A DNA stretch of 37,918 nucleotides from Rhodospirillales bacterium (GTDB lineage Bacteria; Pseudomonadota; Alphaproteobacteria; SMXQ01), in the NCBI GenBank assembly GCA_018666775.1, contig JABIXC010000011.1, positions 76,881 to 114,798 on the forward strand, given 5' to 3'. Within the stretch, counting starts at the first letter, position 1. Each line of letters opens with the position of its first letter. The notes beneath the pieces are model-generated. The model was not told the origin of the DNA and made no database searches. It saw only the letters and a list, made by a program, of their open reading frames with translations. The position numbers were made by a program, and so were the translations under genes. Shown here piece after piece: positions 1 through 37,918 of this stretch.

Positions 1-1
1 C

Positions 2-346
2 GAACTGGATTCTCTTGGCCCCAAAGATGGACGGCGCAGAAACCCCCGGTTTCAGGATGAAAACATCACCCAGAACCACACGTTATTGCTGCAGCTAAAG
101 GACATTGCCGATGAATTGGGCTGCAAATTAGGCCAATTGGCGCTGGCATGGATTTTGGCACGCGGGGGTGATTACATCGCCATTCCCGGCACATCACAGA
201 TCGCCCATTTAGAAGATAACATCCGGGCTGCCGATATTTCTCTGAATGATGAAACCATGAACCGGATCGATGCAATCTTCCCCTGTGATGGTGTCGTATC
301 TGGCGACCGAATTGCGGGCGACCGGCTGGCAGAATTAAACCGCTAA
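2..346 (+). CDS. Aldo/keto reductase, C-terminal part (5' end outside window)
   Basis: The reading frame is open from base 2 and ends at the TAA at 344-346, so about 114 C-terminal residues are present. The residues GPKDGRRRNPRF, then a helix with LGQLALAWILARG, then YIAIPGTSQIAHLEDNI, match the last third of the AKR (TIM-barrel) fold. The IPGT segment and the following loop contact the NADP adenosine phosphate in characterised members. The catalytic Asp/Tyr/Lys/His tetrad lies upstream and cannot be checked. Substrate is not predictable. A weak 7-bp stem (361-367 with 372-378) sits just after the stop but has no T-tract. Confidence 0.85.
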   Translation, partial: ELDSLGPKDGRRRNPRFQDENITQNHTLLLQLKDIADELGCKLGQLALAWILARGGDYIAIPGTSQIAHLEDNIRAADISLNDETMNRIDAIFPCDGVVSGDRIAGDRLAELNR

Positions 347-751
347 AAAAAAGAGGTCATGGTTAAGTTTCCTTAACCCTGCAAAGGGGCTGAATGCACC
401 ATTGTTTAACTGTTGTTTTGAACTGCATAAAATTTGAAATAAATTAGATTTGATACGTTTTGACTTAAATCCAATATTTCCAAATGATGCTTTCAGACAG
501 TTCGAACAGGGCGGTCATCAACAAGGGTTGAGATTATAAAAACAACTGGGGCTAGCATAGATACGTTGGCACACCAGTGATTGAAAAACGGTCGTTTTGG
601 GACATTCCCAGGTTTTGTACAGAAACCTGGCCCCGAAACGGCCGATTTTTTATATGTTTTTTTTATATTTTTTTCTTTTGCCTTTCTCTAATCGCTTGTG
701 CAATTTAAAATAAATCTGAAATAAATAAAAATAATCCACCTAGGGGGAACA
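347..751. other. Intergenic leader region without a gene
   Basis: About 400 bases between the reductase stop and the E1-alpha start carry no convincing ORF. The region is AT-rich and contains the nested hairpin listed separately at 589-662. A possible sigma70-like pair is TTGAGA at 528-533 with TAGCAT at 553-558, but its 19-base spacer is long, so promoter placement is tentative. If it is real, the hairpin would fall inside the transcribed leader of the E1 operon. Confidence 0.5.
589..662 (+). terminator. Nested hairpin with long U-tract upstream of the E1 operon
   Basis: A perfect inner stem (CCAGGTTT at 608-615 with AAACCTGG at 623-630, 7-base loop) sits inside an outer stem formed by CGGTCGTTTTGGG (589-601) and CCCCGAAACGGCCG (631-644), with a few G-U or mismatched pairs. 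It is followed on the + strand by T-rich sequence from 646 onward. This is the structure of an intrinsic terminator. It lies about 240 bases after the reductase stop and about 100 bases before the E1-alpha start, so it may be a leader attenuator or the 3' end of a small RNA instead of a simple gene-end terminator. Confidence 0.6.
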
Positions 752-1753
752 ATGGCTGCACCAACATCCGAACAACGGATCGCCATTTTTGAGCGTATGA
801 TTCGTATGCGTCGATTTGAAGAAGAAGTCTTGCGCATTGCTCAAGATCACCCCTACGCCGGACGACAGCATCTTTATATTGGCCACGAAGCCACCGGGGC
901 CGCCGTTGCACAAGTGCTCGCACCTGAAGATTTGCTCCATTCCACCCATCGCAACCACGGCTATCTGATTGCCCGGGGCGCCAACCTTGGTAAGGCCATG
1001 GCTGAAATCATGGGACGCAAAGACGGGCTTAATGGTGGCCGGGGCGGACCATGGCATTTGGTTGACCGCAAGGCCGGTTTTCAATCCACCTCTGCCATGG
1101 TTGGTGGCAGTGTCGGCCTTGCCATTGGGGCCGGGTTTGGGCTTAAGGGCCAAGGGTCCAAAGGCATCGGCGTTGCCCATTTTGGCGATGGCACCCTGGA
1201 TGAAGGCATTTGTTACGAATCCTTCAACCTTGCATCTTTGTTGGAATTACCGGTTTTATTCATGTGCGAAAACAACGCCAAAGAAGGCCAGCGTCCTTCA
1301 TCTATGCTGGCGGCCAAAATCCTTCGCGATGTTCCCGATGCGCTTCAAATTCGCTGCATCACAGTTGATGGCCGCGATGCCGATGCTGTGCTTGAGGCGA
1401 CCACCGATGCGCTCGCCTTTATCCGTTCTGGCAAAGGCCCTGTGTTCCTTCAGGCCAACCTTGAACGTTGGCCCGGATCCCATCAGATCAAACCCGAATT
1501 TCCAACCGGTGTGACAGACCTATCCCTTGCATGGGAAGAAGATCGCATTGAAGGCAAACATGCCGACTGGACCCGGGACCATGATGGGATTCGGTTATAT
1601 ACAAAAAAACTTCTGGCCGATGGCGTTTTGAGCCGCGAAGAAATTCTAGCCATTGATGAAAAAGTGTTGGCCGCCATGAAAGAAGCAAGGGCATTCGCCG
1701 AAAATAGTCCATTCCCTGACGCGTCAAGCGCCACTGAATGCGTATTCGTATAA
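752..1753 (+). CDS. Thiamine diphosphate-dependent 2-oxoacid dehydrogenase E1, alpha subunit
   Basis: This 333-aa protein is of normal length for an E1-alpha subunit of the pyruvate/acetoin/branched-chain dehydrogenase family. The ThDP-Mg binding motif runs from GDG at residues 145-147 to NN at 174-175 (GDGTLDEG ... MCENN). The substrate channel segment HRNHGYLIARGAN and the GGRGGPWHL loop are also typical. It would pair with the next gene as an alpha2beta2 decarboxylase that transfers an acyl group to a lipoyl E2. The ATG at 752 follows a strong GGGGGAA ribosome-binding site. No E2 (lipoyl acyltransferase) or E3 gene lies in the window, so the substrate (pyruvate, acetoin or another) cannot be decided. 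Confidence 0.92.
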   Translation: MAAPTSEQRIAIFERMIRMRRFEEEVLRIAQDHPYAGRQHLYIGHEATGAAVAQVLAPEDLLHSTHRNHGYLIARGANLGKAMAEIMGRKDGLNGGRGGPWHLVDRKAGFQSTSAMVGGSVGLAIGAGFGLKGQGSKGIGVAHFGDGTLDEGICYESFNLASLLELPVLFMCENNAKEGQRPSSMLAAKILRDVPDALQIRCITVDGRDADAVLEATTDALAFIRSGKGPVFLQANLERWPGSHQIKPEFPTGVTDLSLAWEEDRIEGKHADWTRDHDGIRLYTKKLLADGVLSREEILAIDEKVLAAMKEARAFAENSPFPDASSATECVFV

Positions 1754-1765
1754 AGGGAATGATCA

Positions 1766-2737
1766 ATGAGCGTTAAAACATATGCACAAGCCCTCGGTGA
1801 AGCTCTGATTGAGATCATGGAGGAAGACCCAAAGTTTGCCATTATCGGGCGCAACATTCTTGGCCATGGCGCCCATGCCGATGGCGAAAAGCCATTGATG
1901 GAACGTTTCGGAGACCGGGTCACCGACCCGCCAACGTCTGAAGGAGCGGCTGCATCCATGGGGATTGGTGCTGCCATGTCGGGATTGCGGATGTTTGTCC
2001 ATTTTGGGACGGCGAGTTTTGCTCTGGAAGCCTGGAACCAATTGATCCATGAAGCCGGCACAGCCCATTCCATGTCGGGTGGCCAGATCCGCGTTCCCAT
2101 CGTCTTTCACATGTATCACGGGCTCAGGGGTGGTGGTGGCGCACAGCATTCCATCAGTCCCCAATCCATGCTGGCCAATAATCCGGGCTTGCAGTTGATG
2201 ATGCCAACGTGTCCGGGCGATGTAAAAGGCATGCTTCGGGCCGCCATCAAAAGTGACAACCCTGTCATGTTTATCGATCAGGCCGGGCTTCTTGGCACCG
2301 AAGGTGAGGCCGACGATGCCCGGTATGAAATCCCGTTGGGGAAGGCTTCTGTCCGCCGCGAAGGCAAAGACGTGACCATCGTTGCCACGTCCCGTGCCGT
2401 CTTGTGGGCGCTTGAAGCTGCAGAAATGCTGGCCAAAGATGGCATTGATGCAGAAGTGGTTGACCCCCGGTCCATCATTCCGCTGGATGAGGATACCATT
2501 GTTGCATCGATCGAAAAAACCGGACGTCTGGTCACGGTCGAAGAAAGCATCCAGATGTGTTCCATCGGTTCGGAAATTGCGGCCCTTGCTGCTGAGCGTG
2601 CTTTTTCTTCGCTCAAAGCACCGGTCCAGCGCGTTGCCCGGGCATCGGCCCCGGTATCGTTTGCCCCGCCATTGGAAGAAGCCGTATCCCCCAGTCCTGC
2701 CAAAATTGTGGAAGCCGTCAAGCGCATTACAGGGTGA
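1766..2737 (+). CDS. Thiamine diphosphate-dependent 2-oxoacid dehydrogenase E1, beta subunit
   Basis: This 323-aa protein has the transketolase-like pyrimidine-binding domain (about residues 4-180) and the C-terminal transketolase domain (about 195-315) of E1-beta subunits. The pyrimidine-activating glutamate lies in PTSEGAAASMGIGAA (E59), and MSGGQIRVPIVF and GGGGAQHS are the usual family segments. The C-terminal block DPRSIIPLDEDTI is diagnostic. It begins 12 bases after the alpha stop with an AAGGGA ribosome-binding site, so the two subunits are co-translated. Together they would form the E1 heterotetramer; no dedicated E2 or E3 is nearby. Confidence 0.92.
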   Translation: MSVKTYAQALGEALIEIMEEDPKFAIIGRNILGHGAHADGEKPLMERFGDRVTDPPTSEGAAASMGIGAAMSGLRMFVHFGTASFALEAWNQLIHEAGTAHSMSGGQIRVPIVFHMYHGLRGGGGAQHSISPQSMLANNPGLQLMMPTCPGDVKGMLRAAIKSDNPVMFIDQAGLLGTEGEADDARYEIPLGKASVRREGKDVTIVATSRAVLWALEAAEMLAKDGIDAEVVDPRSIIPLDEDTIVASIEKTGRLVTVEESIQMCSIGSEIAALAAERAFSSLKAPVQRVARASAPVSFAPPLEEAVSPSPAKIVEAVKRITG

Positions 2738-2761
2738 GCCTCAAACACCACGGAGAACCTC

Positions 2762-3094
2762 ATGAGCGAGCCGTTAGATAGTAAAGTCTGTATTCCCTGT
2801 CAGGGCGGCATGCCATCGCTGAGTGCCGATGAAGCCCAAGCCCTGCAAGCCCAGACGCCAAAATGGGATCTGACCGATAACGCCACCTGGATACGGCGTA
2901 GCTTTTCATTCGGGAACTTTGTAGACGCCCTTGCGTTCGTGAATGCTGTTGGCACATTGGCTGAAAAGGAAGGCCACCACCCCGACATCACCTTTGGCTG
3001 GGGGTATGCGGATATCGCATTACAAACCCACAAGATCAAAGGGCTTCATGAAAACGACTTCATCATGGCCGCTAAAATAGATCATCTGGCCTGA
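2762..3094 (+). CDS. phhB: 4a-hydroxytetrahydrobiopterin dehydratase (pterin-4a-carbinolamine dehydratase)
   Basis: This 110-aa protein carries the PCD/DCoH signature: EKEGHHPDI with the catalytic histidines H72 and H73, then GWGYADIALQTH (H90) and GLHENDFIMAAKID. The enzyme dehydrates 4a-hydroxy-tetrahydropterin during pterin recycling, usually for phenylalanine hydroxylase. Here it lies 24 bases after E1-beta with a GGAG ribosome-binding site and no aromatic hydroxylase is in the window. The N-terminal CIPCQGG is a common feature of bacterial members. The operon pairing with an E1 enzyme has no obvious pathway logic and may be simple co-transcription. Confidence 0.93.
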   Translation: MSEPLDSKVCIPCQGGMPSLSADEAQALQAQTPKWDLTDNATWIRRSFSFGNFVDALAFVNAVGTLAEKEGHHPDITFGWGYADIALQTHKIKGLHENDFIMAAKIDHLA

Positions 3095-3114
3095 TCAGTT
3101 TCCAAACGTCACAT

Positions 3115-3148
3115 AAAAAAACGCCCCCCGTTTCCGGGGGGCGTTTTT
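3115..3148. terminator. Bidirectional intrinsic terminator
   Basis: CGCCCCCC at 3122-3129 pairs with GGGGGGCG at 3136-3143, flanked by an A-run on the left and a T-run on the right. It therefore terminates both the + strand E1/phhB operon and the - strand TctC-like gene that ends at 3193. Confidence 0.93.
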
Positions 3149-3192
3149 ATTTCGGGCCGGGATTACCCTAGCCTTCAATCAGTCTTTTTAAT

Positions 3193-4464
3193 TTATTTGC
3201 AATCGATGCGCTTTGCCCGCTGGCCGGTGCCCGGGTAGTTGAAGGTGCACGTCATGCCCATCTTGATCTTTTTACGCTTGGTCTTCTTGCCACCAATAAA
3301 CACCTTGGTCCGTCTACCAGAAACGCTGGTCTTCACGGTCTTGCCGTTTGCAAGCTTCATATGCAGCTTGCGCCCGCCTTTAATGATCTTGGAGATCGTG
3401 CCCGTGTCCTTGACCATCTTGATCTTCGCTTTGATCCGCTTGCCCTTGTAGGACATGGATTCACGAGCGCGATCAACAATTGATTTTGGTGTCTTATAGG
3501 CCTTGGCAACAATCGTCTGGATTTCACCACCCGTAACTGGCGACACATCCATAGACTGCTTGTTCAGCTCCTTGATCAGCCGGGGGTCTTTGGCCACCGC
3601 CACAAAGGCTGTGCGGATCGTTTTCAGACGATCGGCAGGAACGCCCGGGCCCATCAGGAATGGACGACCCATAACCTGGGGTGCAAAGACCAATTCAAAG
3701 ATTTGACGGTCTTCGGCATTTTTAGCAAGCTCGGTCACCAATGGCACATTGCCAATTTCAGGCAATTTCTTCAAAGACAGCTGGATCAGGATATTGACCT
3801 TCTTACCCTTGATCCATTCGCTCTTTTGATTTTTGAACGATGTCCACGACCAACCACAACGCCCGTAAACTTCCTTGCGTTCCATGGCGAGGTTAATACC
3901 AACCCCGGTATAGCCGGTGATGATCTTGAATTTGGTCCCAAGGATGTTGTTAAGTGCTGAGGGAAAATTTTCCGTGTCGTTGGCACCGGCACCGCCGATG
4001 ATCAATTCCTTTTTCATCACGTCCTGGATGGTCTTGATGCCGGTGGTATGCCAGGCAACACAGACGGAAACTTCATTGTTGATCGAGCCAACATAATTAA
4101 ATTTCTGGGGATCGTATTTCGGGCCACGCTTGCCATAGAGCGGCAAGAATGGAATGGCGCGCTGCACCGCACCAATAACGGTGCCATCCTGTGGTGCCAC
4201 ATTATAGACGAAATTGGCAGCGCGAATGCTGGCAGCACCCTGCATGAATTGCGTAATGATGCGGGGTTTGCCGGGGATATATTCACTGATATAGCGACCA
4301 ACTGTCCGGGCATAGGTACCATACCCACCGCCGGAACTGGCCCCGACGATGATCTTGACGGTTTTACCCTTGTAGAAAGATTTCCCCGAAGCAGCCGAAG
4401 CAGGCGACGACAGTGCAAAAGCCGCTGCAATCGCCATAGATGTATAAGCAATCTGTTTAAACAT
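3193..4464 (-). CDS. TctC/Bug-type solute-binding protein with extra C-terminal domain (copy 1)
   Basis: This 423-aa secreted protein has a clear signal peptide (cleavage near ASA-ASG, about residue 25). A TTT-family periplasmic binding fold follows: GKTVKIIVGASSGGGYGTYAR, then IPGKPRIITQFM, then YNVAPQDGTVIGAV. The usual family length is about 320-330 residues. Here residues 354-423 form an added Lys/Arg-rich domain ending in KRKKIKMGMTCTF and a terminal Cys. The same tail is present in the proteins at 10686 and 34998. The start is supported by an AGGGAGAAG site. No TctA/TctB permease is adjacent, so it is an orphan binding protein. The ligand is unknown, probably a carboxylate by family. 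Confidence 0.88.
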   Translation of the reverse strand: MFKQIAYTSMAIAAAFALSSPASAASGKSFYKGKTVKIIVGASSGGGYGTYARTVGRYISEYIPGKPRIITQFMQGAASIRAANFVYNVAPQDGTVIGAVQRAIPFLPLYGKRGPKYDPQKFNYVGSINNEVSVCVAWHTTGIKTIQDVMKKELIIGGAGANDTENFPSALNNILGTKFKIITGYTGVGINLAMERKEVYGRCGWSWTSFKNQKSEWIKGKKVNILIQLSLKKLPEIGNVPLVTELAKNAEDRQIFELVFAPQVMGRPFLMGPGVPADRLKTIRTAFVAVAKDPRLIKELNKQSMDVSPVTGGEIQTIVAKAYKTPKSIVDRARESMSYKGKRIKAKIKMVKDTGTISKIIKGGRKLHMKLANGKTVKTSVSGRRTKVFIGGKKTKRKKIKMGMTCTFNYPGTGQRAKRIDCK

Positions 4465-4599
4465 TCTCTTCTCCCTGTTTTTTTATTTATATTTTTTATT
4501 TGCAAAATTCTTCACCGCATTGGGCACCACGCTAGCAGACCAATCCCGGCCCTGTCCACGACATCTCCATTCGCGAGAGATTGCACAAAAAGGCCAAAA

Positions 4600-5031
4600 T
4601 CAGCTGTAAAGGCCATCTTTGCGTTGATTCAGCTCGATTTCAAACCCATCAGGATCATAGATATTAGCGATATACGTGTTGGACCCCCCGACAGCTTCGA
4701 TCAAGGGTTTGGCAAACCGTACCCCTTCTTTCTCCAGGGTTGCGCAGAGCATCCTCAGGTCTGATACGGCAATGGCAATATGTCCGGCCCAAGGCTTTTC
4801 CGCATTGCCAGTCCCGGCAATCAGTTCCAACACCGGGTTGGTGCCCTCATCGCCATACCCAACATAGGAAATGGTGCGCCCATCAGATCCTTTGTCGCGC
4901 GTACGGACCACCTGCATGCCCAGAATTCGGGTGTAAAAATCAACCGCCCGGGCCATATCCGACACCGGCAGCATGGTGTGGCGAAAACGAAATTCCAATT
5001 CCCCGACACTTTTGCTTTCATCAACCATCAT
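4600..5031 (-). CDS. gloA: Lactoylglutathione lyase (glyoxalase I)
   Basis: This 143-aa VOC-fold protein resembles GloA, with RHTMLPVSDMARAVDFYTRI, YVGYGDEG, GHIAIAVSD and DPDGFEIEL. The four metal ligands of the family are in place: H18, E69, H84 and E133. GloA isomerises the methylglyoxal-glutathione hemithioacetal to S-lactoylglutathione in the cytosol. The N-terminus has about ten extra residues. Two adjacent ATG codons (5031 and 5028) follow a GGAGGGGG site, and either could be used. It sits 45 bases after the MOSC gene on the same strand and probably shares its transcript. Confidence 0.85.
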   Translation of the reverse strand: MMVDESKSVGELEFRFRHTMLPVSDMARAVDFYTRILGMQVVRTRDKGSDGRTISYVGYGDEGTNPVLELIAGTGNAEKPWAGHIAIAVSDLRMLCATLEKEGVRFAKPLIEAVGGSNTYIANIYDPDGFEIELNQRKDGLYS

Positions 5032-5076
5032 TTCCCCCTCCGTTTCATGATTTTAGCCTTTCAAATCACGCACCAT

Positions 5077-5850
5077 TTACACCCACTTAAGACTCTCCGG
5101 ACGCCATTCCTGATGACCCGGGTTGGCCGTACTTGCCGTCTCGAGACGTTTTTCGAACATCCCCCGCCATGTGGCAGACAGCGCGCTAACCGACAAGGCA
5201 CGTTCAAGGGCCTCAGCACTGGCCCCCTTGTCTGACCACAGCGCCAGCGTTTCTAAAATGCTCAGCTTTGCCGGATCGCGCGCTTCGCACCCAATGCCAT
5301 CACCCGCACCAACATCGCCTATTTGCAAAACCCTGAAATAGAACCCGACCCGGCCACTTTTCATAAACCGTTTAGGCAAAAGGGGATCATCAAATTTCAT
5401 GGCCAGCTTGTGACACGGGGTGCGCGGCTCGCTCACCTGCAAGCGCACCGAACCGATGGTGAAGATATCGCCAATATGCACGGTGTCTTCACGCATGCCG
5501 GTCACTGTTAAATTTTCGCCGAATGAACCAAATGGTAGCCGCGCGCCGTTTAAATTTTCGCGCATGTCTTTTTCCCAAAAGATGTAATGATCCCTGGAGT
5601 AAACATAGACCGCCATGTCTGGGCCGCCATGGTTGATCGGACTGCCCTGTCCATCGCCATCAAGATTCAGGGCTGAAAGGGCAACCCTGCCCGGTTGCGG
5701 ATTTTTGTATATCCCTGTCTGATAGGTGCGATCCTGATAAGTCACCTCATGGGGCATGGCCACATTGACCGACAGCAAAACGCCGGTGCCATCTGTGGGC
5801 ACCACAGGGTCTTTGCCTTTTTCGCCTATCATCCCAACAAACGGAAACAT
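5077..5850 (-). CDS. MOSC domain protein (YiiM-like)
   Basis: This 257-aa protein has the YiiM pattern: HGGPDMAVY (residues 74-82), HYIFWEKD, FGENLTVTG (110-118) and EPRTPCHKLA with the conserved cysteine C146. MOSC domains bind molybdenum cofactor or transfer sulfur. YiiM-type proteins in E. coli reduce N-hydroxylated compounds as Moco enzymes. The usual start of the family (VLLSVNV) lies about 23 residues in, so the N-terminus is extended, but the ATG at 5850 is backed by an AGGAG site. The start overlaps the end of the FkbM gene by 22 bases, indicating translational coupling. Confidence 0.85.
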   Translation of the reverse strand: MFPFVGMIGEKGKDPVVPTDGTGVLLSVNVAMPHEVTYQDRTYQTGIYKNPQPGRVALSALNLDGDGQGSPINHGGPDMAVYVYSRDHYIFWEKDMRENLNGARLPFGSFGENLTVTGMREDTVHIGDIFTIGSVRLQVSEPRTPCHKLAMKFDDPLLPKRFMKSGRVGFYFRVLQIGDVGAGDGIGCEARDPAKLSILETLALWSDKGASAEALERALSVSALSATWRGMFEKRLETASTANPGHQEWRPESLKWV

Positions 5851-6632
5851 GCCCTTTGGTCTCCTGCTGTACTGTCGATTGTTTGATCACTCGGGATCAA
5901 CAAAAAGTTGTTGATATACCGTCCCGAAGGCCCTGCCTGTTGACCCGATTCTCCGGTCCCAAGAACCTCAAGATCATACCAAAGCCCATGATCCAAGAAT
6001 CCAACACGATAATCAATGGCTTTGAACCTTGATGCAACCCGGGCGACACACCCCGGACGGTGACGTTCTTCCAACTCAATCAAAATTCTTGGGCGACTGG
6101 CAACAATCGTTTCCCAACCCCCATCGAGCACCTTTTCCTCATGCCCTTCCACATCAATTTTGATAAAATCAACATCGGCAAAAGAAAAGGAATCCAGCCG
6201 GGATGCAGGCGTTTCAAAACGAATGCCCTGTTCTGTCTTTAAATCAGACGGCGGTTCGCAAATGCGCCCTGCCGGATCATCAAACTTGATATTTTTTGAA
6301 GCGCCGCCTTGCGCCGGTAGCGCTGAGCGGGAATGAAAGGGCACAAACAACGATGCCGTCTCAATGCTGTTCCCAAGCGCCACCCGATGGACCGTGACAT
6401 TGGCAAGCCCGGCAGCAATCAAATTGTCGGCAAGACCCGGGTTTGGCTCGAATGCTTCCACGCATCCCCCCGCCTTAGCCAACCAATAGGTAAAAACCCC
6501 AGGGTTTGCACCGATATCGATGCAACGCCGTCCGCGCCCCACCAATTGAGGCAGCCAGCGAAGTTCCGGATCACCCTTTCGACGGATGCGCCATGCACGA
6601 AGCGCTAATCTGATCCAGTCCCTGACGGCCAT
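5829..6632 (-). CDS. FkbM family SAM-dependent methyltransferase
   Basis: Read from the ATG at 6632 the protein has 267 residues. The SAM-binding loop is DIGANPG (39-45), followed by VEAFEPNPG. FIKIDVEGHEEKVLDGG (around 156-172) is the FkbM-family second signature. Members methylate hydroxyl groups on sugars, lipids or polyketides; the acceptor here is unknown. An upstream in-frame ATG at 6701 would add 23 residues that overlap the aldolase gene and look non-native. Neither start has a good ribosome-binding site, so the start is uncertain. It lies inside a - strand run with the aldolase upstream and the MOSC gene downstream. Confidence 0.85.
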   Translation of the reverse strand: MAVRDWIRLALRAWRIRRKGDPELRWLPQLVGRGRRCIDIGANPGVFTYWLAKAGGCVEAFEPNPGLADNLIAAGLANVTVHRVALGNSIETASLFVPFHSRSALPAQGGASKNIKFDDPAGRICEPPSDLKTEQGIRFETPASRLDSFSFADVDFIKIDVEGHEEKVLDGGWETIVASRPRILIELEERHRPGCVARVASRFKAIDYRVGFLDHGLWYDLEVLGTGESGQQAGPSGRYINNFLLIPSDQTIDSTAGDQRACFRLLG

Positions 6633-6648
6633 TTTTGGCGCGCGGCCC

Positions 6649-7407
6649 TTAAAGCCTGACGTCCCAATCTTGGGGCAATGCGCCCCCTTTGCGGCCTTCA
6701 TTGACGTAATAGTTCCACATTTTTTCGATGTGGTGATCCCGGTCTTCGTATTCGCCGACCCTTGCCAGTTCTTCTTCTGTCAACGGCACGATTTCGTCAC
6801 CGAATGAACGGGCTTCTTTCTGGGCCTTCAGGTTGTCTTCGAAATGGATGGTATCCACCAAAATTGCCGGTGCACTTTCCGATGCCAAAACCACCCCATG
6901 GGCGCGCAACAGCATGCCATTGGCATCGCCCAGGCAATTGGCCAGCGCCACCCCGTCTTCTGTGGATTTGATATGGCCGACGTCCGTCATGACGGGCACG
7001 CCTGAAAACCACCGTGACGCATGAAAGTCCATAATATGAACCTTTGCATCCTTGGCCATGGTGATGGCGGCGGCCAGTTCCATATGATTGTGAATGACAG
7101 AACCAACATCGGGGCGGGACCGATAGACTTCGGTATGGATGACCAATTCCGATGGGGGTTTGCCAACGCCCTCCAAAACATTGCCATCAAAATCCACCAA
7201 AACGATGCTGTCTGGCGATACTTCGGCCCGGCTTTCGTTGCGGGTTTGGATGTACAGCTGATCTTTGCCCGGCACCCGGGCAGAAACGTGGCCGGAATAA
7301 TGCAATATTCCCAGCATGTTAAGAAGCCGCGTACAGGACGCCACCTGAGCGCGCAGCAATTCCCCGGAATTTATGCCTGAATTTGTTGATGTTTCAGCAG
7401 TCGCCAT
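6649..7407 (-). CDS. Class II aldolase/adducin family protein (first of three)
   Basis: This 252-aa protein of the FucA/AraD fold carries the zinc ligands HNH (H106 and H108) and H170 in RAHGVVL. PPSELVIHTEVY supplies the conserved glutamate region. Family members cleave or form hydroxy-carbonyl compounds or act as decarboxylases. Substrate cannot be assigned. It is followed within 20 bases by the FkbM gene and preceded by a DMT exporter, so the five - strand genes from 8363 to 4600 probably form one operon. Confidence 0.87.
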   Translation of the reverse strand: MATAETSTNSGINSGELLRAQVASCTRLLNMLGILHYSGHVSARVPGKDQLYIQTRNESRAEVSPDSIVLVDFDGNVLEGVGKPPSELVIHTEVYRSRPDVGSVIHNHMELAAAITMAKDAKVHIMDFHASRWFSGVPVMTDVGHIKSTEDGVALANCLGDANGMLLRAHGVVLASESAPAILVDTIHFEDNLKAQKEARSFGDEIVPLTEEELARVGEYEDRDHHIEKMWNYYVNEGRKGGALPQDWDVRL

Positions 7408-7442
7408 AATCTGTCTTTCCCTGTGCGGTTTTATAATTTGCC

Positions 7443-8363
7443 CTAGTGTTTAGCACGGGCTTCGGCCCGGGTCATGAAATAGGTGGCACCGAAAATAATA
7501 GATGCCCCGATCCAGGTCCATATTTCTGTCGGTTCTGAGAAGAAAACCATTGCCCACCCCGCAGTAAAGGGTAGCCGCAGAAAGCTGAATGGGGCGACGA
7601 CCGTCGCCTCGGCGTGGCGAATGGCACGGATCAGGCAATACGGTGCCACGGTGCCCACCACCCCAACCAAAAGCAATCCCGGCACGTCTTCCCATGTGGG
7701 GTTCACCCAAACCCAAATCGCTGGACCGATGGAAAACACCGTCAACATGGCCTGGTAATAAAACGTCGTGGTTGATGCACGCTCTGTCCGCCCCAGAACC
7801 CTCGAAATAATGCTGACAGAGGCATATAAAAGCGCAGACCCCAGCACCATCAGGGTCGGCAAATTAACATCAACAACGCCTGGGCGCAGCACAACCAAAA
7901 TCCCCACAAAGCCAAAGACAATGCCAATGATGCGGTTCGGGGTTGGGCGTTCGCGTAAAAAAATCACGGCCAAAATCGCTGCCATCAGGGGTTCGGTGAA
8001 ATGCAGCGCAATGGCCTTGGTGATGGGCATCATGGTCAGGGCCGCAAACCAGAACCACATCCCGACAAAATTCAAAAAGTTCCGTTGCAGATGCAACCCA
8101 AACCGTTCGGTTTTAAGACTGCCCCAACCCTGCCAGCTAAAAATGATCAAAAATGCCACCAACCCGATGGCATTTCGGAAAAAGACGATCTCGATGGCGG
8201 GCATCCGATCCCCCAGCATCCGAATGCCCACCGGCACCAGCGAATAGAACAAATACGCAGCCAAAGCCCACGACATGCCAATGATGGCGTCCTGGCGCGT
8301 CATGACGTGGGGTGTTTCGGGTTTATCAGAAGAGGATGGGGCTTTCACGCGGTTCCCAAGCAT
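7443..8363 (-). CDS. DMT superfamily (EamA) transporter
   Basis: This protein of about 306 aa has around ten hydrophobic helices and the two EamA repeats. The first starts near AIIGMSWALAAYLFYSLVP and the second near LMVLGSALLYASVSIISRVL. LHFTEPLMAAILAVIFLRERPT is the typical end-of-repeat motif and recurs as PFTAGWAMVFFSEPTEIWTW. Members export metabolites or amino acids across the inner membrane. A longer reading frame begins at a TTG (8378), but the ATG at 8363 is the first good start and an ATG at 8303 is also possible. It is probably the first gene of the - strand operon running to gloA. Confidence 0.88.
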   Translation of the reverse strand: MLGNRVKAPSSSDKPETPHVMTRQDAIIGMSWALAAYLFYSLVPVGIRMLGDRMPAIEIVFFRNAIGLVAFLIIFSWQGWGSLKTERFGLHLQRNFLNFVGMWFWFAALTMMPITKAIALHFTEPLMAAILAVIFLRERPTPNRIIGIVFGFVGILVVLRPGVVDVNLPTLMVLGSALLYASVSIISRVLGRTERASTTTFYYQAMLTVFSIGPAIWVWVNPTWEDVPGLLLVGVVGTVAPYCLIRAIRHAEATVVAPFSFLRLPFTAGWAMVFFSEPTEIWTWIGASIIFGATYFMTRAEARAKH

Positions 8364-8457
8364 GGAAATACAAAACAAAGTTTCAAATAAGAATGACGTA
8401 TCACGGCCTTACCATAACACAGATCAGCCCTATCCCTGGAGGCATAAACGCAAAAAT

Positions 8458-8500
8458 CGGGGGTTTTAGGGGGCATCCCCCGCCTTTGGGGGGCAAAACC
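8458..8500. repeat. G5-C5-G6 competing inverted repeats
   Basis: GGGGG (8469-8473), CCCCC (8477-8481) and GGGGGG (8488-8493) can form either of two mutually exclusive stems. GGTTTT (8462-8467) and AAAACC (8495-8500) could close an outer stem. The element lies in the roughly 280-base gap between the divergent DMT gene and the 65-aa ORF, which otherwise shows no gene. There is no U-tract on either side, so it is not an ordinary terminator. Confidence 0.4.
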
Positions 8501-8643
8501 GAACCCAGCACCGATTATTCCGCCCTTTGGTATATTTTTTTCCCTAAACCGTAACTTTTCAGGTAAAAAACGGGGAAATATTCAACACAGCGAATGCAAT
8601 AACGGGGCTTGAAGCCTGAAATCATCAATAAAGGACCGCAAGA

Positions 8644-8841
8644 ATGAGTGACACGACCAGCGAATGGAAAAAAGGCGTACAAAAGGCACTGGATGATGCC
8701 GGTCTTTCCGAAGACAACAACGTCGCCCACGGCATGGCCACCGCCATGCGTGCAGGCAAGCCCGAAGCCGACTTGAGCTATGACAAGGGCTATGAAACCG
8801 GCAAGGAAGTTGCCCGGCGCTGCAAATACCATCAGCGGTAA
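8644..8841 (+). CDS. Small hypothetical protein, 65 aa
   Basis: This short soluble protein is charged and helical in appearance, with an alanine/glycine-rich middle (VAHGMATAMRAGK) and the C-terminal KEVARRCKYHQR. It has no signal peptide or membrane segment. An AAGGA site precedes the ATG and a strong intrinsic terminator follows 34 bases after the stop, which supports a free-standing gene. I do not recognise a family. Confidence 0.6.
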   Translation: MSDTTSEWKKGVQKALDDAGLSEDNNVAHGMATAMRAGKPEADLSYDKGYETGKEVARRCKYHQR

Positions 8842-8874
8842 AAAATTTCTGGTCTGAACGGGACCTTAAATGAC

Positions 8875-8903
8875 AAAGGCCGGACACACGTGTCCGGCCT
8901 TTT
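8875..8903 (+). terminator. Intrinsic terminator after the 65-aa gene
   Basis: AAAGGCCGGACAC (8875-8887) pairs with GTGTCCGGCCTTT (8890-8902), with a very tight turn and flanking A and T runs, so it could act in both directions. Confidence 0.85.
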
Positions 8904-8982
8904 GTCGTTTTAAGATTGGTTTGAACCATTCGCCCGTTGGGGTATAGGCTGAACGTTTCAGGCATTCACAAAGGTGCTATCC

Positions 8983-9801
8983 ATGGTGTCAAACACCCCC
9001 TCTTTCTATGAGATGGAAAAATCTGGCTGGGCCGACAGGGCCGATGCCTATGATGATTATCTTGGCCGCCTGACAAAAGATGCCCTTGGCCCCATGCTGG
9101 ATGCGGTTGGAACCCATCCCGGAACAAAGCTGTTGGAAATTGCCTGCGGGCCAGGATACGGCGCCGGCGGGGCCGTGGCCCGGGGGGCGGCGGCCACGGG
9201 CATTGATTTTGCACCGGCCATGGTGAAGGCCGCCAAAAACAAATTCCCCGGGGCCCATTTTTCTGAAGGCAACGCCGAAGCACTTGAATTCAGCGACGGC
9301 CTGTTTGATGGGGTGATTTGTTCACTGGGGGTTTTGCATTTTCCCAACCCAGAGCTTGCCATCAGGGAAGCGTATCGGGTTTTAAAACCCCATGGGCGTT
9401 ATGCCTTTACGGTGTGGTGCCAACCAGAAAAAGCAAAACTGTTCGACATTATCCTCGGGGCCATCAATGCCCATGGCAACACCGATGTGCCACTACCCGA
9501 AGCACCCCCATTTTTCCGTTTTTCCGATCCCGACATCTGCCAAAATGCCCTGGAGGATGCAGGGTTCACAAATATCCAAATCTCTGAATTGCCGCTGGTG
9601 CTGCATGTGGATGCCCCCAAAGGGGTGCTCGATATTGTCTACAAAAGCACCGTGCGCACGGCGGCCCTTTTGGAATTACAAACCGAAAGCGCGCGTGCCA
9701 AAATTCACGAAGCCATCGATGCGGCTGTGCGCCAATATGCAACCGACACCGATTTCGCCATCCCCGCCCCTGTGGTCATGGCGATAGGGGTAAAGCCGTA
9801 A
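8983..9801 (+). CDS. Class I SAM-dependent methyltransferase
   Basis: This 272-aa protein has the Methyltransf_11/UbiE-like core: motif I LEIACGPGYG (51-60), then GIDFAPAMVKAAK, the post-motif FDGVICSLGVLHFPNPE, and AYRVLKPHGRYAFTVW. The acceptor substrate is not deducible. A GTG at 8974 is in frame, but the AAAGG at 8970-8974 is correctly spaced for the ATG at 8983, which is preferred. It converges with the SemiSWEET gene across 6 bases. Confidence 0.88.
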   Translation: MVSNTPSFYEMEKSGWADRADAYDDYLGRLTKDALGPMLDAVGTHPGTKLLEIACGPGYGAGGAVARGAAATGIDFAPAMVKAAKNKFPGAHFSEGNAEALEFSDGLFDGVICSLGVLHFPNPELAIREAYRVLKPHGRYAFTVWCQPEKAKLFDIILGAINAHGNTDVPLPEAPPFFRFSDPDICQNALEDAGFTNIQISELPLVLHVDAPKGVLDIVYKSTVRTAALLELQTESARAKIHEAIDAAVRQYATDTDFAIPAPVVMAIGVKP

Positions 9802-9807
9802 GGGCGA

Positions 9808-10074
9808 TTATTTAAAGCGCAGTTTGGCAACCAAGATTGCGCTGGCAAGAACAAGGGTTATGGCATTGGCAACGATCAGGACAATGTCTTTGATCAAGAA
9901 ACCATAAACCAGCCACATACAAATGCCCGCCACCAGAACCAGAAACATGGTCAAAGACACATCTGATGTGGATCGCGTCCGCCACGCACGAAAGACCTGG
10001 GGCAGAAATGCAATGGTTGTCAGCACGCCGGCAATGATGCCGACCCATGCATAAGGGTTTGTAATCGTATCCAT
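9808..10074 (-). CDS. SemiSWEET-type PQ-loop small transporter
   Basis: Read from the ATG at 10074 the protein has 88 residues and three hydrophobic helices: AWVGIIAGVLTTIAFLPQVF, SLTMFLVLVAGICMWLVYGF and IVLIVANAITLVLASAILVA. The FLPQ motif in helix 1 and the length match bacterial SemiSWEETs, which dimerise to move sugars or similar solutes across the inner membrane. A longer frame from a TTG at 10125 adds 17 residues and is less likely. No Shine-Dalgarno is obvious. Confidence 0.82.
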   Translation of the reverse strand: MDTITNPYAWVGIIAGVLTTIAFLPQVFRAWRTRSTSDVSLTMFLVLVAGICMWLVYGFLIKDIVLIVANAITLVLASAILVAKLRFK

Positions 10075-10215
10075 AATAGCTGCGCAAATTAGCCCATAGC
10101 GCGGTTTTGCAACAGCTGTTTTCAACCAGCCTTTTAAATTGTTCTATTTGGGTGTCTAATTAAGCCTTGAATGCCCTCAAAAGAAGCGGCGCGAACGTAT
10201 TAGGAGGAAGCAGCA

Positions 10216-10632
10216 ATGGCCAAGCTCAAACACATCGTTTTCAACACCACCGATCCCGAACGATTGGCGCGATATTACGCCGATGTTTTTGGTATGGAAA
10301 TTGTCTACAAATCCAGCAAGGGCGGCTTTTCGCTCAGTGATGGCTATATGAATTTATCCATTCACAATAACAAGATGGATGGCAAGCCCAGCGGGTTCAG
10401 CCACATTGGCTTTGAAGTGGATGACAATGATCCCTACATCCAGCGCTGCGAAGAACTGGAATATCCGGTGCCTGAAAAGCGCCCCGCCGATCGCCATTAC
10501 ACCGAATACCGGGGCATGGATCCCGATGGCAATAACATCGACCTTTCCACCAATGGCTATAATGAAATTCGCCCTGACCGCGAAGCGCCAGTTGGCGAAG
10601 TGATCCCGCCACTGGAAAAAGAAAAAGTTTAA
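10216..10632 (+). CDS. VOC (glyoxalase/bleomycin-resistance/dioxygenase fold) family protein
   Basis: This 138-aa protein starts after a strong AGGAGG site. It has two beta-alpha-beta-beta-beta modules: LKHIVFNTTDPERLARYYADVFG and GFSHIGFEVDDNDPYI. Putative metal ligands are H6 and H63. The usual final Glu is replaced by Asp (D109 in GNNIDLS). Function is unclear; extradiol-type and isomerase-type members exist. It sits 53 bases upstream of a TctC-like gene on the same strand, so both may be expressed together and may concern the same compound. Confidence 0.82.
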   Translation: MAKLKHIVFNTTDPERLARYYADVFGMEIVYKSSKGGFSLSDGYMNLSIHNNKMDGKPSGFSHIGFEVDDNDPYIQRCEELEYPVPEKRPADRHYTEYRGMDPDGNNIDLSTNGYNEIRPDREAPVGEVIPPLEKEKV

Positions 10633-10685
10633 AAACAAAACGGCTCTGAAAGAGCACGATTAATAAGACAACAGGGAGACCAACC

Positions 10686-11915
10686 ATGAAATCAGCAACC
10701 ACATTAGCCTTAATGTGCGGCGTTGCCTTAACCCTTGGGGCGGGCGCAAATGCCAATGCCGCCGATGATGCCCGGGCCTATTACAAGGGCAAGACGATTA
10801 CCTATATCGTTTCCACCGGAACCGGTGGCGGTGCTGATTTCTATGGCCGGTTGGCAACCCGGCATATGAAACGCTATCTGCCCGGAACCAAGTTCGTCGT
10901 CCGCAATGTTCCCGGTGCCGGGCACATTATCGGTGCCAACAAAATCTATGCGTCAAAGCCCAATGGGCTGACCGTTGGGTCCTTTACCACAGGGCTGGTC
11001 TATACCCAGTTGGTCGGGCGCAAAACGGCAAGATTTGACCTCACCAAAATGACATGGATCGGCAAGGGTGCAACCGACATCCGCGTGCTCTATATGAGCG
11101 GCGCATCGGGCATCAAGACCTTTGATCAATTGTTAAAGGTTGGCCGCACCATCAAGTTTGGCGCTTCAGGCCTTGGCGCCTCCAGCTACAACGAGGGCTA
11201 CATGATTTCCCACGCCTGGAACATCCCCATCCGGATGATTCTTGGCTATTCCGGTGCGGAACGGGTCATGGGCATGTTGCGCGGTGAAATCGAAGGCCAG
11301 CCCGGGGGATTGAGTTCCATGACGGAACTGACCAGCGCCGATCCCGGTGTGATTGTCCTGCAATTTGGCAAGGTTGTACCGGGGGTTCCCGATGCCAACG
11401 ATATTGCCAAAACCCCCATCGCCAAAGCGGTGGCACGTTTTATGTCGGCCCAATCAAAGCTTTCGCGTTTTCTTGCCGGACCACCAAATATGCATTCAGG
11501 CCGCACTGCCGTATTACGGGCGACCTATAAACAGGCTTTTGAAAGCAAGCAATTGCGGGCCGAAGCCAAAAAGGCGCACCGGCCCATCTTTCCGCTTTAT
11601 GGCGATGATGTGACCAAATTGGTGCAGGTGACCATGGACCAGCCCCCGGAATTGATCGCTCTTTTGAAAAAGATCACCAACATCAAGGTGGCCATGCTCA
11701 AAAGCACGACCAAAATAAAGGCGGTAAAACGCAAAGGTCGGCGTTTGGTGGTGACCGAAAAGGGCAAGGATTATAAGGTCAAAATCTCACGCTCACGCAC
11801 CACTGTGATCATCAATGGCAAGACAACAAAGCGCAAAAACCTGAAGGCTGGCATGAAGTGCACCATCACCTGGCCCAAGGTGAATGGTGAGGCCAAAGAG
11901 GTGAACTGCCGCTAG
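10686..11915 (+). CDS. TctC/Bug-type solute-binding protein with extra C-terminal domain (copy 2)
   Basis: This 409-aa protein has a signal peptide (cleavage near ANA-ADD, about residue 26). A TTT-like binding fold follows: YYKGKTITYIVSTGTGGGAD, LPGTKFVVRNVPGAG, then IYASKPNGLTVGSF. Residues 341-409 form the extra Lys/Arg-rich tail, with VIINGKTTKRKNLKAGMKCT and a terminal NCR. The tail matches those at 3193 and 34998. It starts after a GGGAG site. No permease genes are adjacent. By position it may work with the upstream VOC protein. Its ligand is unknown. Confidence 0.87.
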   Translation: MKSATTLALMCGVALTLGAGANANAADDARAYYKGKTITYIVSTGTGGGADFYGRLATRHMKRYLPGTKFVVRNVPGAGHIIGANKIYASKPNGLTVGSFTTGLVYTQLVGRKTARFDLTKMTWIGKGATDIRVLYMSGASGIKTFDQLLKVGRTIKFGASGLGASSYNEGYMISHAWNIPIRMILGYSGAERVMGMLRGEIEGQPGGLSSMTELTSADPGVIVLQFGKVVPGVPDANDIAKTPIAKAVARFMSAQSKLSRFLAGPPNMHSGRTAVLRATYKQAFESKQLRAEAKKAHRPIFPLYGDDVTKLVQVTMDQPPELIALLKKITNIKVAMLKSTTKIKAVKRKGRRLVVTEKGKDYKVKISRSRTTVIINGKTTKRKNLKAGMKCTITWPKVNGEAKEVNCR

Positions 11916-11924
11916 TTACTGGCG

Positions 11925-13091
11925 TCAGGATTTGGCGAGATGGGCCAGTGCCGCTGCAACGCCACCTGATTGATGGGGAATGTCAGATAGACTCAACCCC
12001 ATCTCCACCCCAGACAAGGTGCCCGCAAGGGTGAGATCATTCAGATCGCCTAAGTGGCCGATGCGAAATACCTTGTTTGCCAGTTTACCAAGACCCGCAC
12101 CCAGAGACAGATCAAATCGATCCAGAATAATGCCTCGAAGTGCATCGGCACTGGCGCCCTCTGGCACCATCACTGCCGTGAGCGCACTGGAATAAAGGGC
12201 TTCATCCAGACAGGCGTTTTCCAGCCCCCAGGCGGCAACCGCTTTCCGCGTCGCTTCGCCAAAACGGGTATGGCGGGCAAACACATTGTCCAGCCCTTCT
12301 TCTTCGAACATCACAAGGGATTCTTCCAACCCGAAAAACAAGTTGGTGGCTGGCGTATAGGGGAAAAATCCCGTTTCATTCAGTTTCAACATTGGGGCCC
12401 AATCCCAATAGGCCCGGGGCAAGGATGCCGATTTGGATGCCTCCAATGCCTTGTCACTGATGGCGACAAACCCAAGACCAGCCGGCAACATCAGGCCTTT
12501 TTGAGAGGATGCCACGGTGACATCAACCCCCCAATCATCGTGGCAGTATTCCATGGAGCCAAGCGATGACACCGCATCAACCATCAAAAGGGCGGGATGA
12601 TCCGCACTATCCATGGCTTTGCGAATATCGGAAATCGACGAAGTAATGCCATTGGAGGTTTCGTTATGGACAGCGCAGACCGCCTTGATGGCATGATCGG
12701 TATCGGCGGAAAGCTTTTCTGCCACCACTGCCGGATCAACCCCATGGCGCCAATCGCCCGGAACAAAATCCACATCAAGGCCAAAATTACGCGCAACCTC
12801 GCACCACAATACCGCGAACTGACCGGATTCAAACATCAATACCTTGTCGCCCGGCGACAAGGTATTAACCAGCGCCGCTTCCCAGCACCCGGTACCGGAA
12901 GACGGAAAAATCATCACAGGGCTGGAGGTTTTAAAAACCGGCTTCAAACCAGACAACACCCGAAGACCCAGTTCTGCAAATTCTGGTCCACGATGATCAA
13001 TGTTGGCGCGATCCATGGCCCGTAACACACGTTCCGGAATATTGGTGGGTCCTGGGATTTGCAGAAAATGTCGGCCTCTATTTACGCTCAT
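11925..13091 (-). CDS. Serine-glyoxylate aminotransferase family (class V PLP aminotransferase)
   Basis: From the ATG at 13091, which follows a CAGGGA site, the protein has 388 residues. The PLP lysine is K198 in ASSQKGLMLPAGLGF. Other SGAT/AGT signatures are IPGPTNIPERVLRAM, PSSGTGCWEAAL, HNETSNGITS, LLMVDAVSSLGSMEY and KVFRIGHLGDLN. The family converts serine plus glyoxylate to hydroxypyruvate plus glycine, central in the serine cycle and photorespiration-like routes. No other serine-cycle gene is in the window. The longer frame upstream of MSVNRGRHF is not native. Confidence 0.87.
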   Translation of the reverse strand: MSVNRGRHFLQIPGPTNIPERVLRAMDRANIDHRGPEFAELGLRVLSGLKPVFKTSSPVMIFPSSGTGCWEAALVNTLSPGDKVLMFESGQFAVLWCEVARNFGLDVDFVPGDWRHGVDPAVVAEKLSADTDHAIKAVCAVHNETSNGITSSISDIRKAMDSADHPALLMVDAVSSLGSMEYCHDDWGVDVTVASSQKGLMLPAGLGFVAISDKALEASKSASLPRAYWDWAPMLKLNETGFFPYTPATNLFFGLEESLVMFEEEGLDNVFARHTRFGEATRKAVAAWGLENACLDEALYSSALTAVMVPEGASADALRGIILDRFDLSLGAGLGKLANKVFRIGHLGDLNDLTLAGTLSGVEMGLSLSDIPHQSGGVAAALAHLAKS

Positions 13092-13221
13092 GATATGTCC
13101 CTGTTTCTTAAATTGCTCAATTATGGGCGAGATTATGATGCCCCGCTTGCCTGCCTGCAACCCTATTACAATTTTGTGTTACCCTAGGCAAATCAGAGGC
13201 TTGGGTTAGGGGAACAAATAT

Positions 13222-14040
13222 ATGGTTATTCGCACGACACCGGATGGAACCGTTTTGCAAGATGGGGGTGCGGACGATTGCGCCATTCAGCTCTATTACG
13301 AATGGCGATCCACTTCTACGCGGCGCGTTCGCATGGTGCTGCATGAAAAGGGCCTCGATTGGATCGGGCTGCACCTTCAAAAGGGGGTCGATGCAGAAGG
13401 CTATGCCCCCTGGTACACAGCGCTTAACCCACTGGGGGTCGTGCCCACATTGATCCACAATGGAAAAGCCGTCATCGAATCCAATGTCATCAATGAATAT
13501 CTGGAAGATACCTTTCCTCAAGTGCCACTTCGCCCCGATGATCCGTTTGAAAAGGCCCGCATGCGGGTGTGGCTAATCCGGTCCGAAAACGAAGCCCATG
13601 ATGCCATCAACCCCATTTCCGAAAAGGTTCGCGCGGTCCGAAAAAAGCAATTCACCAAAGAACAATTGCTGAAACAACTGCGCGCCTGCCCCCATCCGGG
13701 ACGCCGCGCCTTAAAGATTGGCCGGCTGCTAGATGGCATTCCTGATTCTATCATCGAAACATCCCACCAACGCATTGCCTGGCTGTTGGCAGAAATGGAA
13801 AAATCCCTGAGCGATGGCCCATGGCTGGCCGGGTCCAGCTATTCGCTGGCCGACATTGCCATGGCCCCGTTCATGGAACGCTTCGTTGCCAATGACATTG
13901 CCGAAGTGGCAGAACTGGATACCCGATTGCCCCTCAGCGCCAATTGGTGGGAAAGGATTCAAGCAAAGCCATCCTATCAATATGTCATGGCCATGAAGAG
14001 CCCGGAAGAATCTGACCCGTTCAAGGATATGGCGATTTAG
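13222..14040 (+). CDS. Glutathione S-transferase family protein
   Basis: This 272-aa protein has an N-terminal thioredoxin-fold GST domain (about residues 22-105). Its cis-proline P75 lies in NPLGVVPTLIHNGKAV, followed by the gamma-glutamyl-binding E86-S87. The C-terminal helical domain includes GPWLAGSSYSLADIAMAPFMER. It is longer than typical GSTs (about 200-230 aa), with roughly 20 extra N-terminal residues and a longer linker, reminiscent of etherase or dehalogenase-type GSTs. Substrate unknown. An AGGGGAA site supports the start. Divergent from the aminotransferase; 14041-14290 downstream holds no ORF I can support. Confidence 0.86.
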   Translation: MVIRTTPDGTVLQDGGADDCAIQLYYEWRSTSTRRVRMVLHEKGLDWIGLHLQKGVDAEGYAPWYTALNPLGVVPTLIHNGKAVIESNVINEYLEDTFPQVPLRPDDPFEKARMRVWLIRSENEAHDAINPISEKVRAVRKKQFTKEQLLKQLRACPHPGRRALKIGRLLDGIPDSIIETSHQRIAWLLAEMEKSLSDGPWLAGSSYSLADIAMAPFMERFVANDIAEVAELDTRLPLSANWWERIQAKPSYQYVMAMKSPEESDPFKDMAI

Positions 14041-14290
14041 CGGGCGTTCTGGCGAACTGCTGGGCCAGTGCTTATCCCCCCGGCTCAAACCAAAATAACA
14101 TGACAATCCAGCCATAATAGACGCGGCTGATTTTTCAACCACGCCCCTCCTCAAACGCCCCTGATTTCAACGTTTTTAACGCCTTCTGCCGGATATCTGA
14201 ACTGGAAAACGGGCGCTAACGATTATGAAACGTTTTATGGTTAATACAGGGCCTGTGATTCCTTTAAAACCAGGGAATTAGGAGCATTTA

Positions 14291-16630
14291 ATGGGTGGAG
14301 ACCAAAACGATGCAGAAAAGGCCTTAAAGAAGGCCGAGGAGAAGGCTGCCCTTCTTGAAACCACCCTTGGCACCATGGCCCAGGGCGTGGCGGTCTACGA
14401 TTCCGATTTCCGGATTATCAGTTTCAACGATCAAATTCAGAAAATACTAGATCTTCCGCCGGGTTTTTTGCGCGTAGGGCTCTCTTTAGAAGACATCATA
14501 CGATACCGCACTGAACGGGGCGAATATGGTGCGCCCACAAGCGAAAAACCCATCGAAGAAATTGTTCAGGAACGATTTTCCCGTGGCAAATCCATGGATG
14601 AATTTATTGCAGAACGCACCCTTCCCAACGGCACTACCTGTGTCCACCACCGTCGCCCCATGCCAGGTGGTGGGTGTGTGGTCACCTACACCGACATCAC
14701 AGACCGCAAAGCCGCCGAGCACCAGGTGGCCGAAAAATCGCACGTTCTTGAAGCCACCTTTGACAACATGGTTCAAGGCATTGCTGTATACGATAAAAAT
14801 CACGTTTTGGGCGCAACCAACCCCCAATATTCCGACATTTTGGGACTACCATCAAACTTCGTCTTCGTTGGCATGGACCGCTCCGATATTCTGCGCTATC
14901 GGGCTGAATTTGGACATTATGGTGATGGTGACATTGATGCTCTGATCAATGAACAGCTGGCGACTACTGGGGAACAGGAAAGTAGTGAACGCACCCTCCC
15001 CGACGGTCGGTCCTATTTATACGAACGTGTGCCAACGCCCGATGGTGGCTATATATCAACGGTAACGGACATCACCGAGCGCAAAGCTACCGAGCATCAG
15101 GTGGCCGAAAAATCGCGCATCCTTGAAGCCACCTTTGACAATATGGCTCAGGGTATTGCCGTCTTTGATAGCGCCCATACCCTAGTGGCATTCAATGCGC
15201 AGTATGGTGAAATTCTGGGATTGCCATCAGATTATTTGCAGGTTGGCTTCAGCCGCAGGGAAATTTTGCAGTTTAGAGCGCAACAATTTCATCACGACGG
15301 ACTTGATGGGGATACATTAATCGAAAAAAAGATCGCCGGTGCCATGGAACCGGAAAGCAGCGATCGTGTTCTGCCCAATGGCAATACTTATTCGTATCAC
15401 CGCATCCCCACCCCCGATGGTGGCTACATCGCAACCGTGACCGATACCACGGAGCGCACAAACATGGAGCGTGAACAGCAAGAAAGTGATCGAAAATTTA
15501 GGGCCGCCTTTAACAATGCTGGCGTTGGCATCTCCATCAGAAGCAACAATGGAAAAACCCGGGAACACAACGATACCTTAAGCAAAATGCTGGGCTATAC
15601 CGAAGAAGAGCTTCAATCCATTCGTCTGACAGAACTTGCCCACCCCGATGATGATCCGAATATAACGTCGCTCCGGATGCGCACACCCCAAGAAACCAAT
15701 GACGGTGTCATTGAGCGCCGCTTCATCCGTAAAGATGGCCATATCATTTGGTGCATCATCACCTACAAGGTCGTATTTGATGAACAGGGCGTGCCCCTTT
15801 ACACCATCGCCATGTACCAAGACATCACAGAGCGCAAGATAAACGAGGAAGGCATTCAGGCAGCAAAGGAAGAAGCCGAATTTGCAAACCGTTCCAAATC
15901 AGAATTTCTGGCCAATATGAGCCATGAACTGCGTACTCCCCTGAACGCGGTTATCGGTTTTTCCGAAGTGATCATCAAAGAAAGTTTCGGACCTATTGGT
16001 AACCAAAAATATAAGGGATATATCGAAGATATTCATTCATCGGGCCAGCATCTACTGGGTCTGATCACAGACATCCTTGACCTGTCAAAGGTCGAGGCCG
16101 GAAAAACCAAACTTCATGAAGAAGATATTGATCCGGTAGACATTGCCCGTGCATGCCTCAGCATGGTCAGAAGTCAGGCCCGAAATAATGCAATAGATTT
16201 GGTGCTGGACATTCCCGACCAGTTGCCCTGGCTGTTTGGGGACCAATTGGTGCTCAAACAAATTGTGCTGAACCTGTTAACCAACGCGATTAAATTCAGC
16301 AACGAAGGGGGCACCGTCACCCTTAAGGGGTGGAGCCAGACCAAAAGCGGCTTTGTCTTTCAGGTCATTGACACCGGCATCGGAGTCGCTTTGGAAGACA
16401 TTCCGAAAATCATGCAGCCCTTTATCCAGATTGAAAGTGCCATGAGCCGAAAACATCAGGGAACCGGGCTTGGGCTTCCGCTGGTCAAACGGATGGTCGA
16501 ACTTCATGGCGGCTCCATTGATATCCAAAGTGAACTGAACATCGGCACCACGGTAACGGTCCGACTTCCAGCAGAACGAATCAGGCAAAACCCAACACAA
16601 TCATCCTCCAAAAAGGCACTGACGCAGTAG
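14291..16630 (+). CDS. Soluble multi-PAS sensor histidine kinase
   Basis: This 779-aa protein has no membrane segment. An N-terminal coiled coil leads to three near-identical PAS repeats (about 20-140, 147-263 and 270-389). Each has a MVQGIAVYD-like start and ends DGGYISTVTDITERK-like. A fourth, different PAS/PAC follows (about 395-515). HisKA carries phospho-acceptor H545 in SHELRTPLNAVIGFSE, and the HATPase_c domain shows LNLLTNAIKFS, DTGIGV and GTGLGLPLV. It has no receiver domain, so it should phosphorylate a separate regulator, and none is encoded nearby. The start has an AGGAG site. PAS ligands are unknown. Confidence 0.9.
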   Translation: MGGDQNDAEKALKKAEEKAALLETTLGTMAQGVAVYDSDFRIISFNDQIQKILDLPPGFLRVGLSLEDIIRYRTERGEYGAPTSEKPIEEIVQERFSRGKSMDEFIAERTLPNGTTCVHHRRPMPGGGCVVTYTDITDRKAAEHQVAEKSHVLEATFDNMVQGIAVYDKNHVLGATNPQYSDILGLPSNFVFVGMDRSDILRYRAEFGHYGDGDIDALINEQLATTGEQESSERTLPDGRSYLYERVPTPDGGYISTVTDITERKATEHQVAEKSRILEATFDNMAQGIAVFDSAHTLVAFNAQYGEILGLPSDYLQVGFSRREILQFRAQQFHHDGLDGDTLIEKKIAGAMEPESSDRVLPNGNTYSYHRIPTPDGGYIATVTDTTERTNMEREQQESDRKFRAAFNNAGVGISIRSNNGKTREHNDTLSKMLGYTEEELQSIRLTELAHPDDDPNITSLRMRTPQETNDGVIERRFIRKDGHIIWCIITYKVVFDEQGVPLYTIAMYQDITERKINEEGIQAAKEEAEFANRSKSEFLANMSHELRTPLNAVIGFSEVIIKESFGPIGNQKYKGYIEDIHSSGQHLLGLITDILDLSKVEAGKTKLHEEDIDPVDIARACLSMVRSQARNNAIDLVLDIPDQLPWLFGDQLVLKQIVLNLLTNAIKFSNEGGTVTLKGWSQTKSGFVFQVIDTGIGVALEDIPKIMQPFIQIESAMSRKHQGTGLGLPLVKRMVELHGGSIDIQSELNIGTTVTVRLPAERIRQNPTQSSSKKALTQ

Positions 16631-16708
16631 CGGACACTTACAAAATATTAACTATATATAAATATGCAAATAGTAATGATTCTTAACCTTTGTTACAGTG
16701 CCTGAGAA

Positions 16709-16723
16709 ACCGTTGTTAACGGT
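16709..16723. promoter_or_regulatory. Inverted repeat upstream of the c-heme kinase
   Basis: ACCGTT (16709-16714) and AACGGT (16718-16723) are perfect 6-base arms separated by GTT, 35 bases before the kinase start codon, in an AT-rich 127-base gap. This could be an operator or a short mRNA hairpin. No protein can be assigned to it. Confidence 0.35.
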
Positions 16724-16757
16724 ATAAATTTAAAATTAGGTCTGGGATACCCATCCG

Positions 16758-19430
16758 TTGGGCGAAAAAGAACAAGGCAACAGTTTCACCTTATTCTGGC
16801 GTTATGTCGCCGGGGTCGTCATCGTGTGGTCGATCATCATTGGCGGTTCACTGGTCAGCAATATCCAGTTGCTGGACGAGCAAACCATGGCCTTGGCACG
16901 CAAAGAGGCGATTGCCAATTTCAACAAGGATCAGGGATTTCGGTTATGGGGCACAAAGCACGGGGGCGTCTATGTCCCTGTCACCGAAGAAACGCCCCCC
17001 AGCCCGTATCTAAGCCACATTCCAGAACGTGATATCGAAACACCGTTGGGTCGAAAACTGACATTGATGAACCCTGCTTATATGGTTCGCCAATTGATGG
17101 ATGATCACGCCAATCTTTATGGCGTGCGGGGAAAAATAACCGGCCTGACCGTGCTGCGCCCGGGCAATGCCCCTGATGCCTGGGAAAGGATAGCCTTGGT
17201 AAAGCTGAAATCGGGCGTCAAGGAAGTCAGCGCCATATCCAAAATTGATGGGGAGACCTATTACCGATTAATGCGCCCCATGTATATGAAGCCTGGATGT
17301 GAAAAATGTCATGGCCATTTGGGATTCAAGCTTGGTGATTTTCGAGGTGGCGTCGGCGTTTCTGTCCGTCTTACACCGTATCTTGCCGCGCATGCCCAGA
17401 CGATGGATGCCTTTACCACGACCCATGGTGCAATATGGATTCTGGGCTTGGCCGGAATTGGTTTTGGTGCCCGACAAATCCGGGGGCGAGTTACTGAACG
17501 CGACAGGGCCACAGCCGAGGCCCAAGCATCACAGGATCGAATGGCGAGGATGCTCGACATCGCAACCCAGGCGGTAATTTCAATCGACAAACAGCAAAAT
17601 ATTCACCTGTTTAACAAAGGCGCTGAACGCATCTTTGGATACACCGCTGGCGAGATCATAGGCCAATCGATCGATGTGCTTTTGCCGGAACGATTCCGCA
17701 AAGATCATTTTTCCCAAATTAAAAGGTTTTCGGAATCTGGCGAAAGCAGCCGACTGATGAATGAACGCCGCGAGGTTTATGGGCGCAAAAAGGATGGCAC
17801 AGAATTCCCTGCCGAAGCATCCATCTCTGCACTGAGTGACCGTGGTGAGAACATCTTGACTGTTATCTTGAATGACATCACCGCACGTAAAAAAACGGAA
17901 CAGGAAATCGCCGAAAAATCATACCAACTGGAAGCCACCTTTGAAAACATGTCTCAAGGCATTGCCGTTTATGATGCCAACAACATATTGGTCGCGTTCA
18001 ATCCTCAATACGGAGAAATTGTTGGCATGCCTGAGGGATTTTTGCGCCCCGGGTTAGCCCGCGCAGATGTTATTCGTTTGAGGGCAAAACAGCGCAATTA
18101 TTCAAAAGATGAAACCGAAGCTGTGGTAGAGAAAAAGATTTCCTCGTCTAAAACCATAGAAAGCAGCGAACGGACAAGCCCATTTGGCAGAGAGTATTTA
18201 TACGAACGCACCCCAACACCCGATGGCGGCTATATCACCACGGTGACGGATATTGCTGAGCGACGCGAAGCGGAAAAACAGTTGCAACAATCACAGAAGA
18301 TGGAAGCGGTCGGGCAATTGACCGGCGGGGTGGCCCATGATTTCAACAATCTTTTGGCCATCTGCATTGGCAACGTTGAACTGGCTTCAGAAACAGCCAA
18401 AAATGGCGGTGATGTCCAGCCCTACCTTGATACCGTTTTACGAGCCAGCGAACGAGGGGCAGCACTGACCAATCAACTGCTGGCATTTTCCCGCAAGCAA
18501 ACATTGATGCCAAAGGTGATCAATGTCAGGGAACTGTTGGCCCACATGTCAGGACTGTTGCGCAGTGCCATTGGAGAGACCATTGAAATCACGATGTCCG
18601 GCGATGATGACCTCTGGTCCTGCAAAGTAGATCCGGCCCTTTTGGAAAATGCTATTCTGAACCTTGCCATCAATGCCCGCGATGCCATGAATGATGGCGG
18701 CGCGCTGACCATACAAACCACCAACACCGACCTTAAAGAGTCTGCTGTTGCCGCTGATGCCATGGTGTCACCTGGCGAATATGTGATGATCGCCATAAGC
18801 GACACCGGAACCGGCATACCGGAAGATGTGATCAACCATGTGTTTGATCCATTTTTCACCACCAAAGAGATCGGCCAGGGCAGCGGTCTCGGCCTATCCA
18901 TGGTCTATGGCTTCGTCAAACAATCGGGTGGTCAGGTAACCGCCTTTAGTGAAGAAGGGTCAATTGGAACCACCATCACGCTGTATCTACCCCGCTCAGA
19001 TCAGATGGAACAAACCCCGGGCCCATCAAACCAAGAGACTTCACCAAAGGCTTGTGGCGAGACTATTTTAGTGGTCGAAGATGATGCAGATGTCCGTGCG
19101 TTGTCCGTGTCACTGTTACGCAGTTATGGCTACACCGTTCTGGAGGCAGCAGATGGCAAAGCCGCCATCGGGGCGTTGGAAGCAGCCACCAATATCGACC
19201 TGTTGTTTACCGATGTTGTCTTACCCGGTGGGATGAGCGGGCCGGAAATTGCAGCAGCGGCGCGCAAACACACCCCTGAAATTGCGGTGCTCTATACATC
19301 CGGATATACCAACCTTGCCAATGTCGACCAAAGCGTCTTTGGGGAAGACATCGAGCTGCTTCAAAAACCATACCGCAAAGCAGAACTTGCACAAAAAGTG
19401 CGCCTCGTTCTTGACCAAAGGAAAGCATAA
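16758..19430 (+). CDS. Hybrid histidine kinase with c-heme (Tll0287/DUF3365-like) sensor domain
   Basis: This 890-aa membrane kinase has TM1 at about 13-33 and a periplasmic domain ending in the CxxCH motif C181-E-K-C184-H185, typical of covalent heme c in DUF3365-type sensors. TM2 is at about 222-238. Two PAS domains follow (about 255-375 and 385-500), then HisKA with H527 in GGVAHDFNNLLA, HATPase_c (DTGTGIPE, GSGLGLSMVYGF) and a C-terminal receiver with D819 in LFTDVVLPGG. It probably senses redox state or a heme ligand in the periplasm. Translation seems to begin at TTG 16758: a TAG lies in frame at 16737, no ATG follows it, and the TM segment begins directly after. Confidence 0.88.
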   Translation: MGEKEQGNSFTLFWRYVAGVVIVWSIIIGGSLVSNIQLLDEQTMALARKEAIANFNKDQGFRLWGTKHGGVYVPVTEETPPSPYLSHIPERDIETPLGRKLTLMNPAYMVRQLMDDHANLYGVRGKITGLTVLRPGNAPDAWERIALVKLKSGVKEVSAISKIDGETYYRLMRPMYMKPGCEKCHGHLGFKLGDFRGGVGVSVRLTPYLAAHAQTMDAFTTTHGAIWILGLAGIGFGARQIRGRVTERDRATAEAQASQDRMARMLDIATQAVISIDKQQNIHLFNKGAERIFGYTAGEIIGQSIDVLLPERFRKDHFSQIKRFSESGESSRLMNERREVYGRKKDGTEFPAEASISALSDRGENILTVILNDITARKKTEQEIAEKSYQLEATFENMSQGIAVYDANNILVAFNPQYGEIVGMPEGFLRPGLARADVIRLRAKQRNYSKDETEAVVEKKISSSKTIESSERTSPFGREYLYERTPTPDGGYITTVTDIAERREAEKQLQQSQKMEAVGQLTGGVAHDFNNLLAICIGNVELASETAKNGGDVQPYLDTVLRASERGAALTNQLLAFSRKQTLMPKVINVRELLAHMSGLLRSAIGETIEITMSGDDDLWSCKVDPALLENAILNLAINARDAMNDGGALTIQTTNTDLKESAVAADAMVSPGEYVMIAISDTGTGIPEDVINHVFDPFFTTKEIGQGSGLGLSMVYGFVKQSGGQVTAFSEEGSIGTTITLYLPRSDQMEQTPGPSNQETSPKACGETILVVEDDADVRALSVSLLRSYGYTVLEAADGKAAIGALEAATNIDLLFTDVVLPGGMSGPEIAAAARKHTPEIAVLYTSGYTNLANVDQSVFGEDIELLQKPYRKAELAQKVRLVLDQRKA

Positions 19431-20450
19431 ATGAATGCCAATCAATATGGAATATCGGGGCATTTCACCAAATGGGCAGTCTTGGCTTTTATATTTTTTG
19501 TTGGCACAACTTTTTACGGACACCCTGCCAGGGCAGCGGGAAAGCCTGAAAAAGTGACTGTTGCCATGTCTCTGACCCCCCTTTCGGCCCCGGTGATCAT
19601 TGCAAAAAATCGGGGGTATTTTAAAAAGAATGGCCTTGATGTCACCATCAAGGATTTTGTCGGTGGGCACCGCACGATCAAGGCCATATTTCAGGGCAAG
19701 GCTGATATTGCCACATCGTCTGAGGCTGTGGTCATGTTTAACAGCTTCAAGCGCACCGATTTTGCAATCCTTTGCACCTTTGTCACCTCTGACAATGATG
19801 TGAAAATTATCGCGCGAAAAAATTCAGGCATTCGGACGGTGCAAGATTTAGTCGGCCACCGGGTCGGCACCATCACCGGGGCATCCGCCCAGTTCTTTCT
19901 TGATGAAACCCTTTTACTGGCAGGCATCGACAACGCCAAAGTCACTGTGGTCCACGTTAGTCCGGAAAAAATGGCGTCAGCACTGGCCAAAGGCGACATT
20001 GATGCCAGCGTTGTGTGGGAACCCCTGGCGTATCGGGCAAAACAAAAACTGGGAACCGCGGCCATAGAAGTGCCCCATAACAAAATATATACAGAAACGT
20101 TTAACGCGGTAATCCTGAGGGACTATGCAAAAAAGAACCCGGGGCTTTTAATAAAGTTTACCCGCGCCATGGTCCAGGCAACCCGGTTTATCCGGGACCA
20201 GCCCGAACAATCTCAACGCATTGTTGCTACACGAATCAAAAAGGATTTACCATTCATCAATGCTGTATGGCAGGATTTTAAATTCGGCATCGGCCTTCAT
20301 CAATGGCTTCTGACAACATTGGAAAAAGAAGCAAGGTGGGCCATGGGACGCCAACTGATTTTAGCGAAAAAAGCCCCAAACTACCTTAATTTTTTATACC
20401 TTGATGCCCTTAAACAGGTAAGCCCAAAGACGGTAACCGTTTTTTATTAA
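19431..20450 (+). CDS. Periplasmic NMT1/SsuA-like solute-binding protein
   Basis: This 339-aa secreted protein has a signal peptide cleaving near residue 35 (ARA-AGK). The fold is that of nitrate/sulfonate/taurine or thiamine-precursor binding proteins: VTVAMSLTPLSAPVIIAKNRGYFKKNGLDV, then IFQGKADIATSS, LVGHRVGTITGASAQFFLDETLL and GDIDASVVWEP. Its ATG directly follows the TAA of the upstream kinase with no intervening base, so expression is coupled. No ABC permease or ATPase is nearby. A role as the ligand-sensing partner of the flanking kinases is inferred. The ligand is unknown. Confidence 0.88.
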   Translation: MNANQYGISGHFTKWAVLAFIFFVGTTFYGHPARAAGKPEKVTVAMSLTPLSAPVIIAKNRGYFKKNGLDVTIKDFVGGHRTIKAIFQGKADIATSSEAVVMFNSFKRTDFAILCTFVTSDNDVKIIARKNSGIRTVQDLVGHRVGTITGASAQFFLDETLLLAGIDNAKVTVVHVSPEKMASALAKGDIDASVVWEPLAYRAKQKLGTAAIEVPHNKIYTETFNAVILRDYAKKNPGLLIKFTRAMVQATRFIRDQPEQSQRIVATRIKKDLPFINAVWQDFKFGIGLHQWLLTTLEKEARWAMGRQLILAKKAPNYLNFLYLDALKQVSPKTVTVFY

Positions 20451-20489
20451 ACGGCTGATGGCACGGCTGAAACAAACAGGAAAAACTTT

Positions 20490-23168
20490 GTGGCCAATAT
20501 CCGGATAAAGAACCTGACCCTTGCCATGATCATGGCCTTAACGCTGATCACAGGCTGGATGATCATGGGTTTGTGGTCTGCCTATCATGACCATCGTCAT
20601 GCAATGGGCCATGAACGTTTCGCCTCCGCCATCGTAACCGCGGCGTTTCGACTGACCTCTTTAACCGGGGATTACATGATCTACCATCAACCTCGGGCAC
20701 GGGACCAATGGCGTTCGACCCACCGATCTTTAGGGGAATTGCTACAAAATAAGGATTTTGGTCATATCGACATAAATCCAGAAATAATTCAAATTCATCA
20801 CAGCCATGAAACGGCTGGGCGCCTGTTTGCGCGTCTGTCCAGGGATTCAGCTCAAAATCAGAATGGTGTTTTTTCCACGGTTCTTGAAAAAAGATTATTC
20901 GACACCCTGCTGACCGTGAATCAGGAAATGGTTTCCAACGCATCCCTTGTTGAAACCCGAAACCGACAAACCATCGAGGGTGCAAACGACCGAATAAAAA
21001 AACTGGTCATGGGCATCCTTTTGGTTTTTGGGGCCATCATTGCTGTCATCTCACTCATCTTGATGCGACGCGTTGTCTCGCCGCTTCGAACCCTTGTCAA
21101 TGGCATTGAATATTTTGGGGGGGGTGAATTAGACCATCGCCTGAAAATCCTGCGCCACGATGAAATTGGAGACGTGGCTACCGCCTTCAATTCAATGGCA
21201 GACCGTCTTCAGGAAAGTCTGGTTTCCCGGGATGAAATGGCCAAAGAAGTGATCGAGCGCAAACGCGCCCAACAGCAAATGGCAGAAAAATCAACCCTGC
21301 TTGAATCCACAATTAATTCAATGGCCCAAGGCTGCATCGTTTACGATTCAAGTTTGAGGGTGGCTGCCTTCAATGCCCAATATGAAGAGATGTTTGATTT
21401 CCCCCCGGGTTTTCTACACCCGGGCTTGCATTTGGAAGATATCATCCGGCACCGTCGTTCACGCCCTGTTGAAAGATCTGGAAACATTGAAATTGAAATA
21501 AAACAACGCCTGGAACGGGTCACCAAAAGAGGTGAACGCAACGAAGAGCGCAATCTTCCCAATGGGACAACCTATATTTATCACCGCATGCCCATGGCAG
21601 ACGGTGGCTTTATCACAACCTACACCGATATCACCGAGCGCAAAAAGGCGGCCCGACACGCGCTTGAGCAATCCCTTATCCTCCGGACAACCTTTGAAAA
21701 TATGGATCAAGGCATTTCGGTTTATGATGCCCAACACACGTTATTGGCAGCCAATGCCCTGCATGGTGAAATTTTAGGTCTGCCTCCAGGCTTCGTTAAA
21801 ATCGGGATGAACCGTTCAGATATCATTCGCCACCGGGCAGAACAGGGCCATTACGGTGAATGCGATATCGAAGCTGTGATTGCCGAAAAAATGGCTATGG
21901 CCAACAAAGGTGCCTCCGGCGAACACATGTCTCCCAATGGTCGGTTCTATGCCCATGAACATATTCCCACCCCCGATGGCGGCTATATATCAACGGCACG
22001 CGACATTACCGACCGACGTCTGGCAGAAAAGAAATTACAACAGGCCCAGAAAATGGAAGCTGTTGGACAGTTGACCGGAGGGATTGCCCATGACTTTAAC
22101 AATCTCTTGGCCATCAGCATGGGAAACCTTGAACTGGCCAAGGCAGACGCCCAACACAGTGGCCACATAGAACCATTTCTTGGAACTGCCATCCATGCCA
22201 ATGAACGCGGGGCCGAACTTACCAATCAATTGCTCGCGTTTTCACGTCAACAGACGCTGATGCCAAAGATCATTAATGCTGGCACCCTGCTGAATGACAT
22301 GACCAGTCTGTTGCGCAGTTCATTGGGAGAAACCATCAAGATAGAATTCACCCAAGAGGAAAGCCTCTGGCTCTGCAAAGTTGACCCCCATCAGTTGGAA
22401 AGTGCCATTCTAAACCTTGCCATCAATGCCCGCGATGCCATGCCCGATGGTGGCGTGCTCACCATACAAACCACCAACTGCCAAGACATCAGAGACGATG
22501 AGGCAACCGGAGCAGTATCCGGTGATTATGTCATGGTCAGCGTCACCGATACCGGGTGCGGCATGTCACAACATTCGATCGACCATGCTTTCGATCCATT
22601 TTTCACCACCAAAAAGGTGGGTGAAGGTAGCGGTCTTGGCCTTTCTATGGTCTATGGCTTCGTCACACAATCAGGGGGCCATGTCACCGTTGACAGCGCC
22701 GCCGGGAAAGGAACAACCGTCAAGCTCTTCCTACCCCGTTCCACATCAGCAGAATATAAAACCAGCAAAGGGCATGATGAAGAAATTCCACGGGCCTTGG
22801 GCGAGACCATTTTGGTGGTCGAGGATGACCCTGACCTCCGCACCCTGTCAGAGACGTTGCTAACCGGCCTTGGCTACACTGTATTCGGAGCCGAGGACGG
22901 AAAAAGCGCCATTGAGCTGTTTGAGAAAATGTCCAAGATTGATCTTTTGTTTACGGATGTGGTCTTGCCCGGTGGAACCAACGGGCCGGAAATAGCCGCC
23001 GAAATCAAGAAGCGCAAACCCACGATCAAGGTGCTCTACACTTCGGGATACACCGATTTAGCAAATATCGATCAAAGCACATTCAAGGAAGGGGTTGATC
23101 TGTTGCAAAAACCCTACCGCAAGGCAGCACTTGCCAAAATGGTGCGCCAAGTCCTGGAACAGGCATAA
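20490..23168 (+). CDS. Membrane hybrid histidine kinase with HAMP and two PAS domains
   Basis: This 892-aa kinase has TM1 at about 9-30, a roughly 140-residue helical periplasmic domain, and TM2 at about 172-192. HAMP (about 193-245) and two PAS domains of the same type as in the two upstream kinases follow (about 265-385 and 392-515). HisKA has H534 in GGIAHDFNNLLA, HATPase_c has DTGCGMSQ and GSGLGLSMVYGF, and the receiver has D823 in LFTDVVLPGG. The start is GTG with AGGA upstream, 39 bases after the binding-protein gene. The kinase core and receiver are clearly paralogous to those of the c-heme kinase. Confidence 0.9.
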   Translation: MANIRIKNLTLAMIMALTLITGWMIMGLWSAYHDHRHAMGHERFASAIVTAAFRLTSLTGDYMIYHQPRARDQWRSTHRSLGELLQNKDFGHIDINPEIIQIHHSHETAGRLFARLSRDSAQNQNGVFSTVLEKRLFDTLLTVNQEMVSNASLVETRNRQTIEGANDRIKKLVMGILLVFGAIIAVISLILMRRVVSPLRTLVNGIEYFGGGELDHRLKILRHDEIGDVATAFNSMADRLQESLVSRDEMAKEVIERKRAQQQMAEKSTLLESTINSMAQGCIVYDSSLRVAAFNAQYEEMFDFPPGFLHPGLHLEDIIRHRRSRPVERSGNIEIEIKQRLERVTKRGERNEERNLPNGTTYIYHRMPMADGGFITTYTDITERKKAARHALEQSLILRTTFENMDQGISVYDAQHTLLAANALHGEILGLPPGFVKIGMNRSDIIRHRAEQGHYGECDIEAVIAEKMAMANKGASGEHMSPNGRFYAHEHIPTPDGGYISTARDITDRRLAEKKLQQAQKMEAVGQLTGGIAHDFNNLLAISMGNLELAKADAQHSGHIEPFLGTAIHANERGAELTNQLLAFSRQQTLMPKIINAGTLLNDMTSLLRSSLGETIKIEFTQEESLWLCKVDPHQLESAILNLAINARDAMPDGGVLTIQTTNCQDIRDDEATGAVSGDYVMVSVTDTGCGMSQHSIDHAFDPFFTTKKVGEGSGLGLSMVYGFVTQSGGHVTVDSAAGKGTTVKLFLPRSTSAEYKTSKGHDEEIPRALGETILVVEDDPDLRTLSETLLTGLGYTVFGAEDGKSAIELFEKMSKIDLLFTDVVLPGGTNGPEIAAEIKKRKPTIKVLYTSGYTDLANIDQSTFKEGVDLLQKPYRKAALAKMVRQVLEQA

Positions 23169-23258
23169 TCATAGGTTTTGGCGTGATCGGGTGAACGTGT
23201 TATATCTGTCCACTATACTTGCTAACCCATCTCCACACACCACCCGGGGAACCATCCG

Positions 23259-24326
23259 ATGACCTTCAAGCCCAGCCCACGCAATCGTCAAGCCGCCAAG
23301 GCCATGGAACCGGCGATTGATCCCGCTGGCTGGACCGCAGAAGACCTTGGGGCCAATGATGACTGGGTTTATGAACTCTCTGATGTAGAAATCAATGAGG
23401 TGCGCGAAGCGGTCTCGGCCGTGGAACGCCGGGGCATGGATATTCTTGACATCAGGGCCGAAGATTTCCCCCTTCCCCATTTTGACAAGGGATTGGCTGA
23501 ACTGCGCGATGAACTGCATGAGGGCCGGGGGTTTAACCTGATCCGTGGCATTCCCATTGCCGACTTCACCAAAGCCCAGGCCGGGATCGCATTTTGGGGT
23601 ATTGGCACCCGGTTCGGCCGCATGCTGTCGCAAAATGCAAAGGGGCATATGCTGGGACATGTAAAAGATTTTGGGGCCGATTATGAAAAAATCAACATCC
23701 GGGGCTATCAAACCAGCGCTGAAATGAATTTCCACAGTGACCAATGTGATTATGTCGCCCTGATGTGCATTCACCCGGCGAAACAAGGCGGTGCAAGCCG
23801 CATCGCAAGCTCGGTGACGCTTTATAATGAAATGCTAAAAACCCACCCCGAACTGGTGAAGGAACTGGTCGAGGAATTTTATCTTACCAAACATGGTGAA
23901 ACCCGGCCCGGCGAAGCGCCTTGGTACAAGACACCGGTATTCTCTTTTCAGGACGGGTATCTTACGGTTCGCGGGATCGGAATACGCATCACAAAGGCTC
24001 AAGGCTTGCCCGGTGTGCCGCCTTTCACAGAAGCACAAAAAGCCGCCATCAAGCTATTCCGCGAAACGGCAAGAAAAATTTATTTCGATATGGATTTCCG
24101 CCCCGGCGACATCCAGATTGTGCACAACCATGTGATGTTGCACACCCGGACAGCCTTTGAAGACTGGCCGGAACCGGAACGCAAACGCCACCTGATGCGT
24201 TTGTGGATCACGCCCGAAGAAGGCGATGGCCGCCCGGTGATCCCCGGGTATCGCGAAAACTTTCAAGACATCGGGGTTGAGGGGACAGTGCAGTCCGCCC
24301 CGGTGGACGATCTGGAACCTGTCTAG
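23259..24326 (+). CDS. TauD/TfdA-family Fe(II)/2-oxoglutarate dioxygenase
   Basis: This 355-aa protein has the iron-binding facial triad H159-x-D161 (MNFHSDQCDYVAL) and H295 (NHVMLHTRTAFEDW). The 2-oxoglutarate-binding arginine lies in KRHLMRLW (R310 or R314). Family members hydroxylate small organic substrates, releasing succinate and CO2. The longer than usual N-terminus (about 90 residues before GFNLIRGIPI) is common in one TauD subgroup. It ends by a 4-base overlap with the convergent RidA gene. It may act on the same substrates as the opposite catabolic operon, which is inference from position only. A GGGGAA site supports the start. Confidence 0.88.
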   Translation: MTFKPSPRNRQAAKAMEPAIDPAGWTAEDLGANDDWVYELSDVEINEVREAVSAVERRGMDILDIRAEDFPLPHFDKGLAELRDELHEGRGFNLIRGIPIADFTKAQAGIAFWGIGTRFGRMLSQNAKGHMLGHVKDFGADYEKINIRGYQTSAEMNFHSDQCDYVALMCIHPAKQGGASRIASSVTLYNEMLKTHPELVKELVEEFYLTKHGETRPGEAPWYKTPVFSFQDGYLTVRGIGIRITKAQGLPGVPPFTEAQKAAIKLFRETARKIYFDMDFRPGDIQIVHNHVMLHTRTAFEDWPEPERKRHLMRLWITPEEGDGRPVIPGYRENFQDIGVEGTVQSAPVDDLEPV

Positions 24327-24667
24327 CGCGCAGCCGTAACCATGATCTCAACCAACGTGCCAGGCGTCAGGGTAACCCCAACGGCGACACGGGTTGGCAA
24401 ATGATCCCGGTCAACCCACGCCATCCAGGCATCATTCATTTCTGCTTTGCGGCTGATATCTGCCAGATAGACGGTCGCACTTAATATCCGTGATTTATCA
24501 CTGCCCGCATCAGCGAGCACCCCGTCAATTCGGGCCAGAACCTGTTCGGTTTGTTCCTTCATGGGTAAGGTTTTATCATTGGCAACCATGCCAGAGAGAA
24601 AAATCAAATCGCCATGAATTGTGGCGCGGCAATTCCATTCACCCGGTTGAATTCTTTCAATATCCAT
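24323..24667 (-). CDS. RidA/YjgF/YER057c/UK114 family protein
   Basis: This 114-aa protein has the RidA fold: ATIHGDLIFLSGMVAND, QTEQVLARIDGVLADAGSDK, LADISRKAEMNDAW and LPTRVAVGVTLTPGTLVEI. The arginine that binds the substrate carboxylate in true RidA is present (R93), as is the following glutamate (E107). RidA hydrolyses reactive enamines and imines. As the last gene of a Rieske-aldolase operon it may deal with an unstable intermediate. It starts after a GGGAG site, 20 bases beyond the aldolase gene. Confidence 0.88.
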   Translation of the reverse strand: MDIERIQPGEWNCRATIHGDLIFLSGMVANDKTLPMKEQTEQVLARIDGVLADAGSDKSRILSATVYLADISRKAEMNDAWMAWVDRDHLPTRVAVGVTLTPGTLVEIMVTAAR

Positions 24668-24687
24668 AAGCCAGCTTCTCCCTGAAT

Positions 24688-25473
24688 TTAAAGCTTGAAC
24701 GATGGGTCAAGCCGTTCGGCAAGACGCAGATACGCCAACCAATCGGCTTGTCCCAAAGGCCTTTTGGCGGCACGTTTTTGGAACTGTGCATAGGTATGTT
24801 CGCAAACTTCTTTGGAAATATGGCGAATTTCTGCCCCCGTGGACATCAACTTGACCTGAACTTGGCAGGCTTCCACCAGACGCTGCATGTAGTAAAACCC
24901 TTCATAAATGCTGGTCCCAACGCTCAACAGTCCGTGGTTCCACATGATCATGCAGGTTTTTTCGCCCAATTCGTTGGCAATGCGCGGGCCTTCCAGCGCC
25001 TCCTCTGCCAATCCTTCGAATTCGTGATAGCCGACCTTGCCGTACAGCGCCACAGATTCCTGATTGGTATAAATCAACCCGTTTTGCATGGCAGACACCA
25101 CCACCCCATCGGCTTCGTGCAGATGGAAGGAACAGTGAAGATGCGGGTTTGCTTTTAAAATGGCGCCATGAAAGCTCAACCCTGCAGGGCCCGGTGGCAT
25201 TTCAGATTCTGTGTAAACATTGCCTTCAAAATCAACTTTGAGAAAATCCGATGCCGTAATTTCGCTCCACATCAACCCAACAGGGTTCATCAGAAACTTT
25301 TCAGGCTCGTCTGGCACCCGGGCCGTCAGGTGGTTGCGAATTGAATTGTTCCAGCCAAAATTCTGGGCGACCCGGCACCCGGCAGCCAATGCAACGCGGG
25401 TTTCCCACTCTGCTTCACTGACTTGGCCGCGCAAAGAATTGCGTGGGCGGTCTTCGTTTTGTATTTCTGCCAT
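24688..25473 (-). CDS. Class II aldolase/adducin-type protein (second of three)
   Basis: From the ATG at 25473, preceded by a GGAGGGG site, the protein has 261 residues. It is of the adducin-like branch: NNSIRNHLTARVP near the N-terminus, zinc ligands H117 and H119 in SFHLHEADG, and H180 in MWNHGLLSVG. An upstream ATG at 25488 lacks such a site. It is separated by 29 bases from the next upstream aldolase-like gene. The two differ strongly in sequence, so they are not a recent duplication and may catalyse different steps. Confidence 0.88.
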   Translation of the reverse strand: MAEIQNEDRPRNSLRGQVSEAEWETRVALAAGCRVAQNFGWNNSIRNHLTARVPDEPEKFLMNPVGLMWSEITASDFLKVDFEGNVYTESEMPPGPAGLSFHGAILKANPHLHCSFHLHEADGVVVSAMQNGLIYTNQESVALYGKVGYHEFEGLAEEALEGPRIANELGEKTCMIMWNHGLLSVGTSIYEGFYYMQRLVEACQVQVKLMSTGAEIRHISKEVCEHTYAQFQKRAAKRPLGQADWLAYLRLAERLDPSFKL

Positions 25474-25502
25474 CGTGTTCCCCTCCATGAAAAAATTTTG
25501 CT

Positions 25503-26204
25503 TTAAAGCTTTCTACGTTCCGGTAGCCGTTCCACAAAATGGTTCCAGGCTTTGTCTTGAGATCGCTGTTTCAAAATTTGCGGTGTAATTTTTTCTGATT
25601 CTTCCAGGCTCAAATAATTGACCTGCCCCATCTGTCTGGCCACCAGATTGGTCCAGCATGCCTCTTCCAGAAAAATGGTCAGGATCAATGCTTCGTGGAG
25701 ATCCTTGCCGACAACAATCACCCCATGGCCCTGTTGAAGAATGGCCCTGTTGCCCTTCAGCTGCGCAGCCATATCCCGGGCACGGCTTTCTGATTTGGTC
25801 TGTCCGGGAACCGTATAGCGGGCAATTTTTCCATGAAACGGGGCACCATAATGATGGGCCGGCACAAATTCCTCTGAAGTGGCGCTAAAGGCGGTGACAT
25901 GGGGTGGATGGCAATGGATGATGGCGCCCACGTCCGGGCAAACCTCATAAATCGCCGGATGGGCTTTCCAATTGGGGGAACCCTCCTTGATCACACTGGT
26001 CACCAGATTGTCCGTGGTCACCAGATTTGGGCTGGTGACGGGAATTGCCATCATTTTTTCATCATCCAACCGGACACTGACATTAAATGCCTGCTGCGCG
26101 ACCCCAACATGTTCCAAAATGCGGCACGCATGGACGAAATCACGTTTCAAATCATCAAAATCGATTTCCAACGGCGGCGAAATAAATTCAATAGTATCAG
26201 ACAT
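25503..26204 (-). CDS. Class II aldolase/adducin-type protein (third of three)
   Basis: This 233-aa protein is closer to the FucA/AraD type. YEVCPDVGAIIHCHPPHVTAF supplies a conserved Glu (E87) and the zinc ligands H97 and H99; H160 lies in LQQGHGVIVV. It would be a zinc-dependent aldolase, epimerase or decarboxylase on a small hydroxy-acid. It lies 70 bases downstream of the Rieske oxygenase gene and has its own AAAGGG site. Substrate unknown. Confidence 0.88.
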   Translation of the reverse strand: MSDTIEFISPPLEIDFDDLKRDFVHACRILEHVGVAQQAFNVSVRLDDEKMMAIPVTSPNLVTTDNLVTSVIKEGSPNWKAHPAIYEVCPDVGAIIHCHPPHVTAFSATSEEFVPAHHYGAPFHGKIARYTVPGQTKSESRARDMAAQLKGNRAILQQGHGVIVVGKDLHEALILTIFLEEACWTNLVARQMGQVNYLSLEESEKITPQILKQRSQDKAWNHFVERLPERRKL

Positions 26205-26274
26205 ATCAGCTGCCCTTTTGTTGTTAAATGCACCCCACTAAACGGGCAAGCATGTGCTGTATTTTATACCAAAC

Positions 26275-27540
26275 TTATTCTGCCGCCGTTTGTTCGCCTA
26301 GAACCCGCTTGCAGAAACTGGGACCATCTTCATGCTCTTCGATGTGGATTGATGTGCAAATGAAATCAGAAAAATTTGTGTTTTTCGGATCGCGTATCTG
26401 GCCCGGGGCGGCGTCCCCTGCCTCCATCGCTTCGATTGCACTTAACAGCCGTCTGGTAACAGCCGCAATCACGATGTCGGTCGACCCAAGATGCTCTGTT
26501 GTGCGATCCCTGGTCTCACCCTGGGTCTCAATGGCAAAGGCATCTTGTGCCGGGAAATAATCCCCCATCCCCGTAAAACTCTCATCGCGTTTCTGCACAT
26601 CTCTGTCTTGGAGATAGCGATTTTCTGGCCGTCGCACATGTCGGTTGTCCTGGGCGACGTTGTCTGCGCGAAAATCCCCCAAGACCTTCTTGTCCAATGG
26701 TTCTGAGCGCCGATAGAAAAATTCAAAGCCGGTATGGCTGTAATCATCTATGGGCACATACCAGCGTCCCTGATACCCGGCCTCACCCGTAGACGTGGAC
26801 GGGGTGGCCCCACAGGGATAAACGTAATTGTTAACACGCAAATATCTGCGGCCATCATCAGACCTGTGTAGCGCATAAATGCGCGTGCCATAACTGGCAT
26901 CTTCGGTGCTGATATCCGGTGGTGCAGTCCCCCTGAGGGCGCGGATATCATTGCCAGACCGAATGCTGCGCGACCCAGGGGGTTTGCGGTGCAAATACGT
27001 TGTGTGCACCGGGTCAAGGACACTTTCCAGACCCTGCAGCCAGTTGCAATTCTGGATCACACGATACGCAAGACGGTTTGGCTCTGGCGCCATCAGGAAT
27101 TCGAAATCGGGAATCAACGGCGGCTCACCTTCGCCCATATAGGTCCAGATGGCCCCGCCTTTTTCCTGCACCGGATACGCCGGGTGCTTGATTTTATCGC
27201 AGAATTTTCGGCCCGGGGGCTCCGCCGGTTGATCAATGCAATTGCCGTTTTTATCAAACAACCAACCATGGTAGAGGCAACGAATGCCGCCGTCTTCGAC
27301 CCGGCCATAGGAAAGGTCTGTGCCCCGGTGCGGGCAATGTTTGCCGATCAGGCCCAGTTCATCGTTGGGATCACGGAATAACACCAGATCTTCACTCATG
27401 ATGCGGATGGGAATTGGATCGCCCCCGATGGGCATTTCTTCCGATGCCGCAATGGGCTGCCAATAAGACCGCAGAAACCGGCCACCCGGGGTTCCGGGGC
27501 CAGTTTGGGTGAGTAAATCGCTTTTTTCTTTCGACAACAT
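26275..27540 (-). CDS. Rieske non-heme iron oxygenase, alpha (catalytic) subunit
   Basis: This 421-aa protein has a Rieske [2Fe-2S] domain with ligands C69-x-H71 (KHCPHRGTDLSYG) and C88-x-x-H91 (CLYHGWLFD). The catalytic domain follows, with iron ligands H179 and H184 in DPVHTTYLH. It resembles the phthalate-dioxygenase/O-demethylase-type family that hydroxylates aromatic or N-methyl compounds using a separate reductase. No ferredoxin reductase is encoded nearby. It heads a - strand operon with two aldolases and RidA. An AGGGGAG site precedes the ATG. The roughly 220 bases upstream (27541-27762) hold no gene. Confidence 0.9.
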   Translation of the reverse strand: MLSKEKSDLLTQTGPGTPGGRFLRSYWQPIAASEEMPIGGDPIPIRIMSEDLVLFRDPNDELGLIGKHCPHRGTDLSYGRVEDGGIRCLYHGWLFDKNGNCIDQPAEPPGRKFCDKIKHPAYPVQEKGGAIWTYMGEGEPPLIPDFEFLMAPEPNRLAYRVIQNCNWLQGLESVLDPVHTTYLHRKPPGSRSIRSGNDIRALRGTAPPDISTEDASYGTRIYALHRSDDGRRYLRVNNYVYPCGATPSTSTGEAGYQGRWYVPIDDYSHTGFEFFYRRSEPLDKKVLGDFRADNVAQDNRHVRRPENRYLQDRDVQKRDESFTGMGDYFPAQDAFAIETQGETRDRTTEHLGSTDIVIAAVTRRLLSAIEAMEAGDAAPGQIRDPKNTNFSDFICTSIHIEEHEDGPSFCKRVLGEQTAAE

Positions 27541-27762
27541 AGTGACACTCCCCTGATTTTTATTTCAGCTATTGGCTCCGCCGAATTATCATTAGAGGAC
27601 ATAGTAATCGGTTGGGCCAAAGAGTCCAAGCATCCATGGCGAGGCCTTTAAACCTGCGGCTCACTGTTTAAGAGGCTCATGAGGTGCGAGGGATCAGGGA
27701 CTTGGGTGGAAACTTTAGGGCAAACTATGGAAAAACCTGTTGGAAAATCCAGAGGTTATGTC

Positions 27763-28443
27763 TCAGTGGGGCTGGGGAGTTGTGCGAAAGAACTCCGCAT
27801 GGGCACCTGTTTCGTCGATCGAATAGAGGGGTTGAAAACCACGCTCAAAGTCATTCAAAGACAATACCCACTTCGACCGGTTATCCAGCACATATTCACG
27901 ATTTGATTTTGTGGTGGCCAGAAGCACGGCATGGGCGACTTTTTGGCCCCTCACGGTGACATAGCCAATCAGAATGCGCAGCTTACTTGCCGGCCAACCA
28001 TCAATGTGGAGCGCCGCCGCCTTTGCCAATGCAAAATCTTCGCAATCGCCCCCTTCCTTGATCGTCGTTGCCAGCGGCTCCCAGTAATCCCTACGGTGCC
28101 AATGATCCCAATCGCTGCGATAGACAACTGTGCGGTTAACGGTCCAGTTTATCAATTCAAGGAGATCGACCTCGGACTTCGCATCCTTTTTTTCCTGCAA
28201 AACTTCCCTATACCAGTTAACGACGACGCTGTCCTTTGCATCGAGTGCTTTTTGAAGCTGTCCGCTCGACACACGCGCCCAATTCTGCATCCGCTTTGTA
28301 ATCTGGGGCATTGAGACATGAATCGTAGAATAATGGGGCTGCTCTGCTGCAAAAACAGAAGACGGCGCATGAAATGCGAAAATGCAAAATACCGGTATCA
28401 GAAAATTTCGCCTGATCGCATGCCACAACTTTATCGAAATCAT
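27763..28443 (-). CDS. Transglutaminase-like cysteine protease (BTLCP/LapG family), secreted
   Basis: This 226-aa protein has a signal peptide (cleavage near VFA-AEQ, about residue 32) and the bacterial transglutaminase-like protease core. The catalytic triad is C124 in GGDCEDFALAK, H161 in VAHAVLLA and D177 in YVLDNRSKW. LapG, the known member, cleaves surface adhesins in the periplasm and is controlled by LapD and cyclic-di-GMP. No LapD or large adhesin gene is in the window. The gene starts 39 bases after a lipoprotein gene on the same strand. Confidence 0.87.
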   Translation of the reverse strand: MISIKLWHAIRRNFLIPVFCIFAFHAPSSVFAAEQPHYSTIHVSMPQITKRMQNWARVSSGQLQKALDAKDSVVVNWYREVLQEKKDAKSEVDLLELINWTVNRTVVYRSDWDHWHRRDYWEPLATTIKEGGDCEDFALAKAAALHIDGWPASKLRILIGYVTVRGQKVAHAVLLATTKSNREYVLDNRSKWVLSLNDFERGFQPLYSIDETGAHAEFFRTTPQPH

Positions 28444-28481
28444 TTCACGCCCCCCAAAAAAACCTGTCAGGCACCCTCATC

Positions 28482-29060
28482 CTACTGCTGTGGTGCAGCC
28501 TTCGTCATAGCGGGTGCGCTGCCATCGGTGGCAATCGTTTCGGTTATGGCCGTCTTGTTATCAGTTTTCAGCTCATCACCGACGGTGACTTTGGTGTTGC
28601 CGGCTTCCACGGCCCATACCTTGGTTACAGAATCCAGGGTTTTCATATAGAGCGTCGTCGCCTCACCCTTGTTGAGCTTGAAATTCATGGAGAATTCACA
28701 CGCCCGGTAAAACAGTTCGCGCGACATCAGAACGGCCGGGGTACGGCCCGACATTTCCAGCTCGCTGCTGCTTTCTTCTTCGCCCGCCTTTTCATTACCA
28801 CCAAATGAAATTGAAAGCCCAACCGAGCCCGATTCGGCTTGGTCAAATGCGGCGTCGGGCGGCGGTTGAGAACAGGTGATCGATCGGGTGCCATCATTAC
28901 GGACGAAAACATGGGACAGGCCCGCCGTAGATGAAATAGCGGTATTCTCCTTCACATCCGTAACGATGGGTGTCGGCGAATACAATTTCGCACAGGATGC
29001 AAGCAACAGTGCCGCTACCATCACGCCTGCGCTGGCCCCAAGCTTTCTAATACAATTCAT
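28482..29060 (-). CDS. Hypothetical lipoprotein
   Basis: This 192-aa protein starts with a lipoprotein signal peptide whose lipobox is LLASC (Cys 23), so it should be anchored to a membrane facing the periplasm. The mature part contains a SITCSQPPPDAAFDQAESGS segment and acidic stretches (AGEEESSSELEMSG). I recognise no domain. It has a GGGGAGGGG site and lies upstream of the LapG-like protease gene, so both may be expressed together. Divergent from the lysine-rich secreted protein at 29219. Confidence 0.75.
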   Translation of the reverse strand: MNCIRKLGASAGVMVAALLLASCAKLYSPTPIVTDVKENTAISSTAGLSHVFVRNDGTRSITCSQPPPDAAFDQAESGSVGLSISFGGNEKAGEEESSSELEMSGRTPAVLMSRELFYRACEFSMNFKLNKGEATTLYMKTLDSVTKVWAVEAGNTKVTVGDELKTDNKTAITETIATDGSAPAMTKAAPQQ

Positions 29061-29218
29061 TCGCCCCTCCCCCTTAATCTTTTACAACGCTCTACCACAA
29101 CACCTTCACCGGAAGCTGGCGAATTTGCAGCATTCACGCTTATTGTCATTAGAGAAAGATTACTAGAGAGTGATCGCAATAACAACGTCTCATAAAATCA
29201 GGGAACAGGGGTGCAACC

Positions 29219-30067
29219 ATGCCAAACCGATCGCTCACGCGCATTGCAGTTTTATTTTGTGGGTTTGTATTTTTTTCGACTGCCCCCTTCCCGTCCTGCG
29301 CGGCTTCCAAAGGGGTTAGCTTTGATGAATACAAGGGGACGAACCTTAGATACTGCAAGAAGCTGGGCATCAAGCACATAAAAAGGGTCAAGAAATGTAT
29401 CGGGCCTGGCAAGATCGGTGCCGGTGTAAAAGGCAAGGCAAGCATCATCACGTATCTCCATGGAAAGACGGGAGAGGTGGGGGCCACGCTTGAAGCCAAG
29501 CAAGTCATAAAAATAAATTTCTTCGGCAAAAAAGTTAAATTTGGCCTTTCCTGTCAATTAAGCAAAGGCGGCAAGTCGGAGTGGAAAAAGCTTTTCGGAT
29601 ACAGTTTTTCGACGCCATCGGTTCCCGCCATCAGTTCCAACACTATCTTGGCGGCGATCGTGTCCCGGGGTGCGGCCGCTGCGGCGGGCAAGGGGGCAGC
29701 AGCAAACGTTTCCAAATCTGGCGATATGCAGTCCACGGCAAGCGGCTTTGCGGGAACCGCAACGGGCAAGGAAATCAAGGGCCTGATGAAGGCATCGGGA
29801 TGTTCACTGGTTCCCAACGTCAACATATTCAAGGGAATCAAAAGCATCTCTCTGTTAAAGGCAGGCGTTGAGTTTTCGGTTAAAGTCTACGACTGGAAAG
29901 TGAACCCAAAAAAGAAAACCGCCTCCGCCCGGCTGAAAATCTCTGCCCGGGCCATTGCCAAGGTCGGCGGCGCAAAATTCAAGATCGCCAAAAAGAAATT
30001 CCATCTTCCCGGAAAAAAATTCAAACAAAAAATCGGCGATATCGTCAAATTGAAAATATCAAACTAA
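29219..30067 (+). CDS. Lysine-rich secreted protein of unknown function
   Basis: This 282-aa protein has a signal peptide (cleavage near SCA-ASK, about residue 29). It is strongly basic with many Lys-Gly-Lys steps. The middle (about 130-190) is rich in Ala, Ser and Gly, with SRGAAAAAGKGAAANVSK, and the ends look beta-rich. A segment around residues 95-115 (INFFGKKVKFGLSC) faintly recalls the tail domain of the three TctC-like proteins; this is tentative. No catalytic motif was seen. An AGGGG site precedes the ATG. Confidence 0.7.
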   Translation: MPNRSLTRIAVLFCGFVFFSTAPFPSCAASKGVSFDEYKGTNLRYCKKLGIKHIKRVKKCIGPGKIGAGVKGKASIITYLHGKTGEVGATLEAKQVIKINFFGKKVKFGLSCQLSKGGKSEWKKLFGYSFSTPSVPAISSNTILAAIVSRGAAAAAGKGAAANVSKSGDMQSTASGFAGTATGKEIKGLMKASGCSLVPNVNIFKGIKSISLLKAGVEFSVKVYDWKVNPKKKTASARLKISARAIAKVGGAKFKIAKKKFHLPGKKFKQKIGDIVKLKISN

Positions 30068-30135
30068 CCGATAACGCCGGCAACATTCATCAGTGGAAAT
30101 GGCCGGGATATCAGCCAAAGCCCAATCCAGCGCGC

Positions 30136-30921
30136 TTAGCCCTTTTTAGGCGGTTGCGGCCGGGAAAAGACGAGCGCATTGTCTGTTGAAGCGCTCGCAT
30201 CAAAGGTATAGCCATCGGCATTAAAATCTTTCAAGCCATCCGCCCGATCCACACGGTTTTCCATGATCCAGCGTGCCATGGCACCGCGGGCACGTTTGAC
30301 GTAATGCATGAGGGCGCGAGCCTTACCATCCTTCACGTTCAGGAACTTTGCAACAATCACCCTCTGTCCAAGCACTTTTGCATCCACGGCCTTGAAATAT
30401 TCGTTTGAAGCAAGATTAACCACGCTTGTATCGCCATGATCGGCAAGATCCTCATTCAATTGATCGGCAATACGTGTGCCCCAGAAATCATAGAGGGATT
30501 TTCCGCGACCATTGGTCAATTTGCTCCCCATCTCAAGGCGATACGGCTGGATCGCATCCATGGGGCGCAAAACACCATAAAGGCCTGAGAGGATGCGCAA
30601 ATGATCCTGCGCATAAGAGAGCGTGTCCTCAGAAAGGCTATCAGCCTCCAGCCCCCAATAGACATCGCCATCAAAGGCAAGCCCGGCAGGCTTGGCGGTA
30701 TTGCTCCTGTTATCGAGATTGAAGGCCTGAAACCGTTCGAAATTCATGGCCGCAAGATTATCGCTAATATGCATCAGACGTTTCAGGTCATCCGCTGTCT
30801 GGGTTTTAGCGACGGCCGCAAGCGCCTTCGTATCGTCGCGAAGGCGCGGCTGTGTGACAGGAGCGCCCAAATCGGCAGGCGCCATGTTCAATTTTTTTGC
30901 AGGGGAGAGTAGCGTCAGCAT
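30136..30921 (-). CDS. yaaA: Peroxide stress protein YaaA (DUF328)
   Basis: This 261-aa protein matches the YaaA family in length and motifs: N-terminal MLTLLSPAKKLN, AGLAFDGDVYWGLEA, RILSGLYGVLRPMDAIQPYRLEMG and NLASNEYFKAV. YaaA lowers intracellular unincorporated iron during hydrogen peroxide stress in E. coli and binds DNA. The start at 30921 is fixed by an AGGAGG site; upstream in-frame codons are not native. It appears monocistronic, with no partner genes. Confidence 0.92.
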   Translation of the reverse strand: MLTLLSPAKKLNMAPADLGAPVTQPRLRDDTKALAAVAKTQTADDLKRLMHISDNLAAMNFERFQAFNLDNRSNTAKPAGLAFDGDVYWGLEADSLSEDTLSYAQDHLRILSGLYGVLRPMDAIQPYRLEMGSKLTNGRGKSLYDFWGTRIADQLNEDLADHGDTSVVNLASNEYFKAVDAKVLGQRVIVAKFLNVKDGKARALMHYVKRARGAMARWIMENRVDRADGLKDFNADGYTFDASASTDNALVFSRPQPPKKG

Positions 30922-31124
30922 AATCAATCCTTTCCTCCTAACATCAACCCGGACAATCCAGATTCGTATGCGTGGGACGGTGACCACAAGAACCTAAGCC
31001 CTTGCGTCAATAATTCAAGTCGCTTGATCCTGAATTAGAAAATATACAGACGCGATGCCGTCAAGGTGTGGGCACATCCCCCCCGTGAAATGAACAATGG
31101 CCCAGAGGATAAACCCCTAAGTCA

Positions 31125-31145
31125 TTGAAAAATATGGTGGGCGAT
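31125..31145. repeat. Left copy of an 18/21-bp direct repeat
   Basis: TTGAAA, three bases, then ATGGTGGGCGAT recurs in the same orientation at 37760-37780; only the middle three bases differ. The second half overlaps the tRNA-like 3' end described next, as expected for an attachment-site repeat. Confidence 0.55.
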
Positions 31146-31175
31146 GACGGGTTTGAACCTGCGACCCGCTGATTG
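31135..31175 (-). pseudogene. 3' tRNA-like remnant
   Basis: On the - strand the sequence reads GGGTCGCAGGTTCAAACC, then CGTCATCGCCCACCA, which has the layout of a tRNA T-arm with the GTTCAAA loop, an acceptor strand and an encoded CCA end. The T-stem has two mismatches and no matching 5' acceptor strand (GGGCGAT on the - strand) is found upstream, so it is not an intact tRNA. It may be the scar of integration of a mobile element into a tRNA gene. Confidence 0.45.
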
Positions 31176-31244
31176 GGTGGCTGGGGTTTCGGGCGGCGCT
31201 TTGCTCAGCACCCTTTGAATTTCTTGAGGGAACATTGAAGGGCC

Positions 31245-31475
31245 ATGACTTCTGCTTTAGAGATATCGGCACGGGGCATCCGCGTGGCGACGGTCCTGTT
31301 ATCCCCACTCTACCCACTGCATCCATTCTTTGCCGCCGTACTGGTGCCTTTTATCATGGGATTTGTCGCCGATGCCGTGGGCATCAAAAACAGCTTCTAC
31401 GTCTGTGGGGGCTTCTTGATCTTATGTTGCATCATCGTCGCCCTATTCATCCGCCGCATCCCCGGTTTTAAAACC
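31245..31475 (+). pseudogene. Remnant of a major facilitator superfamily transporter (C-terminal end)
   Basis: The frame starting at 31245 encodes FFAAVLVPFIMGFVADAVG, then IKNSFYVCGGFLILCCIIVALF, then IRRIPGFK, which is how the last two helices of an MFS permease look. Nothing upstream encodes the other ten helices. After about 31475 the frame merely runs antisense to the neighbouring peptidase gene. It is therefore a decayed or recombined gene end. The 563-base stretch 30922-31484 holds this, the tRNA-like remnant and no intact gene. Confidence 0.5.
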
Positions 31476-31484
31476 TGCTCGCCC

Positions 31485-32732
31485 TTATTTCTGGAGATAC
31501 CGCGATACGGCCAGATAATGATAAATCAGCCGTTTGTCCGTCACATTATGAGCGCACATTTGATAGTTCATGGAACCATGGGCTCTGTATTTTGTGGCCT
31601 CACACCCATTCCGTTTAAAGCCTTTGGCCGCAGACCCCCCACCATATTCATCATCCAAGCCAAAGGCGTGGCCGACCTCGTGCCAATAGGTGTTATCGGT
31701 TGTCATGGTTGAGAAATTGTTGAACTGGACCGGGTTGGATTTATACATTTGATTAAATTTATATGGCAAAAACTTGGTGGCAAAGCGCACCGTTAGGTGA
31801 TCGTTTTTCTTAAAAAGCTTTAGAGCGGGTGAGCCTTTAAACTCACCTTCATTGTGCCCCTTCATCAACAATTTTAGCCTGAAAATTTCGTTCCCCAAAT
31901 CGTCAGAAATATTCCAATAAGCCTCTGCGGTTCGAACGAAATTATCAAGCACCCAAACCTTGGGCTTTACCTTCACAATCTGCTTCTTGATTGGATCCAA
32001 CCAAAAAAGATCCATATCCGACGACACGCGGCAACCCGACTTTGGGTTTCCCTTTTTGGTGTATTGATATTCAATTTTCCCTGAACTGATAAATTTATTC
32101 TGCGGATCCCGGGTATATAGCCCCTTGCCTGCATATTTCCCTTCAAACCCCGGGAAATAGATTGATGTTTTACACACCTTCAACCAAAGCGGTGTTGCGG
32201 GGGAATTGAGCGTGTAAACACCCGCCCCCCCCGGAACCGGGGTGACTTCAGATCTGGTATAAAGTTTCCATGCATGGGCTGCGTTAAAATCCACCCGGTT
32301 TTTAACAAAATCATTGATAATTGGCCGATATGGAACCACCATTTCCCAAACACCATCTTTTTTGCTGATGACATAAATATATTTTTGCTGGGTGAATGCC
32401 GTTCCAAGAAAATTATATTTTCCACGGATGACCTTGGCCTTAAGCGTGCGCGATTTCAGAATAGACTTGCCCGAATTACCGCCCCGGGCAGCCGTAAATT
32501 TCGACACCTGCCCCCCCTTGCGATCCCGGAACCGATTGCACTGCACAATGACTTCGTTCCAGGTGCGATTGCCGTAAAAAAAGGGATGGGGAAATAATTT
32601 TTGAAAAAAATTCACATCATTTTTGGTCTTTGTGGTCGACTTTAAATCCCGCATGCTTTTGCAAAGACCTGCATTCGCATCGTGGGGAAATATGACGCCA
32701 CACATCACAAAAAATAGAATGTAGTTTTTCAT
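31485..32732 (-). CDS. Secreted metzincin-like zinc metallopeptidase
   Basis: This 415-aa protein has a signal peptide (cleavage near ANA-GLC, about residue 21). Near the C-terminus it has H351-E-x-x-H355-x-x-G358-x-x-D361 (HEVGHAFGLDDEYGG), the metzincin HExxHxxGxxD/H motif with Asp as third ligand. A candidate Met-turn follows in HGSMNYQMC (M388). The roughly 330 preceding residues are beta-rich and basic with scattered cysteines, of unrecognised type. An AAGGAG site precedes the ATG. It lies within the region bounded by the direct repeats. The substrate could be a surface or environmental protein; this is inference. Confidence 0.75.
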   Translation of the reverse strand: MKNYILFFVMCGVIFPHDANAGLCKSMRDLKSTTKTKNDVNFFQKLFPHPFFYGNRTWNEVIVQCNRFRDRKGGQVSKFTAARGGNSGKSILKSRTLKAKVIRGKYNFLGTAFTQQKYIYVISKKDGVWEMVVPYRPIINDFVKNRVDFNAAHAWKLYTRSEVTPVPGGAGVYTLNSPATPLWLKVCKTSIYFPGFEGKYAGKGLYTRDPQNKFISSGKIEYQYTKKGNPKSGCRVSSDMDLFWLDPIKKQIVKVKPKVWVLDNFVRTAEAYWNISDDLGNEIFRLKLLMKGHNEGEFKGSPALKLFKKNDHLTVRFATKFLPYKFNQMYKSNPVQFNNFSTMTTDNTYWHEVGHAFGLDDEYGGGSAAKGFKRNGCEATKYRAHGSMNYQMCAHNVTDKRLIYHYLAVSRYLQK

Positions 32733-32913
32733 TTAACCGCTCCTTGCCTAGCTTAAAAGGGGATGGCATCGGCATACGAACCAAACATCCAATTTCAACA
32801 ACTGATACAAGAGACAAGGACATGTTAGCCGATGTCTTGACCAAATGTCGCCAAAAAGGAAAAGGAATGAGTGCTGAAGTTGCCGCCTGCATCACTGCAC
32901 GCGTGCAACTTCA

Positions 32914-34890
32914 TCAAGAGAAGTAGGGAATCCCCAGCAGTTCGAACAGGGCGGGGGCTGACCAGAATATTTCCAACAAGAAATCAAAGATCACCACCAC
33001 GAAGGCTTCTGCAATCACCGCCAACAACAGCGCGATGCGCCATGTGCCGCCATAGATGCGAATATAGAGCAGCGCAAATACGGCCATGGCAATATGAAAT
33101 CCGATCAGAAACACGCTGGCGGCAAGACCGATAAGCCAAGCGAAATTCTCAAGGCTGCGGCGCATGGTTGTCGCCGCTTTCACACCATCAAAGGCAGGGA
33201 TATCTGAGCTCGGCCCGCCGAGGACACGCAGATGAAAACTGATCTGAAGCGCGCCCAACAGAATACCAACCCCCGCAATACAATAGATTATGAGAGATGC
33301 GCGGGTTACCCATTCCGTGCTGATAGTGGCAGCGGCGGCCAACACCCCCATAACCACTAGCAAAAAGACGATATCGCCCCGTAGATGCCAACGGGTCAAA
33401 TCGATCAATGGCTCGCCACCTGCGGGTTCGCCTTTGCGCATCCTCCGGATGATGGGCATCACCAAAGTCAAGACAACAAGGCAGAAGATGATCAAAACGC
33501 CCGGCTCAAGAATCCATTCCCAGCCATAGCGCGCATTAGAAAGCCACAAATAGCCTTCTAACTGTCCGCCCAAAACAACGGCCACCAGCAAGGGAGGACG
33601 CGGCCAATCAAATATCTTCATAAGATAGCCAAGGGCAGAGAATCCTAAAAAGGTAACAATATCCCACCACACAAAATGGGCAGCATAGGCCGCCGTCACA
33701 CAAAGGACCAAGGTCATTGGCACAATAATGTAGAACGGCATCAAGCTCAGCTTGGCAAACTGGTTCGCAGCACCAAGGGCCAGCGCGGCCGCGATGATAT
33801 TAGCAATCACCAAAACCCAGATCATGGCCATGGTGTACGGCAATTGATCTGTCAGCATGGCGGAACCCGGCGTGATACCGACCGAAATAAAGGCGACAAG
33901 CATCAACGCATAAGACGTTGAGCCCGGAATTCCGAAGGCAATGGTTGGGATTAATGCACCACCTTCTTTGGCATTATTAGAGCTTTCCGGCGCGATCACA
34001 CCGCGCACGTCACCCTTGCCAAAATTTTCCGGGTTTTTCTCGGTCTGCACCGCATGGGCATAAGCAAACCAATCGGCGACAGATCCACCGAGGCCCGGCA
34101 ACACACCAACCCAAACGCCAATTAGGGAACAACGGATCATCAGCCACCAATGGATAAACACATCCTTCATGCCTTGGACCAGACCAGACCCCAGCCCTTC
34201 GGTTTCGGCAATTGATGTGCGCCGCACCGCTAACGCGATCATTTCTGGCACGGCAAAAAGCCCAAGGCCCACGAGAATGAGGCTAATGCCATCAACGAGG
34301 TATTCACCTTCAAAGGCAAAGCGTTCAATGCCCGTTTTATTATCCATGCCAACGGTTGAGACCAGTACGCCAAGAATAGCCGCCATTAATCCCTTGATTG
34401 GCGCGCGGCCTGACAGCACACCGACGGCCGACAAGCCCCAAAGAACCAACATCAAAAATTCCGGCGAACGGAAGGCCAAAACCAATGGCCGCAGGATCGG
34501 CAGGCTGGCAAAAAGAACAATGGCGCCGAATATGCCACCCAAAGGTGACGCGATGAAGGCCGCCCCAAAGGCGCGTCTGGCTTCGCCCTTTTGCGCCATT
34601 GGGAAACCATCAACGATGGTCGCCTGAGAGCCCGCACTGCCCGGCACCGCGATCAACACAGACGGAAAAGTATTCGCCGTGTTCGAAACCGCCCCCATGC
34701 CCAGTAAAAGGGCGATGGCCGGATAAGGATCAAGGGTGATGGCATAGGGCAAAACAATAGTGATGAGGAGAAGCACCCCAATACCCGGAAGGGCCGCAAA
34801 GAACGAGCTGCCCAAAATGCCAATGAGCATGAGAAACATAGGCCAGGGACGTGAAATTTCACTAACGGCTATAAATAAAGCATCAAACAT
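32914..34890 (-). CDS. Tripartite tricarboxylate transporter permease, TctA-TctB fusion
   Basis: This 658-aa membrane protein has a TctA part of about 500 residues: LPGIGVLLLITIVLP, GMGAVSNTANTFPSVLIAVPGSAGSQAT, and the second repeat GVLPGLGGSVADWFAYA with GALIPTIAFGIPGSTSYALML. After RRMRKGEPAGGEP a roughly 150-residue tail with four predicted helices resembles TctB (DUF1468), normally a separate small subunit. It would energise uptake of a carboxylate delivered by the binding protein encoded upstream at 34998. The start has only a weak ribosome-binding site. The gene follows a long palindrome. Confidence 0.88.
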   Translation of the reverse strand: MFDALFIAVSEISRPWPMFLMLIGILGSSFFAALPGIGVLLLITIVLPYAITLDPYPAIALLLGMGAVSNTANTFPSVLIAVPGSAGSQATIVDGFPMAQKGEARRAFGAAFIASPLGGIFGAIVLFASLPILRPLVLAFRSPEFLMLVLWGLSAVGVLSGRAPIKGLMAAILGVLVSTVGMDNKTGIERFAFEGEYLVDGISLILVGLGLFAVPEMIALAVRRTSIAETEGLGSGLVQGMKDVFIHWWLMIRCSLIGVWVGVLPGLGGSVADWFAYAHAVQTEKNPENFGKGDVRGVIAPESSNNAKEGGALIPTIAFGIPGSTSYALMLVAFISVGITPGSAMLTDQLPYTMAMIWVLVIANIIAAALALGAANQFAKLSLMPFYIIVPMTLVLCVTAAYAAHFVWWDIVTFLGFSALGYLMKIFDWPRPPLLVAVVLGGQLEGYLWLSNARYGWEWILEPGVLIIFCLVVLTLVMPIIRRMRKGEPAGGEPLIDLTRWHLRGDIVFLLVVMGVLAAAATISTEWVTRASLIIYCIAGVGILLGALQISFHLRVLGGPSSDIPAFDGVKAATTMRRSLENFAWLIGLAASVFLIGFHIAMAVFALLYIRIYGGTWRIALLLAVIAEAFVVVIFDFLLEIFWSAPALFELLGIPYFS

Positions 34891-34904
34891 TTGGGCTCGC
34901 AGTT

Positions 34905-34936
34905 ATGGCTGATGCGTCAATTGACGCATCAGCCAT
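34905..34936. repeat. Perfect 32-bp palindrome between binding-protein and permease genes
   Basis: ATGGCTGATGCGTCAA (34905-34920) is followed directly by its exact reverse complement (34921-34936). It lies between the stop of the TctC-like gene and the start of the TctA-TctB gene, on the shared - strand transcript. No U-tract follows, so it is unlikely to be a full terminator. It could protect the upstream mRNA segment or be a protein-binding site. Confidence 0.9.
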
Positions 34937-34997
34937 CATTAGAGTTCTAAAAATTTCATCTGATGTTGGCCCAATCTATCGGGCCGACATCAAAGTC

Positions 34998-36284
34998 TTA
35001 TTTACAGTCAATCTTCATGGCCTTTTTCAAGCCTTTCGTTTTAAAGGTGCACTTCATGCCAACCTTTAAAGCCTTCCGTTTGGCTTTGCTTCCGCCAACA
35101 GAGATTTTGGTCTTTTTACCAACTTTAAGTTTTCCCTTGTTTCCAGAACCCTTCCAATAAACCTGCTTGCCACCTTTTTTGATCTTAGAAATTTTACCCT
35201 TGCGGAGATAAATTTTATTTCTAAAGGCAGCGAGGCCATATTTCACTTTAAGGGCATCGGCATAATCCAATGCCGATTCAGGTGCGCTGTGGATGACATT
35301 CACCATCGCCGCAACTTCTTCGCCCGGAATATAGAAAAGTTCCTTGCTGAACTGTTTGCGGGCAACTTTAAGGAATCCCGGATCGTTGACTGACGCTTTA
35401 TAAGCCGCACGATAGAGTTTGACATATGCCTTAGGCGTGCTCGGTGCCATGGCCATCCATTTATCAACCCCTGATGAGCCCGTCATAGACTGATAACCCT
35501 GCCAGGCTTCTTTTGAAATGCCCTTTTTCTTCAGGTTTTCCGTCATTGTCGCGATATTCATATAGCTGGGGCGCCTGACAAGCTTGCCCCCCATCTGTTG
35601 CCCATCCTGTGTCAAAAGCTCCGTCACACCATCTTTTAAAAGGGTGTCGATCAGGTAGGCATTATTGGTAGCAAAGGCATCGATCTCGCCTTGGCGAATG
35701 GCTTTGTTCATTTGTCCTGAACCACGGTACCCAGGAATCCAGCGCAGGTTCCAGCCAAGGAATTCGGCGCCCCACATGGGCATCGCTTGCCAAGACCGCG
35801 TGCCACTGATGGCCGCCACAATGACCGGTTTAGCAGATTTATCCATCAACCGCTTTTTTGCATCTTTGCGGAGGAACAAGACGGAGCCCCCACGATTGAC
35901 AGAGCCTAAGAAATTAAACTTCTGAGGATCATAACGGGCCGATTTACGCCGCAAGGTGCTGGGCTGAAGGACGGTGTTATCCGATTGCATAAAGGTCAAC
36001 CCATCGCCCTTGACCTTGTTCATCAAGTAATTGGCAGCACGGATTTTACCGCCGCCGGTGCCCATATTCTTGACGACAATGGTGGGATTGCCGGGCAGAT
36101 ACTTTTTCATATACTGAGATATCAGCCGGCCAATGCGGTCTGTGCCGCCGCCGGCACCAGAAGCAACAATCAATTGAACGCGTTTGCCCTTTAAAGATAT
36201 ATCTGCCGAAGCAGGGGATGCAGCCAATGCCACGGCAACCGTTGCCGTTGCAAATAGTGTACGCAATGAAGTTGAATTTACCAT
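34998..36284 (-). CDS. TctC/Bug-type solute-binding protein with extra C-terminal domain (copy 3)
   Basis: This 428-aa protein has a signal peptide (cleavage near ASA-DIS, about residue 27). The TTT-like fold shows GKRVQLIVASGAGGGTDRIG, LPGNPTIVVKNMGTGGG and LMNKVKGDGLTFMQS. Residues 362-428 are the added Lys-rich domain, with ISVGGSKAKRKALKVGMKCT and terminal IDCK, shared with the proteins at 3193 and 10686. An AGGGAGG site precedes the start. It is the only one of the three with a permease (TctA-TctB) just downstream, so it is likely the binding component of that system. Confidence 0.88.
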   Translation of the reverse strand: MVNSTSLRTLFATATVAVALAASPASADISLKGKRVQLIVASGAGGGTDRIGRLISQYMKKYLPGNPTIVVKNMGTGGGKIRAANYLMNKVKGDGLTFMQSDNTVLQPSTLRRKSARYDPQKFNFLGSVNRGGSVLFLRKDAKKRLMDKSAKPVIVAAISGTRSWQAMPMWGAEFLGWNLRWIPGYRGSGQMNKAIRQGEIDAFATNNAYLIDTLLKDGVTELLTQDGQQMGGKLVRRPSYMNIATMTENLKKKGISKEAWQGYQSMTGSSGVDKWMAMAPSTPKAYVKLYRAAYKASVNDPGFLKVARKQFSKELFYIPGEEVAAMVNVIHSAPESALDYADALKVKYGLAAFRNKIYLRKGKISKIKKGGKQVYWKGSGNKGKLKVGKKTKISVGGSKAKRKALKVGMKCTFKTKGLKKAMKIDCK

Positions 36285-36490
36285 TGTAGGCCTCCCTATT
36301 GTCCCTGAATTAATTTGGTGCTCATTAAACTCTGAACTTATCTTTCAAAAACAGTATATGCCCTGATCTCTCATAGCAAGAAATCACCGTAACCCTTTTT
36401 TCCAAACCTGCTGCAAAAAATTATTTTTGCTATAAGCTTGGACCAACCAGAATGGTCCGCCCAAGGACCCGGGCACTAATGGGGGAACAA

Positions 36491-37627
36491 ATGAAGCATA
36501 TTATCCAACGGGTTACAGCGACACCGCTGAAGGTTCAAAGCTCCATGTCATGGCTTGGCGTGGACCGCAGCCGGGTTTCAGCCATGTGTATTGTCGAGGT
36601 CGAAACTGATACTGGGTTCATCGGTCATGGTTTCACCAATCTGGCTGATGGTTCTGTGGTCGCCCAAGCGATCAAGAGCGTGGCCGCCCCTGCCATCATC
36701 GGCATGCCTGCATTGGCCACAGAACGCACGTGGCGTGCCATGTGGTGGGCGATGACTGCCGCAGCCCAAACCGGCTTTGGCGCCAACGCCACCAGTGCTG
36801 TCGATCTGGCCTTGTGGGATATCAAGGGCCAAGTGTTAGAACGCCCCGTTTGGCAATTGCTGGGCGCGTCTTATGACCGCCTCCAAGTCTATGCCACCTT
36901 GGGCATGCCCGGGTTAGAGCCTGAGCAACTGGTCGAAATGGCCAAACGTCTTAAAGAGCTGGGCTTCAAAACCATCAAGATCCAAGTCGGGCGCCCGGGC
37001 CTCGGCCAGGTCGACCGCGAAAAATCTCTTGACCTTATCATCGATGAAGATATCGCTCGCATCGCCGCCTTGCGTGAAGCCTTAGGCCCTGATTTTGGCT
37101 TGGCAATCGATGGTGCGGCCCGCTTCGACCTGCCCCATGCGGTCACCTTATCAAGGCGCGCCGCACCCTATGACATCTCTTGGTATGAAGAACCGGTACT
37201 TCAAAATGATATTGAATTAATGGCCGAACTTCGGCGCATGACCGATATCCCCTTGTCTGTGGGGCAAAATGAGGGGCAGTTGTATCGCTTTCGCGACATG
37301 CTCGTGAACAAAGCGGTAGATATGATCCAGCCCAATGTTGCGATCATTGGCGGCATCACCCAAGGCGTGAAGGCAGCCGCATTGGCCAGTGCCTTTAACA
37401 TCCCCATTGCCAGTGGCGGCGGCAGTTGCCCCTTCCACAACGCCCATCTTCAGGCTGGCATCGCCAATGGCGGCAAATTGGAATATCAAACTAGCGCCAC
37501 CGGCGCCTATGACCCGCTTTTTGATAATTTGCCAACAATCGAAGATGGCTGGTTGGCCCTACCCCAAACCCCCGGCTTCGGTTTCACACCGAACAAAGAT
37601 GCCATGAAAGAATTCACAGTTAAATAA
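36491..37627 (+). CDS. Mandelate racemase/muconate lactonizing enzyme-family protein with atypical active site
   Basis: The start at 36491 follows GGGGGAA; an upstream ATG at 36452 has no such site. The 378-aa protein has the enolase-superfamily capping domain and barrel: ATSAVDLALWDIKGQVLERP, LGFKTIKIQVG, FGLAIDGAARFD, WYEEPVLQND, LSVGQNEGQ, QPNVAIIGGITQG and IPIASGGGSCPF. By comparison with mandelate racemase from memory, metal ligands D195 and E221 are kept, but E247 becomes Gln. K166, D270 and H297 appear as Gln, Asn and Gly. It may have altered chemistry or be non-catalytic. Divergent from the TctC-like gene, suggesting it handles the transported compound. Confidence 0.85.
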   Translation: MKHIIQRVTATPLKVQSSMSWLGVDRSRVSAMCIVEVETDTGFIGHGFTNLADGSVVAQAIKSVAAPAIIGMPALATERTWRAMWWAMTAAAQTGFGANATSAVDLALWDIKGQVLERPVWQLLGASYDRLQVYATLGMPGLEPEQLVEMAKRLKELGFKTIKIQVGRPGLGQVDREKSLDLIIDEDIARIAALREALGPDFGLAIDGAARFDLPHAVTLSRRAAPYDISWYEEPVLQNDIELMAELRRMTDIPLSVGQNEGQLYRFRDMLVNKAVDMIQPNVAIIGGITQGVKAAALASAFNIPIASGGGSCPFHNAHLQAGIANGGKLEYQTSATGAYDPLFDNLPTIEDGWLALPQTPGFGFTPNKDAMKEFTVK

Positions 37628-37730
37628 CCCGGGTGAAATAGGCCGGGGGAATATTTTCAAAGAAAGCTCCGAAGGCCACAGCAAAACCTGCAAGCAAGTG
37701 TCGTTGGGCTCATATGCTTCCAAAAAAATA

Positions 37731-37759
37731 AGGGCTTAGCTGAAATACGGCTAAGCCCT
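37731..37759. terminator. Stem-loop after the enolase-superfamily gene
   Basis: AGGGCTTAGC (37731-37740) pairs perfectly with GCTAAGCCCT (37750-37759) around a 9-base loop. An A-run precedes it and only a short TT follows, so termination would be stronger for - strand transcripts than for the + strand gene ending at 37627. The rest of 37628-37869 has no gene. Confidence 0.6.
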
Positions 37760-37780
37760 TTGAAAGGAATGGTGGGCGAT
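37760..37780. repeat. Right copy of the 18/21-bp direct repeat
   Basis: This matches 31125-31145, including the identical 12-mer ATGGTGGGCGAT at 37769-37780. Unlike the left copy, the sequence after the 12-mer no longer continues into the tRNA-like T-arm but switches to TGTCTAACGTC, as if another element had been inserted there. Confidence 0.55.
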
Positions 37781-37918
37781 TGTCTAACGTCAGCGCCTAT
37801 GGGACAGATTAGGGGCATTGCATAAGAGAGGGTTTCTGGCACATCGTAATGACCCGAAGGGGAATGAAGATGAAACAGAAATCGCAGACAAGACAGACGG
37901 GTGCAGCCAAGGCGATCA
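37781..37918 (+). mobile_element. Possible left end of an insertion sequence (truncated by window edge)
   Basis: Sequence continuity with the left repeat breaks exactly at a 5'-TG (37781), the usual terminal dinucleotide of several IS families. A new ORF starts within 90 bases. The right end and the bulk of the transposase lie outside the window, so the assignment is provisional. Confidence 0.35.
37870..37918 (+). CDS. N-terminal fragment of an ORF, possibly an IS3-type OrfA (3' end outside window)
   Basis: An ATG at 37870, spaced correctly after GAAGGGG (another in-frame ATG lies at 37864), opens a frame that runs off the window: MKQKSQTRQTGAAKAI. The basic, Gln/Thr-rich start is similar to what I remember for IS3-family OrfA proteins that continue into a helix-turn-helix. 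Sixteen residues are too few for certainty. Confidence 0.4.
   Translation, partial: MKQKSQTRQTGAAKAI

Follow-up and report, generated by a model that had tools for sequence, protein, structure and literature searches.

A predicted C-terminal OB-fold domain on solute-binding proteins of different transporter classes, and its alternation with poly-lysine endings, in a Rhodospirillales bacterium

Why should three solute-binding proteins (SBPs), encoded apart from one another and more divergent in their binding cores than at their ends, finish in the same lysine-rich tail with two cysteines? The question is raised by a window of 37,918 nucleotides from a Rhodospirillales bacterium, i.e., the whole stretch of DNA analysed here, in which a sequence-only reading had aligned such tails on three TctC-like proteins and had suggested that they may be a docking or anchoring device. 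We examined whether the tail is a domain of its own, how far it extends through the genome and its relatives, and which role would best account for it.

Three tailed binding proteins and the predicted fold of the tail

The three open frames and their tails are present at the positions reported earlier. The first encodes a TctC-like protein of 423 aa (3193..4464, minus strand) with its tail at 3196..3429, as bounded by the HMM and by a model of this copy folded alone; the second, of 409 aa (10686..11915, plus strand), has its tail at 11682..11912 by HMM boundaries; and in the third, of 428 aa (34998..36284, minus strand), HMM boundaries and the AlphaFold2 model place the domain at residues 354-428 (35001..35225), with cysteines at 412 and 427 and a linker at about residues 348-357. 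The stretches aligned in the sequence-only reading are upheld by these boundaries, but each domain is slightly longer than had been stated. The N-termini of all three, judged by eye, show a hydrophobic segment and a cleavage-like site of small residues. The PF03401 profile scores the 10686-11915 protein at 25.0 bits against a Pfam cut-off of 27 and does not match the other two, and a homologous relative (L213) passes the cut-off with 37.3 bits.

The carriers had also been described as unlinked, which holds for 3193-4464 and 10686-11915 (TctA absent within 6 kb of either) but not for 34998-36284. Directly downstream of the latter, on the same minus strand, lies the gene of a 658-aa TctA permease (32914..34890; Pfam PF01970, E 3e-115), the TctA match being separated from the open frame by 165 bp. 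Adjoining the TctA gene in turn is a frame (31485-32732, minus strand) for a basic, secreted-looking protein of 415 aa (pI 9.8, 11% Lys, net +35) with no Pfam match. Another basic secreted-looking protein, of 339 aa (19431-20450, plus strand; pI 9.9), is flanked by two large open frames of about 890 aa.

The homology of the three tails is well founded: when they are withheld from training, the HMM still recovers them, with scores of 59.9, 82.1 and 82.3 bits (E 6e-17 to 6e-24). Shuffled sequences of the same residues (n=3000) reach at most 8.6 bits, so that the similarity is not an effect of lysine content. Compared pairwise by BLASTP, the window tails are 48, 37 and 40% identical (E 6e-8 to 1e-16). 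As had been noticed from the three copies, the cores diverge more than the tails, with a mean pairwise identity of 0.31 vs 0.43 over 595 pairs of TctC-type carriers from this genome.

AlphaFold2 modelled the mature 34998-36284 protein, using 78 homologs, at a mean pLDDT of 93.8; in the linker between core and tail (residues 321-330), confidence falls to 72. The modelled core has the two-lobed TctC/Bug fold: the top 11 PDB entries are all of TctC type (Z 20.8-25.3) and the next group falls to 12.7. Solved TctC structures align up to about residue 318-328 of the 401 in the model and so stop about 75-83 residues short, in line with the earlier remark that normal TctC proteins end sooner. The core match stops before the tail and leaves it uncovered, so that the tail does not belong to the ordinary TctC fold. 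Modelled by itself, the 3196-3429 copy gave a pLDDT of 88.6 and an OB fold, its DSSP order being that of a barrel of five strands in which a short helix precedes the fourth main one. Almost all PDB matches of the tail are OB proteins (CusF, PriB, SSB, IF-1 and the anticodon domains of LysRS/AsnRS). CusF is the closest, with a Foldseek E of 6e-4 and a VIA Z of 9.2 (65 residues at rmsd 2.0), and PriB, SSBs and others follow closely; a Z of 9 for a predicted barrel of this size shows fold class, not ancestry.

The expectation that the tail is not a described family was borne out, as Pfam and NCBIfam gave nothing convincing and no curated family passed its cut-off. Membership of DUF5666, to which the tail had been likened, was dropped because this family is not among the 15 Pfam families that 20 tails of the genome match with E values of up to 5. 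The profile matches to B3, IF-1, tRNA_anti-codon, Sac7d and others are weak and scattered, and most fall short of significance; several of the families concerned are OB or small-barrel ones, and we took the matches solely as hints of fold.

In an alignment of 87 tails, one glycine and two cysteines are invariant (G58, C61 and C77 in the numbering of the first row), the cysteine pair being kept in 87/87 just as in the window, and T41, G47, R52, K56 and M59 are each conserved in at least 90%. The invariant features are the fold, the Gly-x-x-Cys and the second Cys; charge is not among them. The two cysteines sit on the model's two final strands, which are adjacent, 20 of the 35 TctC-type carriers have no mature cysteine besides this pair, and the genome encodes DsbB, which together make it likely that a disulfide closes the last beta-hairpin. 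The nearest solved fold and the invariant cysteines would also suit a CusF-like metal-binding module or a redox-active cysteine pair, and metal binding had indeed been suggested earlier. However, the CusF site consists of W-x-x-M-x-M plus His (PMC10656224), and W-x-x-M-x-M occurs in 0 of 87 tails; the CXXC motif is absent from the tail, hhalign against E. coli CusF returns a probability of 0.3%, and the CusF_Ec profile (PF11604) matches two of the 87 at E 0.012 or worse. On account of the missing site we rejected CusF-like metal binding, and to a metal or redox module in general we give hardly any credence.

The domain across the genome and its relatives

The tail is not limited to three copies. 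Our HMM finds 43 in the 2.41 Mb genome, each of about 75 residues and all at the extreme C-terminus of their open frames (counts for the whole genome come from HMM searches and retrieved sequence stretches). These are distributed over 41 proteins: 35 TctC-like SBPs, 5 ABC-type SBPs (SBP_bac_1/6/8, each exceeding its Pfam cut-off) and one stand-alone protein of 101 residues, made up of a signal-like sequence and the OB domain. The sequence-only reading had asked whether the tail occurs on other secreted proteins, and the ABC-type and stand-alone carriers answer that it does. Two neighbouring TctC-like proteins bear two tandem copies each; their genes (locus L085; G000:C17 611069-614180) are adjacent, near-identical and located beside TctA. 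Around the stand-alone gene, the sequence of genes is tctA, tctB-like (assigned by position and size only), stand-alone OB, tctC-OB. At this operon-like locus (L080, 2683-6749) the TctB-like product is a small membrane protein, the stand-alone protein has four cysteines, and two genes resembling ornithine cyclodeaminase by eye follow the TctC-OB gene. In two further genomes of another genus, the stand-alone form also adjoins a tailed TctC. The domain is almost certainly a C-terminal OB module that has moved between SBP classes.

One candidate carrier, an O-antigen ligase with a Wzy_C match (L113, 1360-3237), was discarded as a probable assembly chimera, because in its open frame the ligase gives way directly to the interior of a TctC core; the N-terminus of the L132 protein looks chimeric as well.

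The module was found in all 11 searched genomes of the bacterial family, at 7 to 69 copies each, and was absent from 50 genomes taken from other families in that class. In a class sample of 385 genomes it turned up in two more families, with four genomes in one and a single genome in the other, and in a phylum sample of 398 genomes only the window genome had it. Its public relatives come from alphaproteobacterial MAGs, several of them apparently from marine surveys, and plasmids and viral contigs yielded zero relatives at the sensitivity used.

Charge, poly-lysine endings and candidate roles

Nine TctC-like SBPs of the genome that lack the OB domain end in Lys-rich runs, most with two cysteines just before, and four OB-less ABC-type SBPs end in polybasic runs; neither an OB domain nor a long basic run is found on two TctC-like proteins, one ABC-type SBP, DctP and one SBP_bac_5. 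At locus L198, an SBP_bac_5 protein shows RKRRKK after an apparent C-terminal transmembrane helix, perhaps a further means of membrane retention. Runs of at least seven consecutive Lys codons occur at six places in the genome, five being C-termini of TctC-like SBPs and the sixth a TolA/TonB-like linker. A tree built from the cores requires at least five changes between OB and poly-Lys endings, two of which are forced by well-supported branches alone. Among relatives, PhnD-like phosphonate-binding proteins also end in poly-Lys; Lys7-stop endings were not found in genomes G002 and G006. From sequences and models, we see in the predicted OB domain a module that has spread as a C-terminal unit and that alternates, in the window genome, with poly-Lys or polybasic tails.

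Conceivably, such a tail could be a neutral or stabilising C-terminal cap, its role limited to stability, that was spread by duplication of SBP genes. Paralog expansion does explain much of the copy number, and tail and core identities correlate (r 0.53); nevertheless, the transfer to a second SBP class, the stand-alone version, the tandem copies, the repeated exchange with poly-Lys and a tail more conserved than the core make this highly unlikely. The exchange of OB and poly-Lys points to a role for which C-terminal positive charge suffices.

Tails of the window genome carry a mean net charge of +21 per 78 residues, and per 100 aa the tail has 27.0 net charges vs 7.0 for the core, about fourfold more. 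Basic charge had been regarded as a distinctive mark of the tail, and it is usual but not defining: sampled tails of genus g3 (two genomes, G002 and G006) have net charges of only -1 to +4 with fold and cysteines kept, and charge thus cannot be the whole function everywhere. Near-neutral g3 tails were seen at loci L130, L131, L138, L140, L145 and L146. In addition, most of the secreted proteins checked have a basic pI of 9-10.4, and acidic values (about 5-6) prevail among the cytosolic ones (window 752-37627; L188, L199, L200), so part of the tail charge may follow a secretome-wide trend. The very high charge density could serve an electrostatic collector, in which the positive tail concentrates anionic ligands such as carboxylates and phosphonates around the binding cleft without any tethering, and both TctC-like and PhnD-like SBPs, expected anion binders, bear OB or poly-Lys tails in the family. 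Against this, DctP binds carboxylates likewise and is without a tail, the ionic strength of sea water screens small ions, and g3 tails are neutral, so that we hold a collector to be improbable.

The genome has 12 TctA genes vs at least 46 TctC-like SBPs; 8 of the 41 tailed proteins are encoded within 3 kb of TctA and for the other 33 TctA is absent within 6 kb. Orphan TctC/Bug sets far outnumbering permeases are a known puzzle (PMC5994714, PMC9602780), and in Bordetella and Rhodoplanes, too, each permease is reported to face many orphan SBPs (PMC5994714). That the tail serves for docking or anchoring remains plausible, as first proposed. The permease itself is unlikely to be the general dock: the OB tail is also found on ABC-type SBPs, which speaks against a dedicated dock for TctA or for any one permease type. 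A related proposal is that the domain recognises one particular protein partner, be it a shared scaffold, a permease subunit or the stand-alone OB protein, and brings SBPs to it independently of bulk charge. The retention of fold, Gly-x-x-Cys and second Cys even where charge is lost agrees with it, as do the stand-alone gene between tctB and a tailed tctC and the adjoining genes in the two further genomes, but the domain is carried by both TTT and ABC SBPs, which use different permeases, and a specific dock would not tolerate the unstructured poly-Lys substitutes on related SBPs. We consider partner docking rather unlikely, if the best of the competing explanations.

Dozens of secreted SBPs with one C-terminal device suggest that it retains or places them in the cell envelope. 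In type IX secretion, C-terminal domains act as sorting signals, and the OB domain might similarly send SBPs to the outer surface or into a dedicated secretion route; it is strictly C-terminal, common to unrelated N-terminal domains, restricted to a family and present in tens of copies. Yet its carriers are SBPs with ordinary signal-like N-termini, a tctA-linked one has to reach the inner membrane, and poly-Lys, its alternative, is not known as a sorting signal, all of which makes sorting distinctly unlikely.

The single account that we favour, tentatively, is a cationic tether holding SBPs near an anionic envelope surface. The OB domain would present a dense positive surface, the positive tail would hold the SBP reversibly on an anionic envelope polymer or membrane face, and the large stock of SBPs would thereby be kept near few permeases; a poly-Lys tail could do the same job as a cheap unstructured substitute. 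For the tether we count the strictly C-terminal copies, the two SBP classes with the stand-alone form, the separate OB fold, the charge density, the basic endings on OB-less SBPs, the changes on the tree, the TctA/TctC ratio and DsbB; against it stand the near-neutral g3 tails and the basic secretome. It is mainly because of the g3 tails, in which the domain may bind a partner through its fold or have taken on another role, that we do not rate the tether higher. In a wider form, disulfide-pinned OB domains and poly-Lys runs may be interchangeable, lineage-restricted retention modules, both docking SBPs, across transporter classes, to one common anionic surface of the envelope and keeping a large orphan SBP pool near few permeases in a free-living marine cell; this is possible but doubtful.

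OB folds and expanded TctC families are already known, and their combination is new. A C-terminal domain on TctC/Bug proteins is unmentioned in PMC5994714 and PMC9602780, and a literature search reaching few subscription journals found no relevant paper on SBPs with poly-Lys or OB tails. The OB tail adds a domain family, with tens of copies per genome, that is missing from Pfam and NCBIfam, in an abundant-looking, uncultured alphaproteobacterial lineage. A removable C-terminal module across SBP classes, together with a natural unstructured substitute, offers an experimental handle on SBP placement in the envelope and on permease sharing.

Likeness to known systems

The window carriers share their core fold with TctC/Bug proteins (PF03401; Bug27 2qpq, TphC 7ndr, 4x9t), which align over about 282 residues with Z values of up to 25.3, but the solved proteins end before the position of the tail. 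The poly-Lys C-termini of the same genome match the OB tail in position, carrier classes and strong positive charge, and differ from it by the absence of a folded domain. The periplasmic Cu(I)/Ag(I) chaperones CusF/SilF (PF11604) are likewise small five-stranded OB folds of similar length, whereas the OB tail has two invariant cysteines and is fused to SBPs, with the His/Trp/Met-x-Met metal site absent. DUF5666 and DUF3221/YobA have a beta pattern with ...LK-x-G-M/D... before the fourth main strand, as in the OB tail, and the YobA structure 4qy7 matches the tail at Z 7.7 (the DUF3221 profile at E 0.05 only); unlike in these families, the OB tail combines that pattern with a cysteine pair of its own.
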